Shown piece after piece: positions 1 through 58,132 of a stretch of DNA of 58,132 bases; the stretch's first letter is position 1, and each line of letters starts with the position of its first letter. Origin of the DNA: a virus. A program made the translations under genes and the position numbers. The notes beneath the pieces are model-generated. The model was not told where the DNA came from. It was given only the letters and a program-made list of their open reading frames with translations, and made no database searches. The stretch covers positions 1-58,132 of IMG/VR virus record IMGVR_UViG_3300008116_000137. The stretch is one strand, 5' to 3'.

Positions 1-1
1 G

Positions 2-163
2 GGAGGAACTAATAATACGCCCGTCGCTACTTCAGTTTTCGGAGGAAGGGGTGCAAACGCAACAGTTGCTGCATCGGCTCCTGGTGGTGGAGGTTCAAGT
101 AATACAACAAATATTGTTGGCGCTCGTGGAGAAGTCCGTGTTTGGGTTTATAAGGTAGGATAA
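2..163 (+). CDS. Glycine-rich virion protein, C-terminal fragment
   Basis: This reading frame enters from the left edge and stops with TAA at 161-163; 53 residues are visible. It is rich in Gly, Asn, Ala and Ser and ends in GARGEVRVWVYKVG. The next gene ends in GARGEVRVWVIK, so the two are tandem paralogues. They lie just upstream of the neck genes, so a fibre or appendage role is inferred from composition and place only. Confidence 0.75.
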   Translation, partial: GGTNNTPVATSVFGGRGANATVAASAPGGGGSSNTTNIVGARGEVRVWVYKVG

Positions 164-166
164 CAG

Positions 167-1045
167 ATGTCAACTTTAAACGTTTCAAACGGAAATATTT
201 CAAACGTAACTATATCTGGTAGTGTTGTAGTTAATACTGTAACTTTATCAAATACTATATCAGTAGGTGCTGTCTCAATAAACACTTCTCAAATTACTGT
301 TGGTAATTCTATTGTAAATTCTTCTGTTGTTTCTGTTCCTTCATTAGTCTTATCAGGAGCAACTATCACTGGACCAATTTATGGTGCTATTGTTAACACA
401 CAAATATTTACTGCTAATGGAACATGGACCAATCCTAATGCTAATACAACATTAGGTCTTACTGGTAATGAACAAGTACTTATTATGATGTGGGCAGGTG
501 GTGGTGGTGGAGATAACACAACAACAGGTAATGGCGGTGGGGGTGGAGCTTGTTTTATCGGCATTGCCTCCTTGAGTTCCTTTGCTTCAACATGCGCTGT
601 TACCGTTGGGTCTGGTGGAGGCGTTAACAGTAAGGGTGGTAATACAAGTTTTGTTGCAAACTCTTCATCAACATATGTTGCGTATGGTGGGGGTGGTGGG
701 TCTAACTCAACAGCAGGAGGTGGTGGAGGAATTCTCTCAGATGGTAATGTAGCTGGTGCAGCGACCCAAGGAGGTGCACCTTTAGGAGGCACAGGAACGT
801 CAGCTTCAACTTTTGGTGGTGGTGGTGCTACTGGTGCTTCTATTTTTGGCGGCGGTGGTGGAGGAGCAACAACAGGTGGAAACTCGATATATGGCGGAAC
901 AGGTGGTAGTCGTCCCGGTGCTTCTGTTGGAACATCAATATTTGGAGGAACCGGGTCTCAAACTACAGGCATTATTCCCGGTGGTGGCGGCGGTTCTGGT
1001 TATGTTGGTGCACGTGGTGAAGTTAGAGTTTGGGTAATTAAATAA
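167..1045 (+). CDS. Glycine-rich fibre-like virion protein
   Basis: A protein of 292 residues. The first ~75 residues are a Ser/Thr/Val/Asn-rich beta-prone repeat (N-x-S-x-V patterns). The remainder is dominated by Gly runs (GGGGG near residues 115, 175 and 230), as in glycine-rich tips of phage fibres and of structural proteins in T4-like phages of aquatic bacteria. It starts 3 nt after the upstream paralogue stops and shares its C-terminus. Function is inferred from composition; no enzymatic motif is visible. Confidence 0.75.
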   Translation: MSTLNVSNGNISNVTISGSVVVNTVTLSNTISVGAVSINTSQITVGNSIVNSSVVSVPSLVLSGATITGPIYGAIVNTQIFTANGTWTNPNANTTLGLTGNEQVLIMMWAGGGGGDNTTTGNGGGGGACFIGIASLSSFASTCAVTVGSGGGVNSKGGNTSFVANSSSTYVAYGGGGGSNSTAGGGGGILSDGNVAGAATQGGAPLGGTGTSASTFGGGGATGASIFGGGGGGATTGGNSIYGGTGGSRPGASVGTSIFGGTGSQTTGIIPGGGGGSGYVGARGEVRVWVIK

Positions 1046-1047
1046 TT

Positions 1048-1055
1048 TATAAATA
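1048..1055 (+). promoter_or_regulatory. Late promoter TATAAATA before gp13
   Basis: A perfect match to the T4 late promoter octamer recognised by gp55. It lies in the short gap between the glycine-rich protein and gp13, 20 nt before the gp13 ATG. The same octamer recurs before other virion genes in this window. Confidence 0.75.
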
Positions 1056-1074
1056 ATTAAAAAAGGAATTACCT

Positions 1075-1815
1075 ATGGCAAACCCAACAACAAGAGCCAC
1101 ATTCAAAGAATACTGCCTAAGAGCATTAGGTAAACCAGTTATTGAAATTAACGTTGACGACGATCAAGTAGATGATCGTATTGATGAAGCTTTAAAGTAT
1201 TATTGGGATTACCATTTTGACGGTTCAGAAAAGATTTATTACAAACATCAAGTGACAGCCAATAATAAAATTGACAAATACATCACAATGCCTGAAAATA
1301 TTCTTGGCGTTGTAAATATTTTTGATGTTGGTGGTACTTTAAATACAAATAATTTATTTAATATTAGATATCAAATTGCATTAAATGATCTTTATACGTT
1401 GACTTCTGTTTCAATGGTTCCATATTACATGGCCATTCAGCATATTCAGTTTCTTGAATATCTTCTTGTCGGAAAACAACCACTAAGATATAATAGACAC
1501 ACAGATAAATTATACATTGACATGGATTGGGATAAAATTAATGAAGGTAATTATCTTCTTATAGAAGCATATGAAGTTATTGATCCAGATGTCTATATAG
1601 ACGCATGGAATGATCGTTGGTTGTTAGAATATGCCACAGCTTTAATTAAACGTCAATGGGGTAATAATCTTAAAAAGTTTGATAATATGAAACTTCCTGG
1701 TGGTTTGACTTTCAACGGTCAACAAATTTTTGATGAGGCAGAAGCAGAAATTAAAAAACTTAGACAAGAAATGATAAGTAGTTATTCGTTACCTGTTACA
1801 GACATGATTGGCTAA
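1075..1815 (+). CDS. 13: Neck protein gp13
   Basis: A protein of 246 residues. It matches the T4-superfamily neck protein gp13 of aquatic phages: the N-terminal stretch with KEYCLRALGKPVIEINVDDD, then a helical segment and the MPENILGVVNIFDVGG region. gp13 joins gp14 to close the filled head and provide the site for tail docking. It is shorter than T4 gp13 (309 aa), as is usual in marine and freshwater relatives. An AAAAAGGA Shine-Dalgarno lies upstream. gp14 starts 2 nt after its stop, in the order expected for the neck operon. Confidence 0.9.
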   Translation: MANPTTRATFKEYCLRALGKPVIEINVDDDQVDDRIDEALKYYWDYHFDGSEKIYYKHQVTANNKIDKYITMPENILGVVNIFDVGGTLNTNNLFNIRYQIALNDLYTLTSVSMVPYYMAIQHIQFLEYLLVGKQPLRYNRHTDKLYIDMDWDKINEGNYLLIEAYEVIDPDVYIDAWNDRWLLEYATALIKRQWGNNLKKFDNMKLPGGLTFNGQQIFDEAEAEIKKLRQEMISSYSLPVTDMIG

Positions 1816-1817
1816 CA

Positions 1818-2549
1818 ATGGCTACAAATTTTTACTTCAATAATTTTCAAAATAGTCAAGAACAAAATTTACTCGAAAATTTAATTATCGAGTCAATAAA
1901 AATTTATGGTCATGATGTTTTTTATCTTCCACGTAGATCAGACAATCGTGATCAATTATATGGTGCTGATCCAGAGAACTATTTTGATACAGCATATGAA
2001 GTAGAAATGTATATTAATTCTTATGACGGGTTTGGTGGCGATCAGAATTTCATGTCTAAATTTGGTTTGGAAATCAGAGACCAGATTACTTTTACTATTG
2101 CATCAAGAGTGTTTAGTGAAGAAGTAGATGTGTATGAAGAAGAGACACTTCATAGACCAAGAGAAGGCGACTTAATTTATTTCCCACTCAATGATAAATG
2201 TTTTCAAATTAAATTTGTAAATAATAAACCAATATTTTATCCATTAGGTTCATTACCAACATTCGAATTAACATGTGAATTATTCGAATACTCGTCAGAA
2301 CGTTTCTCAACTGGTATTGAAGCTATTGATAAACTTCAACAAAACTATTCTCTTGATATTCTTGATTATGCTATCAAAACAGAGGATGGATTTTATCTAC
2401 GAGACGAAGATGATGACTATATTGTATCAGAAAAATACAATATGGCAAATATAGATATTAATAATGACAACGATAAAATACAACAAGAATCTGATAACTA
2501 TTTGGATTTCACTGAAAAAGACCCATTCTCAGAAACAGGCACTTATTAA
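1818..2549 (+). CDS. 14: Neck protein gp14
   Basis: A protein of 243 residues, close to T4 gp14 (256 aa). The N-terminus (MATNFYFNNFQNSQEQNLLE, then IKIYGHDVFYLPR) is typical of the gp14 neck family, which sits with gp13 between the portal and the tail. Gene order gp13-gp14-gp15 is kept. Its TAA overlaps the gp15 ATG by one base, suggesting translational coupling. Confidence 0.9.
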   Translation: MATNFYFNNFQNSQEQNLLENLIIESIKIYGHDVFYLPRRSDNRDQLYGADPENYFDTAYEVEMYINSYDGFGGDQNFMSKFGLEIRDQITFTIASRVFSEEVDVYEEETLHRPREGDLIYFPLNDKCFQIKFVNNKPIFYPLGSLPTFELTCELFEYSSERFSTGIEAIDKLQQNYSLDILDYAIKTEDGFYLRDEDDDYIVSEKYNMANIDINNDNDKIQQESDNYLDFTEKDPFSETGTY

Positions 2550-3358
2550 TGTTCGGACATACATGGTACTTTTCTACAATAAGAAAATATGTAATTTTAT
2601 TTGGAACATTGTTTAATGATGTAAGAATTACTCGTGAAGATAAAGATGGTAATGTTGTTTCATTATTAAAAGTACCACTATCATATGCTCCAAAAGAAAA
2701 AATATTAGCAAGATTTGATAGTGATCCTGAAATAAACAGACCATATTCTTCTCTTCTTCCTCGCATGTCATTTGAAATGTCATCTTTAACATATGATGGA
2801 GGAAGAAAATTACATACAATTGGCAGGACTGTTATTAAAGATTCAACTACAACTAAAAAATTAAAGTATCAATACAATCCTGTTCCATATAATTTTAATT
2901 TTAAATTGTACATCTATGTGAAAAATGCGGAAGATGCAACTAAAATCTCAGAACAAATTCTTCCTTTCTTTACACCAGATTGGACAACTACAGTTAAACT
3001 AATTCCTGAAATGAATATCAATATGGATATTCCTGTAGTTTTGGATAATATAAGTATAGAAGATAGTTATGATGGCAATTTTGCTGAAAGAAGGGCTTTG
3101 GTGTGGACTATAGACTTCACACTAAAAGGTTACATATATGGTCCTGTGAAGAAAGGTCCAATTATCAAATATGCAAATACAGTATTTTATGCTGGTTCTA
3201 AATCTGATGATAATGATCCATTTGAGTATACTGTAATAACACCAGGTCTAACGGCAAACGGAACACCAACTTCTAATGCAAGTTTGTCTATCTCAATAGA
3301 CGAAATAGAAGTCGATGATGATTTTGGATATATCGTAGATAATAACAAATTGATTTGA
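2549..3358 (+). CDS. 15: Tail completion and sheath stabiliser gp15
   Basis: A protein of 269 residues, T4 gp15-sized (272 aa). The FGHTWYFSTIRKYVILFGTLFNDVRI opening region and the LPRMSFEM segment match the family that caps the tail tube and sheath and docks to the neck. It follows gp14 directly (one-base overlap) and precedes the small terminase, as in T4. Confidence 0.9.
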   Translation: MFGHTWYFSTIRKYVILFGTLFNDVRITREDKDGNVVSLLKVPLSYAPKEKILARFDSDPEINRPYSSLLPRMSFEMSSLTYDGGRKLHTIGRTVIKDSTTTKKLKYQYNPVPYNFNFKLYIYVKNAEDATKISEQILPFFTPDWTTTVKLIPEMNINMDIPVVLDNISIEDSYDGNFAERRALVWTIDFTLKGYIYGPVKKGPIIKYANTVFYAGSKSDDNDPFEYTVITPGLTANGTPTSNASLSISIDEIEVDDDFGYIVDNNKLI

Positions 3359-3365
3359 GATTAAA

Positions 3366-3782
3366 ATGACAGATGAAGCTAATAATGATCCTATTGCAAA
3401 TGCAATGAATATGATGCCTGTGACTAGTTTTATTGACCAATTAGAAGCTAAAGGTCATGACGATTCTGCACAGAATGACTTTGAAAAAGCAAGAGCAAAT
3501 CTTTACGAAGTTATTGATGTAGGCCAAACATCTTTAATTAAATTGGCAAAGATAGCCGAATCATCTCAACATCCAAGAGCATTTGAAGTCTTATCTAATT
3601 TGATGAAAACGATAGTTGATGCAAACAAAGATTTGTTGACACTTCAAAAACAAATTAGAGAAATAGAATTAAAAGACGAACCACATAATGAAAAAGCAAA
3701 AACAATTAACAATAATCTTTTTGTCGGTTCAACCGCAGAACTTCAAAAAATGATACAAAGTTTAAATAAAAATGAACGATAA
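3366..3782 (+). CDS. 16: Small terminase subunit gp16
   Basis: A protein of 138 residues (T4 gp16 is 164). It is largely helical, with a central segment of the form RANLYEVIDVGQTSLIKLAKIAESSQHPRAFEV that matches gp16-like small terminases; in T4 the protein forms rings and regulates gp17. Its end overlaps the gp17 start by 11 nt, typical of the gp16/gp17 pair. Confidence 0.88.
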   Translation: MTDEANNDPIANAMNMMPVTSFIDQLEAKGHDDSAQNDFEKARANLYEVIDVGQTSLIKLAKIAESSQHPRAFEVLSNLMKTIVDANKDLLTLQKQIREIELKDEPHNEKAKTINNNLFVGSTAELQKMIQSLNKNER

Positions 3783-5382
3783 GGGGTATAACGGTAATCA
3801 ACTTTTAAAAAGATCAAATGAAACTATTGAATGGACACCTGATTTAGTTCAAGAATATATAAAGTGTTCATCAAATCCTGTTTATTTTGGTGAAAAATAT
3901 ATTAAAATTGTCAATGTTGATAAAGGTTTAGTACCTATAAAAATGTATCCATATCAAAAAGATATGGTTATGTCTCTAGCAGAAAACAGATTTACTATTG
4001 TTGCAACTGCTCGTCAGGCAGGTAAAACCACAGCTATTGTTGCTGGTATTCTTTGGTATATCATTTTTCATCCAGAAAAAACTGTTGCTCTATTGGCTAA
4101 CAAAGGCGATACAGCAAGAGAAATCCTTGGTCGTATTCAATTAGCGTATCAACATCTTCCAAAATGGCTTCAACAGGGTGTCGTAGAATGGAACAAAGGT
4201 TCATTTGTTCTAGAAAATAACTCAAGAGTTATTGCCACAGCGACATCTTCTGACGCCATTCGTGGTTATTCGATTAATTTATTGTTTATTGATGAGGCAG
4301 CGTTTATTGAAAATTGGGATGAGTTTTTCACGTCAGTTTATCCAACTATTTCTTCCGGTATATCATCAAAGATAGTTTTGGTATCGACACCGAATGGGTT
4401 AAATCATTTTCATAAAATGTGGGTGGATGCTGAAAGAGGAACAAACGGTTATAAACCTATCAAGGTTATGTGGCAAGATGTTCCTGGTAGAGATGAAAAA
4501 TGGAGACAAGATACGCTTGCTTCCATGGGTAACGATCAAGAAAAATTTGACCAAGAATATGCTGTAGAATTTTTAGGTTCATCTGGCACACTTATTGCTG
4601 GTTGGAAATTAAAAGAATTGGTTTATATGACACCATTGAATGAAAACAATGGGTTAAGTCAATATATAAAACCAGAAAAAAATCATGTGTATATATGCGT
4701 GGTCGATGTTTCCAGAGGTAAAGGTCTAGATTATTCAGCATTTCAAATAATAGACGTATCTCAAATGCCGTATATACAGGTATGTGCATATAGAGATAAT
4801 ATGACAACTCCTGCTGACTATGCCTCTATAATACATACAATGGCAAAAACATACAATAATGCCAGTGTTTTAGTAGAAATTAATGATATTGGCGGTCAGG
4901 TTGCCGATACTTTACATTATGAATTTGAATATGAAAATATAATGTATACAGAAAATAATGGTAGAATGGGTAAAAAAATATCTGCTGGATTTAAAAGTCA
5001 AGTAGATAGAGGTATCAGAACCACTAAAAATGTCAAATCGATTGGGTGTTCAATGCTTAAGCTTTTGATTGAACAGAACCAATTGATAATAAACGATCAT
5101 AATACGATATCAGAATTGAACACTTTTTCCAAGAAAAATAATAGTTTTGAGGCAGAGGTCGGTTGTCATGACGATCTGGTTATGTGTCTTGTGTTATTTT
5201 CTTGGGTTTCTGATCAAAATTATTTCAGAAATATTGTTGACATAAATACTTTGATGCAACTTAGAGATAAGTCAGAAGACGAATTGTTTGAAGAATTGTT
5301 ACCTTTTGGTTTTATGGATGATGGCTTCGATGAAAATGTTACTATAGATGATAATGGCGATAGATGGATGGCAGTTGATTAA
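3772..5382 (+). CDS. 17: Large terminase subunit gp17 (packaging ATPase-nuclease)
   Basis: A protein of 536 residues. The ATPase domain has Walker A in ATARQAGKTT (Lys near residue 85) and Walker B with the catalytic Glu in LLFIDEAAF (about 170-178). The C-terminal RNase H-like nuclease domain begins near CVVDVSRGKGLDYSAF, with its first acidic residue near 312; the later EVGCHDDLVM carries further acidic ligands. It cuts concatemeric DNA and drives it into the prohead through gp20. T4 gp17 is 610 aa; the difference is mainly at the ends. Confidence 0.96.
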   Translation: MNDKGYNGNQLLKRSNETIEWTPDLVQEYIKCSSNPVYFGEKYIKIVNVDKGLVPIKMYPYQKDMVMSLAENRFTIVATARQAGKTTAIVAGILWYIIFHPEKTVALLANKGDTAREILGRIQLAYQHLPKWLQQGVVEWNKGSFVLENNSRVIATATSSDAIRGYSINLLFIDEAAFIENWDEFFTSVYPTISSGISSKIVLVSTPNGLNHFHKMWVDAERGTNGYKPIKVMWQDVPGRDEKWRQDTLASMGNDQEKFDQEYAVEFLGSSGTLIAGWKLKELVYMTPLNENNGLSQYIKPEKNHVYICVVDVSRGKGLDYSAFQIIDVSQMPYIQVCAYRDNMTTPADYASIIHTMAKTYNNASVLVEINDIGGQVADTLHYEFEYENIMYTENNGRMGKKISAGFKSQVDRGIRTTKNVKSIGCSMLKLLIEQNQLIINDHNTISELNTFSKKNNSFEAEVGCHDDLVMCLVLFSWVSDQNYFRNIVDINTLMQLRDKSEDELFEELLPFGFMDDGFDENVTIDDNGDRWMAVD

Positions 5383-5394
5383 AATATGTTATTT

Positions 5395-5402
5395 TATAAA
5401 TA
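5395..5402 (+). promoter_or_regulatory. Late promoter TATAAATA before gp18
   Basis: A perfect T4-type late octamer between the gp17 stop (5382) and the gp18 ATG (5450). A good Shine-Dalgarno (TAGGAGA) lies just before gp18. Confidence 0.75.
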
Positions 5403-5449
5403 AATTAAGAATTTAACGTTTTTTTATTCCTCATAATAGGAGATTTTCA

Positions 5450-8400
5450 ATGCCATTTCAAGTCAGTCCCGGTGTAAATGTAACAGAAATTGACCTTACG
5501 ACTATAGTTCCTGCCGTATCCACTACAGAGGGTGCATTAGCAGGTGTTTTTCGTTGGGGTCCTATTGATCAAAGAGTTCTTGTTGACAGCGAGACAATTC
5601 TAATTGATCGTTTTGCTAGACCAACAAATCTAAACCCAGAGACATGGTTTACAGCAGCTTCATTTCTAAGCTATGGTAACAGACTTTATGTTTCTCGTGC
5701 CGCTAATACAACAGGTGTTTCACCACAGGTTGATGTTGTAATTAAGGGAAATACTTCTTATGCTGATGCTACTGTATATCTAGCATCTGGAAACACAGAA
5801 AATCTCCAGTCTAATTTATATGTTATTTTCTCAAATACTGGTGTTGTTACTAATGGCGCAAGAATTTCAAGCATCGTAAATTCTACTGCATTTACATTCT
5901 CAACAAACAGTGATCTTACAGTTGCTGCAAGCGGAAGTGCTACATTCAATGCCAATACCGGTGTTGATACTAATGATTTTATTACAACAACTTCAGCACA
6001 TGGGTTTACTAATAACGATATTATTAAATATGTTGTTTCTGCCGGAAACACAGCTTTGACAGGCTTAACAAATAATGAACATTATTTTGTTGTTTCTGCC
6101 AATTCAACCGCATTTAAAGTAGCATCCACTCTTGGTGGTGCTGCAATCGATGTGACAGCATCTTCAACAGTTGAATCAGGTCATACATTCTTTAGACAGT
6201 CTGTAAAATCAACTCTTCAGCTTTTATCAAATACAGCTTTCTCAGCAGTTGTTAATACTGCAACAGTTGCTAATCTAGCTGGACAGATTGTCAAGAATGA
6301 AGATCATTTTACAACAAAATCATTTGATGACGAAGATGTAAAATTCGTTGCAAGATTCCCAGGTGAAATTGGAAATTCACTAAAAATTTCTGTTTGCGCC
6401 AATTCAACAGGTTATTCAGAAACTGTAAATCTTGCCAGTAATAATGCTACACTTACAGTAAACACAAACTCAAATACAGGTGCTATTGTATTTAATACTG
6501 TTGGTAATATTTCTTATTCAAATTCAACATTCAATGCATCATCTGGTGTTAATGGTACAACCGAATTTATCACAACATCAGCAGCACATAGTTTTGCAAA
6601 TGGTGATGTTGTTAAGTATATTGTTGCCGCAGGTAATACTGTTGTTAGTGGTTTAGCAAATGGTACTACATATTACGTTGTAGGTGCGAATTCAACAGCA
6701 CTACAACTTGCTGCTACATCTGGTGGTTCTGCATTAAACATAACAGCCGGTTCATCAGAAACAGGGCATACACTTTCAAAAGTTACAGTAACAACATCTG
6801 CTACTGCTAATGCTACAACAAAGGCTAATTTAGTCGGTAATGCTATGAATGTTACTGACAAATTAGAAGTTGGTAACACATTAATTGGTGTTCAGTATAT
6901 TAAGATTACAAATGTAAGCTCAGTATCAACAAATAATGTTGTTAATTTAACTGTATCTGTAAATACATCAGCTAATGACACTACTCTCGTTAGTCTTGCA
7001 ACTGGTACAACTGCTAATCTAATGGTAGGTGATCTAGTTCTTAGTTCATCAGATTCTGAAGTAATGAACGTAGCAGCAAATGCAGCTATTACAAGAATTG
7101 TAAACTCAACAGCATTTGTTGTCAATACCGATATTACAGTAGCAAATGGTTCAGCTACACTAGGTGTTACACAAAGCTTTACTGGCACTGCTACTCTAAC
7201 ACTAAACTTTGAAGATCAGTTTAAACTTTCCACAGATTTCTCTTCAAATACATCTGTTTCAAGATATTGGGAGTTCTTTGATCTAGTCGATAGAAGTGTT
7301 GGTCTTTCTGATTATCAGATTGGTTTCGGTAATAATGCTGTTAATTCAGACGAAATGCATGTGGTTGTTGTTGATGAAGGTGGTAAGTTTACAGGTGTAC
7401 CAGGAACAATTCTTGAAGTTTATCGTGAAATTTCAAGAGCAACAGACGCAAAAACAGTTGATGGTGCAACAAATTACTGGAAGAATGTAATTAATGACCA
7501 GTCACAGTATGTTTGGGCAGTCAATGATATTTCTGGTGCAACATCAAATACAGCAGAAAATCTAACAAGCTCAACACTTGACGTTGTTGCATACAACTTC
7601 AATCTAGGTCGTGATGGTGCAGATGAAGCCAATATTCCATTAGGTCGTCTAACAACTGCTTATGACAAGTTCAAATCAGCAGAAGATATTGATATTTCTC
7701 TAATTCTAACCGGTAAGTCAAATAACTTCCAGTTAGGTAATTATCTTATTGATAATATTGCAGAAATTCGTAAAGATTGTGTTGTCTTCATTTCACCACA
7801 AAAAGGTAATGTTGTTTCAAATATTGGCAACGAAGTAGACTCAATTATTTCATTTAGAGATAATCTACGTAGCACATCATACGCTGTTCTAGATTCTGGA
7901 TACAAGTATATGTATGATCGCTATAATGACGTTTATCGTTGGATTCCATTAAATGGTGATATTGCTGGTCTCTGTGTAAGAACAGACTCAACAAATGATC
8001 CATGGTGGTCTCCTGCTGGTTTCAATCGTGGTCAGATTAAGAATTCAATTAAACTTGCATTCAATCCACGTAAGTCTGAAAGAGATTCACTATATAAGGC
8101 TGGTGTCAATCCTGTTGTCACATTCCCAGGTCAGGGAACAGTTCTATTCGGTGATAAGACTCTTCTAGCAAAACCATCAGCATTTGATAGAATTAATGTT
8201 CGTAGATTGTTCATTGTTCTTGAGAAAGCCATTGCTACAGCATCTAAGTTTACACTATTTGAATTCAATGATGACTTTACAAGATCACAGTTCAAGAATC
8301 TTGTAGTGCCATATCTTCGTGACGTTCAGGGTCGTCGTGGTATCACTGACTTCTTGGTTGTTTGTGACGGAACAAACAATACACCAGAAGTTATTGATAG

Positions 8401-8518
8401 AAACGAGTTTATCGGTGATATCTATATCAAGCCAGCCCGTTCAATTAACTTCATTCAACTTAACTTTATTGCTGTTAGAACTGGTGTAGCCTTCTCAGAA
8501 GTAGTCGGCAAGTTCTAA
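5450..8518 (+). CDS. 18: Tail sheath protein gp18, with a large beta-rich insertion
   Basis: A protein of 1022 residues, against 659 in T4. The N-terminus (MPFQVSPGVNVTEIDLTT) and the C-terminal third, including FTLFEFNDDFTRSQFKNLV and the final barrel, are conserved sheath sequence and form the contractile core. Between about residues 90 and 590 is a Ser/Thr/Asn/Val-rich insertion. It holds two related modules, near 178-245 and 373-445, each with the pattern HxF-NxDxxKY-GNT-GL-YxVV-ANSTA-GGxA-GHT. These probably form surface domains on the sheath. It is flanked by gp17 and gp19 as expected. Confidence 0.93.
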   Translation: MPFQVSPGVNVTEIDLTTIVPAVSTTEGALAGVFRWGPIDQRVLVDSETILIDRFARPTNLNPETWFTAASFLSYGNRLYVSRAANTTGVSPQVDVVIKGNTSYADATVYLASGNTENLQSNLYVIFSNTGVVTNGARISSIVNSTAFTFSTNSDLTVAASGSATFNANTGVDTNDFITTTSAHGFTNNDIIKYVVSAGNTALTGLTNNEHYFVVSANSTAFKVASTLGGAAIDVTASSTVESGHTFFRQSVKSTLQLLSNTAFSAVVNTATVANLAGQIVKNEDHFTTKSFDDEDVKFVARFPGEIGNSLKISVCANSTGYSETVNLASNNATLTVNTNSNTGAIVFNTVGNISYSNSTFNASSGVNGTTEFITTSAAHSFANGDVVKYIVAAGNTVVSGLANGTTYYVVGANSTALQLAATSGGSALNITAGSSETGHTLSKVTVTTSATANATTKANLVGNAMNVTDKLEVGNTLIGVQYIKITNVSSVSTNNVVNLTVSVNTSANDTTLVSLATGTTANLMVGDLVLSSSDSEVMNVAANAAITRIVNSTAFVVNTDITVANGSATLGVTQSFTGTATLTLNFEDQFKLSTDFSSNTSVSRYWEFFDLVDRSVGLSDYQIGFGNNAVNSDEMHVVVVDEGGKFTGVPGTILEVYREISRATDAKTVDGATNYWKNVINDQSQYVWAVNDISGATSNTAENLTSSTLDVVAYNFNLGRDGADEANIPLGRLTTAYDKFKSAEDIDISLILTGKSNNFQLGNYLIDNIAEIRKDCVVFISPQKGNVVSNIGNEVDSIISFRDNLRSTSYAVLDSGYKYMYDRYNDVYRWIPLNGDIAGLCVRTDSTNDPWWSPAGFNRGQIKNSIKLAFNPRKSERDSLYKAGVNPVVTFPGQGTVLFGDKTLLAKPSAFDRINVRRLFIVLEKAIATASKFTLFEFNDDFTRSQFKNLVVPYLRDVQGRRGITDFLVVCDGTNNTPEVIDRNEFIGDIYIKPARSINFIQLNFIAVRTGVAFSEVVGKF

Positions 8519-8524
8519 TAAATA
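8517..8524 (+). promoter_or_regulatory. Probable late promoter (AATAAATA) before gp19
   Basis: A seven-of-eight match to TATAAATA that overlaps the gp18 stop and lies 30 nt before the gp19 ATG. The position is right for separate late transcription of the abundant tube protein. Confidence 0.45.
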
Positions 8525-8553
8525 GTTATAAACAAAACAGGAGTTAAAAACAA

Positions 8554-9162
8554 ATGGCTTTCAATATTGACACTTTTAAATCACAAGGTCTTGCGCTAGG
8601 TGGCGCAAGACCATCCCTCTTTCGTGTAAGACTATTTTTTCCAGCAGTAATTGCAGGTAAAAGTGCTGCTGAACAAGAATCAGTTTTTCATGTAAGAGCA
8701 GGACAAATGCCAGCTTCAACATTAGGTACTGTTGAAGTTCCTTATTTTGGTCGTAAGATTAAATTAGCTGGTGATAGAACATTCACTGATTGGACTGTTA
8801 CAATCATGAATGATGAAGATTTTCTTCTAAGAAATGCTCTTGAAGAATGGTCAAATGCAATCAATACATTAGTATCAAATAGATTAAATCCTGCTGTTGC
8901 TGGTAATATTGCTGGTACAACTGGTAATTATAAAACAGATTTGTTTGTTGATCAGTATGCCAAAGACGGTCCATCTGATGAACAAGGTATCATTAGATCA
9001 TACCGTTTCGTTGGTGCATTTCCAACAGAAATTGGTACAATCAATCTTGATTGGGATACAACAAATCAGATTGAAACATTTGATACAACATTTGCATATG
9101 ATTATTGGGTTCCAGAACCAGTAAATACACCAGCGTATTCACCAATTCTAAATCCCGCTTAA
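8554..9162 (+). CDS. 19: Tail tube protein gp19
   Basis: A protein of 202 residues. Features match the T4 gp19 family: N-terminal FNIDTFKSQGLALGGARPSLF, then VRAGQMPASTLGTVEVPYFGR and the central DWTVTIMNDEDF. It polymerises as hexameric rings into the inner tail tube inside the gp18 sheath. T4 gp19 is 163 aa, so this member carries some added loop sequence. It sits between sheath and portal genes, as in T4. Confidence 0.92.
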   Translation: MAFNIDTFKSQGLALGGARPSLFRVRLFFPAVIAGKSAAEQESVFHVRAGQMPASTLGTVEVPYFGRKIKLAGDRTFTDWTVTIMNDEDFLLRNALEEWSNAINTLVSNRLNPAVAGNIAGTTGNYKTDLFVDQYAKDGPSDEQGIIRSYRFVGAFPTEIGTINLDWDTTNQIETFDTTFAYDYWVPEPVNTPAYSPILNPA

Positions 9163-9194
9163 TTTTTTTGAAACTAACTTTTAGGTAAATTATA

Positions 9195-10967
9195 ATGGCT
9201 GAATTATTTGGATTTGAGTTTAAGCGAAAGAAAGATCAAGAACCAGTTGCTCCCTCATTCACTCCAAAAGAGCAGGATGATGGAGCATTGGTTATTGCTG
9301 CTGCTGGTGCTATGGGTACATATGTTGACCTCGATGGCACAGTAAGAACAGAAGCAGAACTAGTAACAAAATATCGTGAGATGTCTCTTCAACCAGAAAT
9401 CGATATTGCTGTCGATGAAATTACAAATCATTCAATTTGTATTGATGAAGAGAAAATTGTCAGAATCATGTTAGATGAACTAAATCTTTCTGACAAAGTA
9501 AAAAAAGCTATTGAAAGTGAATTTGAAACTTCTCTGAATTTATTAAATTTTAATGTAAACGGTTATGATGTTTTTAGACGTTGGTACATTGATGGTAGAT
9601 TATATTTTCACGTTGTAATTGATGAAAATAATCCTAAAGATGGTATCAAAGAACTAAGATATGTTGATCCTAGAAAAATCAGAAAGATTCGTGAAGTTTC
9701 CAAGAGACGTGCAAGAGGCGGTGATCCAACACAAAGTTCTGCCGTTCTTACTAAAACAGAAAATGAATATTATATCTTCAACGATAAAGGATTCAACTAC
9801 GGTAATAAAGCAGTTGGTCCTTCCACAACAGGGTTAAAGATCGCTAAAGATGCTATTGTTCACGTTACATCTGGCCTTACTGATACGAATGGAACAATGG
9901 TTCTCTCGTATCTTCACAAGGCAATTAAGCCTTTAAATCAATTAAGAACATTAGAAGATGCAGTAGTAGTATACCGCATTTCTCGTGCACCAGAAAGAAG
10001 ACTTTGGTACATTGATGTAGGTAATCTACCAAAGATGAAAGCAGAGCAATACGTTCGTGATATTATGGTCAAACACAAAAATAGATTAATCTATGACTCT
10101 GCAACAGGTGAAGTAAGAGATGATCGTAAGTTCATGACCATGTTAGAGGATTATTGGCTACCAAGAAGAGAAGGTGGAAGAGGCACAGAAGTCTCCACAC
10201 TTCCAGCCGGTCAAAATCTAGGTGAAATGGAAGACGTTAATTACTTTAAAGAAAAACTTTACTCTTGTTTATATGTTCCATTAAACAGATTAGATAAAAA
10301 TAATATGTTTAGTATTGGCAATCCTACAGAAACAACTCGTGAAGAATTACGTTTTGGTAAGTTTATTCATAGACTTAGAACAAAGTTCAATCTTTTATTC
10401 TTAAAAATTCTTGAACGTCAGTTAGTTCTAAAAGGTGTAATGACTATCGAGGATTGGGAAAATATTAAAAATAAAATTGTATTTGATTATTCTAAAGATT
10501 CATATTTCACAGAATTAAAAGATAATGAAATCATGATGGGAAGAGTAAACACAATCAATAGTATGGGTGAAATAATTGGTAAGTATTATTCTAATTACTA
10601 CGTAAGAAAACACATTCTCAAACAGACAGACGAAGAAATGGAAGTCGAGGATGAACTAATCGTAAGTGAATTAGAACACGAAACACAACAAAACGTATCT
10701 ATGGGTCTAGGCCCAGATGGTGCTGCACTTGACGCAGGTCAACAAGATATGGGTGGTGGTGGCGGTGGTGGTGCGCCTGTTGTTGATGACAAAGAAAAAT
10801 TAAGAAAAGCTAAAATGACTTATCAAAGATTAAAAGATAAGAAACCAAAGTCAAAAGACGAATATTCTCAATTGCAAAAAGCAGTTCAAGTAATCGCAAA
10901 AAGTAATGATGAATCTGCTAAGTCTATGATTACATATAGACAACAGCAAATGGGTACATCTAAATAA
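9195..10967 (+). CDS. 20: Portal protein gp20
   Basis: A protein of 590 residues (T4 gp20 is 524). Hallmarks include EIDIAVDEITNHSICID near residue 75, the RYVDPRKIRKIREV stretch, RAPERRLWYIDVGNLPK and the crown/stem region PLNRLDKNN. It forms the dodecameric portal at one capsid vertex for packaging and neck attachment. The C-terminal ~100 residues are low complexity with a seven-Gly run followed by a Lys-rich helix, more variable than the core. Confidence 0.96.
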   Translation: MAELFGFEFKRKKDQEPVAPSFTPKEQDDGALVIAAAGAMGTYVDLDGTVRTEAELVTKYREMSLQPEIDIAVDEITNHSICIDEEKIVRIMLDELNLSDKVKKAIESEFETSLNLLNFNVNGYDVFRRWYIDGRLYFHVVIDENNPKDGIKELRYVDPRKIRKIREVSKRRARGGDPTQSSAVLTKTENEYYIFNDKGFNYGNKAVGPSTTGLKIAKDAIVHVTSGLTDTNGTMVLSYLHKAIKPLNQLRTLEDAVVVYRISRAPERRLWYIDVGNLPKMKAEQYVRDIMVKHKNRLIYDSATGEVRDDRKFMTMLEDYWLPRREGGRGTEVSTLPAGQNLGEMEDVNYFKEKLYSCLYVPLNRLDKNNMFSIGNPTETTREELRFGKFIHRLRTKFNLLFLKILERQLVLKGVMTIEDWENIKNKIVFDYSKDSYFTELKDNEIMMGRVNTINSMGEIIGKYYSNYYVRKHILKQTDEEMEVEDELIVSELEHETQQNVSMGLGPDGAALDAGQQDMGGGGGGGAPVVDDKEKLRKAKMTYQRLKDKKPKSKDEYSQLQKAVQVIAKSNDESAKSMITYRQQQMGTSK

Positions 10968-10979
10968 TAGGAGCGTGAT

Positions 10980-11255
10980 GTGACAAAACCATCAGATTTA
11001 ATTTTATATAGTTTAGAACAAAAGCCAATTGAATTTGGAGATGCATTTAATACTCTAATCAAAGATAGATTAGAAGTTGCTGTTAATAACAAGAAGTTAG
11101 AATTAGCAAAAACACTTTTCGATGAGCCTGTTGAAGACGAAGAAGAAAATGAAGATTCGTCACAATATGAAGTAGATAACGAAAATACAGATGATGAAGA
11201 AAATGAAGAACAACAGGAAACAGAATTAGAAGTAGAGGATAACGAAGATGCCTAA
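10980..11255 (+). CDS. 67: Prohead core protein, gp67-like
   Basis: A protein of 91 residues with a GTG start supported by AGGAG 7 nt upstream. The C-terminal half is extremely acidic (Glu/Asp runs), like T4 gp67, a small acidic internal-core protein encoded just after gp20. In T4 such proteins are cleaved by gp21 and leave peptides inside the head. The symbol rests on position, size and charge, not on clear sequence identity. Confidence 0.65.
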   Translation: MTKPSDLILYSLEQKPIEFGDAFNTLIKDRLEVAVNNKKLELAKTLFDEPVEDEEENEDSSQYEVDNENTDDEENEEQQETELEVEDNEDA

Positions 11256-12090
11256 AAGCTTAAGGGATATTATAGCACCACGTGCTGGTAGAGACTTATC
11301 AAAAGGTGAAACTGATTTTCTTGATCAGCATAAGGTAGATGAAAAAGACTATCCTGTAAAGCAAAAAACTGCTGGTGCAACTCATGTTGCCTCTACAAAG
11401 CCTGTTACTGATCCTGCAAAAGGTCATTTAGGCGATAAATCACATACAATGTATACACAGGCAAATGAAGAAACAGAACTAGACGAAGAAGCTCACTGTA
11501 ATATGAGCGAAGCAGGGCAGATGTGTGAAGTTCATGGTATGTCCAAGTGCCCAAATTCATCTATGGACCCAAAGAAAAAAGTTATTATGGACAAGAAAAT
11601 TGTTCGTGAAGAAGAAATGACTTCTGCTGAAAAGAAAAAAGAAAAACAATTAAAAAAGAAGTATGACCCTTCTGGTATGAAAGCTTCTATGAAGAAGCAA
11701 TATGGTGCTGAAAAAGGTAAGCAAGTTTATTTTTCCACCATTCGCAAACAGGCTATGGAAGAAACACAGGTTTCAGAATGCCCAAGTAACGAAGCTTCTG
11801 ATGCTCCTGAAGTAGATTATGAAGGTGAAATGGCTAAGACGCAACTAAAAGCTTTAGCCAATAAAGCAATGCATCTTCACATGATGATGAAAAATGATGC
11901 ACAATTAGAAGCATGGGTTCAATCAAAAATTTCAAATGCTAAACAAGATTTGGATGCTATCTATGATTATGTTGTGTTCAGACCAACAAAAGAAACAACA
12001 GGTCCAGAAACACCAATTGCTTACAATACAGTTCCCAATCCTTCATATCCAAGTGATACGGTGGATGTAAATTACGGGAGCAAAGTCTAA
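11248..12090 (+). CDS. Prohead-region protein of unknown role
   Basis: A protein of 280 residues, starting inside the end of the acidic core gene (8-nt overlap). The middle holds a Lys-rich block that reads KKKYDPSGMKASMKKQYG followed by VYFSTIRKQAMEE, a motif seen in many T4-like phage structural-region proteins. A Cys/His cluster (HCNMSEAGQMCEVHGMSKC) occupies about residues 80-105 and might bind metal. Place within the prohead operon suggests a core or capsid-associated protein. Confidence 0.7.
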   Translation: MPKSLRDIIAPRAGRDLSKGETDFLDQHKVDEKDYPVKQKTAGATHVASTKPVTDPAKGHLGDKSHTMYTQANEETELDEEAHCNMSEAGQMCEVHGMSKCPNSSMDPKKKVIMDKKIVREEEMTSAEKKKEKQLKKKYDPSGMKASMKKQYGAEKGKQVYFSTIRKQAMEETQVSECPSNEASDAPEVDYEGEMAKTQLKALANKAMHLHMMMKNDAQLEAWVQSKISNAKQDLDAIYDYVVFRPTKETTGPETPIAYNTVPNPSYPSDTVDVNYGSKV

Positions 12091-12335
12091 TGATTCTTAA
12101 ACTTCTAAGTCCAGAAATTAATATAGGTTCGACTGCAAATGATGTTTCCACAGCAACATTAGTTAGAATTATTAATACTGGTGCATTGGCTTCTGCAAAT
12201 GTTGCGTATGCAAATGGAACTGTTTATGCAAATGTTTCTGTTTCAAATACAGAATCAGTAATAATAGAAAAAACACCAACAGATTTAGTAAAGGGCGCTA
12301 ACATGTTAGCTGTCTCAGTAGCATTTAGGAACTAA
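12090..12335 (+). CDS. Small beta-rich virion protein
   Basis: A protein of 81 residues, rich in Val, Ala, Asn, Ser and Thr with alternating beta-strand patterns and no charged core. Its ATG overlaps the upstream stop by one base and gp21 begins 2 nt after its stop, so it is locked into the prohead operon. Comparable small genes before gp21 in aquatic T4-like phages encode structural proteins; a decoration or fibre-attachment role is a guess. Confidence 0.65.
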   Translation: MILKLLSPEINIGSTANDVSTATLVRIINTGALASANVAYANGTVYANVSVSNTESVIIEKTPTDLVKGANMLAVSVAFRN

Positions 12336-12336
12336 A

Positions 12337-12999
12337 ATGAAACTTATCGTAGAAGAAAACAACAGTAACGTAGGTTACATAACAGAAACTACCGAATCTG
12401 GTAAGAAAAATCATTTTATTGTTGGTCCATTTATTCAAACAGAAACACTCAATCGTAATAATCGTATGTACGAAAAGAGAATGATGGAACCAGTAGTAGA
12501 AAAATATGTACTAGAAAATGTAAAAAATAATAGAGCATTTGGCGAATTGAATCATCCAGCCGGTCCAACAATTAATTTAGACCGTGTGTGTATTTTAATC
12601 AAAGAATTAAAATGGAGTGGCAATGATGTAATTGGCAAGGCATTAGTCACAGAAACTCCAATGGGTAATATTGTCAAGGGTCTTCTTGAATCAGGTGCTA
12701 CATTAGGTGTTTCCACTAGAGGATTAGGCGAAACAAAAATGCGTGACGATGGTGTTACAGTCGTTATGCCAGGTTTTCATTTAGCGACTGCTGCTGATGT
12801 TGTCGCTGATCCTTCTGCACGTGGTGCATACGTTCAAGGTATTATGGAAAATGTTGATTGGATTTATAAAAATGGTGAATGGATTCAGGAAAAAGCAGAA
12901 GAACATAAAAAGATATTAAAAAGAATGTCAATGGATGAAATAGAACAAAATAAAATGGCTATTTTCGAAGATTTTATTCGTTCATTAACAATTGATTAA
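12337..12999 (+). CDS. 21: Prohead protease gp21
   Basis: A protein of 220 residues (T4 gp21 is 212). Matches to the T4 protease family include FIVGPFIQTETLNRNNRMYE, the catalytic-His region FGELNHPAG and the Ser-containing GVSTRGLGE, with DVVADPSARGAYVQGIME further on. It cleaves scaffold, core and capsid proteins during head maturation. It stands immediately before the scaffold gp22 and capsid gp23 genes, its main substrates. Confidence 0.94.
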   Translation: MKLIVEENNSNVGYITETTESGKKNHFIVGPFIQTETLNRNNRMYEKRMMEPVVEKYVLENVKNNRAFGELNHPAGPTINLDRVCILIKELKWSGNDVIGKALVTETPMGNIVKGLLESGATLGVSTRGLGETKMRDDGVTVVMPGFHLATAADVVADPSARGAYVQGIMENVDWIYKNGEWIQEKAEEHKKILKRMSMDEIEQNKMAIFEDFIRSLTID

Positions 13000-13019
13000 T
13001 TTGTTAAGTATCAGAAATA

Positions 13020-13027
13020 TATAAATA
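13020..13027 (+). promoter_or_regulatory. Late promoter TATAAATA before gp22
   Basis: A perfect late octamer between gp21 and gp22, 28 nt before the gp22 ATG, with AAGGAG between them as ribosome binding site. Confidence 0.75.
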
Positions 13028-13055
13028 TTTCAAATTAAATTAAGGAGACACTTTA

Positions 13056-14300
13056 ATGACAATAGCAACCTATGATGAGTATGTTGAAATCGTGAAAGTA
13101 CTTGGTGAGGAAATCGAATTAACACAAGAAGAATTCGATCTCATGGAAGTAGCTGATAAAAATAAGAGATTCGAATCTCTTGTTGCCATGTATAAAGCTA
13201 GAAAGTCTGGTAACAAAGAAGCTGCTGAAAAGCACGAAAAAGAAGCTAGAGAAATGTCTAAGAAGAAAAAGATGGCTAAAGAAGAAGTAGAAACTTCAGA
13301 AACAGAAATTACTGAAACACAAGCTGCTGATACTCTTAAGCCAAATTCACGTCCAGTTCCACATTCACGTATGGAAATGATGACATCAGTTATGTCAGCT
13401 ATGGGCGGAATGCCAAAGAAAGATTTAGTCAAGTGGTTCGATCAGGCAATGGCTGTATTTGGTCCAAATAAAGACCTTGGTGTCCCTGATAATTCTGCAA
13501 AGAATGCCGCTTCAATTGATACAACATTAGGTTCAGGACCAAAGACAAAAATGCCAATGCAGAAACTCAACGTCAAGGAAGATGTTGAGGAAATGTTTGC
13601 TGGTCAGGACTTATCAGAAGAATTTAAGGGCAAGGCCACTACACTATTTGAAGCTGCTGTAAATGCTCGTGTTGTACTAGAGACAGCACGTATTGAAGAA
13701 GAATTTGAAAATACACTTAATGAACAAGTTGGAGAAATTGTTTCTGATCTAACAGAAAAAGTTGATCAGTATTTAGACTTCGTTGTTGAGACTTGGATGA
13801 AGGATAATGAAGTTGCTATTGAAACTTCACTCCGTAACGAACTAGTTGAAGATTTCATCGAAGGTCTAAGAGGACTATTCTCTGAACATTATATCTCTGT
13901 TCCACAGGAGAAATTAGATATTCTTGAAGCACTATCTGAAAAGGTAGCTGAACTTGAAGAAAAGCTAGACGAAACAATTAGCGAAAATGTAGAGTTAAGA
14001 CAGATTGCTCAGTCAATCGAACTAGAAGATGTTTTCGATACTGTTTCAGAGGGTCTAGCTCTAACACAGGTAGAACGTTTCCGCTCACTCGCTGAAGGCA
14101 TTGAGTTTGATGGTGATCTAACTGCTTACGAAAGAAAGTTAAACATCATTAAGGAACAATACTTCACAGAAAAGACATCAGTTGCTGCATCTGTAATTAA
14201 CGAAGATGTATCAGGTGAAAATAGTCTAACTGAAGAAGTAGTAACAACACCTGAAATGAAAAGATATGCTTTAGCTATCTCTAGAACAATAAAGAAATAA
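13056..14300 (+). CDS. 22: Prohead scaffold protein gp22
   Basis: A protein of 414 residues (T4 gp22 is 269). It is highly charged and helical with long coiled-coil stretches (ILEALSEKVAELEEKLDE near 295). The C-terminal half resembles the gp22 core domain, ending in PEMKRYALAISRTIKK. It assembles the transient core on which gp23 polymerises and is then degraded by gp21. The extra N-terminal ~130 residues are Lys/Glu-rich. Confidence 0.88.
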   Translation: MTIATYDEYVEIVKVLGEEIELTQEEFDLMEVADKNKRFESLVAMYKARKSGNKEAAEKHEKEAREMSKKKKMAKEEVETSETEITETQAADTLKPNSRPVPHSRMEMMTSVMSAMGGMPKKDLVKWFDQAMAVFGPNKDLGVPDNSAKNAASIDTTLGSGPKTKMPMQKLNVKEDVEEMFAGQDLSEEFKGKATTLFEAAVNARVVLETARIEEEFENTLNEQVGEIVSDLTEKVDQYLDFVVETWMKDNEVAIETSLRNELVEDFIEGLRGLFSEHYISVPQEKLDILEALSEKVAELEEKLDETISENVELRQIAQSIELEDVFDTVSEGLALTQVERFRSLAEGIEFDGDLTAYERKLNIIKEQYFTEKTSVAASVINEDVSGENSLTEEVVTTPEMKRYALAISRTIKK

Positions 14301-14305
14301 CTTTT

Positions 14306-14313
14306 TATAAATA
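14306..14313 (+). promoter_or_regulatory. Late promoter TATAAATA before gp23
   Basis: A perfect late octamer just after gp22, 30 nt ahead of the capsid ATG, followed by TAAGGAGAAA as a strong ribosome binding site. Confidence 0.8.
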
Positions 14314-14343
14314 ATATACATTTAAACCTTTAAGGAGAAATAA

Positions 14344-15696
14344 ATGCTAGCTGAAGAACTAAACAACAAGTGGAAGCCAATTCTTGAGCATCCCGATCTT
14401 ACACCAATTAAGGACGTTCATCGTCGTAACGTAACTGCTGCTCTACTAGAGAATACAGAGAAAGCATTACGTGAGTCAGGTGCACATTCTCAGTATCTAC
14501 TTTCAGAAGCCATGACATCATCAATTCCTGTTAATGCTATGGGTTCTTCTTCATCAACAGCATCAGCAGGTGCTATTGATACATTCGATCCTGTTCTAAT
14601 CTCACTAGTTCGTCGTGCAATGCCAAATCTAATTGCATATGACATTTGCGGCGTTCAGCAGATGACAGGTCCAACAGGTCTCATTTTCGCAATGAGAGCA
14701 CGTTATGCCAACCAGACACATACAGAAACATTCTACAATGAAGTTAACACTTCATTCTCTTCTGTTGTTTCAGGTGCTAACACACTAGGCCAGAAGCATG
14801 TCGGTACATTCCCTGATGGTTCTGCTAATCTTGCTGCAAATGGCGTTTATAACTTTGGTTCAGCCATGGCAACATCACAGGCTGAAGCTCTTGGTACAGA
14901 CAGCAATTCAGCTTTTGCTCAGATGGCATTCTCAATTGAGAAACTAGCCGTTACAGCCAAGACTCGTGCTCTAAAGGCAGAATACACCATGGAACTAGCC
15001 CAGGACCTAAAGGCTATTCATGGTCTAGACGCCGAAACAGAACTTTCAAACATTCTCTCTTCAGAGATTATGGCTGAAATCAACAGAGAAGTTGTTCGTA
15101 CAATCAACGTCACAGCCGTTGCTGGTGCACAGGACAACACAACAACCGCTGGTTACTTCGATCTTGATACAGACTCAAATGGCCGTTGGTCAGTTGAGAA
15201 GTTCAAGGGTCTAATGTTCCAGTTAGAGCGTGAAGCTAACCAGATCGCCAAGCAGACTCGTAGAGGCAAGGGTAACATCGTTATCTGTTCATCAGACGTT
15301 GCTTCTGCTCTACAGATGGCCGGTGTTCTTGATTACGCTCCTGCTCTAAATTCAAACAATCTACAGGTTGACGACACAGGCAATACATTTGCTGGTGTTC
15401 TAAATGGTCGTCTTCGTGTTTATATCGATCCATATGCCACTGGTGGTAACTATCTAACAGTTGGTTATAAGGGTTCATCAGCCTTTGATGCTGGTCTATT
15501 CTATTGCCCATACGTTCCACTACAGATGGTACGTGCAGTCGATCAGGACAGCTTCCAGCCAAAGATTGGTTTCAAGACACGTTATGGAATGATTGCTAAC
15601 CCATTCGCAAAGGGCGCAACAGCATTCACAGATGACGGTCTTGCAAAGGATTCAAACGTCTACTATCGTCGTGTAGTTGTTTCAAATCTTATGTAA
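14344..15696 (+). CDS. 23: Major capsid protein gp23
   Basis: A protein of 450 residues with the HK97-fold capsid sequence of T4-like phages: VNAMGSSSSTASAGAIDTFDP, SLVRRAMPNLIAYDICGVQQMTGPTGLIFAMRARY and the closing FKTRYGMIANPFAKG. Cleavage by gp21 after an (L/I)xE site in the N-terminal ~65 residues is expected. Codon use is noticeably more restricted (CTA Leu, CGT Arg, GGT Gly) than in neighbouring small genes, fitting very high expression. A strong terminator follows. Confidence 0.97.
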   Translation: MLAEELNNKWKPILEHPDLTPIKDVHRRNVTAALLENTEKALRESGAHSQYLLSEAMTSSIPVNAMGSSSSTASAGAIDTFDPVLISLVRRAMPNLIAYDICGVQQMTGPTGLIFAMRARYANQTHTETFYNEVNTSFSSVVSGANTLGQKHVGTFPDGSANLAANGVYNFGSAMATSQAEALGTDSNSAFAQMAFSIEKLAVTAKTRALKAEYTMELAQDLKAIHGLDAETELSNILSSEIMAEINREVVRTINVTAVAGAQDNTTTAGYFDLDTDSNGRWSVEKFKGLMFQLEREANQIAKQTRRGKGNIVICSSDVASALQMAGVLDYAPALNSNNLQVDDTGNTFAGVLNGRLRVYIDPYATGGNYLTVGYKGSSAFDAGLFYCPYVPLQMVRAVDQDSFQPKIGFKTRYGMIANPFAKGATAFTDDGLAKDSNVYYRRVVVSNLM

Positions 15697-15725
15697 TAAT
15701 AAACCCAGTGTCAAACTGGTTAACT

Positions 15726-15750
15726 AGGGGGCTTTTTAGCCCCCTTTTTT
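15726..15750 (+). terminator. Intrinsic terminator after gp23
   Basis: Stem AGGGGGC/GCCCCCT with loop TTTTTA and six trailing T. A smaller hairpin CCAGT/ACTGG precedes it at about 15705-15719. It closes the structural operon. Confidence 0.9.
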
Positions 15751-15752
15751 AT

Positions 15753-15760
15753 TATAAATA
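15753..15760 (+). promoter_or_regulatory. Late promoter TATAAATA after the gp23 terminator
   Basis: A perfect late octamer that starts 3 nt after the terminator T-run and lies 24 nt before the next virion gene, so the terminator is followed at once by a restart. Confidence 0.75.
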
Positions 15761-15784
15761 CTTAAAATATTAAAGGGTAATGAG

Positions 15785-16309
15785 ATGACTGCATTAGATA
15801 AAAATCCAACAAATCATAATTTCCTTTCTCCATTAAATTTTAAGTTTCAAATTAAAAGAGCGCCACACATTAATTTTTTCATACAAGAAATCAATCTTCC
15901 TTCTATCTCTATTCAACCAAAAGAGGTAGGAAACCCATTTGTAAAAATTCCATATCCTGGCGATCATATAGATTATACTCTCCTTACTGTTAAGTTCAAG
16001 GTAGATGAAGATTTAAAAAACTATTTGGAAATGCAATCTTGGCTTCGTGGTCTTGGCTTTCCTCAATCATTTGATGAGTATAGCACCCTTTCAAACCAAA
16101 ATCAACTGGAAGGTAAGGGGTTAAGATCAGATATTTCATTAATTATTCTTAATAGTACGAAACTTCCAAATTACGAAATCACATTTACAGAAGCATTCCC
16201 TGTATCATTATCTGAATTGGTATTTTCAACCACAGAAGATACAGTCAATTATATGACTGCCACTGTAGACTTCAGATATATTCTCTACAATATTGAAAAA
16301 ATCACTTGA
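15785..16309 (+). CDS. Tail tube-like protein (gp19/gp54 superfamily)
   Basis: A protein of 174 residues. The FKFQIKRAPHINFFIQEINLPSI opening, then KIPYPGD and DYTLLTVKFKVDEDL, follows the pattern of T4-type tube and tube-initiator proteins, where strands of the beta-barrel are followed by a conserved inner-surface loop. It could be the baseplate tube initiator (gp54-like) or a second tube protein; the sequence alone does not separate them. It has its own late promoter, and its stop overlaps the -35 box of the uvsY promoter. Confidence 0.7.
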   Translation: MTALDKNPTNHNFLSPLNFKFQIKRAPHINFFIQEINLPSISIQPKEVGNPFVKIPYPGDHIDYTLLTVKFKVDEDLKNYLEMQSWLRGLGFPQSFDEYSTLSNQNQLEGKGLRSDISLIILNSTKLPNYEITFTEAFPVSLSELVFSTTEDTVNYMTATVDFRYILYNIEKIT

Positions 16310-16334
16310 CAGGGTGAACATATCTTGGTATAAT
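16306..16334 (+). promoter_or_regulatory. Perfect sigma70 promoter before uvsY
   Basis: TTGACA (16306-16311), 17-nt spacer, TATAAT (16329-16334). The -35 box overlaps the stop of the tube-like gene. It would start the uvsY-uvsW-gp55-gp47 run independently of late transcription. Confidence 0.9.
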
Positions 16335-16384
16335 GATTCTGTTAGAGACTAATACAATATATTATTATTGAATAGGAGAATATT

Positions 16385-16819
16385 ATGAAGTATGAAGAAA
16401 TATGTGATATGTGGGATAAAGATTCCAAGGTAGATATGACTAAACTAGGTCAATCTACTATATATTGTGCTCAGTTGCATTCTAAGTATTTGAGATTGTT
16501 ACTCATTGAAAAGAAAGAATTGAGACAATTAGAAGCTAAAATGAAGATTCTAAAGTTAGAAAAGACAGAATTCCTACTGTATGGACCATCAAAAGAAACA
16601 CAACAGAAAGGTTGGGTATTGCCTCCTAAAGGTAATATCATAAAGGTTGAACTACCTCTTTACTTAGAAGCAGATCATGATATAATAAGCCTATCATTGA
16701 ATATAGGTGCATGTCAAGAGAAGATTTACGCATTAGAGTCCATTTTGAAGACCATAAATAGTATGGGTTACAATATCAATGCTGCTATTGATTACCAGAA
16801 ATTTATGGGTGGAGGATAA
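16385..16819 (+). CDS. uvsY: Recombination mediator UvsY
   Basis: A protein of 144 residues (T4 UvsY is 137). It is a helical protein with the UvsY pattern: an N-terminal MWDKDSKVDMTKLGQSTIYC, LHSKYLRLLLIEKKELRQLEAK, a central KxxKTEFLLYG and the C-terminal LKTINSMGYNINAAIDYQKF. UvsY loads the UvsX recombinase onto gp32-coated ssDNA. It lies next to uvsW, as in T4. Confidence 0.88.
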   Translation: MKYEEICDMWDKDSKVDMTKLGQSTIYCAQLHSKYLRLLLIEKKELRQLEAKMKILKLEKTEFLLYGPSKETQQKGWVLPPKGNIIKVELPLYLEADHDIISLSLNIGACQEKIYALESILKTINSMGYNINAAIDYQKFMGGG

Positions 16820-16828
16820 TGTGATTAT

Positions 16829-18277
16829 ATGAATGTTGTAAGTGTACAAAAATATAATGAAACATATATAAAAATTACTACAGAACCAGGAATAGCTTTC
16901 GAATTAAAAGATCATTTTACATTCAAAGTTCCTGGTTATAAATTTATGCCTCAATACAAAAGTGGCGTATGGGACGGTAATATATTCCTTTTCAACCCTA
17001 TGACAGGATTGTTATATTATGGTCTTTTGTCGTATGTAGAAGAATTTTGTAAAAACAGAGATTATACATTAATATATACAAGCGATTTCTCAAAAGAACA
17101 GTTTTCTTTAAAAGAAGCTAATGATTTCATAGAGAAATTAAAACCTACTATGCAACCAAGAGATTATCAATTGGATGCATTCGTTCATGCTGTAAGAGAA
17201 AGACGGGCTTTACTTGTATCTCCTACAGCCTCTGGTAAATCGTTTATAATTTATTTACTTGTGAGGTATTATGCGAAAAGAACTCTCATTATTGTACCAA
17301 CTACTTCTCTTGTTAGTCAGCTTGCCAGTGATTTTGTTGACTATGGTTTCGACTCTGATACTTACGTTCATCGTGTCTTTGCTGGACAGGATAAGGGATC
17401 AACAAAACCAATCACAATCACCACTTGGCAGAGCATATACAAATTACCTAGCGAATTCTTTAGTAACTTTGATGTTGTCATCGGAGACGAAGCTCATCTC
17501 TTCAAAGCAAAATCTCTTACTTCTATACTTACTAAGATACCCAATGCACGCTACCGTTTTGGATTTACCGGAACATTGGATGGTACTCAAACCCACCGCC
17601 TCGTTCTTGAAGGACTCTTTGGACCAGTCAGAAAAGTAGTAACAACAAAAGAATTAATAGACAAAAAACATCTAGCAGATTTTAATATAAAATCAATAGT
17701 GCTTTCTTATTCAGATGAGATTAGAAAAGTATTTTCAAAAGCTTTATATAAAGACGAAATAAATTTTATTGTTACATTACCTGAAAGAAATACTTTTATT
17801 AAAAATTTAGCATTATCTTTAAAAGGAAATACACTTTTATTATTTCAGTTTGTTGACAAGCATGGTGAAATATTATATAATAGTATCAAGAATGAAGCTG
17901 GAGGTCGAAAAGTTTTCTTTGTTTCTGGAAAAGTAGAAGGTGAACAAAGAGAAGAAATAAGAAGGATTGTTGAAAATGAGACAAATGCTATTATTGTTGC
18001 TTCTTACGGCACTTTTTCTACCGGAATTAATATTAAAAATCTTCATAGCATTATTTTTGCTTCTCCTTCTAAGTCACGAGTTAGGAATTTACAATCTATA
18101 GGGCGTGGTTTAAGAAAAAGCGATACAAAAACGAACGCAACACTATATGATATAGCAGATGATTTTTCGTGGAAATCTAAAAGTAATCATACATTGCTAC
18201 ATTTTATAGAAAGAATCAAAATTTATAGTGAGGAGAAATTTAACTACAAAATATATAAAGTTAAATTAAATGTATAG
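16829..18277 (+). CDS. uvsW: DNA/RNA helicase UvsW
   Basis: A superfamily 2 helicase of 482 residues. Walker A is SPTASGKS (about 131-138), motif II DEAH (about 220-223), motif III FTGTLDG, and motif VI QSIGRGLRKS near the C-terminus. The N-terminal ~95 residues form the UvsW-specific domain ending in the PRDYQLDAF Q-motif-like stretch. UvsW unwinds R-loops and branched DNA and shifts replication from origin- to recombination-dependent. A GGAGG precedes the chosen ATG. Confidence 0.95.
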   Translation: MNVVSVQKYNETYIKITTEPGIAFELKDHFTFKVPGYKFMPQYKSGVWDGNIFLFNPMTGLLYYGLLSYVEEFCKNRDYTLIYTSDFSKEQFSLKEANDFIEKLKPTMQPRDYQLDAFVHAVRERRALLVSPTASGKSFIIYLLVRYYAKRTLIIVPTTSLVSQLASDFVDYGFDSDTYVHRVFAGQDKGSTKPITITTWQSIYKLPSEFFSNFDVVIGDEAHLFKAKSLTSILTKIPNARYRFGFTGTLDGTQTHRLVLEGLFGPVRKVVTTKELIDKKHLADFNIKSIVLSYSDEIRKVFSKALYKDEINFIVTLPERNTFIKNLALSLKGNTLLLFQFVDKHGEILYNSIKNEAGGRKVFFVSGKVEGEQREEIRRIVENETNAIIVASYGTFSTGINIKNLHSIIFASPSKSRVRNLQSIGRGLRKSDTKTNATLYDIADDFSWKSKSNHTLLHFIERIKIYSEEKFNYKIYKVKLNV

Positions 18278-18285
18278 GATAAAAA

Positions 18286-18819
18286 ATGGCTAAAAATTAC
18301 GTTAATAATAAGACGTTATATACTGAAATGGTGAAATACCATGAGCAGTTATATTTGTCTATTCAAAAAGATAATCCTAAACCAATCGTCTCCAACTATA
18401 TTGGACAGGCGATTATGTTAATATGCAATCGTTTAGCTTATAAGCCAAATTTTATCAATTATACATTTCGTGAAGAAATGATTGCTGATGGTATTGAAAA
18501 CTGTATTGTTGCTATTGATAACTTCAATCCAGATAAATCTAAAAATCCGTTTGCATATTTTACTCAGATCGCATGGAATGCATTTTTGAGAAGAATAGCC
18601 AAAGAGAAGAAACAGACCTATATAAAACATAAAAACTTTGAAAATTCTTTTGCGACACATGAAATGGAAATGATTTTTAACGATATAAATTATTATACCC
18701 AAGGAGTCAATGAATTTTCAAACGAGATTATTTCTTCATTTGAAGAGAAAAATCTTACCGTCAAAAAGAAAAAGAAAATGAGCATGGGTCTTGAAAAATT
18801 AATTGATAACGGAGAGTGA
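18286..18819 (+). CDS. 55: Late-transcription sigma factor gp55
   Basis: A protein of 177 residues (T4 gp55 is 185). It has a sigma region 2-like core: FREEMIADGIENCIVAIDNF, then NPFAYFTQIAWNAFLRRI, as in the T4 late sigma family. The basic C-terminus ends in MGLEKLIDNGE, compatible with the short hydrophobic-acidic clamp-binding tail. With RNA polymerase core it reads TATAAATA promoters, of which several perfect copies stand before virion, lysis and pmoC genes here. Confidence 0.93.
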   Translation: MAKNYVNNKTLYTEMVKYHEQLYLSIQKDNPKPIVSNYIGQAIMLICNRLAYKPNFINYTFREEMIADGIENCIVAIDNFNPDKSKNPFAYFTQIAWNAFLRRIAKEKKQTYIKHKNFENSFATHEMEMIFNDINYYTQGVNEFSNEIISSFEEKNLTVKKKKKMSMGLEKLIDNGE

Positions 18820-18820
18820 G

Positions 18821-19015
18821 ATGAATAATCAGCATTTAATACCACCGTCAGTTACGGATATAGTTGAGAAACTATCATCTTCAACTGCACATACAAATGA
18901 AAAACTAAATTATATTATGCGTTTGGAAGCTATACGTGATTATTGTGCAATGAATATTGATAAACATAATAATCGCCAGTTTCCAACGAAACCAGCAAAA
19001 AGAGGTTATCGTTGA
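18821..19015 (+). CDS. Small protein between gp55 and gp47
   Basis: A protein of 64 residues. The ATG at 18821 is preferred because GGAGAG lies at 18811-18816. It shows a helical middle (KLNYIMRLEAIRDYCAMNID) and a basic tail. Its stop overlaps the TTG start of gp47. Position next to gp55 makes a gp33-like late co-activator conceivable, but no acidic-hydrophobic clamp tail is visible, so I leave it unnamed. Confidence 0.7.
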   Translation: MNNQHLIPPSVTDIVEKLSSSTAHTNEKLNYIMRLEAIRDYCAMNIDKHNNRQFPTKPAKRGYR

Positions 19016-20082
19016 AAATAGCACTAATTACAGATACTCATTGGGGTGTCCGTTCAGACGCCCCAATTTTTCATGATTATAATAAGAATTTTTTAGATGA
19101 AGTATTTTTTCCTCATTTAGAAAAAAACAATATCAAAACTATTGTTCATCTTGGAGATATGTTTGATAGAAGAAAGTATATTAATTTTCAAACAGCAAAT
19201 AGAATCAGAGAAGACTTTCTTCAACCTATTAGTGATAAAGGTTTTAAGTTTCATATTATCGCTGGTAATCACGATATCTATTATAGAAATACTAATAAGA
19301 TAAACGCAATTCGTGAACTTATCGATGGTAGATATAATTTTCATATATATGATGATGTTGCAACGGAAGTAATATTTGATAACACCAAGGTATTATTGAT
19401 ACCATGGATTTGTGATGAAAACTATGAAAAATCTATGAATAATATAAAGAATACAGATGCACAAATAGCATTTGGTCATTTAGAAATTCAAGGGTTTGAA
19501 ATGTATAAGGGGTCTATTGTTTCGCATGGGCATGATCGTAGGATTTTTGAGAATTTTGATATTGTCTTGTCTGGCCATTATCACCATAGGTCCACTGATG
19601 GCTGTATATCTTATTTGGGCTGTCATTCTGAGTTTACATGGGCGGATTATGACGATCCGAAAGGATTTCATGTATTTGATACAGAGACTAGAGAACTGGC
19701 CTTTATAGAAAATCCTTATAAGATGTTTGCTAAAATTTGGTATAATGATGCAGGTAAAACATTTGACGAGGCGGTATTAAAATTCGATTACGAACAATAC
19801 AGAAACAGAATTGTAAAGGTTATTGTTTCAAATAAAGACAATCCTTATTGGTTTGATAATTTTATTGAAAGACTACAGCATGTGGACCCACAAGATTTAC
19901 AGATTGTAGAGGACCATCTAAATTTAAATATGGAAGATGACGAGAATATTGTCAACGAAGCAGAAGATACTTTGTCTATATTCAGAGGATTTATTAAACA
20001 AATTCAATCTGAGAGTATTGACAAAGAACAATTAAATGTTATAATAACAGAACTATATAATGAAGCGATTACATTGGAGTGA
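19012..20082 (+). CDS. 47: Recombination nuclease subunit gp47 (Mre11-like)
   Basis: A protein of 356 residues (T4 gp47 is 339). Metallophosphoesterase motifs occur in order: DTHWGV (8-13), GDMFDRR (about 48-54), GNHD (about 85-88), GHLEI and GHYHHR (about 185-190). It partners gp46 to resect DNA ends. The start is TTG, overlapping the upstream stop (TTGA), with AGAGGT upstream. Confidence 0.95.
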   Translation: MKIALITDTHWGVRSDAPIFHDYNKNFLDEVFFPHLEKNNIKTIVHLGDMFDRRKYINFQTANRIREDFLQPISDKGFKFHIIAGNHDIYYRNTNKINAIRELIDGRYNFHIYDDVATEVIFDNTKVLLIPWICDENYEKSMNNIKNTDAQIAFGHLEIQGFEMYKGSIVSHGHDRRIFENFDIVLSGHYHHRSTDGCISYLGCHSEFTWADYDDPKGFHVFDTETRELAFIENPYKMFAKIWYNDAGKTFDEAVLKFDYEQYRNRIVKVIVSNKDNPYWFDNFIERLQHVDPQDLQIVEDHLNLNMEDDENIVNEAEDTLSIFRGFIKQIQSESIDKEQLNVIITELYNEAITLE

Positions 20083-20085
20083 TTT

Positions 20086-20235
20086 ATGCCTTTACGATGT
20101 GTTTTGTATACAATTATTTTAGTTGGTGGACTAATTTGGTTATATGATTTTCAGTCAAAGAAATGCGAAGCAGCCGGTGGAATATATGCACCTAACATTT
20201 GTGTAAACCCATCAGCAATTATTGAAATGGATTGA
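20086..20235 (+). CDS. Small membrane protein
   Basis: A protein of 49 residues with one N-terminal transmembrane segment (CVLYTIILVGGLIWLY) and a short tail with two Cys (KKCEAAGGIY, NICVNP) that could face the periplasm. It starts 3 nt after gp47 ends. Function unknown. Confidence 0.65.
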   Translation: MPLRCVLYTIILVGGLIWLYDFQSKKCEAAGGIYAPNICVNPSAIIEMD

Positions 20236-20239
20236 TATT

Positions 20240-20518
20240 ATGGATAGGCGTAAACTATTTGCTTTCTTGCCTCTAGCGCCAGCAATCATTGGTGCTTCTA
20301 TTATTAGAAATTCAAACGAAGACGAAAAACCAGAAGATGATATGAATGGTACTATTCGAATAGGATTTGTTAAAAAGAGAGAAACTAAATCATCTAATAT
20401 GTTTTTTTCTGCACCTGAATTAGATCATACAAGACATGTATCTATGTCAGTTGGTAAAGATGGTAATCTTTGGTTAAAGACTGCGAATGGTGATTGGAAA
20501 CGTGTGGTAACTGAATAA
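20240..20518 (+). CDS. Hypothetical protein with N-terminal hydrophobic segment
   Basis: A protein of 92 residues. The N-terminus MDRRKLFAFLPLAPAIIGAS resembles a twin-arginine-like or membrane-anchor signal, followed by a polar domain ending in VGKDGNLWLKTANGDWKRVV, a short beta pattern often found at fibre or capsid surfaces. The ATG at 20240 is chosen over an upstream TTG at 20222. No function assigned. Confidence 0.6.
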   Translation: MDRRKLFAFLPLAPAIIGASIIRNSNEDEKPEDDMNGTIRIGFVKKRETKSSNMFFSAPELDHTRHVSMSVGKDGNLWLKTANGDWKRVVTE

Positions 20519-20533
20519 TCAGGAGATTTTATT

Positions 20534-20950
20534 GTGGCTGTACTTGATGATATTATTATAAAACATTGCCTTATCAGTAAAAACCAACCAGACGCTATTG
20601 GTGAAATTCTTAGGAGTTGGGCATTCAAACATGAATATGGTTGCTATTCATGTTTTGATTTAATTGAAGAATTTGAAAAGGTAGAAGTCACACCACGAGA
20701 ATTTAAATTACTTTGGGGTCGTGATTATGATCCAAAGAATAAAGATGATTATTGGGGGTTTGATGAAAAAAATGCATTCGAAGAAATTGAATGGTTCAAG
20801 CACCCTAATGGAATTGAAGTGGGGTGGCATTGGGATGGTGATGGTCTACTAGGGTTTTATGTTCCAGAATTAGAAGACGAATATTATGACGGTTCAATAA
20901 CTAATTCTGATTGTAAAAAGAATTATGGATGGGAATTTGGTGAGAAATGA
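20534..20950 (+). CDS. Hypothetical protein before gp46
   Basis: A protein of 138 residues with a GTG start behind AGGAG. It is rich in Trp, Asp, Glu and Phe, with acidic and aromatic patches (HWDGDGLLGFYVPELEDEYYDG). It overlaps the gp46 start by 4 nt (ATGA), so it is part of the gp47-gp46 operon. I do not recognise the family. Confidence 0.75.
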   Translation: MAVLDDIIIKHCLISKNQPDAIGEILRSWAFKHEYGCYSCFDLIEEFEKVEVTPREFKLLWGRDYDPKNKDDYWGFDEKNAFEEIEWFKHPNGIEVGWHWDGDGLLGFYVPELEDEYYDGSITNSDCKKNYGWEFGEK

Positions 20951-22653
20951 TTTATTTCAAAAAACTAAGGTGGAAAAATTTCTTATCAACAGGGAATGTT
21001 TTCACTGAAATAGAATTGAATAAACATAATACTACGCTTATTGTAGGAGAGAATGGTGCTGGAAAGTCAACTATTCTTGATGCATTGACTTTTGCTTTGT
21101 TCGGAAAGCCTTTTAGGAAAATCAATAAACCACAACTTCTTAATACAATTACTCAAAAAGGTTTGTCAGTAGAGATTGAGTTTTCTATAGGCAAGATAGA
21201 ATATAAAATTGTCAGAGGTATAAAACCAACTGTTTTTGAAGTATATCAGAATGGTTCTTTATTAAATCAATCTGCTGAAAGTAAAGATTATCAAGATATT
21301 TTAGAAAAGCAAATACTAAAGATAAACTATAAATCATTTTGTCAGGTTGTTGTTCTTGGTTCAGCGACATATCAGCCATTCATGCAATTGACTGCTGCAC
21401 AGAGAAGAGAAATAATCGAAGATTTGCTTGATCTTCAAATATTTTCTACCATGAATTCTTTGTTAAAAGATAAAGTTTCTTTTAATACAAAGGATATGTC
21501 GGAATGTGATAAAAATATTGCTGTTGTGTCAGAACGAATTGAAATGACCAAGAAACATTTGATAAAAATTCAAATGGATAACAGTAAATTAATAGAAGAT
21601 AAAAAAGAAAGAATCGAAAAGACAAAGAAAGATATTGACACTCTTTCGGTTCAATTTCAGACAATAACTGATACCATTGAAAAATTATCAAAGAAGACTG
21701 TCAATTTAGATAAATTAAAGTTATCGTCCAAGGAATTGAGTTCTTTAAAAAGTAAAATAGAAAATAAATTTGATTCTTTAAAAGAGGAGATTGATTTTTT
21801 TACTGAAAATGATCAGTGCCCTACATGTAAACAGAATATAGATGTATCTTTCAAAGAGACCACTATAAAAGAAAAGACAAATGAAATATCAACGGTTGAA
21901 AATGGTCTATCTCAACTAATAGACAAGTATCTAAAGGTTCAGAAAAAAATTGAAGACATAATAAAAATAAACGATCAAATAAGTGATAATAAATTTGAAG
22001 CGCACAAAATCAAAACAAAAATAAATTCATTGAATGAATATATAAATGATCTAAATGAAGAAATGTCTTCTATTAAAAATATTGTAAAAACAGAAGATAA
22101 CGTTGATATAAAAGTCTATGAAGAAAAACTGGAAGAGTATAAGGATGAGTATAATAAACTAAAAAATGAAAAGGAATTATATACGTGCGCCGCAACAATG
22201 TTGAAGGATTCTGGTATTAAGTCCAGAATTATTAAACAATACGTTCCTATTATCAATAAGTTTATTAACAAGTATTTGTCATCTATGGAGTTCATGTGTC
22301 AATTTGAACTTGATGAAAACTTTGATGAAGTTATTAAATCAAGATACAGAGATGAATTTTCATATGGGTCTTTTTCAGAAGGAGAAAAGTTTAGAATTAA
22401 TTTAGCTATTCTTTTTACATGGAGATCGATTGCCAAAATGAGAAATTCTATTAACACGAATATTCTTATTTTGGATGAAGTAATGGACTCGTCATTAGAT
22501 GCAAACGGAACAGAAGAATTTCTCAAACTTATTAAGAATTTGTCCAAAGATACAAATATATTCATCATCTCACATAAGAGGGACACTATAATTGATAAGT
22601 TTGAGAATGTTATTAAATTTGAAAAGATACACAACTTTTCTAAGATCGCATAG
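20947..22653 (+). CDS. 46: Recombination nuclease subunit gp46 (Rad50/SbcC-like)
   Basis: A protein of 568 residues (T4 gp46 is 560). Walker A is GENGAGKST (34-42). Long coiled-coil arms flank a CPTC zinc hook at about 291-294. The ABC signature-like YGSFSEGEKFR and Walker B ILILDEVMDSSLD lie near the C-terminus, followed by the His switch ISHK. It is the SMC-type ATPase that controls gp47. Confidence 0.96.
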   Translation: MIYFKKLRWKNFLSTGNVFTEIELNKHNTTLIVGENGAGKSTILDALTFALFGKPFRKINKPQLLNTITQKGLSVEIEFSIGKIEYKIVRGIKPTVFEVYQNGSLLNQSAESKDYQDILEKQILKINYKSFCQVVVLGSATYQPFMQLTAAQRREIIEDLLDLQIFSTMNSLLKDKVSFNTKDMSECDKNIAVVSERIEMTKKHLIKIQMDNSKLIEDKKERIEKTKKDIDTLSVQFQTITDTIEKLSKKTVNLDKLKLSSKELSSLKSKIENKFDSLKEEIDFFTENDQCPTCKQNIDVSFKETTIKEKTNEISTVENGLSQLIDKYLKVQKKIEDIIKINDQISDNKFEAHKIKTKINSLNEYINDLNEEMSSIKNIVKTEDNVDIKVYEEKLEEYKDEYNKLKNEKELYTCAATMLKDSGIKSRIIKQYVPIINKFINKYLSSMEFMCQFELDENFDEVIKSRYRDEFSYGSFSEGEKFRINLAILFTWRSIAKMRNSINTNILILDEVMDSSLDANGTEEFLKLIKNLSKDTNIFIISHKRDTIIDKFENVIKFEKIHNFSKIA

Positions 22654-22661
22654 GTATTAAA

Positions 22662-23144
22662 ATGACAATAGAATTAGTAAAGAATTCTGATCCTATTTTA
22701 ACTGAAAGATGTCAAGAGGTGGATTTTGATAATCCTCCTTTTGATTTAATTGAATTCGCACATGAACTTGTTAAATTTATGTACGAAAGAAATGGTCTTG
22801 GATTGGCTGCAAATCAAATTGGTATTCCGTATCGAATATTTGCAATGAGAAGTCATCCAGAAAATTTTGTATGTATCAATCCTAAGATTGTTCAGCCGTC
22901 TGCCGAAACAATTGTTCTTGAAGAAGGATGTTTATCATATCCAAATTTAATTGTAAAGGTAAAAAGACCTAGACATGTTCGTGTTAGGTTTAATACACCA
23001 AATGGTGAGACTCTTACAAAAACATTTACAGGTATGTCAGCGAGAGTTTTTCAACACGAATTAGATCATCTTGATGGTAAAATATTCTATCAACAGGCTA
23101 ATAAATTTCATCGTGATCAAGCTTTAAGAAAGTGGAAAAAATGA
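22662..23144 (+). CDS. def: Peptide deformylase
   Basis: A protein of 160 residues with the three deformylase motifs: GLGLAANQIG (45-54), EGCLS (88-92, metal ligand Cys90) and QHELDHLDG (131-139, with His132, Glu133 and His136). It removes the formyl group from nascent N-terminal Met. Phage versions are common in aquatic T4-like phages and are thought to aid fast processing of abundant proteins. It lacks the usual bacterial C-terminal helix extension. Confidence 0.95.
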   Translation: MTIELVKNSDPILTERCQEVDFDNPPFDLIEFAHELVKFMYERNGLGLAANQIGIPYRIFAMRSHPENFVCINPKIVQPSAETIVLEEGCLSYPNLIVKVKRPRHVRVRFNTPNGETLTKTFTGMSARVFQHELDHLDGKIFYQQANKFHRDQALRKWKK

Positions 23145-23260
23145 GATATTTTGATTTTGAGTCTTTAGCAATTATGAAGCAACATTATATAAGTGGATTA
23201 ATTATATTTTTTGCATTTGTACTTTATTATGTTTTGGTGAGAAGATTAGATCGTGAATAA
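23141..23260 (+). CDS. Small membrane protein
   Basis: A protein of 39 residues. One transmembrane helix (YISGLIIFFAFVLYYVLV) is followed by a basic tail (RRLDRE). The start overlaps the deformylase stop (ATGA) and its end overlaps the next GTG start. Function unknown. Confidence 0.6.
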   Translation: MRYFDFESLAIMKQHYISGLIIFFAFVLYYVLVRRLDRE

Positions 23261-23438
23261 ATTCCTAAAATACTGTAGATATTCCAACATTCAGATAGCA
23301 TTAAATTTAAATCCATTGACATGGGGGTTCGCATATGATTATGGTGGACCAACACAGATGGACCCTGGATTATATCATTTGACATTCAAATTTATCTGTG
23401 TTAGAATGTCTTTCGTTTTTGATGATGGGAGTTGGTAG
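23253..23438 (+). CDS. Hypothetical protein
   Basis: A protein of 61 residues with a GTG start inside the previous gene's end. The pattern LNLNPLTWGFAYDYGG and FKFICVRMSFVFDDG suggests a small beta fold. Its stop overlaps the GTG of the next gene (TAGTG). No known function. Confidence 0.6.
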   Translation: MNKFLKYCRYSNIQIALNLNPLTWGFAYDYGGPTQMDPGLYHLTFKFICVRMSFVFDDGSW

Positions 23439-23925
23439 TGAACATCTTTTATATCGATGCTGATCCTATTCAAGCTGCACAGTGGATGGTGGATAAACAT
23501 GTTGTTAAAATGATTCTTGAATCAGCACAACTGTTGTCCACCGCTCACCGTGTTCTTGATGGTATTGAAAGTATTGGAACAAGTCCTTCTGGGAGAAGCA
23601 AGAAGATATGGGAGTTCATCCATCTGCTATATGGTGCCGCAGTAGCATCCAGAATTATGATTGGTTGGTAGAACATATGTTTGCTCTTATGGGCGAATAT
23701 ACCCATCGTTATGGTAAAACACATAAATGTCAGGGCGAATTGTCATATATGCTCCAATCGCCACCAAAGAAACTTGAAGACTATGATTGGACACCCATGC
23801 CTTCATGTATGGATGATAAGTATATTATTTCAAGTGATCCTTTGATTAACTACCGTAACTATTATATTAACGGAAAGTCCGATCTTCATAAGTGGACTAA
23901 ACGTGAAAAGCCTGAATGGATTTAA
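23438..23925 (+). pseudogene. Conserved phage protein, split by a -1 frameshift
   Basis: The GTG at 23438 (GGGAG 6 nt upstream) opens MNIFYIDADP, then DKHVVKMILESAQLLSTAHRVLDG, the start of a conserved phage family of unknown function. This frame runs on to a stop at 23671, but the expected second half (HPSAIWCR, YDWLVEH, EYTHRYGK, then HKWTKREKPEW) is in the -1 frame up to 23925. The switch must fall between 23569 and about 23608, probably near GGGAGAAGCAAGAAGATATG. No classic X-XXY-YYZ slip site is visible, so a one-base deletion or sequencing error is more likely than programmed frameshifting. Confidence 0.75.
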
Positions 23926-23938
23926 TTGGAGATAAAAT

Positions 23939-24316
23939 ATGTTTAATGAAGTGAAAGATTTTCATATTGCTTTTGGACAGCGTGTAGGTTCAAAACCAGA
24001 ATTACCTGATCTACCAGAACGTGAGTTACGAATGAGTCTTCTGGTAGAAGAATATGCAGAATATTTAAAAGCAGAAAGTGATAATGATATTGTAGAGATT
24101 GCTGATGCTCTTGCTGATATGATTTACATTATTTGTGGAACCGCCGTATCTTATGGTATTCCATTAGACGTTATCTATAACGAAGTCCATCAGTCTAATA
24201 TGAATAAACTAATTGATGGAAAAGTTTTAAGACGTGAGGATGGTAAGGTTCAGAAGCCAGAAGGTTGGCAACCACCAAACATTAAAAAAATTCTAGATGA
24301 ATGGGGTAATAAGTGA
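23939..24316 (+). CDS. MazG-like nucleotide pyrophosphohydrolase
   Basis: A protein of 125 residues. The all-alpha NTP-pyrophosphatase motif is clear: LLVEEYAEYLKA (EExxE) followed by EIADALADMIYI (ExxD), the Mg-binding set of the MazG/HisE-like superfamily. The C-terminal KVQKPEGWQPPNI is typical of phage members labelled phosphoribosyl-ATP pyrophosphohydrolase-like. Likely substrates are non-canonical or excess NTPs; this cannot be told from sequence. Confidence 0.85.
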   Translation: MFNEVKDFHIAFGQRVGSKPELPDLPERELRMSLLVEEYAEYLKAESDNDIVEIADALADMIYIICGTAVSYGIPLDVIYNEVHQSNMNKLIDGKVLRREDGKVQKPEGWQPPNIKKILDEWGNK

Positions 24317-24606
24317 AAAAGGCGAAAGATATTCCATATAAATATGCGGAAGGTCAGATTATTTCTGACTTTCAGGCGTATATAGATAAGACTTACCAAG
24401 AGCATTACAAGACAGAAGACAAAGGTATTGAGTGCTTCGATGCATGGATTGCTCTTGGTGAGTCTACTCCAACATTCAGAAATACTGCATTAAAGTATTT
24501 GTGGAGGTATGGAAAGAAGAATGGCAACAACAAAGACGATTTGATGAAGACATTACATTATGTATTGATGTGTCTTTATGTAGATCATTACAAAAAAGGT
24601 GATTAA
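24313..24606 (+). CDS. DUF3310-family protein
   Basis: A protein of 97 residues, GTG start overlapping the previous stop. It carries the DUF3310 pattern KGIECFDAW, then FRNTALKYLWRYGKK and DLMKTLHYVLMCL. The family is widespread in phages, often beside nucleotide-metabolism genes, as here after the MazG-like gene; its biochemical role is not settled. Confidence 0.82.
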   Translation: MKKAKDIPYKYAEGQIISDFQAYIDKTYQEHYKTEDKGIECFDAWIALGESTPTFRNTALKYLWRYGKKNGNNKDDLMKTLHYVLMCLYVDHYKKGD

Positions 24607-24609
24607 ACA

Positions 24610-25482
24610 ATGGAAATCAAAGTACCAGTAGAAGAATTACGCAAGAATAAGTTATTTTTTGCAACACCAATGTATGGTGGTCAGTGTGCAGGAATGTTTG
24701 CAAGATCAATTGCTGATTTATCAGCACTATGCACACATTATGGTATCCCTCTTCAGTTTTATTTTCTATTCAACGAGTCATTAATTACACGAGCACGAAA
24801 TTATTGTGTTGACGAGTTTATGCGTTCTGATGCAACACATCTAATGTTCGTTGACTCTGATATCGGTTTCAATCCAAATGATGTTCTAGCACTAATGGCA
24901 CTATCAAAGGAAGGTTCTGAATACGATATCATTGGTGGTCCATATCCAAAGAAGTGTATTTCTTGGGAGAAGGTAAAGGCGGCTGTTGACAAGGGTGTTG
25001 CTGACGAGAATCCAAATGTGTTGGAGAAGTTTGTCGGTGATTATGTCTTCAATCCAAAGGGCGGTGCTACCAGTATTCCATTAGGTCAGCCTGTAGAAGT
25101 TCTTGAAATTGGAACTGGTTTCATGATGGCACGAAAGAATACTTTTAACAAGTTCGCAGAAGCATTTCCTCAGTATGCATATCGTCCAGATCATGTTCGC
25201 ACAGAGCATTTTGATGGCACACGAAAGATTATGCAGTATTTCCAGGCAGAGATTGATCCAAAGTCAGAACGCTATCTATCAGAAGATTATTGGTTCTGTC
25301 AGAAGGTTCAGGAAATCGGTCTAAAGACATGGTTCTGCCCATGGATGCAGATGCAGCATGTAGGCACATATATCTTTGGTGGGTCATTAGCTGATCTAGC
25401 TTCTATTGGTGCTTCTGCAACAGCCGATCCTAACAATCTAGGTGGAAAGAGTACTTCTACTCCTAAAAAGAAGAAGAAGTAA
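24610..25482 (+). CDS. GT-A type glycosyltransferase
   Basis: A protein of 290 residues. The FVDSDIGF segment (D82-S-D84) is the metal-binding DxD of GT-A glycosyltransferases. It follows SLITRARNYCVDEFMRSDATH, and SEDYWFCQKVQEIGLKTW supplies the C-terminal acidic motif. Related phage enzymes may glycosylate virion proteins or DNA; neither target is shown here. The C-terminus is a Lys run after a Ser/Thr-rich linker. Codon use is like the late genes (GGT, CTA), suggesting good expression. Confidence 0.8.
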   Translation: MEIKVPVEELRKNKLFFATPMYGGQCAGMFARSIADLSALCTHYGIPLQFYFLFNESLITRARNYCVDEFMRSDATHLMFVDSDIGFNPNDVLALMALSKEGSEYDIIGGPYPKKCISWEKVKAAVDKGVADENPNVLEKFVGDYVFNPKGGATSIPLGQPVEVLEIGTGFMMARKNTFNKFAEAFPQYAYRPDHVRTEHFDGTRKIMQYFQAEIDPKSERYLSEDYWFCQKVQEIGLKTWFCPWMQMQHVGTYIFGGSLADLASIGASATADPNNLGGKSTSTPKKKKK

Positions 25483-25507
25483 ATTATATAATTGAAAAGG
25501 ATATATT

Positions 25508-26164
25508 ATGAATATTGATGTTACCACATTAAATGTGTTGAAAAACTTTTCGGCTATTCATCCATCAATCATTATTGAGAAGGGAAATGTTCTAAAGACA
25601 ATTTCTTCCAATAAGACAATGATGGCAAAGGCAAAGATCGAACAGTCTTTTGATAAGACATTCGGTCTTTGCGACATCTCAAACTTTATTTCTGTTCTTT
25701 CGATGTTTGAGAATCCAGTTCTTAATTTTGATGAAAGTGAATCTTATGTAAAGATTACATCAGAAGATGATACAAGGTCTATCAAGTATGTATTTTCTGA
25801 AATGTCTCTTATTGAAGAAGCACCGGATACTATTAGAATTGGAGACATTATTGTATCTTTTTCATTAACTGAAAAGACACTTGTAGAATTGACAAAGGCT
25901 ATTGGTATCTTTAAGGTAGATGAAGTTACCATCATCGGTGATGGTGATAATATTACAATTAATGTTATCGATAATAAGAGATCAGGTTCTGAATATAGTG
26001 ATGTGATTGGTAAAACAGACAAAGTTTTCAAAGCATTTTTCAGAAAAGAAAATCTTATCATTCGACCAAATACATATGAAGTGAAGATGTCTGCACAAGC
26101 TGCACATCTTTCACATCCTGATATTGAGTATTGGATTGCAGTAGAGCATCATTCGAAATTTTAA
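25508..26164 (+). CDS. 45: Sliding clamp gp45
   Basis: A protein of 218 residues (T4 gp45 is 228). The clamp topology is visible as MNIDVTTLNVLKNFSAIHPSI at the start and EVKMSAQAAHLSHPDIEYWIAVE at the end. It tethers DNA polymerase gp43 and co-activates late transcription with gp55. It heads the gp45-gp44-gp62-regA replication cluster in T4 order. Confidence 0.93.
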   Translation: MNIDVTTLNVLKNFSAIHPSIIIEKGNVLKTISSNKTMMAKAKIEQSFDKTFGLCDISNFISVLSMFENPVLNFDESESYVKITSEDDTRSIKYVFSEMSLIEEAPDTIRIGDIIVSFSLTEKTLVELTKAIGIFKVDEVTIIGDGDNITINVIDNKRSGSEYSDVIGKTDKVFKAFFRKENLIIRPNTYEVKMSAQAAHLSHPDIEYWIAVEHHSKF

Positions 26165-26171
26165 TTTCGAA
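26152..26171 (+). promoter_or_regulatory. Inverted repeat over the gp45 stop codon
   Basis: A perfect inverted repeat (TTCGAAATT, TT, AATTTCGAA) spans the gp45 stop and ends 32 nt before the gp44 start. There is no T-run, so it is not a terminator. It might protect mRNA ends or tune gp44 translation; function unproven. Confidence 0.5.
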
Positions 26172-26202
26172 ATTTTATTATGATAATGTGAAAGGACAAA
26201 GT

Positions 26203-27138
26203 ATGAAGGACTATTTGTGGGTTGAGAAATATCGACCAAAGACAATTTCAGATACTATTCTTCCTTCTGAATTAAAAGCTACATTCAATCAGTTTGTAGA
26301 GCAAAAGAACATTCCAAATCTTATTCTAGCTGGTTCTGCTGGTGTTGGTAAAACAACAGTTGCACGGGCATTATTGAATGAGATTAAAGCAGACTATACT
26401 ATTATCAACGGTAGTATGAATGGTAATATCGATACTCTTCGTAACGATATTCAAATGTTTGCTTCTGCTGTTTCTTTTTCGGGTGGAAGAAAGTATGTGA
26501 TTCTGGATGAGGCTGATTATCTCAACCCAAATTCTACACAACCAGCACTACGTAATTTCATGGAGGAATTCTCCAAGAATTGTGGATTTATTCTAACTTG
26601 TAATTATAAGAACAGGATTATTCCTCCTCTTCATTCACGTTGTTCTGTGATCGATTTTACTCTTGATAAGAATGATATACCAAAATTAGCTTCTCAGTTT
26701 TTCAAGCGTGTATGTTCTATTCTTGAAACTGAAGATATCCAGTATTCTAAAGAAGTTATTGCTGCTATCATTGAGAAATTCTTTCCAGATTTTCGTCGTG
26801 TTTTGAATGAACTTCAGCGATATTCTGTGAATGGTGAGATTGATACAGGTATTCTTTCTAACTTCACACAGAATGGTTATCGTGAATTAGTCGATCTTAT
26901 GAAAGATAAGAACTTCACAGAGGTCAGGCGTTGGGTTGCTGAAAACACAAATAATGACACAGATACATTATTTTCTGATCTATATAATAATTCTAATGAA
27001 TATTTCTCTAACAGATCAATTCCTCAACTAATTCTTATTTTGGCAAAGTATCAGTATCAGGCGGCGTTTGTGGCAAACCATGAGATCAATCTTTCTGCAT
27101 GTATGGCAGAAATTATGTCAGATTGTGAGTTTAAGTAA
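26203..27138 (+). CDS. 44: Clamp loader ATPase gp44
   Basis: A protein of 311 residues (T4 gp44 is 319). Walker A is GSAGVGKTT (44-52), Walker B VILDEADYL (about 99-107), and the SRC motif is LHSRCSVIDF. It opens and loads gp45 together with gp62. The ATG at 26203 is chosen because the conserved WVEKYRPKT begins right after it and AAAGGA precedes it. Confidence 0.95.
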   Translation: MKDYLWVEKYRPKTISDTILPSELKATFNQFVEQKNIPNLILAGSAGVGKTTVARALLNEIKADYTIINGSMNGNIDTLRNDIQMFASAVSFSGGRKYVILDEADYLNPNSTQPALRNFMEEFSKNCGFILTCNYKNRIIPPLHSRCSVIDFTLDKNDIPKLASQFFKRVCSILETEDIQYSKEVIAAIIEKFFPDFRRVLNELQRYSVNGEIDTGILSNFTQNGYRELVDLMKDKNFTEVRRWVAENTNNDTDTLFSDLYNNSNEYFSNRSIPQLILILAKYQYQAAFVANHEINLSACMAEIMSDCEFK

Positions 27139-27311
27139 TGGACGAAGAAGAGAAGAAGAAGCAAGAAAGTAAAAAGTTTGATCTTGAAATGGCAGAAATC
27201 ATATGGATGAAGGTGAAGGGTTGTAAAATACCTGAATCATATTCTGAAGAGGATAAACTTTCCATTTTGAAACGATATTGGCATAGAGCTATGGAAAAGG
27301 AAGATTATTGA
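27138..27311 (+). CDS. Small charged protein between gp44 and gp62
   Basis: A protein of 57 residues, starting on the gp44 stop (TAATG) and ending on the gp62 start (TGATG). It opens with an acidic-basic run (MDEEEKKKQESKK) and continues as a helix with Trp residues. The tight coupling supports a real gene; role unknown. Confidence 0.7.
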   Translation: MDEEEKKKQESKKFDLEMAEIIWMKVKGCKIPESYSEEDKLSILKRYWHRAMEKEDY

Positions 27312-27718
27312 TGGAACAGGCAATCAAGCGTGAGCAGCCACTATTCCAATATCTAAATTCAATCAACTACCATAAGGATTATCTTATGGAGACTACTCTT
27401 TCACCTGCTGACTATAACCCCTATCAGATCAATAGGGGTCTTTCTTATTTCATTGATACTATTATGTATTCTAACGAAATGAATATGAGTTATCATATTT
27501 CCAAGAAGATGCAGCATGATTTCTTCTTTTATGGTATAAATCCACGTCGAAGATTCTCTAAGTGGTTCAAATCAATACATTCAGATGACTTTTCTTGCGT
27601 TAAAGAATACTATAAATATAATGATCAGAGGACCAAAGAGGCTTTGGAAATCTTATCCAAGAGTCAAATAGATGAAATAAGAAGAAAATTAGAAAAAGGT
27701 GGACAAGTAAATGATTGA
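27311..27718 (+). CDS. 62: Clamp loader small subunit gp62
   Basis: A protein of 135 residues (T4 gp62 is 187). It has the gp62 core SKKMQHDFFFYGINPRRRF followed by SKWFK, and lies between gp44 and regA as in T4. It is the non-catalytic clamp-loader subunit. The shorter length reflects loss of N-terminal sequence relative to T4. Confidence 0.9.
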   Translation: MEQAIKREQPLFQYLNSINYHKDYLMETTLSPADYNPYQINRGLSYFIDTIMYSNEMNMSYHISKKMQHDFFFYGINPRRRFSKWFKSIHSDDFSCVKEYYKYNDQRTKEALEILSKSQIDEIRRKLEKGGQVND

Positions 27719-28121
27719 TTTAAATTCTTTAATTGAAGTGAGGATAGGTGAGCAGGAAGACTTTCTAAAGATCAAGGAAACCCTTACACGTATAGGTATT
27801 GCCTCTCGTAAAGAGAAAAAGCTATATCAGTCTTGTCACATCCTTCATAAACAGGGTAAATATTATATCGTACATTTTAAAGAAATGTTTTCATTAGATG
27901 GAAAGCCAACAAATTTCTCAGATGACGATACGGCAAGAAGAAACAGAATTGCATGTCTTTTAGAAGATTGGGGTCTATTAAAGATTATCGACCGTGACCT
28001 AATCGAAGATAAACAGGCACCTATGTCTCAAATTAAAATCATTAATCATAAAGAAAAAAATGAATGGGAACTGGTCGCCAAATATAACATCGGTAAACGA
28101 GGTTCAGGAGACAGAAATTGA
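27711..28121 (+). CDS. regA: Translational repressor RegA
   Basis: A protein of 136 residues (T4 RegA is 122). Matches include IEVRIGEQEDFLKIKETLTRIGIASRK, LYQSCHILHKQGKYYIVHFKEMF and TARRNRIACLLEDWGLLKI. It binds A/U-rich ribosome binding sites of early phage mRNAs. Its ATG lies within the gp62 end (8-nt overlap) and its stop overlaps a TTG start downstream. Confidence 0.94.
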   Translation: MIDLNSLIEVRIGEQEDFLKIKETLTRIGIASRKEKKLYQSCHILHKQGKYYIVHFKEMFSLDGKPTNFSDDDTARRNRIACLLEDWGLLKIIDRDLIEDKQAPMSQIKIINHKEKNEWELVAKYNIGKRGSGDRN

Positions 28122-28315
28122 AAAACAGCAACTTCATAGAAGAACAGCCAGTTAATTTGGATAGTGTTTTAACCAAGCTTGATAAAATTAAAGATGATAA
28201 TATGAGGTTGCAAAATCAAATGAACCATTGTGCAGTATCATTTTTAGTCGAGAGACTAGACGGTTCTTTAAAAGATATAAGAAGCATTTTTGCAGATAAA
28301 AAAAGGGAGTTTTAA
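28118..28315 (+). CDS. Small helical protein after regA
   Basis: A protein of 65 residues, TTG start overlapping the regA stop. It is mainly helical (LDSVLTKLDKIKDDNMRLQNQM) and its stop lies within the terminator palindrome. No family recognised. Confidence 0.6.
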   Translation: MKNSNFIEEQPVNLDSVLTKLDKIKDDNMRLQNQMNHCAVSFLVERLDGSLKDIRSIFADKKREF

Positions 28316-28325
28316 AACTCCCTTT
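28302..28325. terminator. Bidirectional terminator between convergent genes
   Basis: A perfect 12-bp palindrome, AAAGGGAGTTTT/AAAACTCCCTTT, with T-rich sequence on both sides in the respective directions. It holds the stop codons of the plus-strand regA operon and of the minus-strand operon that ends here. Confidence 0.85.
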
Positions 28326-28563
28326 ATCCTTTTATAATATAGTATGAATTAGTAGAATATATCGATGTATTGACCCAATAAGAAGTATATCCGGTATTAG
28401 GTTCTGGCCTTTGGACCTTTTGAATCATTATTTCTGTTTGTGTCAACCTTTCTAACCTTTCCAACCTTTCATTCAACTGAATGACAACATCTATTAATTT
28501 TTGATAATCGTAATCAAATCCACCCGCCATTGAATTTGTTTCTATATTTTCAAGTTCTTTCAT
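28324..28563 (-). CDS. Small coiled-coil protein
   Basis: A protein of 79 residues. The centre (IQLNERLERLERLTQTEIMI) is a short leucine-heptad coiled coil; the C-terminus is Tyr/Ser/Thr-rich (YTSYWVNTSIYSTNSYY). It is the last gene of a minus-strand operon. A structural or whisker-like role is possible but unsupported. Confidence 0.65.
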   Translation of the reverse strand: MKELENIETNSMAGGFDYDYQKLIDVVIQLNERLERLERLTQTEIMIQKVQRPEPNTGYTSYWVNTSIYSTNSYYIIKG

Positions 28564-28570
28564 TTGAACC

Positions 28571-28819
28571 TCAAATTTTTGTAGATTTGGCAGACCAACC
28601 TGAAAGATTCAAATTAATATTTTGATCTGGTCTTGTGTTTCTATTTCTTAAGTATTCTGCGATAGCTTCACGTATAATCTCTGATGGGTCTCTTCCTACA
28701 GATGCAGCATAATCAAAAAGTCTATTTCTCAAAGATTCAGAACATCTAAATGATGTAACTCTGTTGGACATACCATATTTGTTTGTATACACCGCAGATG
28801 TGTCTGGATCATTTGGCAC
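28571..28819 (-). CDS. Ribbon-helix-helix DNA-binding protein
   Basis: A protein of 82 residues. The pattern RVTSFRCSESLRNRLFDYAA followed by GRDPSEIIREAIAEYLRN is a typical CopG/Arc ribbon-helix-helix fold: one strand and two helices. Such phage proteins act as dimeric repressors. It is encoded in the same minus-strand operon as a winged-helix protein, so this island may be an early regulatory unit. Confidence 0.75.
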   Translation of the reverse strand: MPNDPDTSAVYTNKYGMSNRVTSFRCSESLRNRLFDYAASVGRDPSEIIREAIAEYLRNRNTRPDQNINLNLSGWSAKSTKI

Positions 28820-29067
28820 TATTTATCACCTTTTTTTATTTTTTTATCTACCATATCACCGACGATTCTATCGGCAATACTGTAAAAAAACATTGCTGTT
28901 TCTTTTTCACCCATGTTGTCAATATATCGTTTAATGATAACAGCCTGGATCGCACTGATGGCTGTTATCATATCTTTTTTGTTGTCAATTTCGTATGTAT
29001 CGACTATCTCATCGAAAATAGCAACCATTTCTCTTTTGATACAATCGACAAGTTGTCTTTCTTCCAT
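28819..29067 (-). CDS. Helical hypothetical protein
   Basis: A protein of 82 residues, all-helical and charged. The start (MEERQLVDCIKREMVAIFDEI) resembles that of the next upstream gene in the same operon, so the two may be diverged paralogues. Its stop abuts the start of the ribbon-helix-helix gene. Function unknown. Confidence 0.65.
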   Translation of the reverse strand: MEERQLVDCIKREMVAIFDEIVDTYEIDNKKDMITAISAIQAVIIKRYIDNMGEKETAMFFYSIADRIVGDMVDKKIKKGDK

Positions 29068-29076
29068 CGAAGATTC

Positions 29077-29301
29077 CTAGTTTAGTGTGTAGGATGGAAC
29101 CCCATCATTAAAATACTGATGCTTCTTTTCAAGCATATCATTTGCTGCATGAGCGACAGACCTTAGAATGTATTCAAGAGCATCATCTGTTACTGTCATT
29201 TCACCATCGACAATTTCATTGTCATCATGAAGACGTGTATATTTTGCAAAAATATCAACCACGTCATTATAAATGGCATCATAAATTTCACGATCATTCA
29301 T
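29077..29301 (-). CDS. Helical hypothetical protein
   Basis: A protein of 74 residues. The N-terminus (MNDREIYDAIYNDVVDIFAKY) is similar in layout to the neighbouring 82-residue protein. AAGGAAC precedes the ATG. Function unknown. Confidence 0.65.
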   Translation of the reverse strand: MNDREIYDAIYNDVVDIFAKYTRLHDDNEIVDGEMTVTDDALEYILRSVAHAANDMLEKKHQYFNDGVPSYTLN

Positions 29302-29320
29302 ACTTATGTTCCTTTCAAAG

Positions 29321-29351
29321 AAAGAGGTAGGATTTGTCGTCCTACCTCTTT
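29321..29351 (-). terminator. Intrinsic terminator after the winged-helix gene
   Basis: On the minus strand, a 12-bp stem AAAGAGGTAGGA/TCCTACCTCTTT with a 7-nt loop follows the 71-residue gene, with a CTTT tail. Downstream genes of the island would depend on read-through or another promoter. Confidence 0.75.
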
Positions 29352-29375
29352 ATATTGTCAATTATATTCTATTGA

Positions 29376-29591
29376 TTAGCCAATAGAATACTTATACTTG
29401 ACATTACCACGCTTGTCTACGGTAGTGTTGCTCTCGACCTTTAGACCATAGATGCTGCGAAGACGCCTTACAGCAGAACGAACTGATTCTGACGAAGCAA
29501 AACCAAAGCGATCCATAGCCTGTTGAGTTGAAAGAGACTGTCCCTTCTCAAGAGCCTTTGCTAGACGTTCGGTCATTGTAGTTGTAGCCAT
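29376..29591 (-). CDS. Winged-helix-like DNA-binding protein
   Basis: A protein of 71 residues. The order of helices (LSTQQAMDRFGFASSESVRS then AVRRLRSIYG) and a terminal beta wing (KVESNTTVDKRGNVKYKYSIG) fit a winged helix. A similar layout is seen in the 79-residue protein at 45145. It is expressed from its own strong promoter and closed by its own terminator. Codon use is more host-like than in neighbours. Confidence 0.7.
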   Translation of the reverse strand: MATTTMTERLAKALEKGQSLSTQQAMDRFGFASSESVRSAVRRLRSIYGLKVESNTTVDKRGNVKYKYSIG

Positions 29592-29623
29592 ATTTTATTC
29601 ACCTTTCATATTAGAAATAATCA

Positions 29624-29645
29624 ATCGTGGAACCATTTCCACGAT
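29624..29645 (-). promoter_or_regulatory. Hairpin at the 5' end of the minus-strand transcript
   Basis: A 9-bp inverted repeat (ATCGTGGAA/TTCCACGAT, 4-nt loop) begins 7 nt after the -10 box, so it would form the very 5' end of the mRNA. It may stabilise the message or serve as an operator. Confidence 0.6.
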
Positions 29646-29651
29646 GACAAT

Positions 29652-29680
29652 ATAATAATCCATGAAGCACTCCTTGTCAA
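29652..29680 (-). promoter_or_regulatory. Strong sigma70-type promoter, minus strand
   Basis: On the minus strand: TTGACA (29680-29675), 17-nt spacer, TATTAT (29657-29652). It drives the winged-helix gene at 29376-29591. Confidence 0.85.
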
Positions 29681-29825
29681 GTGGGTAGTCGAATATTTTT
29701 TCGACCTTTGGACCTTTAGACCTTTGAACCTTACAATTAGCCTTGACCTTGACCTTATTGTTACAACCTTCTGAGTTATCTTCTAACCTAAGAATATAAC
29801 CTTACTCTTGTGCCAGAACCAGGCA

Positions 29826-29924
29826 TCAAAAACTTACAGGATTAATTGATAACGCCAAAACTATACTGAAAAGGATTATTATCAGTGAACTCATGATTAT
29901 AATGACTAGCATATTATAAATCAT
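29826..29924 (-). CDS. Tiny membrane protein
   Basis: A protein of 32 residues, almost entirely one transmembrane helix (VIIIMSSLIIILFSIVLALS). A near-perfect Shine-Dalgarno (AAAGGAGGA) precedes the ATG on the minus strand, the main reason to accept it. Function unknown; size fits an inner-membrane early protein. Confidence 0.6.
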   Translation of the reverse strand: MIYNMLVIIIMSSLIIILFSIVLALSINPVSF

Positions 29925-30021
29925 ACTGTCCTCCTTTGACAGAATAAAAAATGCATCGTAAGTTATTGTTTTTATTAGGGTTAAAAATGCATATTTTATA
30001 CATTATTGGTTTTAGAACACC

Positions 30022-30051
30022 ATGCTAACATACTTATAATTAAAATGTCAA
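30022..30051 (-). promoter_or_regulatory. Possible promoter, minus strand
   Basis: TTGACA (30051-30046), 18-nt spacer, TAGCAT (30027-30022) on the minus strand, about 100 nt before the tiny membrane gene. The -10 is weak. Confidence 0.4.
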
Positions 30052-30222
30052 TAGAATTAACTTTATATGACATAAGTTATTGATTTTATTTGATTTTTGA
30101 TTATTGAAATAATTTTGTTTTTGATGACAAATATTTGAATGTTTTTTAACAAACATAAGCAAACGAATTGACAACATTTTTTGATTTATGGTTAAGGTTG
30201 TGTATACATTTGTTTGCATTCG

Positions 30223-30252
30223 TTGACATACGTAGTCATTCGAATATATACT
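30223..30252 (+). promoter_or_regulatory. Promoter facing the accessory block
   Basis: TTGACA (30223-30228), then TATATA at 16-nt or TATACT at 18-nt spacing. The leader would contain the hairpin at 30293-30313. Confidence 0.6.
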
Positions 30253-30389
30253 AGATTTAGTCTATTAGTTTAGTAGAATAGTATTGTGTAGCCATACGAT
30301 TTTTGGTCGTATGACGACACAGATTTTTGGTGGTCAGACGATTTCACTGTTGCACGGTAAAAATATTTTGTCAAAACTGAAAAAAACTC

Positions 30390-30417
30390 TTGAACGGTTC
30401 GAAAAATTGATTATACT
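30390..30417 (+). promoter_or_regulatory. Promoter before the first accessory genes
   Basis: TTGAAC (30390-30395), 16-nt spacer, TATACT (30412-30417), about 38 nt before the first short gene. Confidence 0.65.
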
Positions 30418-30454
30418 ACAAAAATCGTCAGAGACAAAATCAAGGTGAAACGGT

Positions 30455-30535
30455 ATGTTCGGTGATGTAATCGTAGGATTGTCTTTTGCAATCCCTGTAG
30501 TTTTGGCAATCATATCAATCATCTCGGGAGAATGA
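30455..30535 (+). CDS. Tiny membrane peptide
   Basis: A peptide of 26 residues that is one hydrophobic helix (VIVGLSFAIPVVLAIISIIS) with a short polar end. It has AAGGTGAAA upstream and carries the next gene's GGGAG in its last codons. A leader role is possible. Confidence 0.45.
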   Translation: MFGDVIVGLSFAIPVVLAIISIISGE

Positions 30536-30537
30536 AA

Positions 30538-30762
30538 ATGAAAGTCTATGTAGGAATTTATGAACATCGTCATGGTAATGAGGTGCGAGTGTTTGATAGC
30601 TATGACAAGATTGAGGCATGGCGTCAATCTATCGCAGACGAATATTTTGATGGTGAATTTCGTGGAGTAGAAAAGCCTGAAACTATAAACGAAGTAACTG
30701 ACTATTATTGGGATAACATTGAAAATGAATGGTTCAATGTAGAAATCACGGAAGTAGAATAA
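30538..30762 (+). CDS. Hypothetical protein
   Basis: A protein of 74 residues. The ATG at 30538 lies 7 nt after GGGAG; an upstream in-frame ATG at 30532 is too close to it. The start MKVYVGIYEHRHGNEVRVF resembles small phage proteins of unknown role. The stop overlaps the next start (TAATG). Confidence 0.7.
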   Translation: MKVYVGIYEHRHGNEVRVFDSYDKIEAWRQSIADEYFDGEFRGVEKPETINEVTDYYWDNIENEWFNVEITEVE

Positions 30763-31322
30763 TGAAAGTATTGATTGCGTGTGAATATAGTGGAATCGTC
30801 AGGAATGCATTCCTTGCATTAGGACATGATGCTATGTCATGCGATCTATTGGAAACAGAGACACCTGGACCACATTATCAGGGAGATGTCAAGGATGTAT
30901 TGGACTATCCATGGGATATGATGATAGCACATCCTCCCTGCACTCATCTTTCTGTCAGTGGAGCAAGGCATTTTGAAGCAAAGAAAATGGATGGTAGACA
31001 ACAATCTGCTGTCTCTTTCTTTATGATGCTTGCCAAAGTTGACATTCCAAAGATCGCCATAGAAAATCCTGTATGTATCATGTCTTCACTATGGCGAAAA
31101 CCAGATCAGACTATTCAGCCATGGCAATTCGGGCATGGTGAAACAAAAGCAACATGTCTGTGGTTAAAGGGATTGACACCGCTTGTTCCGACTAATATAG
31201 TCGAAGGAAGAGAACAGAGAATACACAAAATGCCTCCTGGAGAAAACAGGTGGAAGGAACGAAGCAGAACATTCACCGGCATCGCTGATGCTATGGCAAA
31301 TCAATGGGGTAAAGGAGAATAA
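30762..31322 (+). CDS. Cytosine DNA methyltransferase-like protein
   Basis: A protein of 186 residues. It opens with KVLIACEYSGIVRNAF, the AdoMet-binding loop, and has PPC at 58-60 in AHPPCTHLSVSG, the catalytic motif of C5-cytosine methyltransferases, followed by IAIENP in place of the usual ENV. It is about half the length of standard enzymes and lacks a clear target-recognition domain. This short family is frequent in phages; whether it methylates DNA is uncertain. Confidence 0.7.
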   Translation: MKVLIACEYSGIVRNAFLALGHDAMSCDLLETETPGPHYQGDVKDVLDYPWDMMIAHPPCTHLSVSGARHFEAKKMDGRQQSAVSFFMMLAKVDIPKIAIENPVCIMSSLWRKPDQTIQPWQFGHGETKATCLWLKGLTPLVPTNIVEGREQRIHKMPPGENRWKERSRTFTGIADAMANQWGKGE

Positions 31323-31323
31323 T

Positions 31324-31635
31324 ATGTCTGGAATAGAATTGATTCTTTCTGATCGTAATGGCGTCTACATTCCAAAGTATTTTGTAGAACAATTTGCTGA
31401 TATGTGGGAAGTAAGCTATGAGGATAGTCAGATTTGTGCTTTAGGTCCAGATGTAGAAGATAATGAGTTTTATTGGGATGCATGGCAGACCATTCTTGAT
31501 AGCGCCATCTATCGTGATGAAGAAGGCAAGGTTTGGCGTTTATGGCAAGATGGCGATCTGTGGGCATATTGTGAAGAACTTATGACGAATGAAGAATATC
31601 TGGATTTTTTCGGTGAAGAAAGAATTGAGGATTGA
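31324..31635 (+). CDS. Hypothetical acidic protein
   Basis: A protein of 103 residues with the ATG at 31324 behind AAAGGAGAA. Acidic and Trp-rich (YWDAWQTIL, WRLWQDGDLWAYCEEL). Common type of small phage accessory protein with no assigned function. It ends at the -35 box of the next promoter. Confidence 0.7.
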   Translation: MSGIELILSDRNGVYIPKYFVEQFADMWEVSYEDSQICALGPDVEDNEFYWDAWQTILDSAIYRDEEGKVWRLWQDGDLWAYCEELMTNEEYLDFFGEERIED

Positions 31636-31660
31636 CATGTCATAATGGATATGCGATAAC
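31632..31660 (+). promoter_or_regulatory. Promoter in the accessory block
   Basis: TTGACA (31632-31637), 17-nt spacer, GATAAC (31655-31660); the -10 is imperfect. The box overlaps the upstream stop codon, an arrangement repeated across this block. Confidence 0.55.
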
Positions 31661-31681
31661 ACACCATCAATGGAGGCCACA

Positions 31682-31972
31682 ATGTCTACAGCACAAATCT
31701 GTGAATGTTTTCTCAATACGGACTTCGTGATTGAGTTTGACTATACAGTAACGTCACCTGGATATCCTGCAAGAACTTATGGATTACCAGAAGATTGTTA
31801 TCCTGCTGAAGGCATTGAATATCAGATTGATGATATTCGTCTGTTTCTGGATGGCAGTAATGAACCTCTTGACATTCCTCCGTGGATGCATGGTATTATT
31901 ATGGATGAACTTATTACAAGTCAAAAGGCATATGATGCTGTAAGAGAAAACGAAGATAATGAGGAATGGTGA
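31682..31972 (+). CDS. Hypothetical protein
   Basis: A protein of 96 residues; the ATG at 31682 follows GGAGG by 5 nt. The middle shows a beta pattern (VIEFDYTVTSPGYPARTYGL) and it ends with an acidic helix. Its stop overlaps the ArfA-like start (TGATG). Confidence 0.65.
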   Translation: MSTAQICECFLNTDFVIEFDYTVTSPGYPARTYGLPEDCYPAEGIEYQIDDIRLFLDGSNEPLDIPPWMHGIIMDELITSQKAYDAVRENEDNEEW

Positions 31973-32082
31973 TGAAAAATCCTCTTGCAAAAGAACTGAA
32001 ATCTGGTATGTTCAAACAACGGATCGTTCGTCCTAAAAAGGGCAAGGGGTCTTACACTCGTAAGGAGAAGTATCATGGCTAA
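31972..32082 (+). CDS. ArfA-like ribosome-rescue peptide
   Basis: A basic protein of 36 residues. The segment MFKQRIVRPKKGKGSYTRK lines up with the LFRQRVEKNKKGKGSYMRK stretch of E. coli ArfA, the alternative rescue factor that recruits RF2 to ribosomes stalled on broken mRNA. The KKGKGSY core at 22-28 is the best evidence. The mature active part of ArfA is about this size. It overlaps both neighbours. A role in rescuing ribosomes on phage-degraded host mRNA is an inference. Confidence 0.65.
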   Translation: MKNPLAKELKSGMFKQRIVRPKKGKGSYTRKEKYHG

Positions 32083-32266
32083 AGCTAAGATCACGGTTCG
32101 TGCTGTTGTCTATGAAACCTATGAGATTGATGTTCCTGATGATATTATGGAACATAATGAGGTTGAGGATTATTTTTTAAATATTGACGATCAAAGTAGA
32201 TATCTGATTGACAAGGACTCATTTTCGTGGGAAATTGATGATATTGAAATCGTGAATGGAGAATAA
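32075..32266 (+). CDS. Acidic hypothetical protein
   Basis: A protein of 63 residues, starting inside the ArfA-like gene behind AAGGAG. The pattern KITVRAVVYETYEIDVPDDI suggests a small beta fold with an acidic tail. Role unknown. Confidence 0.65.
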   Translation: MAKAKITVRAVVYETYEIDVPDDIMEHNEVEDYFLNIDDQSRYLIDKDSFSWEIDDIEIVNGE

Positions 32267-32267
32267 C

Positions 32268-32459
32268 ATGAAACTTGAACAATATCTTCGTGAATGGAAT
32301 GAAGCTTGTGCTTATGCATACGAATGTTTTCCACCTTTTTTTTACGAAATCGACCTGGAATTTGTAGAAACAGTTGCATTTATCGTAATAGTCATCTACA
32401 GTGTGTATAGGTTCAATGAGAACCAGATAGCAAGGAGAAACAAAAATGATCTTCGATGA
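32268..32459 (+). CDS. Small membrane protein
   Basis: A protein of 63 residues; GGAG lies 6 nt before the ATG. A transmembrane segment (VETVAFIVIVIYSVYRF) lies near the C-terminus, followed by a basic end. It overlaps the next gene. Confidence 0.6.
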   Translation: MKLEQYLREWNEACAYAYECFPPFFYEIDLEFVETVAFIVIVIYSVYRFNENQIARRNKNDLR

Positions 32460-32733
32460 CTATGACTTTGAACACACTGCCAATGTTGTTCTCATGATGA
32501 ATAAGAGCATGTCAGAATATGACAAGGATGGTCTTATTAATTTTATGAAGTCCTTGGCATATCAGCATCTTTATGATAAGAACAGCACATGTTCCACAGG
32601 TGGTTTTGTTCTGTCTTCATTCACGGGTAGTGATGGTGAACGTCATGTGAGAGCATCTGTGTCTTGTTCTCTTGTAGAAGATTATCTCAAGAAAATGAAA
32701 AAGAGGCTTGACACCGTAACCGATCCGGTATAA
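32446..32733 (+). CDS. Hypothetical protein
   Basis: A protein of 95 residues with an amphipathic N-terminal half and a beta-like second half (STGGFVLSSFTGSDGERHVRAS). A TTGACA promoter begins within its last codons. Role unknown. Confidence 0.65.
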   Translation: MIFDDYDFEHTANVVLMMNKSMSEYDKDGLINFMKSLAYQHLYDKNSTCSTGGFVLSSFTGSDGERHVRASVSCSLVEDYLKKMKKRLDTVTDPV

Positions 32734-32734
32734 A
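32708..32734 (+). promoter_or_regulatory. Possible promoter in the accessory block
   Basis: TTGACA (32708-32713), then TATAAA at 15-nt spacing (32729-32734) or TAAAAA at 17-nt; followed by GGAGG and a new gene. Confidence 0.5.
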
Positions 32735-32757
32735 AAGGATTATCAACGGAGGATGAA

Positions 32758-33024
32758 ATGACAGCGCAGGGATTTACAGGAAAAACTGTTACTGCAAAAC
32801 AGATCATTCACAAAGCACCATTCGTGCGAGGGTTCAAGGAGGCTCAAAATGGTATTCCCATGGACTATGACGCTTATTATGACTCTGTTCGTGATAGAGA
32901 AAGCTATGAGCGTGGCAGACAATTCGGATGTGTTTATAAAGGCACATTGAAGATTGGAAAGAAAGTGACATATGAAGCACAGTCTGCTTTATATGATGCG
33001 TTCTACAGCAATTCAGTAATCTAA
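32758..33024 (+). CDS. Hypothetical protein
   Basis: A protein of 88 residues. It contains RGFKEAQNGIPMDYDAYYDS and SYERGRQFGCVYKG, a layout seen in small phage proteins that resemble ribosome-modulation-factor-like helices, but the similarity is too loose to name. GGAGG precedes it. Confidence 0.65.
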   Translation: MTAQGFTGKTVTAKQIIHKAPFVRGFKEAQNGIPMDYDAYYDSVRDRESYERGRQFGCVYKGTLKIGKKVTYEAQSALYDAFYSNSVI

Positions 33025-33035
33025 GGAGAAAGAAC

Positions 33036-33272
33036 ATGGCAAAGTATCAGAAGGCTATCGATGTTTATGCTCCTGGTGTAGCAGACGCTATTCGTCAGGG
33101 AAAGATTAATCTTCAGAAGGGACAGTGGATCAAGATTGGAGATAACCCAAAGCTTTCACGGTTTCATCATGCGAATGAATACAACATATGTGCATTTCAT
33201 TATCCTCGCCATAACACAGAGTTTGTTTTGTATGCCAGGATCATGAATGAACGAGCAAAAGGAGTCAAGTAA
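33036..33272 (+). CDS. Hypothetical protein
   Basis: A protein of 78 residues behind TAAGGAGAAA. Basic N-terminal half with GQWIKIGDNPKLSRF, then a strand-rich end. Its stop overlaps the next ATG. Role unknown. Confidence 0.65.
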   Translation: MAKYQKAIDVYAPGVADAIRQGKINLQKGQWIKIGDNPKLSRFHHANEYNICAFHYPRHNTEFVLYARIMNERAKGVK

Positions 33273-33430
33273 TGTATAAAAGGTTCAAGGGCAACCTCAA
33301 ATATATCATGTGGCAAGCACGTAGAATCAAGCCAAATCATGGTATTTTTACAGAAACACATGTGTCTGATGATTGTCAGACATATACAACGACTATCCTT
33401 ATGATTGAACAGAACTGGACGAGGTGGTAA
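33272..33430 (+). CDS. Small basic hypothetical protein
   Basis: A protein of 52 residues, start overlapping the previous stop (TAATG). It begins with a basic stretch (MYKRFKGNLKYIMWQARRIK). Supported by tight packing only. Confidence 0.55.
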   Translation: MYKRFKGNLKYIMWQARRIKPNHGIFTETHVSDDCQTYTTTILMIEQNWTRW

Positions 33431-33431
33431 A

Positions 33432-33587
33432 ATGAAATGGATCATTGAATGTCAATTACCCAATATGGGTGATCTTGCCTGGAATGAGACAACAAAGTCA
33501 TGGGAACTTGATGATTTTGAAACATTCAATGATGAAGATAAAATGGTCATTGAACTGCCATATGGTGGTCAATGGTTGCAGGTGTGA
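33432..33587 (+). CDS. Small hypothetical protein
   Basis: A protein of 51 residues, acidic and Trp-containing (MKWIIECQLPNMGDLAWNET). The ATG follows the previous stop by one base. Role unknown. Confidence 0.55.
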   Translation: MKWIIECQLPNMGDLAWNETTKSWELDDFETFNDEDKMVIELPYGGQWLQV

Positions 33588-33595
33588 AAGTAAAC

Positions 33596-33793
33596 ATGTC
33601 TGACTTTCTTTCCAAAGACCCTACAGAAGCCTTGACGCAAATCAAGGACATTTTGTATGAGCGTCTTCGTAGCAGAGAAAACTATGCAGCACAAGACCCT
33701 CTGAAAGATCAGTATTTCAAGGGACTACAAAAAGGTGCAGTAGCAGAGGCAGAATTTTTGAAAAATCTGCTTGACAGGATCGAACGTAGCTGA
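33596..33793 (+). CDS. Helical hypothetical protein
   Basis: A protein of 65 residues, helical and charged (EALTQIKDILYERLRSREN), ending over the -35 box and spacer of the next promoter. An in-frame ATG at 33572 would lengthen it; the 33596 start avoids most of the overlap. Confidence 0.55.
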   Translation: MSDFLSKDPTEALTQIKDILYERLRSRENYAAQDPLKDQYFKGLQKGAVAEAEFLKNLLDRIERS

Positions 33794-33799
33794 TACATT
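33771..33799 (+). promoter_or_regulatory. Promoter in the accessory block
   Basis: TTGACA (33771-33776), 17-nt spacer, TACATT (33794-33799); a GGAGAT ribosome binding site follows. Confidence 0.65.
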
Positions 33800-33824
33800 C
33801 ATATCATAAGAGATGGAGATAACT

Positions 33825-34034
33825 ATGGCTAGTGTCACTGTGAAAATGGTTGAAGCTGTAAATCTTACGATGACCAGAAATCAGGCAGAATTTTTGTATG
33901 ATCTTCTGTGCCGTCGTGTCGCCGGAAAAGGCTTTCATGAAACAGAATATCGTGATATTTTATCGGCATTAGATGATGCTGGTATCTACTGTGAACGTAA
34001 AGACACTGACGAAACTGTCGTCCTTTATAAGTGA
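33825..34034 (+). CDS. Hypothetical protein
   Basis: A protein of 69 residues, GGAG 6 nt before the ATG. Helical; the sequence LTMTRNQAEFLYDLLCRRVAG and SALDDAGIY resemble small phage proteins of unknown role. Confidence 0.6.
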   Translation: MASVTVKMVEAVNLTMTRNQAEFLYDLLCRRVAGKGFHETEYRDILSALDDAGIYCERKDTDETVVLYK

Positions 34035-34045
34035 GAGGTGAGAAA

Positions 34046-34552
34046 ATGGGAACTCGTGCAGTATATGTCTTCAAGGACGGTCTGGAAGATCATGACCGTC
34101 AGTATTGTGTCTACAGTCATTGGGATAACTATCCAGAAGGAGCGGCAGACTCACTAGTTAATACTCTAGACAAGGCATGGGACTTGCCACGTTATGAGGC
34201 TGATGAGTTTGCTGCATCTTTCATTGCGGCAAATAAAACAAATTCTGGTGATTTTCGTCTGACACATTCACCAGAAGATCATGGCGACCTTGAATATGTC
34301 TATGAAATTTTTCAGGCTAAAAATGGTCAGATGATCGTTCGTGCCTATGGGGTAGATTTCTGGAAGGATGATAAGAAGCGCACAGAATTCTTTTATGGAC
34401 GTATGAAGGATTTTGTGGGTAAGTATGGTGCTGATGACACAAAGAAAAATTGGGATGCAAAAGATAATTCTCCCAACAAACTGCTTGACACGTCAAATGA
34501 TCCAGAGTATAAAGAGTATGTAAGGTTGAAGAACAAGTTCGAAACTGTCTAA
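34046..34552 (+). CDS. Conserved phage hypothetical protein
   Basis: A protein of 168 residues, opening MGTRAVYVFKDG and continuing CVYSHWDNYPEGAAD. This kind of opening is frequent in phage and bacterial proteins of unknown function. The ATG at 34046 is preferred over a GTG-region start 15 nt earlier. It lies in the same transcript as its neighbours. Confidence 0.75.
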   Translation: MGTRAVYVFKDGLEDHDRQYCVYSHWDNYPEGAADSLVNTLDKAWDLPRYEADEFAASFIAANKTNSGDFRLTHSPEDHGDLEYVYEIFQAKNGQMIVRAYGVDFWKDDKKRTEFFYGRMKDFVGKYGADDTKKNWDAKDNSPNKLLDTSNDPEYKEYVRLKNKFETV

Positions 34553-34564
34553 AGGAGAAAAAAT

Positions 34565-34750
34565 ATGAAGCATTATGATATGTCAACTCTAGCTTATATC
34601 GCTGGCGTCAATGCGTTTCACGATTACTTCACTCTTTCTGATAATCCTTTCAAGGAAGATACCATCGAGTATGATGATTGGGAAGCCGGATGGATGGACG
34701 AAGATTATAACGAGAAGGTTAAACTAGATTATTTCAAGAATGTTGCTTGA
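34565..34750 (+). CDS. Small acidic protein
   Basis: A protein of 61 residues behind AAAGGAGAA, with a helical start (LAYIAGVNAFHDYF) and an acidic Trp-rich end (YDDWEAGWMDED). Its stop overlaps the next -35 box. The 53-residue gene at 37885 has a similar layout. Confidence 0.65.
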   Translation: MKHYDMSTLAYIAGVNAFHDYFTLSDNPFKEDTIEYDDWEAGWMDEDYNEKVKLDYFKNVA

Positions 34751-34774
34751 CACTCTAGTCTAATGTGATAATAT
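34747..34774 (+). promoter_or_regulatory. Promoter in the accessory block
   Basis: TTGACA (34747-34752), 16-nt spacer, TAATAT (34769-34774). Confidence 0.65.
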
Positions 34775-34800
34775 AAATCATCAACCACAGGAGATGACAA

Positions 34801-35355
34801 ATGCCTAACTGGTGTGAAAATAATCTTACGGTTTCTCATTCTGATCCTGCTATGGTTCAGAAGTTTGTTGAAGCATGTAAGAGTGATGGGTTGTTCGGAT
34901 ATTTTCTTCCGACTCCTGTTGAACTTACGGAAATGTCATCTCCTGTGTCCTCTCCTGATATTGCCAAGAGCAATATTGAGAAGTATGGTTCATCTGATTG
35001 GTATGATTGGAATGTCAACAATTGGGGAACTAAGTGGGACGTTAGTGAACCAGATCATGAAGTTTCAGAGGACATGGTGACTACATGGTTTGACACTGCA
35101 TGGGGTCCGCCCCTTGGCTTCTATGAGCATCTCAATGGTCTTGGTTATACTGTGGAAGCTATGTATCATGAACCTGGCATGTGTTTTGCTGGCATCTGGA
35201 CGGACGAATATGGCGATGAATATGTAGAGTATGACGTCTCTGATGAGAATTGGGACGAAGGTATGTCAGAGGATTTGAAGGATATGCTCATGCCAGAGTA
35301 TGAGAATTGGTTGGCGTGGCAGGAAGAGGAAAAGGCAACCACAGAAAATGGTTGA
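34801..35355 (+). CDS. YubB/DUF1281-like ferredoxin-fold protein
   Basis: A protein of 184 residues. The opening MPNWCENNLTVS and the later WDVNNWGTKWD-type and PP-GFYEHLNGLG segments match the Api92/YubB family, which is found in phages and plasmids and has a ferredoxin-like fold of unknown function. The C-terminus is strongly acidic. Confidence 0.75.
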   Translation: MPNWCENNLTVSHSDPAMVQKFVEACKSDGLFGYFLPTPVELTEMSSPVSSPDIAKSNIEKYGSSDWYDWNVNNWGTKWDVSEPDHEVSEDMVTTWFDTAWGPPLGFYEHLNGLGYTVEAMYHEPGMCFAGIWTDEYGDEYVEYDVSDENWDEGMSEDLKDMLMPEYENWLAWQEEEKATTENG

Positions 35356-35449
35356 GGCTTTTAACTGGACGTTTATATATCTTGGAATTGCGGTAGGGTC
35401 AATCACTCTTGCCGCAATTCTTGTTGGGATATTTTATAAAGAGGATTGA
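35348..35449 (+). CDS. Tiny membrane protein
   Basis: A protein of 33 residues with one transmembrane helix (FIYLGIAVGSITLAAILVGIF). It overlaps the upstream stop. Role unknown. Confidence 0.5.
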   Translation: MVEAFNWTFIYLGIAVGSITLAAILVGIFYKED

Positions 35450-35455
35450 TCTTCG

Positions 35456-35752
35456 ATGAAGAAAGTTATATACAAATATAACATGGGCACACCAGAATTT
35501 TGTGTTCCTTTTAAAGTAAAGATGCAAAAAGGAATAGATATTCTTGACATTGACTTTCAGGGAGACTATCTTCACGTATGGGGTCTGGTCAAACCAGATA
35601 ACAAAATGAAAGAACGTGAGTTTGTAATTTATCCTACGGGTGAAATTATCAAGGATTATGATAAGAGACATTATCATCATATCAAAACACTACACACCAA
35701 GAACATTCTTGGTATCGCTATAGTTATTCATGTATTTGAAATAATTGAGTAG
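35456..35752 (+). CDS. DUF7352-like phage protein
   Basis: A protein of 98 residues. The pattern KKVIYKYNMGTPEFCVPFK, then DYLHVWGLVKPD and FVIYPTGEII, matches a small beta protein family common in phages (VIYKY, then HVWxLV, then VxTGxxI). Function unknown. Confidence 0.7.
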   Translation: MKKVIYKYNMGTPEFCVPFKVKMQKGIDILDIDFQGDYLHVWGLVKPDNKMKEREFVIYPTGEIIKDYDKRHYHHIKTLHTKNILGIAIVIHVFEIIE

Positions 35753-35761
35753 AGGTAGAAG

Positions 35762-36067
35762 ATGAATAGGGAAGAACTACTTGCTGCTGGATATAAATTC
35801 TTCGAAGATCATCTTAGTAAATCTAATGGTGGTTATCAGAAGTGTATATACAGTGAAACTGGTAAACGGTATTTCATAAATGTATATTATTATGATTTCT
35901 CTCAGTATAAGATGCCATATCCAGAAGGATATGCTTGTAAACTACAGTTTGAGGTAAATGATGATTATATCAATCTGGAGTTTAATTGTAAAGATTTGAC
36001 AATTGAACAGTTAGAGAGTAAGGTAGAATGGTTGTTTATGACTCTTGGTGCAAAGGACTATGAGTGA
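35762..36067 (+). CDS. Hypothetical protein
   Basis: A protein of 101 residues behind AGAGGTAGA. A helix (NREELLAAGYKFFEDH) is followed by strands with many Tyr residues. It overlaps the phosphoesterase start by one base. Confidence 0.65.
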   Translation: MNREELLAAGYKFFEDHLSKSNGGYQKCIYSETGKRYFINVYYYDFSQYKMPYPEGYACKLQFEVNDDYINLEFNCKDLTIEQLESKVEWLFMTLGAKDYE

Positions 36068-36867
36068 TGAAAATCCAGCTAGTATCAGATATCCATTTGG
36101 AGTTTGGCCATGAGGCCAGCATCGACAATGCTGGTGCGGATGTGCTGGTGCTGGCTGGTGATATCTGTTGCGCCAGACATCTAAAGGTTATCGATGACTT
36201 TACGCCTCTACCTATCGAGCGTAAGAACGCAATAAACTTTTTCAAAGACTGTGCTTCTAAGTTCCAGAATGTGATTTACATCATGGGCAATCATGAACAC
36301 TATAAACACACATTCAATGACACGGCGAATGTTATTCGAGAGTGCTTGGCAGAGCATGTTCCAAGTAATCTTCATTTTCTAGACAACGAGACTATCACCA
36401 TATATGATGTAAAGTTTATTGGTGCTACTCTTTGGACTGACAATAACAAAGGGTGTATTGTCACAGAAGAAAAACTTCGGTTTGGTATGAACGACTTTCG
36501 CCTTATCAAGTATAGAGATTCTGTGGGTAACTACTTCAAGTTTACTCCTTCTATGTCTTTTTATGAACATAGAAGGACACTTGCCTATATCGGCACGCAA
36601 ATCGTGGATGGTCCTTGTGTAGTTGTTACGCATCATCTGCCGTCGTTCAAGAGCATTCATCCTAAGTATGCGGATGAACACTACATGAATGGTGGTTATG
36701 CTTCTGATCTGGAGCATATGATGAATGAGAATGTGAAAATGTGGATACATGGACATACCCATGAACCGTGTAGCTATATGGTGAATAATACCCGTGTTGT
36801 TAGTAATCCTCATGGGTATCCTGGTGAAAGAGCAAACCCTAATCTTGGTCTTGTTTTGGAGGTGTGA
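36067..36867 (+). CDS. Calcineurin-like metallophosphoesterase
   Basis: A protein of 266 residues with metal-binding motifs in order: SDIHLEF (near 7-13), LAGDIC, GNHEHY, THHLPS and GHTHEP. It is related to gp47 in fold only; this family is usually annotated as phage metallophosphatase. Substrate unknown (nucleotide, nucleic acid or phosphoprotein). An in-frame GTG just upstream is less likely than the ATG on the TGATG overlap. Confidence 0.85.
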   Translation: MKIQLVSDIHLEFGHEASIDNAGADVLVLAGDICCARHLKVIDDFTPLPIERKNAINFFKDCASKFQNVIYIMGNHEHYKHTFNDTANVIRECLAEHVPSNLHFLDNETITIYDVKFIGATLWTDNNKGCIVTEEKLRFGMNDFRLIKYRDSVGNYFKFTPSMSFYEHRRTLAYIGTQIVDGPCVVVTHHLPSFKSIHPKYADEHYMNGGYASDLEHMMNENVKMWIHGHTHEPCSYMVNNTRVVSNPHGYPGERANPNLGLVLEV

Positions 36868-36868
36868 T

Positions 36869-37015
36869 ATGAAAAGATTTTATCGCATACGACATTGGCA
36901 CAGTAAGTGTGCGACTCGATGGATGAACTTTGGTTGGGGTCCGACTAAGAGAGATATTTCATATCATGAGTCTCTACTAGATGCACACAATCGTCGTCCT
37001 ATTCGGAGAAAGTAA
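36869..37015 (+). CDS. Small basic protein
   Basis: A protein of 48 residues, rich in Arg, His and Trp (YRIRHWHSKCATRWMNFGWG). GGAGGTG precedes the ATG. Unknown role; the charge would allow nucleic-acid binding. Confidence 0.55.
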   Translation: MKRFYRIRHWHSKCATRWMNFGWGPTKRDISYHESLLDAHNRRPIRRK

Positions 37016-37159
37016 ATGAAACTGGCATGGTTATGTTATGATTATGAAGACCGTTCTTATCCTTACACCTACAAGGTTCCGGTAATCTTGTTCGAGGAAC
37101 CGTTACGGTATCTTTATGATAAGGTTGTTCCTATCGTATATGCGGTAATCGAAGAGTGA
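37016..37159 (+). CDS. Small hypothetical protein
   Basis: A protein of 47 residues, starting directly after the previous stop and ending over the next GTG. Tyr-rich (LCYDYEDRSYPYTYKVP). Role unknown. Confidence 0.5.
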   Translation: MKLAWLCYDYEDRSYPYTYKVPVILFEEPLRYLYDKVVPIVYAVIEE

Positions 37160-37377
37160 AAACAGACTTCCATGAGTTCAAGACAGGCGATGTAGTATCT
37201 GTTCTAAAAGATCATCCACATCTTCATCCAATGCTTCTTGTAAGAGAAGAGTGGACAGTATCTATTATGATATCAGATGCTGGTGTGGTTTGTCTGGAGG
37301 AAGTTGGTAACAAAAAAACATTCCCTGTGGAATGGTTCGTGAGGAAATCATGTCCTATAGATCAGAAGAATGGGTAA
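37156..37377 (+). CDS. Small beta-barrel-like protein
   Basis: A protein of 73 residues with a GTG start on the previous stop. The sequence FHEFKTGDVVSVLKDHPHLHPM then MISDAGVVCLEEVGNKKTFPV suggests a small SH3-like beta fold. Function unknown. Confidence 0.6.
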   Translation: MKTDFHEFKTGDVVSVLKDHPHLHPMLLVREEWTVSIMISDAGVVCLEEVGNKKTFPVEWFVRKSCPIDQKNG

Positions 37378-37679
37378 AAGGAACTGGTGGTTATTCTCAT
37401 GTTCCACAACAAGTTCCTTGGCAGAGCATTCTGAATTGGCAGGTAGAGATGTTTCTCTATTCCTGTTATCTTTATTATGATATGGACAATCCGAAATTGA
37501 CAGATGAGCAGTTTGATAATATAGTTGATCTTATGGAAAGACACTATGATGAACTGCCGGATCGTATCAAGAATGTTTGTGGTAAAGGACAGATAAAAGC
37601 TAATGCTCATTTCTTCGCCAATGATCTCTCTGATGAAGAAAAAGAAAATGCTATTCTTTGGAGAAATAAAGATCAATGA
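37350..37679 (+). CDS. Hypothetical protein, DNA-ligase-like adenylation fragment motif
   Basis: A protein of 109 residues. The stretch YSCYLYYDMDNPKLTDEQFDNI resembles the YY-x-D-x-P-x-x-xD-x-x-YD entry helix of NAD-dependent DNA ligases, which phages often carry as a stand-alone short protein of unknown role. No ligase lysine motif is present, so ligase activity is not proposed. Confidence 0.6.
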   Translation: MSYRSEEWVKGTGGYSHVPQQVPWQSILNWQVEMFLYSCYLYYDMDNPKLTDEQFDNIVDLMERHYDELPDRIKNVCGKGQIKANAHFFANDLSDEEKENAILWRNKDQ

Positions 37680-37885
37680 TGTCTGATTGGGAAAAAGACT
37701 GTCAACACTGGTGGGGCAGAACACTCATGGGGTATTATGCTCATTGGTGTTTTGACTGGGATTTCCTTCCCATCGATGAAACAACCTCAGAGATGGATTG
37801 TTGTGGGTGTTATGATTTATATTTTGATGATTATAAACGAGGATGGATAAGTATTGATTTTGAACCATGGTATTGGGGAGCGTAA
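37676..37885 (+). CDS. Acidic Trp-rich small protein
   Basis: A protein of 69 residues. It ends in FEPWYWGA, nearly the same ending as the gene at 38043 (EPVVYWGA), and both contain DYxxDxY-like acidic-aromatic repeats, so the two are probable paralogues. The second ATG (37679) is an alternative start. Confidence 0.6.
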   Translation: MMSDWEKDCQHWWGRTLMGYYAHWCFDWDFLPIDETTSEMDCCGCYDLYFDDYKRGWISIDFEPWYWGA

Positions 37886-38046
37886 TGATTACCGATTATA
37901 TGAGACAGATAGCATATAACGAAGGATGTCAAGCATTTTATGACGATCTTCTTTTCATAAACAATCCATATGAAGGTGGTAGTGATGAGCTATACTACAT
38001 GTGGGATGATGGCTGGTGGGATATGTTTTATGAAAACAAAGAATGA
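37885..38046 (+). CDS. Acidic small protein
   Basis: A protein of 53 residues, TAATG overlap with the gene before. Helical start, then YYMWDDGWWDMFYENKE; the layout matches the 61-residue gene at 34565. Role unknown. Confidence 0.55.
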   Translation: MITDYMRQIAYNEGCQAFYDDLLFINNPYEGGSDELYYMWDDGWWDMFYENKE

Positions 38047-38231
38047 TTAATATGGAAAGACTAGAAACTGATTTCCAACAGTGCTTTGCTGAATATGGCA
38101 CAGATGATTATGTAGATTGGGGATTTAATATTCGGCAAAAAACATGGGGATACCATCGTATTAGATGGTATTATGATGGTTATTCAATACACGGTAGTAA
38201 AGTTGAACCTGTAGTCTATTGGGGTGCATAA
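38043..38231 (+). CDS. Acidic Trp/Tyr-rich small protein
   Basis: A protein of 62 residues overlapping both neighbours. Shares its C-terminal YWGA ending with the gene at 37676. Role unknown. Confidence 0.6.
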   Translation: MINMERLETDFQQCFAEYGTDDYVDWGFNIRQKTWGYHRIRWYYDGYSIHGSKVEPVVYWGA

Positions 38232-38392
38232 TGACAGCATTTGAAGCAATCTCTTGGCTAGAAGCAGCGGCCAGATATTTTGAGAAACGAGATACCAAAG
38301 GTGAAGATGCTGCTTTCTGGGCAAATGTATATAATGCAGAAGCCGCAAGAGACATAGCAGAATTAATCAAAGAACTGGCCGAAAAAAAATAA
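38231..38392 (+). CDS. Small helical protein
   Basis: A protein of 53 residues, Ala/Glu-rich helix throughout (FEAISWLEAAARYFEKRD, then AEAARDIAELIKELAEKK). It starts on the previous stop and is followed by a terminator. Confidence 0.6.
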   Translation: MTAFEAISWLEAAARYFEKRDTKGEDAAFWANVYNAEAARDIAELIKELAEKK

Positions 38393-38401
38393 AATTATTT
38401 T

Positions 38402-38434
38402 AAAGAATGAGATTGACAGTCTCATTCTTTTTTT
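38402..38434 (+). terminator. Terminator with a promoter box in its loop
   Basis: An 11-bp stem, AAAGAATGAGA/TCTCATTCTTT, with a 7-nt loop (TTGACAG) and a following T-run. The loop is exactly a -35 hexamer plus one base. Confidence 0.85.
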
Positions 38435-38441
38435 GTATTGT
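38413..38441 (+). promoter_or_regulatory. Promoter nested in the terminator
   Basis: TTGACA (38413-38418, the terminator loop), 17-nt spacer, TATTGT (38436-38441). Transcription would start near 38448, after the T-run. Confidence 0.75.
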
Positions 38442-38467
38442 CTCATCATCAACTGATGGAGACGACA

Positions 38468-38644
38468 ATGGATCGCACAAACTGGAGTTTTTCTTCCTAT
38501 ATTGAGGAAATTATTCTTTTGTCAGAAATCATAGAAATTCCTGGTATTATAGAGAAAAGGGTTGAATTGCTGAAAGAAGTCTGGTATAAGTTTCCTTGTG
38601 AGTGTGAAGCCATGGGGCTTCGTGATGGTCTGGCTACCAATTAG
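38468..38644 (+). CDS. Small hypothetical protein
   Basis: A protein of 58 residues; GGAG sits 6 nt before the ATG. Mostly helical (YIEEIILLSEIIEIPGIIEK). Role unknown. Confidence 0.6.
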   Translation: MDRTNWSFSSYIEEIILLSEIIEIPGIIEKRVELLKEVWYKFPCECEAMGLRDGLATN

Positions 38645-38678
38645 CGATGTTTTAACTACCAAACAGCGGAGAAAGACA

Positions 38679-39098
38679 ATGGCTTATATGAACCAGGAAC
38701 GTAAAGCGAAATTTGCTCCTGTCATCAAGGAAATCCTCAAAAAGTATGGAATGAAGGGTTCACTGGCTGTGGACAATTATTCTACTCTTGTTCTTAACAT
38801 CAAGAGTGGACCGATTGATTTTTGGGCTGATATGCGTCATAATCCTTTTTCTGGTAGTCTGGCGGATCGTCATGACAGAGGGCATATGTCTGTCAACGTA
38901 TATTGGGTGGATGAACATTATTCTGGTGTTTCACATCGTTTTCTTCGTGAGGTTATTGATGCCATGAATATTGGCAATCATGACAACAGCGATATCATGA
39001 CAGATTACTTTGATGTGGGATGGTATGTCAATGTAAACATAGGAAAGTGGAATAAACCGTATGTCAACACGAATAAAGTTGTTGACTTGGCTGCGTGA
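38679..39098 (+). CDS. Conserved hypothetical protein
   Basis: A protein of 139 residues behind CGGAGAAAG. The pattern YGMKGSLAVDNYSTLVLNIKSG and HMSVNVYWVDEHYSG resembles a phage/plasmid family in which a helix and an alpha-beta core precede a conserved HYxG motif; no function is known. Confidence 0.7.
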   Translation: MAYMNQERKAKFAPVIKEILKKYGMKGSLAVDNYSTLVLNIKSGPIDFWADMRHNPFSGSLADRHDRGHMSVNVYWVDEHYSGVSHRFLREVIDAMNIGNHDNSDIMTDYFDVGWYVNVNIGKWNKPYVNTNKVVDLAA

Positions 39099-39109
39099 TC
39101 CTGTAGTAT
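39082..39109 (+). promoter_or_regulatory. Promoter in the accessory block
   Basis: TTGACT (39082-39087), 16-nt spacer, TAGTAT (39104-39109), overlapping the end of the previous gene. Confidence 0.5.
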
Positions 39110-39134
39110 GTGAGGACAAACAAGGAGAAACAAC

Positions 39135-39341
39135 ATGTCGCTTTCCAATCTGAATGAAATTGATGAGAAGATCAAAGAACTCACGATTGCACTTCGTGAG
39201 GATCATGACTATGCTTATGTCTGTGGTTATATGGAAAGCTTCTTCTCACGAGTTGTTCGTGCGTATGTTCCTGCCAATCGCCATCATGAACTGATTGAAC
39301 TTCTTGATATGCATCTTAACACATCCAAGGAAGGAGAATGA
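39135..39341 (+). CDS. Helical hypothetical protein
   Basis: A protein of 68 residues behind AAGGAGAAA. Helical throughout (EIDEKIKELTIALREDHDYAY). Its stop overlaps the next gene's ribosome-binding region. Confidence 0.6.
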   Translation: MSLSNLNEIDEKIKELTIALREDHDYAYVCGYMESFFSRVVRAYVPANRHHELIELLDMHLNTSKEGE

Positions 39342-39343
39342 AA

Positions 39344-39730
39344 ATGAACGCACAGGAAATCTTTGATACAGTAGCAACTCATCTGTTCACACAGGGACAG
39401 CAGTCAAGGGATGCATGTTTTGGGAAATGCGCTTATAGGACAAAAACAGGTCTTACATGCGCCGTTGGTTGTCTTATTCAGGACTATTACGTATCTGATA
39501 TGGATTTACTAGATTTTTCTGGTATTGAAACTGTATATCGCAAATTCAGAAAAATACTTCCTGAATGGATTGAGGGTAATATGGAACTTCTTGAATTTTT
39601 ACAGGCTGTTCATGACAATACTACTAATTGGGCAACTGTTGATTTCATGAAAGAGTCATTGACTGAAGTTGCCTTAAAACGTAATTTGGATTATAGTGTT
39701 CTGAATAAATTCGAAAGGTTTGGATCGTGA
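39344..39730 (+). CDS. Hypothetical protein, three-member paralogue family (copy 1)
   Basis: A protein of 128 residues. It opens with NAQEIFDTVATHLFTQGQQS and contains CAYRTKTGLTCAVGCLIQDYY and a C-terminal VHDN-W helix. The next gene is a tandem copy, and a third copy lies at 49217. The CAVGxLI core is common in phage and bacterial proteins of unknown function. The ATG at 39344 is chosen for AGGAG spacing. Confidence 0.75.
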   Translation: MNAQEIFDTVATHLFTQGQQSRDACFGKCAYRTKTGLTCAVGCLIQDYYVSDMDLLDFSGIETVYRKFRKILPEWIEGNMELLEFLQAVHDNTTNWATVDFMKESLTEVALKRNLDYSVLNKFERFGS

Positions 39731-40116
39731 CACCACAAGAAATCTTTGATACAGTTGCCACTCATCTGTTTACACAGGGACATAGAGCATATGACAATAA
39801 TCTAGAACAATGTGCCTATAAAACACCTGATGGTTCTATGTGCGCTGTTGGATGTTTGATTCAGGATTATTATAAGCCAGAGATGGATAGCAATGCATAC
39901 GGATCAGATATTCAAACCGTTTATGGTGTTTTTAAGAACGATCTCCCAAATTGGGTTAAAGATAGTCTGGGACTTCTGACATCTCTACAAGATGTTCATG
40001 ACGCAGACTGTAGTTGGAATTCTGTTGATACTCTAAAAGCTGCTCTGAAAGAGGTTGCCTTAAAATGTAATTTGGATTATAGTGTTCTGAATAAATTCGA
40101 AAGGTTTGGTTCATGA
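39727..40116 (+). CDS. Hypothetical protein, three-member paralogue family (copy 2)
   Basis: A protein of 129 residues with a GTG start overlapping copy 1. It shares the opening PQEIFDTVATHLFTQGHRA, CAVGCLIQDYY and an identical C-terminal LDYSVLNKFERFGS with copy 1; the DNA of the last ~50 nt is also nearly identical, pointing to a recent tandem duplication. Confidence 0.75.
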   Translation: MTPQEIFDTVATHLFTQGHRAYDNNLEQCAYKTPDGSMCAVGCLIQDYYKPEMDSNAYGSDIQTVYGVFKNDLPNWVKDSLGLLTSLQDVHDADCSWNSVDTLKAALKEVALKCNLDYSVLNKFERFGS

Positions 40117-40205
40117 CAATATTCTGGGTAGTAATAATCATATTGACTGCAATCATATGGGCCATTATACTAGGTGGTAGGGGTCCAGGAAATGGAGTAG
40201 GATAA
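40113..40205 (+). CDS. Tiny membrane protein
   Basis: A protein of 30 residues with one transmembrane helix (FWVVIIILTAIIWAIILGG) and overlaps on both sides (ATGA, TAATG). Confidence 0.5.
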   Translation: MTIFWVVIIILTAIIWAIILGGRGPGNGVG

Positions 40206-40321
40206 TGACACATGAAGACGCATTGGAACTGATTAAGATCATTAAGTCTATTGACACGGGATTATTCAACATTTGGATTATTCTCATGGCGCATATGTTT
40301 ATATCAGCAATGAAGCGGTAG
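40205..40321 (+). CDS. Tiny amphipathic protein
   Basis: A protein of 38 residues: acidic helix, then a hydrophobic stretch (LFNIWIILMAHMFISAM). Starts on the previous stop. Role unknown. Confidence 0.5.
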   Translation: MTHEDALELIKIIKSIDTGLFNIWIILMAHMFISAMKR

Positions 40322-40326
40322 CTCAA

Positions 40327-40464
40327 ATGAAAATCACCATTCCTATGCCTGATGTGAGTATGTGGCCCATTTTTATGTCAGAGGGCTTTATTGTGCTTGC
40401 CTTAGTCATAGGATGGTGTTACTATTACTTATTGGCTCGTTACGGAACTATGAGGGTCGAATGA
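40327..40464 (+). CDS. Small membrane protein
   Basis: A protein of 45 residues with a transmembrane helix (FIVLALVIGWCYYYLLA) and a basic end. Its stop overlaps the next ATG. Role unknown. Confidence 0.5.
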   Translation: MKITIPMPDVSMWPIFMSEGFIVLALVIGWCYYYLLARYGTMRVE

Positions 40465-40757
40465 CAAAGATCACTAAAGCATTCACAGTAGAAGACTATG
40501 TGACTATTGATTGTGAGAATTTGGAAGCATTTAGACATCAAATTGATAATTGGATTAAACGATATGGTTCTAATGCATTTTTTACATTTGAACCGCATCG
40601 TTATTATGATGATGATGTTCTGGTCATCAAGGCGGTGCGTGAAGAGACGGATGAAGAATATGCTATTCGAATGAAAAGGAATGAAGAACAAAGGCTATCC
40701 CAAGAAGAAAAAGATCGCAAAGAATATGAGCGTCTAAAAGCTAAATTCGGAGAGTAG
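40461..40757 (+). CDS. Charged hypothetical protein
   Basis: A protein of 98 residues: a small alpha-beta start (TKAFTVEDYVTIDCENLEAF) followed by a long charged C-terminal helix with many Glu, Lys and Arg. Start overlaps the previous stop. Confidence 0.6.
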   Translation: MTKITKAFTVEDYVTIDCENLEAFRHQIDNWIKRYGSNAFFTFEPHRYYDDDVLVIKAVREETDEEYAIRMKRNEEQRLSQEEKDRKEYERLKAKFGE

Positions 40758-40759
40758 TC

Positions 40760-41074
40760 ATGAACATGTATGACATGATAGAGAATATCGAAAACATGGT
40801 CAATACTGTAGTAAACAGCATGACTGAAGTGAAGCCTGAACAATTAGGTCTTGACAAGCGGTCGGCATATAGACTATATGTATCGGAAGAGGCGATTGCT
40901 ATTTCGAAGAACCAGGATGGTTCTCTTCAGTATTATGGAGGGTTTGAGTATGTTGACAAGAACAGTCGTATAGAGGTTGGCGACTATGTGTTTTATACCG
41001 CCGATGATGAAAGAGTAGCTGGCAGCATTCAATTTTACGAGGATGCGAATGCAAATGCAACTGAACAAGTCTGA
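40760..41074 (+). CDS. Hypothetical protein
   Basis: A protein of 104 residues: helical start (MIENIENMVNTVVNSM), then beta-rich (YRLYVSEEAIAISKNQDGSLQYYGG). The pattern recalls small phage proteins with a single beta sheet. Overlaps the next gene by 26 nt. Confidence 0.65.
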   Translation: MNMYDMIENIENMVNTVVNSMTEVKPEQLGLDKRSAYRLYVSEEAIAISKNQDGSLQYYGGFEYVDKNSRIEVGDYVFYTADDERVAGSIQFYEDANANATEQV

Positions 41075-41231
41075 TCCGTTATACTTGTATCATCGTATTG
41101 ATGCCTGTTCATCAATTCATGAAGCATATAAGCTAGTGTATCAGTGGGTCAAGCAGGATCATATCACGCATAGAGAGATGGGTGATCTGGTTATCTATGC
41201 ACATGATTATTTTCACCATGGGATGAAGTGA
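41049..41231 (+). CDS. Small hypothetical protein
   Basis: A protein of 60 residues; GAGG lies 6 nt before the ATG at 41049. Helical with several His and Tyr residues. Role unknown. Confidence 0.55.
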   Translation: MQMQLNKSDPLYLYHRIDACSSIHEAYKLVYQWVKQDHITHREMGDLVIYAHDYFHHGMK

Positions 41232-41232
41232 C

Positions 41233-41478
41233 ATGAAGATCAAGACATATAAAACAGTCAAGCAAGAGGTTGAGATTGAGGTAGATGATCGCATCTATGG
41301 TGCTGATAATGTTGGTGACGGGAATGCCTGGATGATTGCAAACATTATTTTGAATGGTTGTCTTCCAAAAATGATTGACAGTCTTCATGGGCAAGAGTAT
41401 AACGATATCTTCTTCGTTTGTGACAAGATCAACGAAGCATTTCAAAAGGCAGATAGAATCCTGGAGATTATGAAATGA
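41233..41478 (+). CDS. Hypothetical protein
   Basis: A protein of 81 residues. Starts with strands (KIKTYKTVKQEVEIEVDDRIYG) and ends in a helix. Overlaps the next start (ATGA). Role unknown. Confidence 0.6.
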   Translation: MKIKTYKTVKQEVEIEVDDRIYGADNVGDGNAWMIANIILNGCLPKMIDSLHGQEYNDIFFVCDKINEAFQKADRILEIMK

Positions 41479-41744
41479 GCAACTGGACATATACACTCAA
41501 CTTTCGTGATCTTATCACAGATGAACCCCTCAATGAGGATCAGTCGATCATTCGTGCGAAGTCTATGGCTAAACGGTTATCCTCATTCATCAATGGGTTT
41601 GATGATAAGGATGATGATTATATGGTATATGAATTGTGGGATGTATATGAGTTATTGAATAACTCCATTTCTGTGGATGAAATCAATGAGGGTCTGGATG
41701 CACTATATGATGTGGCAGACACGTATAGAATTTGGGTCAAGTGA
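41475..41744 (+). CDS. Acidic hypothetical protein
   Basis: A protein of 89 residues, acidic and helical (INGFDDKDDDYMVYELWDVYELL). The last ~40 residues may form a helix-turn-helix-like pair, but without a basic recognition helix. Role unknown. Confidence 0.6.
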   Translation: MSNWTYTLNFRDLITDEPLNEDQSIIRAKSMAKRLSSFINGFDDKDDDYMVYELWDVYELLNNSISVDEINEGLDALYDVADTYRIWVK

Positions 41745-41755
41745 GGGAGAATAAT

Positions 41756-41965
41756 ATGCACATCTTCTTTAAGATTATCTTTCCTGTTTTTATTATTATA
41801 TGGCTTGCGATTGCAGGAACAATAGTGTATACAGGTATGAGAGAGCATGATCTTATGGTGGCCTGTTCTGCTTCTGGTGATCCCAAGAGTAAGGAATGCT
41901 TTCAGTATGGTGTATATATTGGCAATCTTCGCACTGTCAATATGAATATTACTAATGGAGAATAA
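41756..41965 (+). CDS. Membrane protein with a short exported domain
   Basis: A protein of 69 residues. An N-terminal transmembrane or signal segment (IIFPVFIIIWLAIAGTIVYTG) is followed by a short domain with two Cys (ACSASGDPKSKECFQ). AGGGAGA precedes the ATG. Confidence 0.6.
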   Translation: MHIFFKIIFPVFIIIWLAIAGTIVYTGMREHDLMVACSASGDPKSKECFQYGVYIGNLRTVNMNITNGE

Positions 41966-41966
41966 T

Positions 41967-42149
41967 ATGTCAGAGAATGAAAGATTAGAACTCCTGGATC
42001 AGATTAAGTGGCTAGAGGCACAGGTAGAGGCATTGGAACTTGAATTGTCTGATGCGAGGGAAATGATTAAACAATTGAATCAAGAGAATAGAAAACTACA
42101 GGAGGCATATAGTAATGCTTCATGGTCTATTGAAAATGGGAGATGGTAA
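41967..42149 (+). CDS. Small coiled-coil protein
   Basis: A protein of 60 residues, almost entirely heptad repeat (LLDQIKWLEAQVEALELELS). GGAG lies 8 nt before the ATG. Role unknown. Confidence 0.6.
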   Translation: MSENERLELLDQIKWLEAQVEALELELSDAREMIKQLNQENRKLQEAYSNASWSIENGRW

Positions 42150-42150
42150 T

Positions 42151-42447
42151 ATGTCAAAGATTAAGGATATGCTTTCTAACACTGACTATGATTTGGCGGA
42201 TGAGATTACCATTGCCAATCTTCTTTCCTCCTATGATAATATACTTCATAATGAGGCGCATTCCTGGACACATCCAGATGATATTGCATATTACGAAGAA
42301 ATCAAGACTGCTCTTAGAAGGGTCATCAAGCATTATTCTACAAATGGTGATTATCTAATTGAAAAGGTAATTCGAAACAGTAAGGATAAGGTTGCATCCA
42401 GACTAGCCAAATATCGTATTGCTACCATGGGAAACAATAATGAATAA
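42151..42447 (+). CDS. Helical hypothetical protein
   Basis: A protein of 98 residues behind GGGAGATGG. All helical, with YDLADEITIANLLSSYDNIL. Overlaps the next gene by 8 nt. Confidence 0.6.
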   Translation: MSKIKDMLSNTDYDLADEITIANLLSSYDNILHNEAHSWTHPDDIAYYEEIKTALRRVIKHYSTNGDYLIEKVIRNSKDKVASRLAKYRIATMGNNNE

Positions 42448-42634
42448 AGAACTTTCAATCAAGACTATTGAAGATGTTCTGAGACGCTTTCTTATATTAG
42501 ATCAATATAAAGATAAACGATATGTATATAATTCAGGTAGATCATATAATGTATATGATATCGCAGAAGAAATCTATAATGAATTAGAAAAGAATACCGT
42601 TGAACCTTTGGACCTTGATACCTTTAAACCTTAA
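42440..42634 (+). CDS. Last gene before the repeat region
   Basis: A protein of 64 residues, helical with several Tyr residues (LRRFLILDQYKDKRYVYN). Its 3' end runs into the ACCTTT repeats, which code for its last residues. Confidence 0.55.
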   Translation: MNKELSIKTIEDVLRRFLILDQYKDKRYVYNSGRSYNVYDIAEEIYNELEKNTVEPLDLDTFKP

Positions 42635-42690
42635 TGACCTTTTATACCTTTACTGACCTTTAAGACCTTTGATGACCTTTGAAAATAATA
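42603..42690 (+). repeat. ACCTTT repeat run
   Basis: Eight ACCTT/ACCTTT units at irregular 8-14 nt spacing (for example GAACCTTTGGACCTTGATAC), beginning in the end of the previous gene. The same motif occurs at 29699-29770, near 28410-28470, 45541-45575 and 45998-46020. Confidence 0.75.
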
Positions 42691-43188
42691 TAACCCTTAC
42701 CATCAATCATCATATATCATTACTATTGAATGAAAGTATAGTGTATTGGTATGAAGACAATAGTAGTAAAAAAATAAAATATTTTTGTTGATTGTCGTAT
42801 GATGTATGGTATGATATAGGAATGATATAGGAGAAGAATAATAGTAATATGTGGTCAATATGAACATAGAATGATAATAGTGGTATTTATAAGTCATTGA
42901 TTTATATAGTGTTGTATGGAATAGGTCAGTGGTGTTGACGTATATTTGTGAAATTGTATTACAAGTTTGTGTGAATTATATCATAGTTTATATGATTAAA
43001 ATCCTCGGTTGTAGAGTGTAATAAAATCAATAACATACGACACACATTTTCTGCACAAGCACGGTATCACAGCCACCAAAATCTGTCAAGCACAGACATG
43101 GCAGTTGTATACAGTCGAATGTGAACTTGAACTGAACAATAACAAATGTCAACTGTAGCTTGGCCATACGAATGTCAACTAAAGCATA

Positions 43189-43293
43189 GCCATAAGCGTT
43201 TATGTAAACACCGAATGTCAACTCAAACATAACCATAACGAATGTCAACTTGAACTGTGCCATAAGCGTTTATGTAAACACCGAATGTCAACT
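43189..43293. repeat. Exact 35-bp direct repeats
   Basis: A 35-bp sequence starting GCCATAAGCGTTTATGTAAA occurs at 43189-43223 and again at 43259-43293, 70 bp apart. Shorter relatives with AATGTCAACT surround them from about 43140 to 43340. Confidence 0.9.
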
Positions 43294-43509
43294 TGAACTG
43301 TGCCATAACGAATGACAACTGTGGCTTGGCCATAGTGTATATGTAAACTTTTCGAATAGTCTATCGAAAAAGTTAAGTATACATTCCGGCGATATTAGTC
43401 TATCGATTTTGCATAGTATACATTCCCCCGATACTTGAACTGTGCCATATGGCGGTATACAAACAGAATAGCACTGTATACATTCGATGTCAAATGGCCG
43501 GTTTTCGTG

Positions 43510-43796
43510 TTTTGTTCCCGTTTTGTTCCTGGTTGGTTGCTGTTTTGTTCCTGTTGGCGGTATCTGTTTTGTTCCCGTTTTGTTCTAGTTTACAATCAAT
43601 TTTCTTTAAAATGTTTACGTAAACAGGGTCGATTTTTTTCGTTCTCGTTTTGTTCTCTTGTAGTATACATTCAATTAAGTATACGTAAACACGATTGTAT
43701 GCATTCATAGAATAGTTTACGTAAACAAGGTTATGTTGTATACATTCAATTAAGTATACGTAAACATGGGTATGTTTTTTTGTTCTGTTTTTGTTC
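43510..43796. repeat. Phased TTTTGTTC motifs
   Basis: Eight exact copies, starting at 43510, 43521, 43543, 43567, 43578, 43648, 43778 and 43789. Three pairs are exactly 11 bp apart and another gap is 22 bp, so the copies tend to face the same side of the helix. Confidence 0.9.
43613..43766. repeat. GTxTACGTAAAC palindromes and 29-bp repeats
   Basis: The palindrome GTTTACGTAAAC is at 43613-43624 and 43715-43726 (again at 44621-44632). The variant GTATACGTAAAC is at 43679-43690 and 43754-43765 (again at 44648-44659). Two exact 29-bp repeats beginning GTATACATTCAATTAAG lie at 43663-43691 and 43738-43766. Confidence 0.9.
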
Positions 43797-43845
43797 TCTC
43801 TTTTAGTCTACAATCAAAAAAATGAAAAAAAAATAAAAAATGTTA

Positions 43846-43875
43846 TTGACAGGGGCGGGGCGAATAGCATATAAA
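43846..43875 (+). promoter_or_regulatory. Promoter of the Gp88-like gene
   Basis: TTGACA (43846-43851), 18-nt GC-rich spacer, TATAAA (43870-43875). Start site near 43882, which rules out the ATG at 43881 as translation start. Confidence 0.75.
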
Positions 43876-43901
43876 AAGACATGGTAACGGGAGACAAGCA
43901 A

Positions 43902-44552
43902 ATGGTAAAGCTCTCTAATACGTCGAAACTAAACGCAAAATCCTGGTCGTTAAATGCAGGAAAGACATGTCCAGGTTCTATTGATCCTGCCACAAAAGAG
44001 GTTTTGCCGGTTTGCAGCGGCTGCTATGCTAAGGGCGGAAACTATCGCTTTTCCAATGTCGTCAATCCCCGCAATTTTAATCAGGCCGATTGGAAACGTC
44101 CAGAATGGGTTTCCGACATGGTTGCGGCTCTAAAAACGGAAAGATTTTTCCGTTGGTTTGATAGCGGCGATATCTATCATCCCGCACTGGCATTTAAGAT
44201 TTTTCTTATATGTCAACAAACCCCATGGGTTTCGCATTGGATACCTACCAAGTCGTATACAATCCCGAAAATCCGTGCGGTATTGGACAGAATAGCAGCA
44301 TTGCCTAATGTCGCATTGCGCTTTTCGTCACCTAATGTAAACGGTGATTTTATTCCTGGTTTACATGGTAGTGTCGTTATTCCTAACGATACTTTTGAGA
44401 CAAGCGCCGACATAGTTTGTGGCGCTTATACTAGGGGCGGAAAATGCGGCGATTGCTTTGCATGTTATGACAAGAATGTAAACGTGGTTGCATATGTCGC
44501 CCACGGCAAGGTTATGCAATCAAAAATAAAAAAGATGAAAATCGCCGCCTAG
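43902..44552 (+). CDS. Gp88-like phage protein
   Basis: A protein of 216 residues. It has the pattern of the phage Gp88 domain: KLSNTSKLNAKSWSLNAGKT, CPGSIDPATKEVLPVCSGCYA, NFNQADWKRPEWVSDMV, RWFDSGDIYHPALAF, and a C-terminal GKCGDCFACYD. The eight or so Cys suggest a metal or Fe-S site. The family is widespread in phages and its role is not known. CGGGAG lies 8 nt before the ATG. Base composition is higher in GC than its surroundings. Confidence 0.82.
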   Translation: MVKLSNTSKLNAKSWSLNAGKTCPGSIDPATKEVLPVCSGCYAKGGNYRFSNVVNPRNFNQADWKRPEWVSDMVAALKTERFFRWFDSGDIYHPALAFKIFLICQQTPWVSHWIPTKSYTIPKIRAVLDRIAALPNVALRFSSPNVNGDFIPGLHGSVVIPNDTFETSADIVCGAYTRGGKCGDCFACYDKNVNVVAYVAHGKVMQSKIKKMKIAA

Positions 44553-44555
44553 CTA

Positions 44556-44584
44556 TTGACAAGCCGGGATTAATCCTATAAAAT
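44556..44584 (+). promoter_or_regulatory. Promoter nested in a terminator
   Basis: TTGACA (44556-44561), 17-nt spacer, TAAAAT (44579-44584). The spacer is the left arm of the terminator stem and the -10 box lies in its loop. Confidence 0.65.
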
Positions 44585-44603
44585 GGATTGGTCCCGGTTT
44601 TTT
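44564..44603 (+). terminator. Intrinsic terminator after the Gp88-like gene
   Basis: A 13-bp stem (CCGGGATTAATCC with GGATTGGTCCCGG, two G-T pairs), 8-nt loop TATAAAAT, then six T. Confidence 0.9.
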
Positions 44604-44749
44604 AGTATACAATTAAAAATGTTTACGTAAACGCTAATTTTATTTTAGTATACGTAAACACGAATTATTTTCAGTCTACAATTATTTTTTTCTTGCAATG
44701 TCGTTTTGGATATGCGAAAACATAATGGTCGAAACGATAGGGTGACGAG

Positions 44750-45076
44750 ATGGAAAACGAAACGACGAAAATTCTTCGATGGAATTCCAGCGGTGATGTC
44801 TGCCATAATGGTTGGACCAATTATGCAACCTGGAAAGTCAATCTAGAACTGTTGGACGGTCTAGACAGTGACTTTTTCGACGGGAACGATGTTGCTGATC
44901 TAGCAGAAAGCATCAAGCTTTACGTGGAAGAATATCTTGAAAGCGAGGGAAACGATGTTACGTTAGACTTCGCTCTTGCTTTCATTGCCGATGTAAATTG
45001 GCACGAAATTGCAGAAGATATCTTGGCAGGGGAAGAAGAAGCAAAAAAAATAAAAAATCTTGAAAATGCCGCTTGA
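44750..45076 (+). CDS. Hypothetical protein
   Basis: A protein of 108 residues. The stretch VCHNGWTNYATWKVNLELLD matches a small phage/plasmid family marked by GWxNYATWxVxLW, whose function is unknown. The rest is acidic and helical. It is preceded by about 145 nt holding two more GTxTACGTAAAC palindromes. Confidence 0.75.
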   Translation: MENETTKILRWNSSGDVCHNGWTNYATWKVNLELLDGLDSDFFDGNDVADLAESIKLYVEEYLESEGNDVTLDFALAFIADVNWHEIAEDILAGEEEAKKIKNLENAA

Positions 45077-45101
45077 CAATATCTGGAACCTGGTCTATAT
45101 T
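45073..45101 (+). promoter_or_regulatory. Strong promoter before the winged-helix-like gene
   Basis: TTGACA (45073-45078), 17-nt spacer, TATATT (45096-45101). The predicted start, near 45108, coincides with the left arm of a 5' hairpin (ATAGGC/GCCTAT, 45108-45124). Confidence 0.8.
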
Positions 45102-45144
45102 CTGATCATAGGCAAACGGCCTATAGCACAAAAGGGAAAACACC

Positions 45145-45384
45145 ATGATTAACGTGAATGCGAAGAACACGTCGAACGTCACCACGATTAAGAACCATTT
45201 GAACAATTATGGTTCTATCACGACGCAGGAGGCGTTTCAGTATTATCGCATGTCTGGTGGAACTGTGACGAAGGTTATTTCCATTCTGAAAAAGGAAACT
45301 AACTTGCCGATTAACTCACTCTTTATCAAAGACGGTGTTGACGGTCGTCGCTTCAAAAAGTATATTCTCAATATCGCCGCTTAA
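45145..45384 (+). CDS. Winged-helix-like DNA-binding protein
   Basis: A protein of 79 residues. The order helix (TIKNHLNNYG), helix-turn-helix (ITTQEAFQYYRMSGGTVTKVIS) and a beta tail (FIKDGVDGRRFKKYIL) fits a winged helix. It resembles the 71-residue protein at 29376 in layout and, like it, has its own promoter, a 5' hairpin and a terminator: a monocistronic regulator unit. Confidence 0.68.
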   Translation: MINVNAKNTSNVTTIKNHLNNYGSITTQEAFQYYRMSGGTVTKVISILKKETNLPINSLFIKDGVDGRRFKKYILNIAA

Positions 45385-45391
45385 CAATATC

Positions 45392-45413
45392 AGGGCGGGT
45401 TAGTGCCCGCCCT
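45392..45413 (+). terminator. Terminator after the regulator gene
   Basis: An 8-bp GC stem (AGGGCGGG/CCCGCCCT) with a 6-nt loop; the tail is ATTCTCT, so the T-run is weak. Confidence 0.65.
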
Positions 45414-45438
45414 ATTCTCTCTAACAGGATGCAATGCG

Positions 45439-45540
45439 ATGGATTATATTGACGATTCAAAACGAGTGCAAATGTTGTCGATGGCTGCTGTTGTCGTCGG
45501 GTTACTGTTGGGCGTTGTTATGGTTGCCGCCCTTGGTTAA
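45439..45540 (+). CDS. Tiny membrane protein
   Basis: A protein of 33 residues: polar start, then one transmembrane helix (MAAVVVGLLLGVVMVAALG). AGGAT upstream gives a fair ribosome binding site. Confidence 0.5.
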   Translation: MDYIDDSKRVQMLSMAAVVVGLLLGVVMVAALG

Positions 45541-45589
45541 CCTTTCTGGACCTTGCTAGACCTTGGCAATACCTTTGGGGGAAATAAAA

Positions 45590-45763
45590 ATGCGATACAA
45601 GACAGAATATGAAATCGAAGCCGCCGCCGAAAGAAAGATGAATGCATTAGACAGGGAATTGACGACAGGTCTAATCAGTCAGGAAGAATATGACGAAAAG
45701 GCTTGCGATATTGAACGTTGGGCAGATTATCATTATGAACGATTGGCAGATGAAGTCTACTAG
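45590..45763 (+). CDS. Small helical protein
   Basis: A protein of 57 residues behind GGGGGAAAT. Charged helices (YEIEAAAERKMNALDREL, SQEEYDEKACDIERW), like a short SHOCT-type or coiled-coil segment. A good terminator follows. Confidence 0.6.
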   Translation: MRYKTEYEIEAAAERKMNALDRELTTGLISQEEYDEKACDIERWADYHYERLADEVY

Positions 45764-45792
45764 TATTTAAGCGGGGCGATTAGGAAAGGCAA

Positions 45793-45820
45793 GGCGGGCA
45801 AGATATTGCCCGTCTTTTTT
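45793..45820 (+). terminator. Intrinsic terminator
   Basis: A 9-bp stem (GGCGGGCAA/TTGCCCGTC, one G-T pair), 4-nt loop, six T. Confidence 0.88.
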
Positions 45821-46040
45821 ATTTGTTAGTGTTTACAATTAAGCTATATCATAGCAATAAAAACAAAAAGCATAAACTGTGCTATTCTATTTTTAATCAG
45901 ATTGCGTTTTGTTCAAAATTAAGCGAAGGCTTGGCTGTAAACGGTGACGCTGGCTTAAACTGTGGCTTGGCTGTAAATGGTCGGTCGGGTGGAACCGTGG
46001 CCTTGACCTTTGGACCTTCGTTATCTAAAACTTGACCATA

Positions 46041-46196
46041 GGGTCCCATCCGTGGGTTCCCAATAAGGTACCGGTTTCTAAATTATATGGAAAACATTTT
46101 ACCTTCAAAAACAAAAAAAGTTACTATAGGGTCCCATAAACGGGTCCCCTTTTTCTACAGAAAAACCTATACTAGGGTCCCATATTAGGGTCCCAT
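46041..46196. repeat. Three GGGTCCC hairpin pairs
   Basis: GGGTCCC or a close variant occurs in three pairs: 46041/46054 (second copy GGGTTCCC), 46129/46142 and 46175/46188. Within each pair the starts are exactly 13 nt apart. Each pair can fold as a 7-position stem with a central T-T mismatch and a 6-nt loop; the second is followed by TTTTT. Confidence 0.85.
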
Positions 46197-46201
46197 AAAT
46201 A
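46194..46201 (+). promoter_or_regulatory. Probable late promoter (CATAAATA)
   Basis: A seven-of-eight match to the late octamer, 32 nt before the candidate internal head protein. It fits a virion gene. Confidence 0.45.
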
Positions 46202-46233
46202 TTTTAAAATATTCTTCATATAGGTAAATTTCC

Positions 46234-46695
46234 ATGAAAACTTTTAAACAGTTCATAGAATCAACAGAGTATTTGTCAGAGTTATTTGACAAACCTACCA
46301 AGTACAAATCTATGTCTCATAAAGAAATGGGACTCAACAGAGAAGAAAGTGCCAGTGGTAGATTTCATGGATATCATTTCAAGCACAATAATCAATCTTT
46401 TCGTGTAGGCGTATATCATCATCCAAATGGCCATGCAGAAGTAGATTTTGATACTGGCGGATCACATGATATTACCGGAAAGCATGGTCATTCTTCTCAT
46501 AAGATATTTTCTTCTGTTCACAAAATACTAAAAGATCATTCAGACAAACATAAGCAATTATCTCATTATAGATTCTATTCAGATGCAAGTCAACCCTCTC
46601 GTGGAAAACTATACCATAAATTGACAAAAAAGATGGGTGGTGTTACGAAGAAGGGTGAAGATGATCACGAACATATTGTTCCTATAAAAAGATAA
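46234..46695 (+). CDS. Candidate internal head protein with capsid-targeting-like N-terminus
   Basis: A protein of 153 residues. The N-terminus MKTFKQFIESTEYLSE resembles the capsid-targeting sequence of T4 internal proteins (MKTYQEFI...), and LSE at about 14-16 would be a gp21-type (L/I)xE cleavage site. The rest is His- and Lys-rich, basic and small, as expected for a protein packaged with DNA and injected. A late promoter-like octamer precedes it. The assignment is inferred from the N-terminus and charge; the body is not recognised. Confidence 0.55.
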   Translation: MKTFKQFIESTEYLSELFDKPTKYKSMSHKEMGLNREESASGRFHGYHFKHNNQSFRVGVYHHPNGHAEVDFDTGGSHDITGKHGHSSHKIFSSVHKILKDHSDKHKQLSHYRFYSDASQPSRGKLYHKLTKKMGGVTKKGEDDHEHIVPIKR

Positions 46696-46713
46696 ACATT
46701 AACAAAATTTAAC

Positions 46714-46741
46714 TTGACATAATTTTTAAAGTCTGTATAAT
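46714..46741 (+). promoter_or_regulatory. Strong sigma70-type promoter
   Basis: TTGACA (46714-46719), 16-nt spacer, TATAAT (46736-46741). Confidence 0.85.
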
Positions 46742-46792
46742 GTTTCTGTTGGGAACAAATAATAACTATTTTCTATTGAAAGGTTTTACATT

Positions 46793-46984
46793 ATGCCAAG
46801 AAAGAAGTCTAATGTTATTCGAGTGAATTTCCGAAGAAAAAAGAAAACAAAAGGTTTTTCAATTGGTGCAAATATTAAAATGCCAGTTGACACCAGTAAG
46901 AATGCTGATATTATTCATGTTGATTTCACAAATGTAATTAAATGTTCTGATATAGAATACATTATTACTATAGGAAATCAATAA
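46793..46984 (+). CDS. Small basic protein
   Basis: A protein of 63 residues with a very basic start (MPRKKSNVIRVNFRRKKKTK) and a beta-like second half. First gene after a strong promoter; nucleic-acid binding is plausible but unproven. Confidence 0.6.
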   Translation: MPRKKSNVIRVNFRRKKKTKGFSIGANIKMPVDTSKNADIIHVDFTNVIKCSDIEYIITIGNQ

Positions 46985-46985
46985 T

Positions 46986-47465
46986 ATGAATAAAGAATAT
47001 ATTCCTGTTACAGATAAGGAAAAACAAATGAGAACATATATTGTAGATATTGATGGAACACTGGCAAATACAAATCATAGAATTCATCATCTATTAAAAA
47101 GTCCTAAAGATTGGAAATCATGGCATGAAATGTCCATGGAAGATGATGTTCATTGGGAATTGGTAGATATTCTTAAGATGGCTATTAAGAATAATGTATT
47201 AATTGTTCTTTGTACAGGAAGAGATGAAGTATATCGAAAAGAAACAGAACTATGGTTGACTATTAAGGGTATTCCTTATGACTATCTATATATGAGAGAA
47301 AAAAATGACCGAAGAGATGATGATATCGTAAAGCTAGAAATGCTAGCTGATATCAAAAATAGAGGTTTTAATCCTGTTCTTGTATTTGAAGATCGTGATA
47401 GAGTCGTAAAAATGTGGAGAGAACAAGGAATTCGGTGCTATCAGGTCGCACCAGGTGATTTTTAG
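46986..47465 (+). CDS. HAD-family phosphatase (polynucleotide 3'-phosphatase-like)
   Basis: A protein of 159 residues. Motif I is VDIDGTLA (Asp21 and Asp23), motif II/III LCTGRDEVYR, and the C-terminal FEDRDRVVKMWREQGI supplies the acidic pair. The REKNDRRDDDIVK stretch is typical of the phosphatase half of T4 polynucleotide kinase (PseT), here without the kinase half. It would remove 3'-phosphates from cleaved RNA or DNA. A second start at 47028, with AAGGA 8 nt upstream, is equally possible. Confidence 0.8.
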   Translation: MNKEYIPVTDKEKQMRTYIVDIDGTLANTNHRIHHLLKSPKDWKSWHEMSMEDDVHWELVDILKMAIKNNVLIVLCTGRDEVYRKETELWLTIKGIPYDYLYMREKNDRRDDDIVKLEMLADIKNRGFNPVLVFEDRDRVVKMWREQGIRCYQVAPGDF

Positions 47466-47485
47466 TAAAAAACAGGACAAAATTA

Positions 47486-47737
47486 ATGGAAGAAGAACTT
47501 TTAACACTGCAAGGACAGGTAAATCACAGAGAAGAACGTAAAAATTCTCTTAAAAATAGTAAAAAAATCAAAAAATTACCAAAAAATCCATCAAATTTGG
47601 CTATTGATGCCGCTGTTTTGGCTTATCTTCAGCCAATGATTGATAATGAAATGGAAATTGATGAAATTTTACTAAAACATGTGAGAGAAAAGATCAAAAA
47701 AGTGTTAGAAGCAGCATATTCAGTGGATTGGAGTTAA
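47486..47737 (+). CDS. Small charged protein
   Basis: A protein of 83 residues: Lys-rich N-terminal half (KNSLKNSKKIKKLPKNPSNL), then a helical acidic part. Role unknown. Confidence 0.6.
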   Translation: MEEELLTLQGQVNHREERKNSLKNSKKIKKLPKNPSNLAIDAAVLAYLQPMIDNEMEIDEILLKHVREKIKKVLEAAYSVDWS

Positions 47738-47738
47738 A

Positions 47739-47828
47739 ATGTTACTGGACTATTTCGTTTTTGGTGTCTTTATCGGTATGGTACTGTTCTTTGTAGGTAT
47801 GATATTGATGATCTACAGAAGTTTTTGA
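47739..47828 (+). CDS. Tiny membrane protein
   Basis: A protein of 29 residues that is nearly all one transmembrane helix (FVFGVFIGMVLFFVGMILMI). It starts 2 nt after the previous stop. Confidence 0.5.
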   Translation: MLLDYFVFGVFIGMVLFFVGMILMIYRSF

Positions 47829-47987
47829 ATAAAAATTTTTTTGAGCAATATGTAGTACCTGATATTCATATGTCCAGTGGAGGAGTTGGAGGTAAAATAG
47901 TAAACTTATAGAAATAAAATTTTATATATTTGAAAGTTAGGTTTTTAGCTTCCAACACTTCCACTCGTAAGGGGGAGGGGGGGAAAG

Positions 47988-48018
47988 AGAGACTTCTGAA
48001 CAACAGGAGTCTCTTTTT
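47988..48018 (+). terminator. Intrinsic terminator
   Basis: An 11-bp stem (AGAGACTTCTG/CAGGAGTCTCT, one G-T pair), 5-nt loop AACAA, five T. Confidence 0.9.
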
Positions 48019-48028
48019 GTTTGTCAAT

Positions 48029-48057
48029 TTGACACAGAATGAATTATGAGTTAATAT
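48029..48057 (+). promoter_or_regulatory. Promoter after the terminator
   Basis: TTGACA (48029-48034), 17-nt spacer, TAATAT (48052-48057), only 11 nt after the terminator T-run. Confidence 0.8.
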
Positions 48058-48152
48058 GTAACTATGGACAATCTGTAGAAGGTAAATAATAATTGCAAAT
48101 AAAGAAAACATATACGAACAAGATTTCTTCAAAAGTTGACGAAAGGAAACCT

Positions 48153-48329
48153 ATGTCAAAAAGAAAGAAACCAAGTCAGACTGACATCTATGAATTTCTT
48201 CCATTTGATGACATTACTTCAGAAGAGATTTTGGAATTGGCTCAACTAATCAGAATTGGTGTATGTGGAAGTGTATTAGAAAATGCTTCTGAAAAACTAA
48301 AAAGACACTTTGAAAAAATCGATACATAA
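48153..48329 (+). CDS. Small helical protein
   Basis: A protein of 58 residues; AGGA lies 5 nt before the ATG at 48153. Basic start, then acidic helices (ITSEEILELAQLIRIG). Role unknown. Confidence 0.6.
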   Translation: MSKRKKPSQTDIYEFLPFDDITSEEILELAQLIRIGVCGSVLENASEKLKRHFEKIDT

Positions 48330-48343
48330 AGAGGAAACTATAA

Positions 48344-48667
48344 ATGAGTGAATTTGGCGAACTGATGGTATTGAACGGGTATAACAAAAACTATACCAAT
48401 GACAATATCTATTTTTATACAAAACATTTTAATAAATATTCTATTGCAGTATATGAATATGATTTTACATCTATGAGACAGCCATATAATCTTCATCCAT
48501 ATAATGGACCTGACTATAGATATGACGTAAGAACAGAATTCAATACTAGCGAAGATATCTATGTTCGTGTAAGTTTTGGATTGGAAAATAGAAAATTGAA
48601 CAAAGAAACAGTAGACTTTTTTGAAAGTAAATGTTTTGATATGTTTGTGTTTTCGGGAGGTGTATAA
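48344..48667 (+). CDS. Hypothetical protein
   Basis: A protein of 107 residues behind AGAGGAAAC. Tyr/Asn-rich strands (YNKNYTNDNIYFYTKHFNKY), resembling in layout the 101-residue protein at 35762. Overlaps the next start (TAATG). Confidence 0.65.
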   Translation: MSEFGELMVLNGYNKNYTNDNIYFYTKHFNKYSIAVYEYDFTSMRQPYNLHPYNGPDYRYDVRTEFNTSEDIYVRVSFGLENRKLNKETVDFFESKCFDMFVFSGGV

Positions 48668-48819
48668 TGAAGTTGGTCGCAGCAATGGTTTTCATGTGTT
48701 TCAGTGGCACATGTCTGAAGTATGATGTAGAAGTAGAAAACAAAGCTTGTTCATACGGATCGTTCAAAGGACGATATATGGGTATGGACGCAACATTAGG
48801 AATAAAGTGTCATAAATGA
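48667..48819 (+). CDS. Small protein with signal-like N-terminus
   Basis: A protein of 50 residues. MKLVAAMVFMCFSGTC looks like a short signal or lipoprotein-like segment, then a polar domain with further Cys. Overlaps the next start (ATGA). Confidence 0.5.
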   Translation: MKLVAAMVFMCFSGTCLKYDVEVENKACSYGSFKGRYMGMDATLGIKCHK

Positions 48820-48989
48820 CAACAATGGAAACAGAAAAGAAGTATGTCATAGCCTGGAAATCAAAGAAAACTGATTTTGAGGGTCAAGGGGAAACTTTGT
48901 TTACTTTTGAAAGTGCTACTATTTACTGTGAAGAGTTAAACAATGATTTTCCTTTTTTGGAACACTGGCCAAAAAAAGTCATTGAATAA
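48816..48989 (+). CDS. Small hypothetical protein
   Basis: A protein of 57 residues: strand (KYVIAWKSKKTDFEGQG), then a helix and an aromatic end. Start on the previous stop. Role unknown. Confidence 0.55.
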   Translation: MTTMETEKKYVIAWKSKKTDFEGQGETLFTFESATIYCEELNNDFPFLEHWPKKVIE

Positions 48990-49034
48990 AAATGCGGCAT
49001 ATATAATTAACACAGATAATAAAGGTGAAAATAT

Positions 49035-49208
49035 ATGCAAAGAGCCAGTATGTTTGAAATTTATTCTAGTATGCCGATACCTCATTTGGAATATCTGGAT
49101 GATTCGGCATTTTTAGTAAATGTTCTATTTTCGTTCTTTTTAGGTGGGTCTATCGGTATTATATTATCTTATGTTATTTTTGAAATCATAAAAATAATTA
49201 AAGAATAA
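49035..49208 (+). CDS. Small membrane protein
   Basis: A protein of 57 residues. One long transmembrane segment (FLVNVLFSFFLGGSIGIILS) in the C-terminal half and a short basic end; AAAGGTGAAA upstream. Role unknown. Confidence 0.55.
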   Translation: MQRASMFEIYSSMPIPHLEYLDDSAFLVNVLFSFFLGGSIGIILSYVIFEIIKIIKE

Positions 49209-49216
49209 GAGGTCTC

Positions 49217-49621
49217 ATGACTCCACAAGAAATTTTCGATGTTGTCTCTGAACATCTTTTTTTACAAGGAAAAAGATCAGTAGATAAAACTCACTGCCGC
49301 TATCATTCTGATGATGGATTAAAATGTGCAGTCGGTGTATTAATTCCTGAAATATCATTTATTTTAGAATACGATCAAGGAAACAAACCAATAAAGAGTT
49401 TGTTAGTCTCATACCCACTAAATTTTCCAGATTGGATGCACGACAATGTAGAACTGTTATCTCATCTTCAGTCCGTTCATGACAGGACTATAAATTGGGA
49501 AAAATCAGATAATATGATAAAATCCTTGACAGAGGTTGCAGAATATTATAATTTGTCTTCATCAAAGTTGGGGTTGTTCAGACGTGATTTTGAACATGAA
49601 GTTAAAGACGAGGAAAATTGA
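49217..49621 (+). CDS. Hypothetical protein, three-member paralogue family (copy 3)
   Basis: A protein of 134 residues. It shares MTPQEIFDVVSEHLFLQG, CAVGVLI and the C-terminal SVHDR-NW region with the tandem pair at 39344 and 39727, but is more diverged. Its stop overlaps the next gene's ATG. Confidence 0.72.
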   Translation: MTPQEIFDVVSEHLFLQGKRSVDKTHCRYHSDDGLKCAVGVLIPEISFILEYDQGNKPIKSLLVSYPLNFPDWMHDNVELLSHLQSVHDRTINWEKSDNMIKSLTEVAEYYNLSSSKLGLFRRDFEHEVKDEEN

Positions 49622-49815
49622 TGATAGATTATCAGTATACAAATCCTTTTTTCATGGATGGTGTTCTTTCTGCGGAAGTTGGTGAAGATACATCAGCTTG
49701 TCCATATGATTATCGTAAATATGATGATGAAAAGAAGATTCAAGTCGAATATTATCGTCAAACCGAATGGTATGCTGGTTATTGGAGTGTGAAGAATGAA
49801 AAATCTGATAGTTGA
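49621..49815 (+). CDS. Ribosome modulation factor-like protein
   Basis: A protein of 64 residues. The order FMDGVLSAEVGEDTSACPYDY, then YRQTEWYAGYW, follows the RMF pattern (G-x-x-A-x-x-G, then CPY, then R-x-x-W-x-x-GW). Host RMF dimerises idle ribosomes. Phage members are known from annotation but not characterised as far as I know. It is more acidic than E. coli RMF, so ribosome binding is uncertain. Confidence 0.5.
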   Translation: MIDYQYTNPFFMDGVLSAEVGEDTSACPYDYRKYDDEKKIQVEYYRQTEWYAGYWSVKNEKSDS

Positions 49816-50041
49816 AAAGAAGGTAAATGTTACTGCAACATTTGATCCTATCGAATGGGGAACAGACGATCAGGAAATAGCAGATAAATTGAATAATCGT
49901 TTTGAATTCTATGTTAATAAAGGTTACAGTAAAGATGAAGTTCTTCGTTCAATGTATAAAGTATTGAGTCAGTATAATTTACATACAGATTATGGCTTGA
50001 CATTTCTAAATGATATTGTAGACTTCATATATTGGGAATAA
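49796..50041 (+). CDS. Hypothetical protein
   Basis: A protein of 81 residues, overlapping the RMF-like gene by 20 nt; GGAG lies 9 nt before the ATG. Helical with an acidic aromatic end. Role unknown. Confidence 0.6.
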   Translation: MKNLIVEKKVNVTATFDPIEWGTDDQEIADKLNNRFEFYVNKGYSKDEVLRSMYKVLSQYNLHTDYGLTFLNDIVDFIYWE

Positions 50042-50059
50042 GTTTAAAAGGAGAATGAG

Positions 50060-50227
50060 TTGATCAACATTCAGTTTCAAGATCAAGTAGGTAACTGGAT
50101 CACTGTTTCTGTCACTGATAATATTTCTCTTAACATTCTAAATGCAATGCGAGAAGTGCAACGACAGTTTGGTGGTCGTGTTCGTGCAGTCGATCAGAAT
50201 GGGCGTCTTGTTGATATTTTGATGTGA
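50060..50227 (+). CDS. Small hypothetical protein
   Basis: A protein of 55 residues with a TTG start 6 nt after AGGAG; no ATG is in frame upstream. A strand (NIQFQDQVGNWITVSV) then a helix and a strand (VRAVDQNGRLVDIL), a common small phage fold of unknown role. Confidence 0.6.
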   Translation: MINIQFQDQVGNWITVSVTDNISLNILNAMREVQRQFGGRVRAVDQNGRLVDILM

Positions 50228-50234
50228 GACTGTA

Positions 50235-50663
50235 ATGCTTAATCGTGATGTTAAGATGATGAAATTTGTGAGACGACTGGCTATTGACAATAAAGGTGTA
50301 AAAGACAGATTTAAATTGGCAGCAGCCCTCACCCTGAAAAGGGATGTGATTTCGATTGGGTTTAATGAAATGAGATCACATCCGCTTCAAAAACAATTTG
50401 GTAAAAATGAAGAGTCTATTTTTCTTCATGCAGAGATTTCATCTATTGTAAACGCTCTTAATCACATAGACAAAAGCGATCTTAAAAAATCTACTCTATA
50501 TATTCATAGAGTAAAAAAGCTGAGTAAGTTTGATTCTGAATGGGTAGATGGAATGGCATGTCCATGTGAAGGTTGTCAGTCAGCAATTTACTCGTTTGGT
50601 ATTCCTAGAGTAATTTATTCTACAAACACAAATGACGAATATACAGAGTGGAGAAACACATGA
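50235..50663 (+). CDS. Cytidine/deoxycytidylate deaminase-family protein
   Basis: A protein of 142 residues with the zinc site of the family: HAE (65-67, His and catalytic Glu) and PCEGC (110-114, two Cys). The opening RRLAIDNKGVKDRFKLAAAL and C-terminal SFGIPRVIYS support the CDA fold. Likely a small nucleotide or nucleoside deaminase; the substrate (dCMP, cytidine or other) cannot be read from sequence. Confidence 0.8.
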   Translation: MLNRDVKMMKFVRRLAIDNKGVKDRFKLAAALTLKRDVISIGFNEMRSHPLQKQFGKNEESIFLHAEISSIVNALNHIDKSDLKKSTLYIHRVKKLSKFDSEWVDGMACPCEGCQSAIYSFGIPRVIYSTNTNDEYTEWRNT

Positions 50664-50932
50664 AAAAGATTATTACTATTGTTACAGTTCTAGTTATTTC
50701 CCTTGCTTCAATCGCACCAGCAAATGCATGGTATCGCCGTGGTTATTATGGTGGCTATGGTGGCTACTATGGTGGTTGGGGCGCAGCAGCAGGTATTGGT
50801 CTAGGATTGGGTCTTCTAGGTGGGGCAATCGCTGCTTCTCAATATCCTTATCGATATAACTATTATCCATATCCTTATTATTCTACTCCATATTATGGGG
50901 GTTATGGTTATAATCCATATTATGGATGGTAA
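50660..50932 (+). CDS. Secreted Gly/Tyr-rich protein
   Basis: A protein of 90 residues. A clear signal peptide (MKKIITIVTVLVISLASIAPANA) is followed by Gly/Tyr-rich repeats (YGGYGGYYGGWG, YYPYPYYSTPYYGGYGY). GGAG lies 6 nt before the ATG. It stands directly before pmoC. Such sequences occur in envelope-exposed small proteins of bacteria and phages; role unknown. Confidence 0.7.
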   Translation: MKKIITIVTVLVISLASIAPANAWYRRGYYGGYGGYYGGWGAAAGIGLGLGLLGGAIAASQYPYRYNYYPYPYYSTPYYGGYGYNPYYGW

Positions 50933-50970
50933 AAAATGTCAAAAATGTGAAGTAGATTGGCAGATAGTAG

Positions 50971-50999
50971 TTGACACAGTGAAGAGTAAATGGTATAAA
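50971..50999 (+). promoter_or_regulatory. pmoC promoter (sigma70 type)
   Basis: TTGACA (50971-50976), 17-nt spacer, TATAAA (50994-50999). Predicted start near 51006. Confidence 0.85.
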
Positions 51000-51001
51000 T
51001 A
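50994..51001 (+). promoter_or_regulatory. Late promoter octamer overlapping the pmoC -10
   Basis: TATAAATA, a perfect T4-type late octamer, coincides with the -10 element of the pmoC promoter. Confidence 0.65.
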
Positions 51002-51005
51002 AATC

Positions 51006-51055
51006 CAAGAGTGGCGGTTTCCCGTCACCAAGGCGAAACTGACCACTTGATTTTT
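51006..51055 (+). promoter_or_regulatory. Structured leader of pmoC with terminator-like end
   Basis: The leader begins at the predicted start site. Arms CAAG-AG-TGG and CCACTTG pair with a 2-nt bulge. CGGTTT and AAACTG (6 bp with one G-T) pair inside around a 15-nt loop. The right arm is followed by ATTTTT. It could be a 5' stabilising hairpin, an attenuator or a small RNA. AAGGAG follows at 51062-51067. Confidence 0.6.
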
Positions 51056-51076
51056 ATCTCTTAAGGAGAATAGTAT

Positions 51077-51841
51077 ATGATTACAACAAATACTGCAAAG
51101 GTTGCAGTTGCAGAACAGTCAGAAGTAGTCGATCTTCGTGGAATGTGGATTGGTTTAGGTCTATTAAACACATTCTATCTAATTGTCAGAATTTATGAAC
51201 AAGTATACGGTTGGAGGGCCGGTCTTGATTCATTTGCTCCAGAGTTTCAGACATATTGGATGTCTATTCTCTGGACAGAGATTCCACTTGAACTAGTATC
51301 AGGACTAGCACTTGCCGGATATCTTTGGAAGACAAGGGATCGTGCAATTGACAGCGTGGCTCCTCGTGAAGAGATGCGCCGTCTTGTTACACTAGTACAA
51401 TGGTTAGTAGTATATGCAGTTGCAATTTATTGGGGTGCATCTTTCTTTACTGAACAGGATGGAACCTGGCATATGACAGTAATTCGTGATACTGACTTTA
51501 CACCAAGTCATATTATTGAGTTTTATATGTCATATCCAATTTACTCAATTATTGCAGTTGGGGCTTTCTTTTATGCTCGTACACGTATTCCATATTTCTC
51601 ACATGGATATAGTCTTGCATTCTTGATTGTTGCTATCGGTCCATTTATGATTATTCCAAACGTTGGTCTTAACGAGTGGGGTCATACATTCTGGTTCATG
51701 GAAGAACTATTCGTAGCACCTCTACATTGGGGCTTCGTGTTCTTTGGTTGGATGGCATTAGGAGTATTTGGTGTAGTTCTACAGATTCTAGGTAGAGTAC
51801 ATTCTCTATTAGGTAAAGAAGGTGTCAATCTTCTAACTTGA
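51077..51841 (+). CDS. pmoC: Particulate methane monooxygenase subunit C
   Basis: A membrane protein of 254 residues, full length (bacterial PmoC is about 255-260). It follows alphaproteobacterial PmoC almost throughout: FYLIVRIYEQVYGWRAGLDS, YWGASFFTEQDGTW, VIRDTDFTPSHIIEFYMSYP and VGLNEWGHTFWFMEELF. All six copper-site ligands are present: Asp128, His132 and His145 (Cu-C) and Asn199, His203 and His217 (Cu-D). Several transmembrane helices are evident. PmoC pairs with PmoA and PmoB, which are absent here, so it would join or replace host subunits. Codons are phage-like, so transfer is not recent. It has its own dual promoter, leader and strong ribosome binding site. Confidence 0.96.
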   Translation: MITTNTAKVAVAEQSEVVDLRGMWIGLGLLNTFYLIVRIYEQVYGWRAGLDSFAPEFQTYWMSILWTEIPLELVSGLALAGYLWKTRDRAIDSVAPREEMRRLVTLVQWLVVYAVAIYWGASFFTEQDGTWHMTVIRDTDFTPSHIIEFYMSYPIYSIIAVGAFFYARTRIPYFSHGYSLAFLIVAIGPFMIIPNVGLNEWGHTFWFMEELFVAPLHWGFVFFGWMALGVFGVVLQILGRVHSLLGKEGVNLLT

Positions 51842-51866
51842 CAAAATTGCGGGTGGTAGGTATAGT
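51838..51866 (+). promoter_or_regulatory. Promoter at the end of pmoC for the RNA block
   Basis: TTGACA (51838-51843, overlapping the pmoC stop), 17-nt spacer, TATAGT (51861-51866). Predicted start near 51873, at the base of a hairpin. Confidence 0.8.
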
Positions 51867-51870
51867 TATC

Positions 51871-51982
51871 TTGCCGGTTTCATACGCCGGTAAAAGTGGG
51901 GGCAGTTCCCACACCCGCTTCATAGCTTCCACGACGGGGAACTTTCGTCAGCCAAATAGGTTTTCTGTTATCCTATGGAAGA
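51871..51982 (+). ncRNA. Candidate structured RNA between pmoC and the tRNAs
   Basis: No gene fits here. In order: a 5' hairpin TTGCCGG/CCGGTAA (51871-51893), a second hairpin GTGGG/CCCAC (51896-51912), then a three-way junction in which CTTCCA (51926-51931) pairs with TGGAAG (51976-51981) around two hairpins, GACGG/TCGTC (51933-51949) and TAGG/CCTA (51957-51975). It starts at a strong promoter. I cannot match it to a known RNA family. Confidence 0.5.
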
Positions 51983-52004
51983 AAAACAGACAAGTTTACG
52001 GAAT

Positions 52005-52100
52005 TGGTCAGTGGTGAAAGAGTAGACACGGCGGAACTCGCTGCTGTTATGATACTAGTCGGATAACAGCGTGTAGGTGCAAGTCCTACCTGACCTACCA
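52005..52100 (+). ncRNA. tRNA-like element with a degenerate anticodon arm
   Basis: A 96-nt element shaped like a class II tRNA. It has an acceptor GGTCAG/CTGACC ending in ACCA, T8-G9, a D-arm GTG/CAC with GTAGACAC as in leucine tRNA, a long 8-bp variable arm GCTGTTAT/ATAACAGC, and a T-arm GTAGG/CCTAC. Where the anticodon arm should be there are only 13 nt (52030-52042) with a 3-4 bp stem and a short loop. The T-loop is TGCAAGT rather than TTC-type. It may be a mimic, a decayed tRNA or a processing signal. Confidence 0.6.
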
Positions 52101-52107
52101 AATATAT

Positions 52108-52183
52108 GGACTCTTAGCTCAATAGGTAGAGCATCGGACTTTTAATCCGCTGGTCCTGGGTTCGAATCCCAGAGAGTCCTCCA
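52108..52183 (+). tRNA. tRNA-Lys (TTT)
   Basis: A canonical cloverleaf: acceptor GGACTCT/AGAGTCC, D-arm GCTC/GAGC, anticodon loop CTTTTAA (anticodon TTT), T-loop TTCGAAT, encoded CCA. It reads AAA/AAG, abundant in this AT-rich genome. Confidence 0.95.
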
Positions 52184-52184
52184 T

Positions 52185-52192
52185 TATAAATA
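52185..52192 (+). promoter_or_regulatory. Late promoter octamer between tRNA-Lys and tRNA-Asn
   Basis: TATAAATA, 16 nt before tRNA-Asn. It would allow late transcription of tRNA-Asn and the structured RNA after it. Confidence 0.5.
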
Positions 52193-52208
52193 AGTTAAGT
52201 TAGTATAT

Positions 52209-52283
52209 TGGAGTGTGGCGCAGCGGTAGCGCAGGTGACTGTTAATCACTTGGTCGCAGGTTCGAATCCTGCCTCTCCAGCCA
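52209..52283 (+). tRNA. tRNA-Asn (GTT)
   Basis: Cloverleaf with acceptor TGGAGTG/CTCTCCA (one mismatch), D-arm GCGC/GCGC, anticodon loop CTGTTAA (anticodon GTT), T-arm GCAGG/CCTGC, encoded CCA. Confidence 0.93.
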
Positions 52284-52288
52284 GAATA

Positions 52289-52362
52289 GACTATCACGCC
52301 TTTCGTAGAAGCGCACCAGATAGTCAGGGGATGGACGCCACAAATAGTCCCGTGAGGGTCCA
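52289..52362 (+). ncRNA. Candidate second structured RNA
   Basis: After tRNA-Asn a stem GACTATC/GATAGTC (52289-52325) encloses a smaller hairpin (CGC...TTC/GAAGCG, 52297-52313). A second stem, TGGAC/GTCCA (52332-52362), competes with the terminator that follows. Function unknown; it may be a processed leader or an independent RNA. Confidence 0.4.
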
Positions 52363-52379
52363 CGGTTAGCCCTCTTTTT
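52354..52379 (+). terminator. Terminator of the RNA block
   Basis: Stem GAGGG/CCCTC (extended by one T-A pair past a bulge) with an 11-nt loop and five T. It ends the transcript that carries the structured RNA, tRNA-like element, tRNA-Lys and tRNA-Asn. Confidence 0.7.
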
Positions 52380-52395
52380 ATTAACAGGAGTGAAC

Positions 52396-52752
52396 ATGAA
52401 GAAGTTTGTGATTGTTTTTATGATGGTTGTTAATGCTACAAATGCTTATGCACAGTATTTTGCACCTGTTTATATTCCTCCACCTGTTCCAATCCCTCGT
52501 TGGTGGCAACAGGGTGCTATTCCAGTAAGAGAAAGACCAGAATATGCTCCTTTACCACCACCTCCTCAAGAACAAGTTCCTGTACCAGTTCCAGAACCAG
52601 TTATTGTAGAAAAACCAGTTGTTATTGAGAAGAGGATACCGGTAGCTGTGCCAGTTCCTACAAGGAGACCTGTGTGCACAACGTATCCAGACCCATGGGA
52701 TACTTTTGGATACATTTTTGGTGATCCATTTATGATCACTACATGTTACTAA
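52396..52752 (+). CDS. Secreted proline-rich protein
   Basis: A protein of 118 residues. The signal peptide is about MKKFVIVFMMVVNATNAYAQ, followed by Pro/Val-rich repeats (PLPPPPQEQVPVPVPEPVIV, then PVVIEK) that would span a periplasm or cell wall distance. CAGGAG lies 5 nt before the ATG. TonB-like spacing is conceivable, but no TonB C-terminal domain is present. Confidence 0.65.
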   Translation: MKKFVIVFMMVVNATNAYAQYFAPVYIPPPVPIPRWWQQGAIPVRERPEYAPLPPPPQEQVPVPVPEPVIVEKPVVIEKRIPVAVPVPTRRPVCTTYPDPWDTFGYIFGDPFMITTCY

Positions 52753-52762
52753 ATACAATAAT

Positions 52763-52838
52763 GCTGGTGTAGCTCAGAAGGTAGAGCAACGGATTTGTAA
52801 CCCGTAGGTCGTCAGTTCGATTCTGGCCACCAGCACCA
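52763..52838 (+). tRNA. tRNA-Thr (TGT)
   Basis: Acceptor GCTGGTG/CACCAGC, D-arm GCTC/GAGC, anticodon loop TTTGTAA (anticodon TGT), T-arm GTCAG/CTGGC, encoded CCA. Confidence 0.95.
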
Positions 52839-52850
52839 TAACAAGGTTAT

Positions 52851-52925
52851 TCGGGGATAGTTAAATTGGTATAACGTCGGATTTTGGTTCCGTCTTTCTA
52901 GGTTCGAGTCCTAGTCTCCGATCCA
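52851..52925 (+). tRNA. tRNA-Gln (TTG)
   Basis: Acceptor TCGGGGA/TCTCCGA (one G-T pair), D-arm GTTA/TAAC, anticodon loop TTTTGGT (anticodon TTG), T-arm CTAGG/CCTAG, encoded CCA. Confidence 0.93.
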
Positions 52926-52940
52926 AACAGGATTATTAAT

Positions 52941-53048
52941 ATGGATAATAGACAACATACGATTTCAGCAATTATAAAAATTGTTAGTTTTTTTGCTTTG
53001 ATGATTATTTCTGGTTTTATTTTACAGGATATATATTCATTAGGTTAA
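52941..53048 (+). CDS. Tiny membrane protein between tRNAs
   Basis: A protein of 35 residues with one transmembrane helix (IIKIVSFFALMIISGFILQ). AGGATT upstream is a weak ribosome binding site. Its frame ends 5 nt before tRNA-Gly. Confidence 0.45.
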   Translation: MDNRQHTISAIIKIVSFFALMIISGFILQDIYSLG

Positions 53049-53052
53049 TAAT

Positions 53053-53127
53053 GCGGATGTAGCTCAATGGTAGAGCAGCAGCCTTCCAAGCTGAATACGA
53101 GGGGTTCGATTCCCCCCTTCCGCTCCA
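53053..53127 (+). tRNA. tRNA-Gly (TCC)
   Basis: Acceptor GCGGATG/CTTCCGC (one mismatch), D-arm GCTC/GAGC, anticodon loop CTTCCAA (anticodon TCC), T-loop TTCGATT with a GGGG/CCCC T-stem core, encoded CCA. Confidence 0.94.
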
Positions 53128-53142
53128 CATTTAGGTGATTAT

Positions 53143-53652
53143 ATGACAAAAATAACTGTTAAAGGTATTAATACAGAAAATGATACAACAGACCTTCCTA
53201 TAGGAACAGGAAATACTGACGGTAGTTATATTTCGGTAAATTCTAATGGGTCTTTGGTATTTGCTAGTAATGCTACTTATAATGTCATCACAGTAAATTC
53301 AAATTCTTCTGTAAATTTTTCAAGTGAAACTTTTTTTGACTCAAATTCCACATTTAGTACTAATAATGTATTGTTAGGGGCATCTTCACTGACTGCTAAC
53401 GGTTATGCGTGGTTGCCTAATAAATTATTGATACAGTGGGGTAAAGTTTCTGCTAATAATAGTACTCAAGGAAATGCATCATTTTCTGTTCCATTTCCAA
53501 CAGCATGTCTTGGAATTAGTTTGACAGGTATAGCAAATACTGCTAATGTTGCTTATTGTAACACTGCACCTAACAATACAGTTGCTTTGATAAGAACAAA
53601 TGCTGCTACTTCTGCTGGTGCAAATGTTTCATATATTGCTATTGGTCATTAA
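53143..53652 (+). CDS. Fibre protein with gp53-like C-terminal domain
   Basis: A protein of 169 residues. The N-terminal half is Ser/Asn-rich and beta-prone. The second half ([20 protein letters not shown], then [12 protein letters not shown]) is the tip domain found at the end of many phage tail fibres, in which GxxxLPxGLxxQWG and FPxxFxxxC-type motifs recur. It may be a small fibre tip or receptor-binding protein. Confidence 0.78.
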
Positions 53653-53666
53653 GAAAGGAAAATATT

Positions 53667-54005
53667 ATGATTGATCCAATTTCAAATGCTCTTGCAGCAA
53701 TTTTCATGACAGCATCACTGACTACAGGAGGGCATCATGGTGTGGCTTCTTGGTATGGGTCAGAACTTGCTGGTCATAGAACTGCTTCTGGTGAAAGGTT
53801 TAATCCTAATGGTTTTACAGCCGCACATCGTACGTTACCTCTAGGTACACATTTAGTTGTTACTCATGGTGGTCGTTCTGTGACTGTAAGAGTTAATGAT
53901 CGTGGTCCATTTACACATGGACGATCATTAGATTTGTCACGTGGTGCTGCAAGAGCATTAGGTTGTTCTGGCACCTGTAATGTTGAATATCATGTCGCAA
54001 GATAG
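53667..54005 (+). CDS. RlpA-like double-psi beta-barrel protein
   Basis: A protein of 112 residues. The RlpA domain is clear: [47 protein letters not shown] and [15 protein letters not shown]. The conserved Asp in NDRGPF is present. The N-terminus is mildly hydrophobic and may be a poor signal. RlpA proteins cleave denuded peptidoglycan glycan strands, so this could act in lysis or wall penetration. No canonical endolysin is seen in the window. Confidence 0.85.
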
Positions 54006-54017
54006 GAGATAATGTAA

Positions 54018-54257
54018 ATGAAGAATATTTTAATTTGTTCAATTCTATTTTTATCTACTGCTGCTTATGCTGCTCCTTACGGAACATTTCATAATCCAGT
54101 AGAAGACCCACCTTTCACAGGCGATTGGTCACGACCTGTACATCGTGGAATGTATTGTGTAAAGGGTACATGGCATCACGGTTGGTTACAGCCATGGGAA
54201 AGCAGTCCAGTTATTAAGCCATCATGTGGGACAGCAGTATATCAGATCGAAGATTGA
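54018..54257 (+). CDS. Small secreted protein
   Basis: A protein of 79 residues. A signal peptide (MKNILICSILFLSTAAYAA) precedes a Trp/His/Pro-rich domain with two Cys (GMYCVKG, KPSCGTA) that could form a disulphide. It ends over the start of the next gene's upstream region. Role unknown. Confidence 0.65.
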   Translation: MKNILICSILFLSTAAYAAPYGTFHNPVEDPPFTGDWSRPVHRGMYCVKGTWHHGWLQPWESSPVIKPSCGTAVYQIED

Positions 54258-54259
54258 TC

Positions 54260-55054
54260 ATGAAAACTATTTTGATGTGTAGACCAGTATATTATGATGT
54301 CGATTATGATATAAATCCCTGGATGACAAATAACAAAAATACTGTTGATAAAGAATTGGCCCATATTCAGTGGGAAAATTTATACGAAGCTTTGACAAAA
54401 GTATTTAATGTTAAATTGATTACGGCTGTACAAAATCTTCCAGATATGGTCTTCACAGCAAATGCTGGTTTTTACAAAAAGAGACATAATTTAGTATATG
54501 TTTCAAATTTTAAAAATAGAGAAAGAAAAGGAGAAGAAATCCATTTTATTCAATGGTTTATAAAAAATGGATATTCTATTTTTCAACCAAATGTTCCTTT
54601 TGAGGGCGAAGGTGATCTATTAAAAGGTGATAGCCATAATCATTGGTTCGGTCATGGTTTTAGGTCGGATAGGTCTGTAAAGAATGTTTTTCCATTTACA
54701 GAAATTTCTAATTCTAGACATTTAGAAATGATTGATCCTAGATTCTATCATCTGGATACATGTTTTGTACCATTGAGAAATGGTGGTAATTTATGGTATC
54801 CTGGTGCATTTACCGAAGAATCACAGGAAAAAATTCGTAGGAATTCTTTTAATTCCTATTCTGTAGAAGTTACAGAGGAAGAGGCATTAACATTTTGTTG
54901 TAACGCTATTGTTAAAGATAATTATGTTTTTATGCCAAAATGTGAGTCTGTTGCTAAAAAACTTTTGAAAAAAGGATTCATTGTCAAACAATTTGACATG
55001 AGTGAATTTATGAAATCTGGTGGAGCATGTAAATGTCTGGTTATGTATATTTGA
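54260..55054 (+). CDS. DDAH/amidinotransferase-superfamily enzyme
   Basis: A protein of 264 residues. The superfamily pattern is well kept: LMCRPVYYDVDYDINPWM, PDMVFTANAGF, FEGEGDLL, HLDTCFVPL (His164 and Asp166) and SGGACKCLVMYI, with Cys259 the likely nucleophile. The fold is the penta-blade propeller of guanidino-group hydrolases (dimethylargininase, arginine deiminase, amidinotransferases). Exact substrate is not clear. The start at 54260 lies just after the previous stop. Confidence 0.82.
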   Translation: MKTILMCRPVYYDVDYDINPWMTNNKNTVDKELAHIQWENLYEALTKVFNVKLITAVQNLPDMVFTANAGFYKKRHNLVYVSNFKNRERKGEEIHFIQWFIKNGYSIFQPNVPFEGEGDLLKGDSHNHWFGHGFRSDRSVKNVFPFTEISNSRHLEMIDPRFYHLDTCFVPLRNGGNLWYPGAFTEESQEKIRRNSFNSYSVEVTEEEALTFCCNAIVKDNYVFMPKCESVAKKLLKKGFIVKQFDMSEFMKSGGACKCLVMYI

Positions 55055-55079
55055 CTTTGTGACGTATTTACTATATACT
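55051..55079 (+). promoter_or_regulatory. Promoter
   Basis: TTGACT (55051-55056, overlapping the upstream stop), 17-nt spacer, TATACT (55074-55079). Confidence 0.65.
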
Positions 55080-55108
55080 GATGATAGTTTCCTGTTAAGG
55101 AGTATCAG

Positions 55109-55297
55109 ATGTATAAAGTTGAATACAATGTTAAACATATAAAGAAAAAATCTTTTTTATATGGTCAATTAACTACTCAGACATGTATTTTCCTTAATGT
55201 TAAGGATGCTTTTGATTTTGCTAGGAAAATTAGAAGCAAAAGGAGTAAAAAGATACAAGTTATAGGTCTGCCTGTAATTGAACAGATTTATAAATAA
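55109..55297 (+). CDS. Small basic protein
   Basis: A protein of 62 residues behind AAGGAG, highly basic (VKHIKKKSFLYGQL, RKIRSKRSKKIQVIG). Its 3' end contains the holin late promoter. Role unknown. Confidence 0.6.
   Translation: MYKVEYNVKHIKKKSFLYGQLTTQTCIFLNVKDAFDFARKIRSKRSKKIQVIGLPVIEQIYK
55289..55296 (+). promoter_or_regulatory. Late promoter TATAAATA before the holin
   Basis: A perfect late octamer in the last codons of the previous gene, 35 nt before the holin ATG. Confidence 0.75.
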
Positions 55298-55330
55298 TTG
55301 TGCTTATAAACCCTTTGAAAGGAGAATATC

Positions 55331-55552
55331 ATGTTTAAGAATTTAACAGCAAACTGGAAGACTACAGTTGCTGCCCTTATTCCACTAGCAGCATATGGTC
55401 TAAAATATGCTGGTGTTTGGCCAGAATCAATGCCTCTTCCTCCACTAGACGAAGTTTGGCCATTTATTCTAGCATTACTTGGTGTTGGTGTTGCTGCAAA
55501 GGACAACAATGTCACGAATGCATCACATCCTAGTGATCCAACAACACTATAA
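55331..55552 (+). CDS. Holin-like protein
   Basis: A protein of 73 residues. Opening FKNLTANWKTTVAALIPLAA and a second hydrophobic stretch (VWPFILALLGVGVAA) followed by KDNNVTNAS match a common small phage holin type. It would form membrane lesions at lysis. It faces the spanin genes across a terminator and has a late promoter. Confidence 0.75.
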   Translation: MFKNLTANWKTTVAALIPLAAYGLKYAGVWPESMPLPPLDEVWPFILALLGVGVAAKDNNVTNASHPSDPTTL

Positions 55553-55558
55553 GAATTT

Positions 55559-55582
55559 GGGGAGCTACTTGCTCCCCTTTTT
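55559..55582 (+). terminator. Terminator between holin and spanins
   Basis: A 7-bp stem GGGGAGC/GCTCCCC, 5-nt loop, five T. On the minus strand the hairpin also closes the spanin transcript. Confidence 0.88.
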
Positions 55583-55843
55583 CGTTATAGCATCTGCTTC
55601 ATTTAAAAATTTTCTAATAGATTCAATAGAACTTTTACAAGTCAAATTATTTTTATACAATGTGACTACTGTTTTTGCTACTTGTGCATCTGTTAAAGTT
55701 TTCCAATCGGGGAATTGTTTTAACACAGGACAATTATACATAGCTTCGTCAGGATGGACTACCATGTATTTGTATGAACGTACTACTTCTGTTTCATTAC
55801 AACCGGCTAGTAGTAGGGAAGATAATAATAAAAGTTTTTTCAT
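55565..55843 (-). CDS. o-spanin (outer-membrane lipoprotein)
   Basis: A protein of 92 residues. MKKLLLLSSLLLAGC is a lipoprotein signal with a clear lipobox (LAGC), the rest a short periplasmic domain with two more Cys. With the upstream membrane coiled-coil protein it forms the expected i-spanin/o-spanin pair that fuses inner and outer membranes at the last step of lysis. Its ATG overlaps the i-spanin stop. Confidence 0.8.
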   Translation of the reverse strand: MKKLLLLSSLLLAGCNETEVVRSYKYMVVHPDEAMYNCPVLKQFPDWKTLTDAQVAKTVVTLYKNNLTCKSSIESIRKFLNEADAITKKGSK

Positions 55844-56220
55844 TTTTGACCGCTCAATTTTTTGAAAGTATCTTTTAAAATATTTGAAGCCGGTTTATCG
55901 TTTCCTTTTACGACTTCTTTTTCAATGTTTATTTCTATTTCTTTTAATTTATTTGTTAGCTGTTCGTTTTCTTTAATAGTGTTGTTTATTATTTCACTTT
56001 TTCGATTGTTTATTTCGTTTAATTGTTCTATATGCTTTTCTCGATCTTTTATAATTTGTTCAAGTTGAGCTACTTTGTTTTTTGCTATTGCCGCTTCTCT
56101 TTCTTGATCTAAATATCTAAGAAATATGAAGTATAATGCTCCTAGTGAGATGAGAAAAGGTAATATATACAATATATATTTTGTAAAAATAGGTGTTAAA
56201 AAAGCTACTAGTAATTCCAT
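55840..56220 (-). CDS. i-spanin (inner-membrane coiled-coil protein)
   Basis: A protein of 126 residues. One N-terminal transmembrane helix (YILPFLISLGALYFIFL) precedes a long periplasmic coiled coil (AAIAKNKVAQLEQIIKDRE through KLKEIEINIE). This is the Rz-type layout. An AAAGGAGG Shine-Dalgarno precedes the ATG. It lies upstream of and overlaps the o-spanin gene. Confidence 0.8.
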   Translation of the reverse strand: MELLVAFLTPIFTKYILYILPFLISLGALYFIFLRYLDQEREAAIAKNKVAQLEQIIKDREKHIEQLNEINNRKSEIINNTIKENEQLTNKLKEIEINIEKEVVKGNDKPASNILKDTFKKLSGQK

Positions 56221-56241
56221 GATATACCTCCTTTGACTTCA

Positions 56242-56249
56242 TATTTATA
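56242..56249 (-). promoter_or_regulatory. Late promoter for the spanin genes, minus strand
   Basis: TATAAATA on the minus strand, 21 nt before the i-spanin ATG, so holin and spanins can both be late genes though on opposite strands. Confidence 0.75.
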
Positions 56250-56258
56250 AATGATGGG

Positions 56259-56287
56259 TTGACAGAGTAGGTAAAATGATTTATAGT
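56259..56287 (+). promoter_or_regulatory. Promoter of the BFD-like gene
   Basis: TTGACA (56259-56264), 17-nt spacer, TATAGT (56282-56287). Confidence 0.8.
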
Positions 56288-56321
56288 TTTTTGTAAATGT
56301 ATTTGTACAGGAGACATAAAT

Positions 56322-56507
56322 TTGATACTTTGTTCATGTAATCTGATATGTACAGAGAAAGTTAAGAACTATTTACAAAATAGTAATACTGAAAATATTC
56401 CTTCTGTTGGGACTGTTATCAGGGGATTGAATTGCAACGCTGTATGTGGTATGTGTTCAATAAATATAAAAAATGCAATAGATAATTTTTATGAGGAAAA
56501 TGAATGA
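56322..56507 (+). CDS. BFD-like [2Fe-2S] protein
   Basis: A protein of 61 residues, with a TTG start behind CAGGAGA. Cysteines at 4 and 6 (LCSCN) and at 42 and 45 (VCGMC) match the CxC...CxxC of bacterioferritin-associated ferredoxin, as do length and the following helix. Extra Cys at 10 and 38 are present. In bacteria Bfd passes electrons to bacterioferritin to release iron. A phage copy might mobilise iron, but this is an inference; related Fe-S helper domains (NifU/NirB-type) have the same motif. Confidence 0.72.
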   Translation: MILCSCNLICTEKVKNYLQNSNTENIPSVGTVIRGLNCNAVCGMCSINIKNAIDNFYEENE

Positions 56508-57037
56508 AAATCTATATTGGACCATATATTAATTCAATTGGTGTTTATCAGATTGCTGATAAGATTCCTTTTATTAGTGAAGACACAAAAGATAAGATTG
56601 CTGATTGGTTATCCAAAACTTGGATATCATGTTTCTTAACATGGATTTATGAAAAAAGAAAACGTAAAGTTCGTATTCGTATTGATCGTTGTGACACATG
56701 GAATATGGACCATACACTATCATTAATCATCGTTCCAATGCTCAAACAATTAAAAAACACCAAGCACGGTTCTCCTTGTGTTGATGACGAGGACGTTCCA
56801 GAACATATGCGATATAGTGCACCAAAAGATGATTCTGGTTTTGATATGGGTGATAATTGGGTTCACTATAAATGGGATTGGGTTTTAAATGAAATGATTT
56901 GGACTTTTGAACAAATTGTAAATCAAGATGATTTTGACATATTCATTCTTGACAAAGAGAAATATATAGAATATAATGATAGAGTATCTAATGGACTTCG
57001 CCTTTTTGGCAAGTATTATCGTAACCTTTGGGATTAA
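56504..57037 (+). CDS. Conserved phage hypothetical protein
   Basis: A protein of 177 residues. KIYIGPYINSIGVYQIADKI opens a family found in many T4-like phages, with IRIDRCDTWNMDHTLSLIIVPMLKQLK and a C-terminal FGKYYRNLWD. Function unknown; often near structural or accessory genes. Overlaps the previous stop (ATGA). Confidence 0.8.
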   Translation: MKIYIGPYINSIGVYQIADKIPFISEDTKDKIADWLSKTWISCFLTWIYEKRKRKVRIRIDRCDTWNMDHTLSLIIVPMLKQLKNTKHGSPCVDDEDVPEHMRYSAPKDDSGFDMGDNWVHYKWDWVLNEMIWTFEQIVNQDDFDIFILDKEKYIEYNDRVSNGLRLFGKYYRNLWD

Positions 57038-57048
57038 GGAGAAACAAA

Positions 57049-57192
57049 ATGTTTAAGATTACAGAAGAAACCAAGGCTGCTGCTGTTGAAGCATTGCGTG
57101 AAATTTTTGGTAAGTATGGAGCAACTAACGAGGAGTTGGAAAAGGCATTTGAAGATGCTGTTGCTATCGTAAAGAAGCAGTTTGGAATGTGA
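57049..57192 (+). CDS. Small helical protein
   Basis: A protein of 47 residues behind AAGGAGAAA; one or two helices (TKAAAVEALREIFGKYG, ELEKAFEDAVAIVKKQF). Its stop overlaps the thermonuclease ATG. Confidence 0.6.
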   Translation: MFKITEETKAAAVEALREIFGKYGATNEELEKAFEDAVAIVKKQFGM

Positions 57193-57509
57193 TGTTTGAA
57201 TATCAAGCAAAGATACTGAGAGTAATTGATGGTGATACTGTAGAAGCAGAAGTTGATCTTGGGTTTAATATCAAAATGAATATGAAACTTAGATTGGCTG
57301 GTATCAATGCACCAGAAATGACAACGCCAGAAGGCAAAGAGTCTAAAGTTGCATTGGTAACTATGATTGAAGGTAAAACCGTCACTGTTTTATCACAAAA
57401 AGATAAACAAGAAAAATATGGTAGGTATCTTGCTACTATTCTTTGCGACAGAATATCAATTAACGAGTGGTTAGTTGAACATAAATTAGCGGAGAGATAC
57501 ATTGGATAA
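57192..57509 (+). CDS. Thermonuclease (staphylococcal nuclease homologue)
   Basis: A protein of 105 residues. The SNase fold is clear: LRVIDGDTVEAEVDLGF, LRLAGINAPE (Arg34 and Glu42 as catalytic residues), then the DKQEKYGRYLATI segment with Arg78 as the second catalytic arginine. It lacks an obvious signal peptide, so it may act inside the cell, for example on host nucleic acid. Confidence 0.85.
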   Translation: MFEYQAKILRVIDGDTVEAEVDLGFNIKMNMKLRLAGINAPEMTTPEGKESKVALVTMIEGKTVTVLSQKDKQEKYGRYLATILCDRISINEWLVEHKLAERYIG

Positions 57510-57720
57510 ATGGGAAAAACTAAAACATTATATCAATGCTGACATTTCACATGCGGTTCATTACTCACATGATAAGTTGTTTGAACATAATGTTTCACTA
57601 CGGTATAAGAAATATATGGAAGACCTAGAGAAAGAGGAGCAGGAGTATCTTGCTTCTAAGATAGAAAAAGCAAAAGAAATTCATAAAGAAATGATGAACG
57701 ACTTACAGGGACTATCATGA
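57502..57720 (+). CDS. Small helical protein
   Basis: A protein of 72 residues with a TTG start inside the nuclease end. Charged helices (YMEDLEKEEQEYLASKIEKA). Overlaps the next ATG (ATGA). Confidence 0.6.
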   Translation: MDKWEKLKHYINADISHAVHYSHDKLFEHNVSLRYKKYMEDLEKEEQEYLASKIEKAKEIHKEMMNDLQGLS

Positions 57721-57899
57721 AATATATGAGAGTCTTGGATAAAACAATTAAGATCAATAATTCAATGCAACCTGAAATGATTCTAACTATAGCATTTCCA
57801 TTAGAATTAGTTGATAAATCAAGAGAACTTTCTCCAGAAGAATTTTTAAAAACAATCAATAAAGCAATAGCAGACTATGATAAGGAACACGAGCAATGA
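57717..57899 (+). CDS. Small hypothetical protein
   Basis: A protein of 60 residues: strand (MKYMRVLDKTIKI), strand (MILTIAFPLEL), helix (SPEEFLKTINKAIADYD). Its stop overlaps the start of the acyl-CoA dehydrogenase gene. Confidence 0.6.
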   Translation: MKYMRVLDKTIKINNSMQPEMILTIAFPLELVDKSRELSPEEFLKTINKAIADYDKEHEQ

Positions 57900-58132
57900 A
57901 ATACCAAGCACCAATAGATTCAACACTATTTCTTCTTCGTGATGTTCTAGGTTTCAATAATGAAAACACAGAAGCAATCCTAACAGAAGCAGCCAAACTA
58001 TGTGAAGATGTTATTGCGCCAACTAATCAGGAAGGTGATAAGGTTGGTTGCACCATTTGTCATTTTATTGATCACAATTATGCTGTGACTGTTCCTTCTT
58101 GTTTTCACGAACCTTGGAAGCAGTTCACAGAA
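57896..58132 (+). CDS. Acyl-CoA dehydrogenase, N-terminal part (cut by window end)
   Basis: The 79 residues seen run off the right edge. The sequence follows the N-terminal domain of a bacterial acyl-CoA dehydrogenase group step by step: MKYQAPIDSTLFLLRDVLGF, AILTEAAKLCEDVIAPTNQE, GDKVGC and then VTVPSCFHEPWKQFTE. FAD-dependent enzymes of this family introduce a double bond into acyl-CoA. The ATG overlaps the previous phage stop, so it is embedded in the phage operon. Catalytic Glu and FAD-binding parts would lie outside the window. Confidence 0.78.
   Translation, partial: MKYQAPIDSTLFLLRDVLGFNNENTEAILTEAAKLCEDVIAPTNQEGDKVGCTICHFIDHNYAVTVPSCFHEPWKQFTE

Follow-up and report, generated by a model that had tools for sequence, protein, structure and literature searches.

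Described pmoC-carrying phages and the contig

Phages that carry pmoC were described by Chen et al. 2020 (PMC7674155), and further cases are given in PMC9875498 and PMC10904782. The alpha-type members (LM_1, LM_2, LM_5, CB_4, LR_1, and others) span ∼160 to 175 kb. Late expression of the gene was suggested in that study because pmoC and structural genes were expressed together in three related large phages of the gamma type, as detected in metatranscriptomes of Lake Rotsee (PMC7674155); until now, the case for late use of phage pmoC has come from these three phages of one lake. The pmoC-phages of 159 to 168 kb from the same lake, which are the size class most like the phage studied here, were transcriptionally inactive when sampled (PMC7674155). 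Promoters and leaders are not mentioned in that paper, where the word “promoter” occurs zero times, and what the present locus adds to its account is the late/sigma-70 promoter and the leader of pmoC. Viral amoC of thaumarchaeal viruses, as described where it is cited in PMC7674155, encodes the homologous subunit C and is also carried alone, but its hosts are archaeal and the process is ammonia oxidation. The psbA and psbD genes of T4-like cyanophages (PMC2984593) likewise encode a single labile membrane subunit of an energy-yielding complex of the host. They differ in the complex and in the host, and cyanophage psbA expression has been shown experimentally, whereas the present pmoC is known by sequence alone.

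The window, that is, the whole stretch of 58,132 nucleotides that was analyzed, is the 58-kb virus record IMGVR_UViG_3300008116_000137. It encodes gp13, gp14, gp15, gp16, gp17, gp18, gp19, gp20, gp21, gp22, and gp23, together with uvsY, a UvsW-like helicase, gp55, gp46/47, gp45, gp44, and RegA. This T4 core gene set, which an earlier note made from the letters of the sequence had already claimed, identifies the contig as that of a T4-like myovirus. The record is probably a fragment rather than a whole genome, because related pmoC-phages span 160 to 175 kb. As a T4-related myovirus with a stand-alone pmoC it falls among the pmoC-phages of Chen et al. 2020, in line with the earlier note's remark that phage pmoC is known from the literature (PMC7674155), and it shares with them a Methylocystis-like pmoC without pmoA or pmoB, tRNA clusters, and an AT-rich composition. 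No match to pmoA or pmoB was obtained in the window, in a search without a working positive control: the bacterial locus added as a control proved to hold a stand-alone pmoC itself, and the same search of a second pmoC-phage (G008) returned one chance match of 38 residues. Annotated phages (INPHARED) searched by tblastn with the PmoC protein gave no match.

The tail sheath protein gp18 has 1022 amino acids in the window, against 622 in G008 and 846 in G009, apparently through a central insertion. Two gp19-like tail-tube genes are present (8554 to 9162 and 15785 to 16309), the second preceded by its own late promoter.

TABLE 1 Features of the pmoC locus and of the late-transcription system in the window
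Feature	Position	Strand	Description
gp18 unit	promoter 5395; gene 5450..8518	+	Late promoter TATAAATA; tail sheath gene
gp22 unit	promoter 13020; gene 13056..14300	+	Late promoter TATAAATA; scaffold gene
gp23 unit	promoter 14306; gene 14344..15696	+	Late promoter TATAAATA; major capsid gene
gp55	18286..18819	+	Late sigma factor; phrog_234, E = 2.3e-53; PF04542
gp45	25508..26164	+	Sliding clamp; phrog_223, E = 1.2e-51
−35 element of pmoC	50971..50976	+	TTGACA, 6/6 consensus, 17 bp before TATAAA; sigma-70 type, overlaps the late promoter
Late promoter of pmoC	50994..51001	+	TATAAATA, T4 type, −13 to −6; predicted transcription start 51007
Leader element	51007..51051	+	AAGAGTGGC...GACCACTTGAT, conserved; 5′-terminal hairpin, stem ∼51009 to 51048
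Small hairpin	51057..51069	+	UCUCU/GGAGA, pairs Shine-Dalgarno AAGGAG (51063 to 51068); predicted fold
pmoC	51077..51841	+	254 amino acids, ATG to stop; PmoC subunit of particulate methane monooxygenase (pMMO), six copper ligands
tRNA cluster	51848..53127	+	Met, Lys, Asn, Thr, Gln, Gly; directly 3′ of pmoC; ARAGORN

The PmoC protein and its ancestry

The complete open reading frame of pmoC matches the Pfam family PF04896 (AmoC) nearly end to end (E = 1.1e-108; residues 7 to 247 of the protein, 4 to 244 of the 245 positions of the profile) and passes TIGR03078 with 336 bits against a cutoff of 280.6, which agrees with the earlier note's description of a full-length PmoC. The solved structures closest to it include 3rfr, 4phz, 7s4m, and 3chx, and the best matches are PmoC chains of the Methylocystis/Methylosinus type (520 bits for 3rfr_C and 515 bits for 4phz_K), whereas solved AmoC chains reach at most 225 bits, under half of the PmoC scores. 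The NCBIfam model AmoC_BACT is also passed (362.9 against a cutoff of 319), but it fails to separate PmoC from AmoC, and its name is no indication of ammonia oxidation. By its sequence the protein is PmoC rather than AmoC, because of these scores (520 against no more than 225 bits) and because it is nested among the PmoC proteins of Methylocystis.

The six copper-ligand residues named in the earlier note, D128, H132, H145, N199, H203, and H217, are all present. The match to chain 1yew_C covers residues 8 to 237 of the query and 36 to 265 of the chain; the two spans are of the same length and offset by +28 throughout, so that the six residues fall on D156/H160/H173 and N227/H231/H245 of Methylococcus capsulatus (Bath), the copper-ligand positions of that PmoC. 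Homology to the PmoC of Methylocystis sp. (PDB 3rfr, 4phz, and 7s4m) is full length, with all copper ligands in common. The window copy differs in being phage encoded, with phage codon usage, without a pmoAB operon, and with another promoter and leader, and in its termini, which diverge between phage and host proteins while the core is conserved.

At least 109 stretches in IMG/VR encode a PmoC relative, and the best 80 of these were used together with 80 bacterial loci. The resulting PmoC tree, an analysis that the earlier note had proposed, has 107 rows and places the window copy with the PmoC of type II methanotrophs and not with ammonia or other monooxygenases. All 28 representatives of the alphaproteobacterial-type phages form one clade within Methylocystis (support 97/77, or 99/92 without L038), and the bacterial rows nearest to this clade are Methylocystis; the gamma-type phage copies are placed separately, within Methylococcales. 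On these data, carriage of pmoC must have switched between bacteria and phages at least four times. The smallest well-supported set with the window copy consists of 10 phage rows (100/96), and the window copy is closest to PmoC from other phages, with 94% protein identity to the nearest copy found. The affiliation to Methylocystis or Methylosinus that had been claimed thus stands as type II and alphaproteobacterial, with the nearest bacterial PmoC belonging to Methylocystis and not to Methylosinus. Of the host prediction, the Methylocystis-type affinity holds; since the phage copies form a clade of their own, the acquisition is old, and pmoC speaks to the present host of the phage only indirectly.

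Compared with its nearest phage copies, the window gene shows dN values of 0.034 to 0.041 and dS values of 0.71 to 0.87, a dN/dS ratio of ∼0.04 to 0.05 that indicates strong purifying selection. Its GC3 is 0.26, within the range of the phage genes (0.18 to 0.32) and far from that of bacterial pmoC (0.75 to 0.82). This matches the AT-rich, phage-like codons reported in the earlier note and indicates AT amelioration, by which the composition of the gene has become phage-like. As judged from tree, composition, and substitution rates, pmoC is an old acquisition from a Methylocystis-like host and was then retained by selection.

Promoter and leader of pmoC

No part of the locus is more informative than the promoter and leader. 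The motif of T4 late promoters, here TATAAATA, occupies positions −13 to −6 relative to the transcription start, and for phage Aeh1 the published late promoter is the variant CTAAATA (PMC1524935). By this convention, the TATAAATA that stands 83 nt upstream of the pmoC ATG predicts +1 at 51007. The same motif stands 27 to 55 nt upstream of gp13, gp18, gp22, gp23, and a tail-tube gene. It occurs 12 times in the window, mildly above the 7.2 occurrences expected by chance, and its position is the informative part. Motifs and structural genes are thus the same as in T4 and Aeh1; unlike the late promoters of those phages, the motif here also stands upstream of a metabolic gene acquired by capture, where it overlaps a sigma-70 promoter with a consensus −35 box. 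The sigma factor that reads T4-type late promoters is gp55, and the gp45 sliding clamp is the co-activator of late transcription in T4. The genome encodes both, and with a motif upstream of the gene that is common to the structural genes, the sequence features of a T4-type late promoter are found.

A survey of the 200 nt upstream of pmoC covered 38 distinct phage groups (28 alpha type and 10 gamma type) and 76 bacterial genes. The motif TATAAATA is present in 19 of the 28 alpha-type and 8 of the 10 gamma-type groups, and CTAAATA takes its place in 6 further alpha-type groups, at −58 to −64, giving a late-type motif in 25/28 alpha-type groups. Upstream of bacterial pmoC, TATAAATA was found in 0/76 and CTAAATA in 1/76 cases, and random 200-nt phage windows contain them at rates of 1.6% and 2.4%, respectively. 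G008, which represents the second lineage, has CTAAATA before gp18, gp22, the tail-tube gene, and pmoC. Four phages of the CTAAATA lineage show no TATAAATA in their capsid regions, and all four phages compared from the class of the window have it before gp23. This suggests that in each of these lineages pmoC bears the late-promoter motif that the phage itself uses, and the match is only suggestive because the comparison covers two lineages.

The second component of the promoter is the sigma-70-type −35 element. TTGAC[A/T] is found exactly 17 bp before the late motif at pmoC in 15 phage groups. Among the 12 TATAAATA sites of the window, the site at pmoC is the only one with such an element, and among 27 sites in G009 it is found at pmoC and, in weaker form with 18-bp spacing, at one other. 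In RB49 and cyanophage S-PM2, early and late promoters have likewise been proposed to overlap (PMC2984593). Late transcription of the window pmoC is well supported by these motifs and agrees with the published expression of pmoC alongside structural genes; early transcription probably occurs too.

The leader element AAGAGTGGC...GACCACTTGAT begins with the predicted +1 base, and the gap between TATAAATA and the element is a constant 5 nt across the class. The predicted hairpin begins two bases from the 5′ end of the transcript, with fold z-scores of −3.24 and −3.64 in two runs; most leaders of the class have values of about −2 to −4.4, and the short leaders of other late genes mostly lack structure. 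A search of 2.9 million viral contigs (IMG/VR) gave 45 stretches that contain the element. In 43 of these it precedes pmoC or a deleted remnant of it, and all 43 have TATAAATA just upstream; the two remaining stretches have neither pmoC nor TATAAATA. Repeat recovery of a phage from several samples accounts for many of the 43, which amount to ∼17 distinct leader sequences. A covariance model of the leader has a single match in the window and a single match in G009, each before pmoC, and also matches in L021, and it gave no match on 31 bacterial pmoC loci. The element was not found in 199 genomes from the family of a Methylocystis genome and matches no family of Rfam 15, even at E values up to 1. 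These searches establish, at the level of sequence, that the conserved leader is specific to phage pmoC. Derivation of the leader from the host operon was rejected, since neither the 199 genomes nor the scanned bacterial pmoC loci contain it.

The stem shows almost no variation, and covariation thus speaks neither for nor against the structure; support for the hairpin comes from the fold z-scores, the constant position, and the topology. The hairpin as an intrinsic terminator is not supported, as the lineages do not share the U-run that follows the stem. Nearer to the start codon, the small hairpin that pairs the Shine-Dalgarno sequence is predicted in most leaders of the TATAAATA class and may act on that sequence.

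The 5′-terminal hairpin would serve to stabilize the transcript. It is possible, though doubtful, that it is instead a regulatory switch (an attenuator, a ligand- or protein-binding site, or an element occluding the Shine-Dalgarno sequence) or a DNA recombination site. The near-invariance of the outer stem and its sequence exceeds the need of a generic stabilizer, a second small hairpin covers the Shine-Dalgarno sequence, and the phage encodes RegA, a translational regulator. However, the inner loop and the length vary freely, Rfam has no relative, and the U-run is not shared across lineages. In addition, phages of the CTAAATA lineage have a different and unrelated 5′-terminal hairpin at the same place (z-scores weaker, from −0.5 to −2.0), which fits simple end protection.

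The odds appear even that phages have repeatedly given captured pmoC its own expression unit, in the form of a promoter for both host sigma-70 and phage gp55 polymerase in one lineage, the CTAAATA late motif in another, and lineage-specific 5′-terminal leader hairpins, with AAGAGTGGC...GACCACTTGAT as a new RNA element dedicated to pmoC. If this is true, the element controls the stability or translation of pmoC mRNA through the whole infection. The literature searched for pmoC or amoC with a late promoter gave no account of a lineage-matched late promoter, an overlapping sigma-70 element, or a pmoC-specific leader, an absence that is not proof of novelty. Together, promoter and leader predict the exact transcription start and offer a testable reason in the DNA for late, and probably also early, expression in alpha- and gamma-type pmoC-phages. 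The leader is, moreover, a DNA tag that separates phage from host pmoC transcripts in metatranscriptomes.

Proposed role, flanks, and deletion derivatives

What the locus itself establishes is an intact PmoC under selection, a combined sigma-70/T4 late promoter, and a leader hairpin at the predicted transcript start. The gene is rather likely to be a functional auxiliary metabolic gene, long resident in a T4-like phage that infects Methylocystis-type methanotrophs, and to sustain methane oxidation by the host. Early in infection, host RNA polymerase would read pmoC, and later the polymerase programmed by gp55 and gp45 would read it strongly, as it does capsid genes, with the 5′-terminal hairpin shielding the mRNA from 5′-end-dependent decay. 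Phage PmoC would then enter the intracytoplasmic membrane and join PmoA and PmoB made by the host, so that pMMO could keep oxidizing methane after shutoff of host pmoCAB transcription. By analogy to D1/psbA of cyanophages, methane turnover would supply energy and carbon for virion production. Since pmoA and pmoB are absent from the window, function depends wholly on assembly with host subunits; both the incorporation of phage PmoC into host pMMO and the link to methane oxidation during infection are what we infer from the sequence. The locus thereby bears on whether methanotroph phages alter methane oxidation.

That such phages carry only pmoC and never pmoA or pmoB (PMC7674155), with no convincing match to either here, also suits a protein that is expressed and folded but diverts pMMO (to another substrate, lower turnover, or membrane remodeling) or serves as a structural membrane protein, and the divergence of the termini from those of the host around a conserved core points the same way. 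This alternative seems unlikely, as the six metal ligands and the core around them are conserved under strong purifying selection.

Deletion derivatives of pmoC were found in eight IMG/VR stretches from two phage groups (L169, L185, L186, L187, and L191; L181, L182, and L189). They retain the late promoter, the leader, and the first ∼37 codons, while ∼200 codons are gone, with the ends joined near IVR|RVH; in L181 and L182 the remnant is an in-frame 52-amino-acid, single-helix protein. They resemble the central deletion reported for part of the CB_5 population (PMC7674155). With ∼200 codons lost and promoter and leader kept, pmoC is therefore dispensable in some phage populations. These derivatives would also suit a recent capture or neutral passenger, expressed merely through having landed near a phage promoter. 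That explanation is most improbable for the window copy, given the low dN/dS, the fully phage-like GC3, the deep phage-only clade, and a promoter-leader unit that is dedicated to the gene and matches the phage lineage in each case. Long residence under selection remains the preferred reading.

Upstream of pmoC lie a dCMP-deaminase-like gene and a small open reading frame, and downstream lies the tRNA cluster. DNA similarity to sister pmoC-phages runs only from near −87 to the pmoC stop codon; in places the right flank is similar to a different phage lineage, for example over 237 bases at the contig end, with 97% identity. Since pmoC is a known assembly breakpoint (PMC7674155), this pattern could reflect host and phage DNA, or two phages, wrongly joined at the gene. 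Such a chimera is very unlikely: the pmoC DNA is at most 86% identical to any copy found, too distant for k-mer joining; promoter, leader, GC3, and both flanks are of phage type, with phage genes or tRNAs on each side; and capsid and pmoC point to the same phage lineage. Nothing, including the nearest relatives of the gene, points to the join of phage and host DNA that the earlier note had named as the outcome that would overturn it. Capture of the pmoC cassette from another phage backbone is not shown either, because the capsid protein is nearest to phages of the same promoter/leader class (77 to 79%, versus 63 to 64% for others), and replacement of the flanks is equally likely.

The small open reading frame directly upstream of pmoC (50648 to 50932) has an apparent signal peptide and a Gly/Tyr-rich repeat, with no match in Pfam or PHROG. 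Rfam confirms five of the six tRNAs called by ARAGORN, the exception being tRNA-Met at 51848 to 51921. A tRNA-like sequence with a long variable arm (Leu/Ser-like), called by neither program, lies between pmoC and tRNA-Lys (51980 to 52105), and a further TATAAATA stands inside the cluster, before tRNA-Asn (52185 to 52192). Beyond the tRNAs, positions 54224 to 55054 encode a dimethylarginine dimethylaminohydrolase-like protein (PF19420, E = 5e-11), and at the DNA level this gene resembles stretches close to pmoC in L036 and L054.
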